Assembly (NCBI GenBank): GCA_021806865.1
Contig: JAKAPU010000091.1
Span: 1-10,346, forward strand
Origin: an archaeon
GTDB taxonomy: Archaea > Thermoproteota > Nitrososphaeria > Nitrososphaerales > CADDZS01
Direction of reading: 5' to 3'
DNA: 10,346 bases
In this document: positions 1 through 10,346 of the stretch, piece by piece
Position numbering within the stretch: the first letter of the stretch is position 1
Layout: the number at the start of each line of letters is the position of its first letter
Notes under the pieces: generated by a model
Seen by the model: the letters and a program-made list of their open reading frames with translations, nothing else
Told to the model about the DNA's origin: nothing
Databases searched by the model: none
Translations under genes and position numbers: made by a program

Positions 1-357
1 TTCAATGGTCTTCTTTAAAACGTAATCAAAGTACCTCTCGGTCACGCCTTTGCTGGTCCACTCTGCTCGTAATGTAGTCTTCTTTTCGACTTTCCTCAAC
101 TTAGAGAGTAGCGAGCGGTTCAACTCCTTGGCGCTGCTTCCTTCTACCACGGCACTGACGGTGAATCCGACTGTTTCTTGCTTTGTCACTGATCCCTTGC
201 TCTTGAACAAGTTCTCAAGGATGGGTTTGATCGCATCAGGGTTTGAGCTCTTGATTTGGGCGGATAGTATAAACGTGTTTGACACTTGCTCTACGCCAAA
301 TTGTTTCTTGAGTAAGAAACTGAAAGACCTTTCGTTTTGAAATGAATATAAGCTCAT
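1..357 (-). CDS. Conserved-looking hypothetical protein, 3' end beyond window
   Basis: The reading frame is open for 119 codons from the ATG at 355-357 to the left edge, so the C-terminus is missing. The visible part begins MSLYSFQNERSFSFLLKKQFG and is soluble, rich in Lys and Ser, with alternating strand- and helix-like stretches, no membrane segment and no cysteines. I do not recognise a family. The ATG overlaps the TGA of the broken regulator upstream (357-359) in a TGATG arrangement, which normally means translational coupling, so the two genes were probably one operon and may work together. The plus-strand reading of the same DNA gives a less protein-like sequence, which I treat as a shadow. 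The start is well supported by the overlap; the function is unknown. Confidence 0.65.
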   Translation of the reverse strand, partial: MSLYSFQNERSFSFLLKKQFGVEQVSNTFILSAQIKSSNPDAIKPILENLFKSKGSVTKQETVGFTVSAVVEGSSAKELNRSLLSKLRKVEKKTTLRAEWTSKGVTERYFDYVLKKTIE

Positions 358-738
358 CAGCGATTCGCAAGCTTGTAAATTACAGTAAGGTTGTCTTTTT
401 CCTTGTCATAGTCGGATCGTTCTACCGAGAGTTTGCAGTCGTAAATGTTCTCCAGTATTCCAGCGAAAGCCCCGTATAGAAGCCAGGTATCCATCCATTC
501 ACCGTTGTACAGAGGAGGATGGCCTAGCGATAGACGAATGCGATCATCAGTAGCTGGTTCAAAGTCGAGTATTCCCCCCTGTTGCCTTGCTGCCTTCCTT
601 CAGGTTCTCAATGATGAGTTGCTCGCTAGCATCCCCAGAAAGAATTTGTGATTTTTGGTGATCGTCTCTCCGTACGATCCGCCCCTCTTCATATAGGATT
701 GTGGCTGCGCTGCTTCCGAGAAACTGTGTGAGACGCTC
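357..738 (-). pseudogene. V4R-like C-terminal half of the regulator, disrupted by amber codon and frameshift
   Basis: Directly after the TAG at 739-741, and in the same frame as the ACT-like ORF, reading continues as ERLTQFLGSSAATILYEEGR and on through EQLIIENLKEG. At the run of six C (574-579 on plus, G6 in the coding strand) the frame must drop one base. With five G it continues TGGILDFEPATDDRIRLSLG, then a W-LLYGAFAGILENIY stretch, and ends ...YKLANR-TGA at 357-359. The pattern (LGSSAATILYEEGR; later GAFAGI) resembles the V4R small-molecule-binding domain that follows an ACT-like domain in archaeal regulators. There is no usable start codon just after the TAG or after the frameshift, so this half cannot easily be expressed alone. 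Alternatives to decay are a sequencing error at the homopolymer or recoding at the TAG. The V4R assignment is by motif memory. Confidence 0.6.
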
Positions 739-1146
739 CTACATGCGTAAGAGGGTATCAGCCCTAAATGCAATGACGCGAGATCTTCGGAACGCCGTGA
801 CCGGAAACAGAAAATGACTGTAAAAGTATCCTTCCCGAGACCTCATGCGAACTTGCTTCACGTATGAGATCTTCTCTATCTTCTTCACAAGTTCCTCGAC
901 GCCGCAACTCAAATTGGCAGAGTCGACAAAGAACTCGGCTGCAAAGTAGTTGTCGACTGCTTCACCTTCCATCAGCTGCCTGGTCAACTTGCCATTGCAT
1001 TCTGCAATTGTCTTGACTGTGGCAGATTCGATCCCAAAACCAAAATCGCCTGAGACGGCAATCTCGTAGACACCTTTACCGTGTGGTTTGGAAGCCGCTA
1101 TGTTTGTCGGACGGTAGTAATGAGCGCCCGAGTCGTTCGTTGACAA
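739..1146 (-). CDS. ACT-like domain protein, N-terminal half of a split ACT-V4R type regulator
   Basis: The 135-residue ORF starts at TTG (1144-1146); no ATG or GTG is available in frame before the upstream stop at 1207-1209. Residues about 25-100 look like an ACT fold: GVYEIAVSGDFGFGIESATV gives the first strand, the glycine turn and the first helix, followed by YFAAEFFVDSAN and a VEELVKKIEKISYVKQVRMR helix-strand end. ACT domains bind small ligands such as amino acids and control the attached module. The ORF stops at TAG (739-741) after ...RADTLLRM, exactly where a linker into a V4R-like domain is expected, and the next domain continues in the same frame. The predicted intact protein would be about 262 residues. 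The ORF may be the truncated remains of that regulator or, less likely, an independent ACT-only protein. A TATA-like box lies at 1192-1199. Confidence 0.65.
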   Translation of the reverse strand: MSTNDSGAHYYRPTNIAASKPHGKGVYEIAVSGDFGFGIESATVKTIAECNGKLTRQLMEGEAVDNYFAAEFFVDSANLSCGVEELVKKIEKISYVKQVRMRSREGYFYSHFLFPVTAFRRSRVIAFRADTLLRM

Positions 1147-1191
1147 TGTGAAGCACTTGTTGAGAAGTTTGCTTCGAGTGTTTCTGGTTTG

Positions 1192-1199
1192 AATATAAA
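1192..1199 (-). promoter_or_regulatory. Archaeal TATA-like box for the ACT/V4R gene
   Basis: On the minus strand this reads TTTATATT. A start of transcription about 26 bases downstream would fall near 1170, leaving a short leader of roughly 24 bases before the TTG at 1146. The immediate context GTTTGAATATAAAC is a small palindrome (4-base arms). No Shine-Dalgarno sequence is evident. Confidence 0.4.
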
Positions 1200-1810
1200 C
1201 ATGCCCTCAAACAAATCCTTACTCATGAGGGATCTATGAATAGACGGATACAAACAACGCAAAAGTGTGAGAAGAGTGGTCGCTCCATCTACTTCAGATA
1301 TTCTCTACGCGGGATTCGGTGTGGTACGAATTTGATCCGAATGATGAGATTACCTCGTATTTGGAGAGACATGGCTCCGAATCACATCCGAGTGGAAGAT
1401 TATACGTTCCCCAAGCACTCTACATCAGTAGCTGACAAGAGAGTTGTGCCTGACGAGTGGATTGCGACTAGAGAAGCTTTGCGAACTTTTCGGATAGTGG
1501 TGCACTGATGCAACAAGATTGATCATAATCGCCTTGGAAGTTGGGGCCCTGTAAGCGCAATTGAATTTCTGGCATAGCAAATGGAACAATCTTATGCGTT
1601 GATGTTCTGAATTTCAGGGTACGAAACGATATCTGTACTCGAATTATGGCAGAGGAATATTCGAGGTGCTAGTAGCGAAGTCATCTCTGCAATACCAAAG
1701 GAGGTCAAAGAGCCTGAGTGGATATCCGTATTGATTCTCACACCTGATAATCGTGGCTTGATTCTATATCCGTCGCCATCGTATCTACTAGCGGAGTGTG
1801 AGTTATTCAA
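1200..1810 (+). other. About 600 bases without a convincing gene; possible degraded coding sequence
   Basis: No frame gives an intact gene with a credible start. Two start-less open stretches on the plus strand look protein-like. At 1271-1435 the frame reads on to VWYEFDPNDEITSYLERHG and GRLYVPQALYISS. At 1611-1871 the frame includes VISAIPKEVKEPEWISVLIL and TPDNRGLILYPSPSYLLAE; its last 20 codons overlap the DUF996-like gene in another frame and are probably chance. ATG-initiated ORFs here (1236-1508 plus; 1592-1810 minus) have poor composition. This could be one old gene broken by several frameshifts, or noise. I recognise no family. Confidence 0.25.
1762..1769 (+). promoter_or_regulatory. 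Possible TATA-like box upstream of the DUF996-like gene
   Basis: TTCTATAT lies with its centre about 45 bases before the ATG at 1811, giving a predicted transcription start near 1792 and a leader of about 18 bases. The leader contains only a weak GGAG at distance. This is position and composition evidence only. Confidence 0.25.
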
Positions 1811-2413
1811 ATGGCTTCGTTATCGGAAGCAAAGTCTCTTGGAGGAGTGGGATCTGTTCTCGTACTTCTAACAGTAGCACCAACGGTCGGATGGATTCTG
1901 GGAATAGCTGGATTTGTAATGACACTCGTTGCTGTGAAATATATATCGCAAATAGTGAAAGAAGTAAAGATATTCAACGATATGCTCATCTCTGTCGTAC
2001 TTGCAATAGGAGGAATCGCAGTCGGAACAGTGACTGTTCTTGGTGCAGTGTTCCGGGCACTGGGGATGGGCAGTTTCGTTGGAACCGAGTTCGTACCGGG
2101 TCCGAACATAGCCGCAGGTGATTGGATAGGGCTCGCCTTAGGGGTCCTTGCCGGTCTTGCGGTTGTGTGGGCGCTTATGATAGCTTCAGCTGTTTTCCTT
2201 CGAAGAAGCTACGACTCGATAGCTGCAAAGTTGAATGTCGGTATGTTTAGGACAACTGGCTTGCTCTATCTGATAGGTGCGGCAACCACAATAATAGGAG
2301 TCGGATTTGCTCTGATACTCGTGGCACAAATACTCGCAGCGGTATCATTCTTCTCCATGCCTGAAAGACCTCCAGAACCTGCTCAAACTCGGACTATCCC
2401 TGCCAGCGTCTAA
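1811..2413 (+). CDS. DUF996-family integral membrane protein
   Basis: This is a 200-residue protein starting at ATG. The N-terminus, with SLSEAKSLGGVGSVLVLL, TVGWILGIAGFVMTLVAVKYI and an IFNDMLISVVLAIGGI stretch, matches what I know of DUF996 (COG2245), a mostly archaeal membrane family of unknown function. Four to five hydrophobic segments are visible, at about residues 10-45 (two helices with a Pro-containing turn), 58-85, 107-130 and 148-180. A short proline-rich hydrophilic tail ends ...PEPAQTRTIPASV. The length is typical for the family. The next gene starts 39 bases after the stop on the same strand and is also a small membrane protein, so the two are probably co-transcribed. The role is unknown; the membrane location is secure. 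Confidence 0.8.
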   Translation: MASLSEAKSLGGVGSVLVLLTVAPTVGWILGIAGFVMTLVAVKYISQIVKEVKIFNDMLISVVLAIGGIAVGTVTVLGAVFRALGMGSFVGTEFVPGPNIAAGDWIGLALGVLAGLAVVWALMIASAVFLRRSYDSIAAKLNVGMFRTTGLLYLIGAATTIIGVGFALILVAQILAAVSFFSMPERPPEPAQTRTIPASV

Positions 2414-2452
2414 AACGCCTAATTGTTTCGGGGTGCAAGGAGAGGATCGACA

Positions 2453-3070
2453 ATGACAGAAAGAGCTGCCCCGCTGAGCAAGGCAAGAGCTGAACAAAAC
2501 AAGAGGAGAAGATTTGAAACAATAGCGGGGGCCTCCTTTCTTGCTGGAGCGGCCGAATTCCTGCTGCTGACCACGATCGCAGAGTCATTGTACCCGGCAT
2601 ACAATGTCAGGGATCAGGCTTTGAGCGAGCTGGGGGTGGGGCATGTGGCGCTGCTTTGGAATGCGTCGCTCTTCTTGCTTGGAGTCGCAGTGATCTTTGG
2701 AGGATACTTTGCTCACCGATCGATGGCAAGCAGGTTAAGTGCGACTCTTTCGTTCATACTTGGCATAGGGTTTGTGGGAGCCGCAATCTTTCCTCTCAAT
2801 TCTCCTACTGGCATCCATGGATTTTTCGGTCTACTTGCATTTGCAAGCGGCGGACTGTTTGCCTTAACCTCGTACCGTGTCGTGGGAAGCAAGGGAATGA
2901 AACTATTCTCGATATTGTTTGGAGTCTATTCGTTCATTTCGCTCGTGCTCCTTGGCTTCGATGTTAACCTGGGACTGGGTGTGGGAGGAATGGAGAGGAT
3001 GATAGATCTCCCGCTAGTAATCTGGCTCTCCGCGTTCGGTGGTTACCTGCTGCACACTAGAAACGAATGA
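2453..3070 (+). CDS. DUF998-family integral membrane protein
   Basis: I place the start at ATG 2453, with a purine-rich GGAGAGG about 7-10 bases upstream, rather than at a TTG 30 bases earlier. The protein is 205 residues. A basic leader (residues 10-20, KARAEQNKRRR) precedes about six hydrophobic segments. The first contains AEFLLLTTIAESLYPAYN and is followed by a DQALSELG motif, with the conserved Glu, Tyr-Pro and Ser-x-Leu-Gly pattern of the DUF998 family (COG3371). Later features are LWNASLFLLGV, FPLNSPTGIHGFFGLLAF and a final IWLSAFGGYLLH helix. The function of DUF998 proteins is not established. The gene follows the DUF996-like gene closely and converges on the ABC permease gene, separated by 58 bases holding a small hairpin. 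Confidence 0.8.
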   Translation: MTERAAPLSKARAEQNKRRRFETIAGASFLAGAAEFLLLTTIAESLYPAYNVRDQALSELGVGHVALLWNASLFLLGVAVIFGGYFAHRSMASRLSATLSFILGIGFVGAAIFPLNSPTGIHGFFGLLAFASGGLFALTSYRVVGSKGMKLFSILFGVYSFISLVLLGFDVNLGLGVGGMERMIDLPLVIWLSAFGGYLLHTRNE

Positions 3071-3107
3071 TCGACCAGTACGTGCGTTACAACTGGGGGC
3101 AAGTCTG

Positions 3108-3122
3108 ACTGTTTTAGACAGT
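3108..3122. terminator. Small hairpin between convergent genes
   Basis: ACTGT (3108-3112) and ACAGT (3118-3122) form a perfect 5-bp inverted repeat around the loop TTTAG. It lies in the 58-base gap between the ends of the DUF998-like gene and the ABC permease gene. The stem is short and there is no long U-tract, so a terminator role is tentative. Confidence 0.25.
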
Positions 3123-3128
3123 GCTATT

Positions 3129-4808
3129 CTATCTGCGTCTACGAAGTATTGCCTGGACGACTGCGAGTTCTCCGGCTGCGATGAGAGTCATTATACCGAT
3201 CGCCAGAAACTGGCTCGTAAGCAAAAGAGCAATTGCTCCATACGCGATCAGCGGAATCACCAAGATTATTCCAGAGATGATCAGGGACTTGATGAGCAGA
3301 CCAATATCGGAGGAGACCATCACGCTAAACCCGCTTGACATGCCTCTGCCTCCTGGAGCGACCTTTGGTATCAATGCCTCACTCAAGGTCCTGCCCCTCA
3401 CGAACATTGCAATCTCTGCAGTCGTCGCTGCGCTGACTGCGAAAGTCTCAACTAGAGGCACAAGGAAAGATATTGTGACCGCCTGCCTGATGAGCTGTAG
3501 CGCAATGATTAGTGCGGGTACTGGAAGGTATGCTATAGTGGAGATCAATGATTTCCCACTGATTACCATCCTTGGCCCAATAGGAAGAGACATCGAGTAG
3601 CCGAGTCCGGCCCTTTCCGTGTTCAACAAAAAGGAGCTCAGCATCAGAGTGAATAGCGATCCCATCCCGGTGGACATGAGCACGTCTTCAGTTGCGAATA
3701 CTCGGCCGGACGTCGACAGGATTATTATTGCGGTCTCAAAGACGGGAAACGCAAATATCATAGCGGTCGAGGGGCTCTTTGCGGCTAAGCGCAGATCCTT
3801 CAACATGAAGGCGTAGAGAGGCTTTCTGAGCTTCAACGAGTACTCCTTTGCGGATTCCCTGATTATGCTGACCCCCTGTCCGTGGGTGAGGCCAGTGATT
3901 GTGTGCAGAGTCCTCTTGCCCGCTGCGTAAGCAATTAGGGCATACACGACGACTGATGCAAAGCTCATGAGCAGGAGAGGAATCACCGAACCCGAGGCAA
4001 ACGACGGATACACGAGATATGCAATAGCTAGGCCGAAAGAGAATGGATGCAGGACGGCCAGAATCCATCCGCTCCACTGGGCGAGGTTTCCTGAGATAAT
4101 ATCATTCATCAGAGGTAACAGATAGATTACAATGTTGAACACAAATCCTATGCTCATCGCCGCGATCCCCCACGAGACGATGAAGATGAGCCTCGCGAGA
4201 GATGCACCCCTTGACCTTCCGCCACGGGTAATGTTGCGGTAAAACAACCCGGCGAATCCCAGTCCTATCGCGACGGCAAACACGGCGTTCATCACAGCTG
4301 CGGCTGCCATCAAGATGGTGGCTAGCACGGATCCCGTCAAAACCGCCATTCCCACAACCGGAACTACTATGCATACAACGGCTAGGTAGTCAAACGTCCT
4401 GACAAAGGAGAGCATCGTAACAAGCGAGAAGTCACCACTTTCAAATGGGAGCGTCAGAAGAATGGAAAATGGCTCGGCGCTTGCGAACGACGGTAGTATC
4501 TGTAGTGAGTACAGTACCAGATACGCGAGGCCTATGGCGAGGCTCAGTGATGCCGCGCTCACAACCGAGACCGGACCCGGTGCAATAAGAAGCGAGGCAA
4601 AAGGAATCGCCGTCCCAATTGCCACAAACACCGCGAAGATTAACTTGCTCCGTTGAGCGCTTTTGATCAGCGAAGTTATCTGCTTCTCAGGAGTCTGCGT
4701 CAGCGAGCCAGATTTCATCATGTCTGCTCCACGGCTCAGCTGGACAGACTCGTAGGCAACTTCGAGATAGAGAGTCTTGCTGAGCTTCCACGCTTCGCGG
4801 ATGTTCAT
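3129..4808 (-). CDS. ABC transporter permease, ABC-2/exporter-like, 559 residues
   Basis: This polytopic membrane protein starts at ATG (4806-4808) and ends at TAG (3129-3131). A soluble N-terminal stretch of about 50 residues is followed by roughly a dozen hydrophobic segments, beginning around LIFAVFVAIGTAIPFASLLI. A cytoplasmic-looking basic region with ITRGGRSRGAS lies in the first half, and another with KEYSLKLRKPLYAFMLKDLR in the middle. The latter resembles the coupling segment that precedes the second membrane half in large two-half ABC-2 permeases. The protein ends in an ILRRRR basic tail. The gene starts 15 bases after the ATPase stop, so the pair is an operon and should form an exporter or efflux complex at the cytoplasmic membrane. 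The substrate is not deducible: no binding protein or biosynthetic neighbour is present. Confidence 0.85.
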   Translation of the reverse strand: MNIREAWKLSKTLYLEVAYESVQLSRGADMMKSGSLTQTPEKQITSLIKSAQRSKLIFAVFVAIGTAIPFASLLIAPGPVSVVSAASLSLAIGLAYLVLYSLQILPSFASAEPFSILLTLPFESGDFSLVTMLSFVRTFDYLAVVCIVVPVVGMAVLTGSVLATILMAAAAVMNAVFAVAIGLGFAGLFYRNITRGGRSRGASLARLIFIVSWGIAAMSIGFVFNIVIYLLPLMNDIISGNLAQWSGWILAVLHPFSFGLAIAYLVYPSFASGSVIPLLLMSFASVVVYALIAYAAGKRTLHTITGLTHGQGVSIIRESAKEYSLKLRKPLYAFMLKDLRLAAKSPSTAMIFAFPVFETAIIILSTSGRVFATEDVLMSTGMGSLFTLMLSSFLLNTERAGLGYSMSLPIGPRMVISGKSLISTIAYLPVPALIIALQLIRQAVTISFLVPLVETFAVSAATTAEIAMFVRGRTLSEALIPKVAPGGRGMSSGFSVMVSSDIGLLIKSLIISGIILVIPLIAYGAIALLLTSQFLAIGIMTLIAAGELAVVQAILRRRR

Positions 4809-4823
4809 AGTTTAGAGCGCCCT

Positions 4824-5669
4824 TTACCTATCGACGAAGAATGCTTCGCGCAAAGTCCTGATCGTCTCGGTGACCTCCTGCTCTTCGTGGGTGAGTTTCA
4901 AAAAGACCTCTTCAAGCGTCGCTTTTTCTTCGCCGGCGCGGCCCTCTCCCGCCTTTTTTCTCAGCTCGTCCAAGGAGCCCTCGGCGACGATTTTTCCCTG
5001 GTAGATTATGCCGATCCGGTTGCACAGGTGCTCTGCAATTTCCATAATGTGCGTCGAGAAGAGCACGGCACCCCTGTTTTTCTCCGTGTGGAAAGATATC
5101 AAGTCCTTGAGTATCCTGCTGCTCTTTGCATCCAGCCCGTTGAGCGGCTCGTCCAGCAATAGTAGAGGCGGCTCGTGCATGAGGGCGGCTATGATCGACA
5201 CTTTCTGCTTTGTTCCCATCGATAGCGTTGCGATCGGCGAGTCGTAGTACTGGCTCAAGTTGAATGCCGTTGCCAATCTGGTTACCCTCTCGTTTGCCCT
5301 TTTCGGATCGATCTTTCTGACGGATGCAACAAATTCGAAGAAGTCCCTAGGAGTGAGAGAGTCGTAGAGCATCGCGCTTTCTGCGACATAGCCGATGGCC
5401 GACTTTACCTCGACCGGACTTGTGGAAGGCTCACGGCCCAGCACGCGCACATAACCGGAAGTCGGCTCCAAGAGGCCGACTATGATTTTGATCATGGTGC
5501 TCTTGCCCGATCCGTTGGGGCCGAGTAATCCATAGATCTCACCCGGCATTATTTTCAGGTCAAGGCCGGAGAGTGCGACCACGGAACCAAAGTGCTTGAC
5601 CACGCCGGTCGCTTCTATTATGGGGGTGGTCTCTGACGAGTACTGCTGTCTTGGCTCTACAGTTTGCAT
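4824..5669 (-). CDS. ABC transporter ATP-binding protein
   Basis: This 281-residue nucleotide-binding subunit powers the permease encoded next to it. Visible motifs are Walker A GPNGSGKST (residues 50-58), the Q-loop region IGYVAESAMLYDSLT (about 92-106, with Glu where Gln often stands, as is common in ABC-2 type ATPases), signature LSMGTKQK (149-156), Walker B LLLLDEPLNGLD (169-180) with catalytic Glu174, and the H-loop STHIMEIAEHL with His207. All catalytic residues are present, so it should be active. A C-terminal extension of about 50 residues (KKAGEGRAGEEKATLEEVFL onward) is charged and typical of this subfamily. The start is ATG 5667-5669. The opposite strand carries a 169-codon shadow ORF across the ABC pair, which I reject. 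Confidence 0.92.
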   Translation of the reverse strand: MQTVEPRQQYSSETTPIIEATGVVKHFGSVVALSGLDLKIMPGEIYGLLGPNGSGKSTMIKIIVGLLEPTSGYVRVLGREPSTSPVEVKSAIGYVAESAMLYDSLTPRDFFEFVASVRKIDPKRANERVTRLATAFNLSQYYDSPIATLSMGTKQKVSIIAALMHEPPLLLLDEPLNGLDAKSSRILKDLISFHTEKNRGAVLFSTHIMEIAEHLCNRIGIIYQGKIVAEGSLDELRKKAGEGRAGEEKATLEEVFLKLTHEEQEVTETIRTLREAFFVDR

Positions 5670-6012
5670 ATAATTTGTCGATAAGATATTCTCTCTCGCT
5701 TTAGATAAGGAGGTACACGATCATCAATAACGAGAACGCCTCTTCACAGGGGATGTTTGTTACCCCAGACAACCAATTTAGCACAAAATCATGCTGAAGT
5801 TGATTTTGAGAAGTGATTAAGATATCAACGACAGATTGGTCATAGAAGCGGTCACAAAAATAAAGCGTATCGAGCTTTGCACTCTGACCCCTACTGGGCC
5901 ATCGTCATTTTGATTATTGTTGTTGAGGATCGTTTTCCTCCTTTAAGTGGTTCTAAGTATTATTTCATCTTGCTAGTAGGTATAATTTGACCGCAAAAGG
6001 AGGTGAAAGATT
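5670..6012. other. Divergent intergenic region, 343 bases
   Basis: The region separates the ABC operon (minus) from the DUF6326-like gene (plus) and should hold both promoters. For the ABC operon, a minus-strand CCTTATCTAAAG (about 5701-5712) is a possible TATA element. For the plus gene, AT-rich stretches near 5955-5963 and GGTATAATTT at 5979-5988 are candidates. Small hairpins are AAAGC/GCTTT (5862-5866, 5874-5878) and GAGGA/TCCTC (5925-5929, 5936-5940). A perfect AAGGAGGT at 5707-5714 (plus) has no start codon at a suitable distance. No gene is supported. Confidence 0.4.
5997..6006 (+). promoter_or_regulatory. Canonical Shine-Dalgarno site for the DUF6326-like gene
   Basis: AAGGAGGTGA lies 6 bases before the ATG at 6013. 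It is the strongest ribosome-binding site in the window and fixes the start. Confidence 0.8.
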
Positions 6013-6348
6013 ATGGAAAATTTGTCTCTGAAGATTTCAATGTTCTGGATATTCGTGGCAGTCGGGACATTTCTCTACTTGGTTTTCTTGATTTCTAAAC
6101 CAATTGCGATGGAGCCAACCGAAGGTTCCTTTGTACTTGGAACAGTTGTGGTGTTAGTTCCACTAGCGATGCCTTACCTGTCTATGACTTTGAAGGACTC
6201 GATAAATCGCTGGACCAACATCATCGCTGCCGTGGCGTATACTGGTTTTCAAAGTCTGACGGTCAAAGGCGCATCAAACAGAATGCGGAAAATTGCGTTA
6301 AAGTTTGGATATACGATCAAACATGGTATCGCATATTATCAATGCTGA
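6013..6348 (+). CDS. DUF6326-like small membrane protein with aberrant C-terminus
   Basis: The 111-residue ORF begins MENLSLKISMFWIFVAVGTF after a perfect ribosome-binding site. Residues about 8-30 form one membrane helix and 43-60 a second (VLGTVVVLVPLAMPYLSM). These are followed by TLKDSINRWTNIIAAVAYTGF, a motif I associate with DUF6326-type small membrane proteins of unknown function, usually about 130-140 residues with four helices. After TGF (near 6250) the sequence becomes polar and basic (QSLTVKGASNRMRKIALKFG) and stops early, without the expected last hydrophobic helices. The frame one base earlier (codons starting at 6243) runs open to a TAG at 6372-6374 and ends hydrophobic, with YRILSMLIIVPRFFI. 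A frameshift or C-terminal decay is therefore likely. The start and N-terminal half are solid. Confidence 0.7.
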   Translation: MENLSLKISMFWIFVAVGTFLYLVFLISKPIAMEPTEGSFVLGTVVVLVPLAMPYLSMTLKDSINRWTNIIAAVAYTGFQSLTVKGASNRMRKIALKFGYTIKHGIAYYQC

Positions 6349-6360
6349 TAATCGTGCCTA

Positions 6361-6382
6361 GATTTTTTATTTAGCTTTTTGA
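6361..6382 (+). terminator. T-rich archaeal-type terminator or promoter element
   Basis: Two runs of T (GATTTTTTAT and GCTTTTTG) follow the DUF6326-like ORF. Archaeal RNA polymerase can terminate at such U-tracts without a hairpin. The same AT-rich stretch could also serve as a TATA region for the next gene. Confidence 0.35.
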
Positions 6383-6383
6383 A

Positions 6384-6399
6384 TCGCGAAATTACGCGA
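6384..6399. promoter_or_regulatory. Perfect palindrome upstream of the membrane-anchored His-motif gene
   Basis: TCGCG (6384-6388) and CGCGA (6395-6399) form an inverted repeat around AAATTA. It lies just downstream of a T-rich TATA-like region and about 48 bases before the ATG at 6447, a suitable place for an operator. No regulator gene can be tied to it. Confidence 0.3.
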
Positions 6400-6446
6400 A
6401 TAGATGGGCATGGATAATTGTTGTGGCCTGGAAAGGATGGATAGCG

Positions 6447-7154
6447 ATGACAAATAGCAAGGCTCGCTCTAAGGAGAAGGACCTGAGTGCGAGAAGGCGA
6501 AGAATGCAGGAGAAGGGCAGGATACCATGGAGTTACATTGTGCCAGCGATTGTTGTCGTGGTTGTAGTATTAGGAGTCGTCTACATAGAGTCGAGCACAG
6601 GACCTTCGACAATCGTGACGACTGGAATCGGCAACGGTATTTTTCCACTTGCCTGTTCCAGCGAACAATCACTTGTCATGCACGTGCATCCGTGGCTTCG
6701 CATCGTGATAGAGAATCAAAACATCACCATACCTTCAAACGTTGGCGTGACTGTTTCTTGCGACGAGCCGGTCCACACGCACGACTCTTCAGGGATAATT
6801 CATATCGAGTCGTCGACCTACACAAATTTCACTCTTGGAGAGTTCTTCGAAATCTGGGCTGCGACTTATGCCTACGCTGCCATAAATAACACAAAGGCTC
6901 CGATTGTTTTCAATTCAACAGACATCCTCGGCTTCAGGGCAGACCAGAGTCACAGCGTTGTTCTGCTTGTGGATGGGCAGAAATCAAACGCTTACGGTTC
7001 TCTCGTGCTAAACTCCTTGGACTATTGCAACGCTTCCAACTCGGTATCTGCATCTTCACCGTGCTATGCCACGGCACAGGGAAATCCTTTCTACTCGGGA
7101 TCCTCTGGATATGATTTCGGAACCGGGCACACCATAGTGATCGAGTACGTGTAG
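6447..7154 (+). CDS. Membrane-anchored extracellular protein with HVHPW and HTHD-x-GIIHIE motifs
   Basis: I choose ATG 6447, preceded by an AAAGGA site about 9 bases upstream, rather than a GTG 24 bases earlier; this gives 235 residues. A basic cytoplasmic N-terminus (residues 5-25) leads into a single membrane helix at 28-47 (SYIVPAIVVVVVVLGVVYI). The rest should face outside and carries several N-x-S/T sequons. Conserved-looking motifs are HVHPWLRI (79-86), ITIPSNVGV (93-101) and PVHTHDSSGIIHIES (108-122), then FTLGEFFEIW. The last group resembles proteins in Nitrososphaeria and some bacteria of unknown function. His79, 81, 110, 112, 119 with Asp113 and Glu121 could bind a metal, which is inference. 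Cys70, Cys105 and two later Cys could form disulfides. It stops at TAG before a pyrimidine-rich stretch. Confidence 0.8.
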   Translation: MTNSKARSKEKDLSARRRRMQEKGRIPWSYIVPAIVVVVVVLGVVYIESSTGPSTIVTTGIGNGIFPLACSSEQSLVMHVHPWLRIVIENQNITIPSNVGVTVSCDEPVHTHDSSGIIHIESSTYTNFTLGEFFEIWAATYAYAAINNTKAPIVFNSTDILGFRADQSHSVVLLVDGQKSNAYGSLVLNSLDYCNASNSVSASSPCYATAQGNPFYSGSSGYDFGTGHTIVIEYV

Positions 7155-7158
7155 AGAG

Positions 7159-7178
7159 TGTTATCTTTTCCCGTCTCT
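7159..7178 (+). terminator. Pyrimidine-rich tract at convergent gene ends
   Basis: The tract beginning TTATCTTTTC directly follows the His-motif gene, within the 32-base gap to the convergent small gene. It fits an archaeal U-rich terminator; no hairpin is seen. Confidence 0.3.
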
Positions 7179-7186
7179 TCGGCGTA

Positions 7187-7396
7187 TCACTGATATTTTG
7201 AGAGAATTGTCACGCCAGTTCGCCAGAGGCGATCAACCCTGCGGCGAAAGTGAGTTTCGCAGTCGCCGTAAGGCACTCTTGCAATTTCTGGCGATTCAAC
7301 TCCTATCTTCTGGCACGTTTTGCACAACTTGGGATCGTATCGTGATTGTGTCTCGTCTTGCAGACGTTCGGTAGAAACCTTATAGATTTGAGACAT
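7187..7396 (-). CDS. Small CxxC...CxxH putative zinc-binding protein, 69 residues
   Basis: The same frame is open much further upstream (to 7711, with a possible TTG at 7639), but that part is low-complexity and poorly protein-like. I place the start at ATG 7394-7396, because a strong TATA box on this strand (TTATATTC, 7427-7434) would start transcription near 7406, leaving about 10 bases of leader. The protein has a charged N-terminus, then KLCKTCQKIGVES with Cys25 and Cys28, and GDCETHFRRRVDRLW with Cys46 and His49. This C2-CH spacing suggests one structural zinc site next to a basic helix, so nucleic-acid or protein binding is possible. I do not recognise the family. It ends at TGA (7187-7189), facing the His-motif gene. 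The longer 150-residue version remains possible. Confidence 0.55.
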   Translation of the reverse strand: MSQIYKVSTERLQDETQSRYDPKLCKTCQKIGVESPEIARVPYGDCETHFRRRVDRLWRTGVTILSKYQ

Positions 7397-7420
7397 GGTT
7401 TCGCAATTAGTATCTGGAAT

Positions 7421-7439
7421 CCAGCTGAATATAAGCTGG
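7421..7439 (-). promoter_or_regulatory. TATA box enclosed in a perfect palindrome
   Basis: CCAGCT (7421-7426) and AGCTGG (7434-7439) are perfect inverted arms. Between and partly overlapping them lies GAATATAA, which on the minus strand reads as the TATA element TTATATTC. A protein bound here would block TBP, so this looks like the operator-promoter of the small gene ending at 7187. Confidence 0.5.
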
Positions 7440-7860
7440 GACTGTCGTGTTCCGATATATTCCGGAAAAGGATTGTTTTGACAATAGGGCCATGCCCGAC
7501 GTGGAGCCCTGTCGTAGATCTCAGGTAAACTTGACGTAGGTGCCCAATGGACCAACTTCACAGGAGAGACATTCTTGCCCGAGCACATCTCTGAAGGATC
7601 GGACTCAGTGCCGGGCATCGATTGGTTTGATTCTAGCAAAGTACAGTTCGAAGCAGGAAACTGATAATCTCGCCCGAAACTGGGGTCGATTACATCTTGA
7701 GAAAAGGCTCATGGCCCGAAGTGTTGAAATCTTGCCCTTTGTCAAAGCATGAATTTACCTCACTGGTGAGGCTTCCAAAAAATAGTAAAAGGATGAAAAC
7801 AGCAGGCGCGCTCATTTGTGGTTTCGATTCAAACCATGACCTTGGTAATCGTGTTCGGGA
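7440..7860. other. Non-coding stretch of about 420 bases between divergent small genes
   Basis: I see no gene here. The minus-strand frame remains open to 7711 as an upstream extension of the small CxxC gene but has no good start. The plus-strand ORFs at 7346-7882 are short and of poor composition. An inverted repeat TGGTTT/AAACCA (7819-7824, 7831-7836, 6-base spacer) sits upstream of the next promoter. T-loop-like bases within it do not extend to a tRNA. Confidence 0.4.
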
Positions 7861-7885
7861 TTTATTAGATGCGCGCGCCTAATAG
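7861..7885 (+). promoter_or_regulatory. TATA-like box overlapped by an inverted repeat (candidate operator)
   Basis: TTTATTAG (7861-7868) is a TATA-like box about 47 bases upstream of the TTG at 7911. Its end is one arm of the perfect inverted repeat TATTAG (7863-7868) and CTAATA (7879-7884), which spans a GC-alternating core GCGCGCGC. Overlap of arm and TATA box suggests repression. Confidence 0.4.
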
Positions 7886-7910
7886 AATGTGAAGTGGGGG
7901 TGAAATCAAA

Positions 7911-8165
7911 TTGGTAAATGCTAGGACGACGACAAGGTGGGTGGGCGCTGCGTTAATCATTGCCGGAGGTCTGCTCGGCCTTTATGGATTGGTTCTGACA
8001 GGATACGCACCTCTCACAGCTGCTTGGTGGGGATTCAAGTTCAGCGTATTTTGGGGCGGGATCGCAGCTTTGATAGTGGGAATTGGCGCGGTATTCACTG
8101 CACAATACTACATGCGTGAAGAGAGGCCAATAGAAGAGAGAAAGAAGATGGAAATCCAGCCTTGA
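7911..8165 (+). CDS. Small two-helix membrane protein
   Basis: The 84-residue ORF starts at TTG 7911, preceded by GGGGGTGA (7896-7903) at about 7-8 bases, a good SD site that supports this non-ATG start. Two hydrophobic helices are clear, at residues about 10-32 (WVGAALIIAGGLLGLYGLVL) and 43-66 (FSVFWGGIAALIVGIGAVFT), joined by a short loop with TAAWWGFK. The C-terminal tail is charged (REERPIEERKKMEIQ) and probably cytoplasmic. I recognise no family. It stands alone between divergent and convergent neighbours with its own promoter, and its palindrome-overlapped TATA box suggests it is regulated individually. Confidence 0.65.
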   Translation: MVNARTTTRWVGAALIIAGGLLGLYGLVLTGYAPLTAAWWGFKFSVFWGGIAALIVGIGAVFTAQYYMREERPIEERKKMEIQP

Positions 8166-8192
8166 ATCGCTTCCCGCGAGAAAAGAGAGCGT

Positions 8193-8212
8193 CAGTGGGT
8201 TCTCGCCCACTG
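8193..8212. terminator. Hairpin between convergent genes
   Basis: CAGTGGG (8193-8199) and CCCACTG (8206-8212) form a perfect 7-bp stem with a 6-base loop. It lies in the 77-base gap between the two-helix protein gene and the zinc-ribbon gene. On the minus strand it is followed by a CTCTCTTTTCTC tract, so it can serve as a terminator, perhaps in both directions. Confidence 0.5.
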
Positions 8213-8242
8213 GCCAATTTGTTCTGAAATGCGTTGTTATTG

Positions 8243-8869
8243 CTAGAGTTTCGAGCCGCAATTCCCGCAAAAGTTCACTGAGGGATTATTGTCTGCACCG
8301 CATTTTGCGCATTTCTTCATTCCTAGAGCGGCGCCGCAGTTGTTGCAGAATTTCCCGCCTCCCGAGGTCTTGCCGCAATTAGGGCACACGGTCTGCTGTT
8401 CCTTCAAATCACCTGTGTACAACGTAGAGGCTTTGGCTCTTTCCCAGATCTGATCTTTCGTAGCACTCGCCTTGGCGGCGCCGACCTCAGAAGCAATCTT
8501 TGGCGCGTCTTCAGTGCACAGCCCTCCTGCCTCCTCGTTCCAGTCTTGATCACAAGCGTATTTGTGGCATCGCGGGCACCTGTGGAAGTGAGACATTGCT
8601 TCGTTTGATGCCTGCTGAAACGCGGCCTCCCTCTCCTTGTTCCACTCCGGGGTCTGATAAGCCTGTCCTCCAAGAGCACCTGCAAGGTATGCGTTGCTGT
8701 TTATGTAACTACCAAAACTGGAAACCTTGTTGAACAAGCCCTTTCTCTTCGCAGTTTTTGAGCCTATGAATTGAGATTCATAGCCGTCGCCGCAAACATC
8801 GCACTTGAAAATGAATTGAAACCCGTTTTCATTGCTCTTGTCCTCATAATTCCTGGTGAAGGACTGCAT
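8243..8869 (-). CDS. Zinc-ribbon protein with N-terminal CxxC domain and C-terminal double zinc ribbon
   Basis: The start is taken as ATG 8867-8869 (208 residues); a GTG two codons earlier is equally possible. The N-terminal domain has FQFIFKCDVCGDGYES (first Cys pair), a Gly/Ala-rich segment, the helix EWNKEREAAFQQASNEAMSH, then HFHRCPRCHKYACDQDW and a GGLC. This is the layout of a zinc-binding domain known from bacterial proteins found beside SPFH genes. After a helical linker, the C-terminus carries two zinc ribbons, CPNC...CNNC and CAKC...CGNC. No membrane helix is present. The gene is divergent from the four-ribbon/SPFH pair with about 230 bases between starts, which suggests a shared system. 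The likely role is scaffolding or protein-protein binding rather than catalysis. Confidence 0.82.
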   Translation of the reverse strand: MQSFTRNYEDKSNENGFQFIFKCDVCGDGYESQFIGSKTAKRKGLFNKVSSFGSYINSNAYLAGALGGQAYQTPEWNKEREAAFQQASNEAMSHFHRCPRCHKYACDQDWNEEAGGLCTEDAPKIASEVGAAKASATKDQIWERAKASTLYTGDLKEQQTVCPNCGKTSGGGKFCNNCGAALGMKKCAKCGADNNPSVNFCGNCGSKL

Positions 8870-8892
8870 GGGCACAACGCTCGCGATGAGAT

Positions 8893-8900
8893 GTTAATAA
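8893..8900 (-). promoter_or_regulatory. TATA-like box for the zinc-ribbon gene, leaderless transcript predicted
   Basis: On the minus strand TTATTAAC is centred about 28 bases before ATG 8869 and about 22 before GTG 8875. No Shine-Dalgarno site precedes either codon. Transcription would begin at or within a few bases of the start codon. Confidence 0.5.
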
Positions 8901-8929
8901 GTGCATAGTATTGGTGGCCCATTGCCAGA

Positions 8930-8975
8930 TTTGGAGACTAGTTGTGATTCCAAAAGATGCGTCGGTTAGGACGCA
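8930..8975. other. Two perfect inverted repeats in the divergent intergenic region
   Basis: TTTGGA/TCCAAA (8930-8935, 8949-8954, 13-base spacer) is followed at once by TGCGTC/GACGCA (8958-8963, 8970-8975, loop GGTTAG). They could be operators controlling both divergent genes or a small structured RNA. No coding sequence is visible here. Confidence 0.3.
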
Positions 8976-9066
8976 GAACAAAGAGGATGTTTACGGTTCC
9001 AATATCGCGGATTTAGAATATGAAAAAGGAATCAACCAGTTTGCGCAATAGTGCAGTTTTTATCCA

Positions 9067-9074
9067 TGTTTATC
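9067..9074 (+). promoter_or_regulatory. Possible TATA box for the four-ribbon protein gene
   Basis: TGTTTATC, with a preceding TTTTTATCC, lies about 27 bases before the TTG at 9098. This would give a leaderless transcript starting at that codon and is one reason to prefer 9098 over the ATG at 9020. Confidence 0.35.
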
Positions 9075-9097
9075 TGCGAGGCCCGCGCAGGTCAAAA

Positions 9098-9448
9098 TTG
9101 CCAAGCTTCAAACGGCCATGCAGGTACTGCTCAAAGTTAGTGATGCCCGAGGACGTGACGTGCCCTTTCTGCGGAAAGGAATCGCCAATTTACATTCGTT
9201 GCCCAAAGTGCAAAGCCGAGGTCAAGAGAGATTATCAGAAATGCCCTTCATGCGGTCAGGCTCTTCAGATAATTTGTACGAAATGCGGCAAGCAAACCTT
9301 CTTTGACGTATACTGCGATGCATGTGGGCAGAAACAAGAAGTGGAATGCCCCAAGTGTCACACGAAACAACCTCCAGTCTTCACGAATTGCATTTCATGC
9401 AAAAAGCAGTTGCCATTGATTGCAAAGGCAGCTACGGCAACATCCTGA
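9098..9448 (+). CDS. Protein made of four tandem zinc ribbons
   Basis: I prefer the TTG at 9098 (116 residues): the protein then begins MPSFKRPCRYCSKLV, the usual beginning of such ribbon proteins, and a TATA-like box lies about 27 bases upstream. An in-frame ATG at 9020 would add 26 residues of unconvincing sequence. Eight CxxC knuckles are present: CRYC, CPFC, CPKC, CPSC, CTKC, CDAC, CPKC and CISC, enough for four zinc-bound ribbons over almost the whole protein. A KCGKQTFFDVYCDACG element matches the repeat seen in double-zinc-ribbon proteins. There is no membrane helix. The stop is 16 bases before the ATG of the SPFH gene, so the two are an operon. The likely role is an adaptor or scaffold for that protein. 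Confidence 0.8.
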   Translation: MPSFKRPCRYCSKLVMPEDVTCPFCGKESPIYIRCPKCKAEVKRDYQKCPSCGQALQIICTKCGKQTFFDVYCDACGQKQEVECPKCHTKQPPVFTNCISCKKQLPLIAKAATATS

Positions 9449-9464
9449 TGGAGAGTTGTAGAAA

Positions 9465-10346
9465 ATGTGCGAATATTGTCAGGGTGAAGGGTGCATATGC
9501 GGCAATGACCCTGAGGCAAAGTACCAAGCTCCGTGCCAGTGTAATGTAATCGGAATTCAAAAATGTTCGACCTGCGGTTGCGATGCGCAACCCTGGTGGG
9601 CAGACTTGCAGTTGCCCGGCGGTGATTCGATCAGAGACTTACTGTGGGATCTAAACAGCGATGAAGGATTCTTTCCAGCCTCCAAGGATAAGATAATCCA
9701 AGCGCTTTCGGAAAGCGACGGGGGATGGCTGTCTAAGAATCTGCCAAACAGCTCATACAAGGATACTGGAGAAGTCGTTTCTGCACTTTTGCAAAAGTCG
9801 CCGCCAATCGAGTGGCAGGTACAACCCACAGAGATTTACTGGAGGTATCCGGGAGCTACAACCTGCGCGGGTCAGCAACTCGTAGTCAAAGAAGATCAAA
9901 AGGCGGTAATGATGAACAAAAGTGGCAAAGCCTGCGACGAATTTGTGACCGGAAAGTACTCGCTCTCAAGCTCAAATTGTCCGGTCTTGTTTGCAAACTC
10001 TAGGAAAGTTGCTCCTGGTTTTCAGCATGTCGTGCTCGATGGATTCCCGGTGTTTGTTTCAACTTCCAAAGAGTTCGAAGTCGCAATCATGGCCATCGGA
10101 CAGAGCAAGTCCCTGCGCAGTGTTATGGCAAATGGAATTGCGAGGGTACGGATATCTTCACCAAAGGAATTCCTCGAGCAGATTGGATCGAAAAGCAACT
10201 ATAATTCTTCAAACGGGCTCTCGTCTCTCCAGAAGTACAGCGCAGAGCTGCTGAAAAAGGAGATGCTCGCGCACGAGCTAGACGAAATCAGTGGCAATAC
10301 TGCGCTTCTCGAAAGTGTCCTGTCCAATGGTTTACGGACAATTGGG
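9465..10346 (+). CDS. SPFH-domain protein (YdjI-like) with Cys-rich and DUF2795-like N-terminal domains, 3' end beyond window
   Basis: The frame is open for 294 codons from ATG 9465 to the right edge without a stop. An in-frame TAG directly upstream (9459-9461) fixes the start, and GGAG lies 11 bases before it. Residues 2-39 hold nine Cys (MCEYCQGEGCICG, CQC, CSTCGC), probably a zinc module. Residues about 54-110 (FFPASKDKIIQAL, LPNSSYKDTGEVVSAL) resemble the small helical DUF2795 domain. From about residue 115, IEWQVQPTEIYWRYP, GQQLVVKEDQKAVMMNKSG, FVTGKYSLSSSNCPVLF and VARVRISSPKEF-like features match the SPFH domain of YdjI-type 'virion core' proteins (COG4260). Such proteins form membrane-associated assemblies; B. 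subtilis YdjI helps recruit PspA. The fusion is unusual to me; the SPFH call is firm, the DUF2795 call moderate. Confidence 0.8.
   Translation, partial: MCEYCQGEGCICGNDPEAKYQAPCQCNVIGIQKCSTCGCDAQPWWADLQLPGGDSIRDLLWDLNSDEGFFPASKDKIIQALSESDGGWLSKNLPNSSYKDTGEVVSALLQKSPPIEWQVQPTEIYWRYPGATTCAGQQLVVKEDQKAVMMNKSGKACDEFVTGKYSLSSSNCPVLFANSRKVAPGFQHVVLDGFPVFVSTSKEFEVAIMAIGQSKSLRSVMANGIARVRISSPKEFLEQIGSKSNYNSSNGLSSLQKYSAELLKKEMLAHELDEISGNTALLESVLSNGLRTIG

Follow-up and report, generated by a model that had tools for sequence, protein, structure and literature searches.

Two genes near the right end of the window (the whole 10,346-nucleotide stretch of archaeal DNA analysed here) encode zinc-ribbon proteins, A and B, that may act as a pair of adaptors with an exchangeable scaffold, either protein C or protein D, probably in one complex and perhaps under the membrane; we give this reading a probability of roughly 45%. 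The neighbourhood of the trio A, B and C is conserved, and the deeper unit within it is the A‒B pair, not the trio. The three genes look like parts of an unstudied complex and not like a copy of the PspA membrane-repair system. The idea of an exchangeable scaffold is drawn entirely from gene neighbourhood.

Gene Content and Protein Features

The preliminary description of this DNA had claimed three adjacent genes, and all three are real (Table 1). The spacing of 16 bases that it gave for B and C agrees with a B stop at 9448 and a C start at 9465. Scans of the window against Rfam (gathering scores) and for tRNAs returned nothing. The longest B frame opens at ATG 9020; the true start is most likely TTG 9098 (MPSFKRPCRYC...), because four homologous frames (P0135, P0136, L033 and L021) begin there and because genome G404 has a stop codon immediately before the corresponding methionine. 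With this start the A‒B gap is 222 bp, and elsewhere it is 82 bp (G353) or 88–97 bp (G404, varying with the start of A). The two genes had been described as divergent across a palindrome-rich promoter. The divergence stands and the palindromes do not, inverted repeats being at chance level: none with arms of at least 8 bases lies between A and B, and the two with 6-base arms compare with 1.44 expected, 107 of 300 shuffles reaching as many.

Table 1. Features of the A‒B‒C locus (window positions).
Feature	Position	Strand	Remarks
Gene A	8243..8875	-	210 aa; N-terminal CxxC, middle Cys cluster, C-terminal double zinc ribbon
A/B divergent intergenic region	8876..9097		222 bp
Gene B	9098..9448	+	four zinc ribbons (eight CxxC); TTG 9098 start supported by homologs
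Gene C, N-terminal Cys-rich segment	9465..9599	+	residues 1–45
Gene C, helical segment	9660..9800	+	residues about 66–112
Gene C, SPFH/Band_7_1 domain	9840..10346	+	cut by window edge

Gene A starts at GTG 8875 or ATG 8869. Its reading as an N-terminal CxxC with a C-terminal double ribbon is borne out by six CxxC pairs (residues 25, 100, 164, 177, 189 and 203; six pairs occurred in 0 of 20,000 shuffles) and a Pfam DZR match at residues 164–207. In a 22-sequence alignment, C25 and C28 of the N-terminal CxxC and C100, C103, C108 and C120 of the middle cluster are invariant. The four ribbons claimed for B hold as well, with eight CxxC pairs (reached by 3 of 20,000 shuffles) and a Pfam DZR match. 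The double zinc ribbon PF12773 is matched above its curated cut-off by A, B and C; it is a small metal-binding module, and such a match does not define the full-length A or B families. At E ≤ 1e-3, A has 802 relatives, the best 120 of which come from bacteria-labelled as well as archaeal sources (about 50% identity) and carry no tested function in their names. Weak profile matches of A included ribosomal L40e/L32 and DNA polymerase D ribbons. The predicted structure of A is poor (pLDDT 70.2, pTM 0.43) and has no PDB match at E 0.001, so nothing is based on that model. Sequence searches of solved structures gave ribbon-level or chance matches only.

Gene C had been called an SPFH protein, and its window part does match Pfam Band_7_1 (E 2.8e-10). 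The frame does not close shortly past the window edge, a possibility raised earlier: the counterpart P0001, which agrees with it at 293 of 294 shared positions, reaches 409 aa and includes SPFH domain and double ribbon. Taken from P0001, full-length C consists of a Cys-rich N-terminus, the SPFH domain (Band_7_1, 39.6 bits, cut-off 24) and a C-terminal double ribbon (DZR, 42 bits, cut-off 27.3), a helix (324–350) and the ribbons (360–406) lying beyond the window edge. Band_7_1 (PF13421) scores over the gathering threshold in all ten rows of alignment A1 (25.0–39.6 bits), and the C of G353 scores under it (20.0 against 24). The zinc parts of C itself, namely the Cys-rich N-terminus (C2, C5, C10, C12, C24, C26, C34, C37 and C39) and the double ribbon past the edge, were absent from the preliminary description. 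The helical segment gave a sub-threshold DUF2795 match in 8 of 10 homologs (best E 0.012) and none in P0001 at E ≤ 1. Foldseek returned HflK/C (of HflK/C-FtsH), prohibitin and stomatin among the top matches of the predicted C fold (E down to 4.5e-10).

The ribbon proteins had been said to lack membrane helices, and their best 19-residue Kyte‒Doolittle means, 0.55 for A and 0.64 for B, agree with this; the value for C is 1.07, and two membrane-type ORFs of the window reach 2.23 and 2.71. By these values A and B are predicted to be soluble, and no clear hydrophobic segment is seen in A, B or C, which would make any contact with the membrane a peripheral one.

Distribution and Gene Neighbourhoods

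In a class sample of 400 genomes, B was present in five, and strong matches to A (E ≤ 1.9e-94) in exactly the same five. Twelve genomes were chosen for carrying A, and five (G108, G350, G352, G122 and G171) were without B beside A. Among 13 B-carrying genomes, A and B are adjacent in 11, inferred to be adjacent in one (G001) and separate in one (G389). Their order is tandem in some genomes and divergent in others, which indicates that the adjacency has been kept or remade through rearrangement. The genomes that retain the pair are spread widely among archaea. Matches spanning the N-terminal part of C occur in 3 of the 400 genomes (G001, G353 and G389), all within the five with B; outside the window's close lineage, where 3 of 4 genomes carry it, C was not found. 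It adjoins B in two of the three, where its identity to P0001 is 58% and 46%. The lack of a conserved neighbourhood among relatives had been named as an argument against the trio; the order A, B, C is in fact kept in G353, and G001 shows it too, with a contig break in between. In G389 each of the three is on its own contig with differing neighbours. Absences weigh little, as sampled genomes may be incomplete.

At five distant A‒B loci the place of C is taken by D, an undescribed protein with two tandem repeats and a fold that may be PH-like. With a fragment in G218, D is counted in 6 of 13 genomes with B and in 0 of 30 without B, using a profile built from the same five D genomes. It was not found in the A‒B genomes G452, G583 and G466, and neither C nor D was detected in G404, which has A‒B; a third partner is thus not always seen. 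D was also considered as a relative of C and rejected (hhalign probability 0.5%).

Flanks outside A, B, C and D vary between most lineages. In G353 a gene for a DRG-type GTPase (MMR_HSR1 + TGS) comes after C, and in G001 the genes that come next, encoded on the other strand than C, are those of APS kinase, phosphodiesterase and ATP sulfurylase; the PspA/ESCRT-III partner envisaged earlier is not among the genes after C in either. The guess of a vWA or ATPase neighbour fared better in one distant A‒B genome, G366, where the genes after A encode a MoxR-like AAA ATPase and a vWA protein (AAA_5 and VWA_2 matches). In G530 the row B‒A‒D runs on into DUF350 and an ATP-grasp gene of the glutathionylspermidine-synthase type, which by analogy hint at work beneath the membrane. 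Both sets of neighbours were seen in one genome each. Among 26 selected neighbour frames there was no TPM (YdjH-like) match and no recognised protease or chaperone gene, and none of the latter was common to the neighbourhoods.

Comparison with PspA and ESCRT Loci

In the available text of PMC8581546, B. subtilis requires YdjI, together with YdjG/H, to bring PspA to the membrane, and the available part of Ravi et al. (PMC11237479) places a protein with an SPFH domain and C-terminal ribbon, there named YdjL, in the pspA operon. So far as these two sources and PMC10936438 were available, they discuss SPFH + zinc-ribbon proteins alongside PspA or ESCRT genes. C is like YdjI of pspA-ydjGHI, as presented in the accessible parts of PMC8581546 and PMC11237479, in its SPFH domain with C-terminal ribbons, its lack of a membrane helix and its ribbon-bearing neighbours. 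Unlike YdjI, known here by description only, it is longer at the N-terminus by about 115 residues, which include a Cys cluster, and A and B, unlike YdjG, have no 19-residue segment above 0.64. Neither PspA nor a membrane-integral ribbon protein was found beside C. The earlier statement that the layout does not copy that of B. subtilis was correct.

More typical SPFH + ribbon genes are present elsewhere in eight A‒B genomes (L110–L117), and G353, G404 and G389 have such genes away from A‒B. They resemble C in the succession of SPFH domain and ribbons; unlike C, they lie on contigs other than that of A‒B, are preceded by a protein of 175–201 aa and have Band_7_1 matches with E values between 2.9e-25 and 9.4e-34, where the C of G001 reaches 4.6e-8. 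With this other, more typical gene present, C probably represents a second SPFH protein that has diverged. In a tree, the 11 rows of C fall into a single clade (100/100, stem 2.14), apart from the typical genes, one of which coexists with C in G353; the tree carries a long-branch warning, does not include YdjI and does not unite the typical rows, four of which share a stem of 2.25. A helical-looking protein upstream of the typical genes was considered as PspA-like and rejected (no Pfam PspA match; hhalign against the G366 PspA, 0.2%); one of the eight such upstream proteins has an RPN5_C match above the cut-off.

PspA itself (PF04012) was found in one of six genomes searched and in 9 of 14 controls. 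The single case, G366, is without C and carries PspA on another contig than its A‒B. None was found in the three C genomes, which may be incomplete, and none was recognised beside the A‒B or C loci. Used as a single-sequence query, to which distant relatives would escape, the G366 PspA recovered itself and nothing else from 2602 ORFs at 125 loci. DUF350 with a GSP-synthase-type ATP-grasp is reported in some PspA operons in the available text of PMC11237479, and the G530 row extends into both genes; unlike those operons, this is one genome only, with no PspA detected in the fetched G530 stretches. Archaeal Meth_adaptin ESCRT loci include, in the part of PMC10936438 available, a component with SPFH domain, coiled coil and zinc ribbon. 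Compared by description only, C is like this component as an archaeal SPFH + zinc-ribbon protein; unlike those loci, the 26 neighbour frames gave no Vps4, ESCRT-III or adaptin-like match.

Proposed Role and Alternatives

In the favoured reading, A and B would be partner zinc-ribbon proteins acting together, probably in one complex, as soluble adaptors to a scaffold formed by C or D. Many SPFH proteins multimerise into scaffolds. The pair would have gained C as a third partner in the window's lineage, where C may multimerise via its SPFH domain, and its ribbons, with those of A and B, may keep the complex assembled and bring in clients. PspA would seemingly not be required. A wider version, which we regard as possible and somewhat doubtful, makes A‒B the core of an undescribed prokaryotic assembly system with swappable sub-membrane scaffolds (C, or the tandem PH-like D), which would occasionally borrow Psp-operon genes or an AAA ATPase and vWA protein, and to which the bacterial A relatives would also belong.

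Binding of nucleic acids is common among zinc ribbons, and A and B could instead be nucleic-acid- or ribosome-associated proteins (in transcription, translation or hibernation), with C beside them by a lineage-specific accident of gene order. The weak matches of A to L40e/L32 and DNA polymerase D ribbons are in keeping with this, as is the spread of A relatives over bacteria and archaea, expected of a general cell function, and the separation of C from B in G389. The ribosomal matches, however, cover single ribbons only (E 0.05–0.1), the repeats of D, which may be PH-like, are not a recognised nucleic-acid fold, and C adjoins B at two of the three loci with the upstream side seen, even at the identities given above; we consider this alternative rather unlikely. 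Prohibitin and HflK/C act around FtsH, and the structural matches of modelled C to these and to stomatin, its lack of a clear membrane helix and the MoxR-like ATPase after A in G366 would suit a role in the cytosol as chaperone or proteolysis adaptor, with a ribbon-bearing SPFH ring handing clients to another machine. Such matches reflect the SPFH fold alone and do not carry the function over, and with no protease or chaperone gene recognised among the 26 neighbour frames this role seems quite improbable.

A Psp-type membrane-stress system, an archaeal PspA-YdjGHI in which C or D organises the membrane assembly, A and B replace YdjG and YdjH, and PspA or ESCRT-III is encoded elsewhere, is unlikely in our estimate. 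The dependence of PspA placement on YdjI and YdjG/H, in the available text of PMC8581546, speaks for it, as do the architecture that C shares with the pspA-operon protein and the DUF350 and ATP-grasp genes after D in G530 (both from the accessible part of PMC11237479), and G366 combines AAA ATPase and vWA genes after A with a PspA on another contig. Against it stand the rarity of PspA (1 of 6 genomes, 0 of 3 with C, 9 of 14 controls), the failure of the single-sequence G366 PspA query to find relatives at the 125 loci, the separate typical SPFH + ribbon gene in G353, G404 and G389 with the C rows in a clade of their own, the lack of clear membrane helices in A and B, and the restriction of each suggestive neighbour set to one genome.

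The window's lineage is one in which an SPFH + ribbon protein joined a different, more widespread ribbon pair, and in which PspA was not detected. A, B, C and D offer a concrete set for asking what SPFH + zinc-ribbon partners do without PspA and, A being widespread, resolving the role of A‒B would help annotate many genomes.

Mobile Elements and Defence Systems

Defence-system models gave only weak matches to the four proteins (E 0.0099 and 0.097). Viral contigs held no confirmed relative of A, B or C, and a search of plasmids with A, C and D came back empty. A bacterial A (P0102) matched five plasmid records, each covering 20–31% of the query, and A itself, used as query, matched one phage record, with 42% of A covered.

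The zinc-ribbon and SPFH genes

The open reading frames, CxxC counts and Pfam matches (Table) confirm the preliminary description of the zinc-ribbon protein A as ending in a double ribbon, of B as a four-ribbon protein and of the adjoining gene C as encoding an SPFH protein. The lack of membrane helices claimed for the ribbon proteins also holds, as no clear helix was found in A, B or, likewise, C, and the same test flagged two other ORFs of the window. B probably starts at the TTG at nt 9098, because four homologous frames begin there (MPSFKR or similar) and, in genome G404, a stop codon immediately precedes the corresponding methionine. The region between A and B (nt 8876–9097) had been described as a palindrome-rich promoter, which was not borne out: it contains two inverted repeats with 6-base arms, a number matched or exceeded in 107 of 300 dinucleotide shuffles, and none with arms of 7 or 8 bases. 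Elsewhere, the window carries an ABC exporter pair and, side by side, DUF996 and DUF998 genes.

Table. Positions of the genes discussed (L numbers, contig stretches of compared genomes)
Feature	Sequence	Position (nt)	Strand	Assignment
A	window	8243–8875	−	ORF; six CxxC pairs, C-terminal double zinc ribbon
B	window	9020–9448 (longest frame)	+	ORF; eight CxxC pairs, four ribbons
C	window	9465–10346 (open at window edge)	+	ORF; Pfam Band_7_1, E = 2.8e-10
ABC exporter ATPase	window	4824–5669	−	PF00005
ABC exporter membrane protein	window	3129–4808	−	12TM_1, PF09847
DUF996, DUF998	window	1811–3070	+	
D	L058 (G366)	6705–8117		
D	L085	7699–8949		
D	L086	5294–6721		
D	L089 (G530)	8411–9772		
D	L091	635–2086		
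AAA_5, VWA_2	L058 (G366)	9387–12414		
DUF350, ATP-grasp	L089 (G530)	10095–12187		
ATPase	L060 (G389)	3445–4911		GvpD/KaiC-like
HTH frame, ATPase	L087 (G452)	8065–9383		AsnC-type, KaiC-type
HTH frame, ATPase	L090 (G466)	6927–8251		AsnC-type, KaiC-type (by similarity)
Interrupted A/B	L090 (G466)	~5.6–6.7 kb		
194-aa protein	L033 (G353)	2665–3249	−	
Phage protein	FR725450.1	15394–15663		

The full-length counterpart of C in the databases, P0001 (409 aa), agrees with it at 293 of 294 residues and carries Band_7_1 at residues 126–270 and a double ribbon at 360–406; the SPFH frame thus continues past the window edge to a full domain. Band_7_1 scored above the Pfam gathering cut-off in all ten rows of an alignment of C homologs (25.0–39.6 bits) and below it (20.0, cut-off 24) in the C of G353, which is outside that alignment. 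Nine of the ten rows have the double ribbon, the tenth being P0007, labelled 'partial' by its source. A sub-threshold match to DUF2795 (eight of ten rows, best E = 0.012; absent from P0001 and L001) lies within residues 66–116 in the five proteins showing it, of six viewed singly, and this apparent likeness is no more than a lead. Cysteines are frequent in the N-terminal segment, which is conserved among the homologs possessing it. Computation supports the predicted fold of C: the P0001 model has a mean pLDDT of 75.7, with low confidence for the first 21 residues, and chains of HflK/C, prohibitin and stomatin are among its best Foldseek matches in the PDB (lowest E, 4.5e-10).

Conservation of the gene group

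The three genes form a genuine conserved group, with the A-B pair as its core. A search with P0001 of 400 genomes from the class of G001 gave matches in 128 (E ≤ 1e-3), most of the matches listed being ribbon-only, and at least 19 SPFH proteins align only from residue 103–118 onward, without the N-terminal part. Matches spanning that part occurred in three of the 400 genomes: G001, G353 and G389 (cut by a contig end in G389). With G404, these constitute the window's lineage, in which A is 78–79% identical to that of the window, versus 43–55% in more distant genomes (some frames partial). The closest relatives with an organism name (A at ≥67% identity and every B and C hit) are labelled Nitrososphaerales or Nitrososphaerota in three cases (P0036, P0139, P0007) and Thermoplasmatota or Thermoplasmataceae in two (P0033, P0038), and the window probably derives from the Nitrososphaerota. 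In G353 the window's order recurs, with 15 bases between C and B and 82 bases between B and the divergent A. One contig of G001 opens inside B and continues with C, and another ends just past the start of A, which fits, without proving, retention of the same layout across a contig break. The neighbourhood is thus conserved among relatives, G389 being the clear exception, with the three genes on three contigs, A and B not adjacent, and a transporter-like frame preceding C.

In these same 400 genomes, the B profile detected five (G001, G218, G353, G366 and G389; E ≤ 9.4e-44) and the A profile 12 (E ≤ 1e-20). The strongest A matches (E ≤ 1.9e-94) are in exactly the five genomes with B, the other seven ranging from 4.9e-47 to 7.1e-26; simple counting puts the chance of such agreement at about 1e-11, which is too small, since shared ancestry inflates agreement. 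Searching 201 genomes from the order of G353 detected B in five, newly adding G404, and a phylum search with A matched 9/398 (E ≤ 1e-25). When B was then searched in 12 genomes selected for carrying A, eight had a match (E ≤ 1e-3), the best match being beside A in seven; G171 showed weak ribbon matches only, and four had no B match. Altogether B is present in 13 genomes, and in 11 it adjoins A, either in tandem (G218, G366, G430, G437, G530, G562) or divergently (G353, G404, G452, G583, G466); the pair appears divergent in G001 and is separate in G389. Computation supports the A-B linkage. Of the three proteins whose co-occurrence was to be checked, A and B occur together; C was found only in three genomes of the window's lineage.

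The divergent A/B locus of G466 is interrupted, the A match holding two TGA codons and B being split in two, which could reflect decay, a sequence error or unusual decoding.

A possible alternative third partner

In five more distant genomes, a gene beside B and A specifies a protein of 416–483 aa, D, representing an undescribed family with nothing above cut-off in Pfam (all five) or NCBIfam (three) and a single profile match in the PDB (E = 0.39). Each D has an internal tandem repeat: its halves align over about 60–90 columns with scores of 56–112, versus shuffled means of 24–26, and the score was reached in 0/500 shuffles for each of the five. The repeats may be PH- or GRAM-like, as suggested by a strand-rich pattern that ends in a helix. 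A D profile, built from the five genomes themselves, matched 6/43 genomes, namely the five sources and G218 (a fragment), or six of the 13 with B and none of the 30 without it; G001, G353, G389, G404, G452, G583 and G466 gave no match. Profile comparison found no shared profile between C and D. In the likeliest working model, A and B would serve as paired adaptors for an exchangeable scaffold, C or D. We infer binding, membrane contact and cellular role. The titles and abstract openings listed in searches of the open-licence literature on YdjI, PspA, SPFH and zinc-ribbon proteins contain no description of the A-B pair or D, and their novelty is not proven.

In G353, a gene lying some 4 kb away from C encodes a protein of 194 aa in which Pfam recognises a zinc ribbon at the C-terminus; its first part has no Pfam match and looks GRAM/PH-like.

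Relationship to YdjI and PspA

C had been likened to YdjI, the Bacillus subtilis SPFH protein that acts with PspA. A Band_7_1 search of the 13 genomes with B matched 12 (E ≤ 1e-3), 11 of them above cut-off. Strong matches were present in eight (E = 2.9e-25 to 9.4e-34; G353, G404 and G389 among them), all off the A-B contigs, and all eight genes code for SPFH plus ribbon and have a helical-looking protein of 175–201 aa encoded directly upstream (L110–L117). A tree of 32 SPFH proteins, YdjI not included, was calculated with a program warning of long branches; the 11 C rows formed one clade (100/100), its stem measuring 2.14 changes per column, and the eight typical rows did not form one clade, four sharing a stem of 2.25. 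The separate C clade and the typical SPFH-ribbon gene elsewhere argue that C represents a further SPFH protein that has diverged. The likeness to YdjI holds for the SPFH domain and C-terminal ribbon; the other, typical gene is probably what corresponds to YdjI in these genomes.

The typical SPFH-ribbon gene and its upstream neighbour make up a second conserved pair. The upstream protein has no informative Pfam match; considered as a PspA relative, it showed no relation in Pfam or to the PspA of G366.

PspA itself (PF04012) was found in one of six A-B genomes searched (of 13), G366, which is without C, and on a different contig; the same search was positive in 9/14 control genomes. A phmmer search of 2602 ORFs from 125 loci with the G366 PspA as query returned no sequence other than the query.

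Neighbouring genes

Pfam was used to scan 26 selected neighbour frames. Flanking genes in the window's lineage are ordinary and differ between genomes: C is followed by a DRG-type GTPase in G353 and by APS kinase, phosphodiesterase and ATP sulfurylase in G001, an aldehyde ferredoxin oxidoreductase lies beyond B in G404, and an ATPase faces B in G389. Two distant loci are more informative. In G366, an AAA_5 (MoxR-like) ATPase and a VWA_2 protein, whose two longest frames overlap slightly, come after the row D-B-A. In G530, the genes after the row B-A-D encode DUF350 and an ATP-grasp of the glutathionylspermidine-synthase type. Ravi et al. (PMC11237479) report the latter two from PspA operons and describe variants of such operons lacking the PspA dyad. 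Among the 125 loci, either set turned up in a single genome only. These neighbours favour, without proving it, participation in assemblies located at the membrane or beneath it. Of the ATPase, vWA and PspA genes to be looked for after the trio, the first two occur together only at the distant G366 locus, and PspA was not found beside the loci.

Part of a protein of the Nitrososphaera phage Pro-Nvie1, at its C-terminus, resembles the ribbons of A (37% identity over 42% of A). Downstream of A, both G452 and G466 have an AsnC-type HTH frame and a KaiC-type ATPase, assigned by Pfam in G452 only and by similarity in G466.
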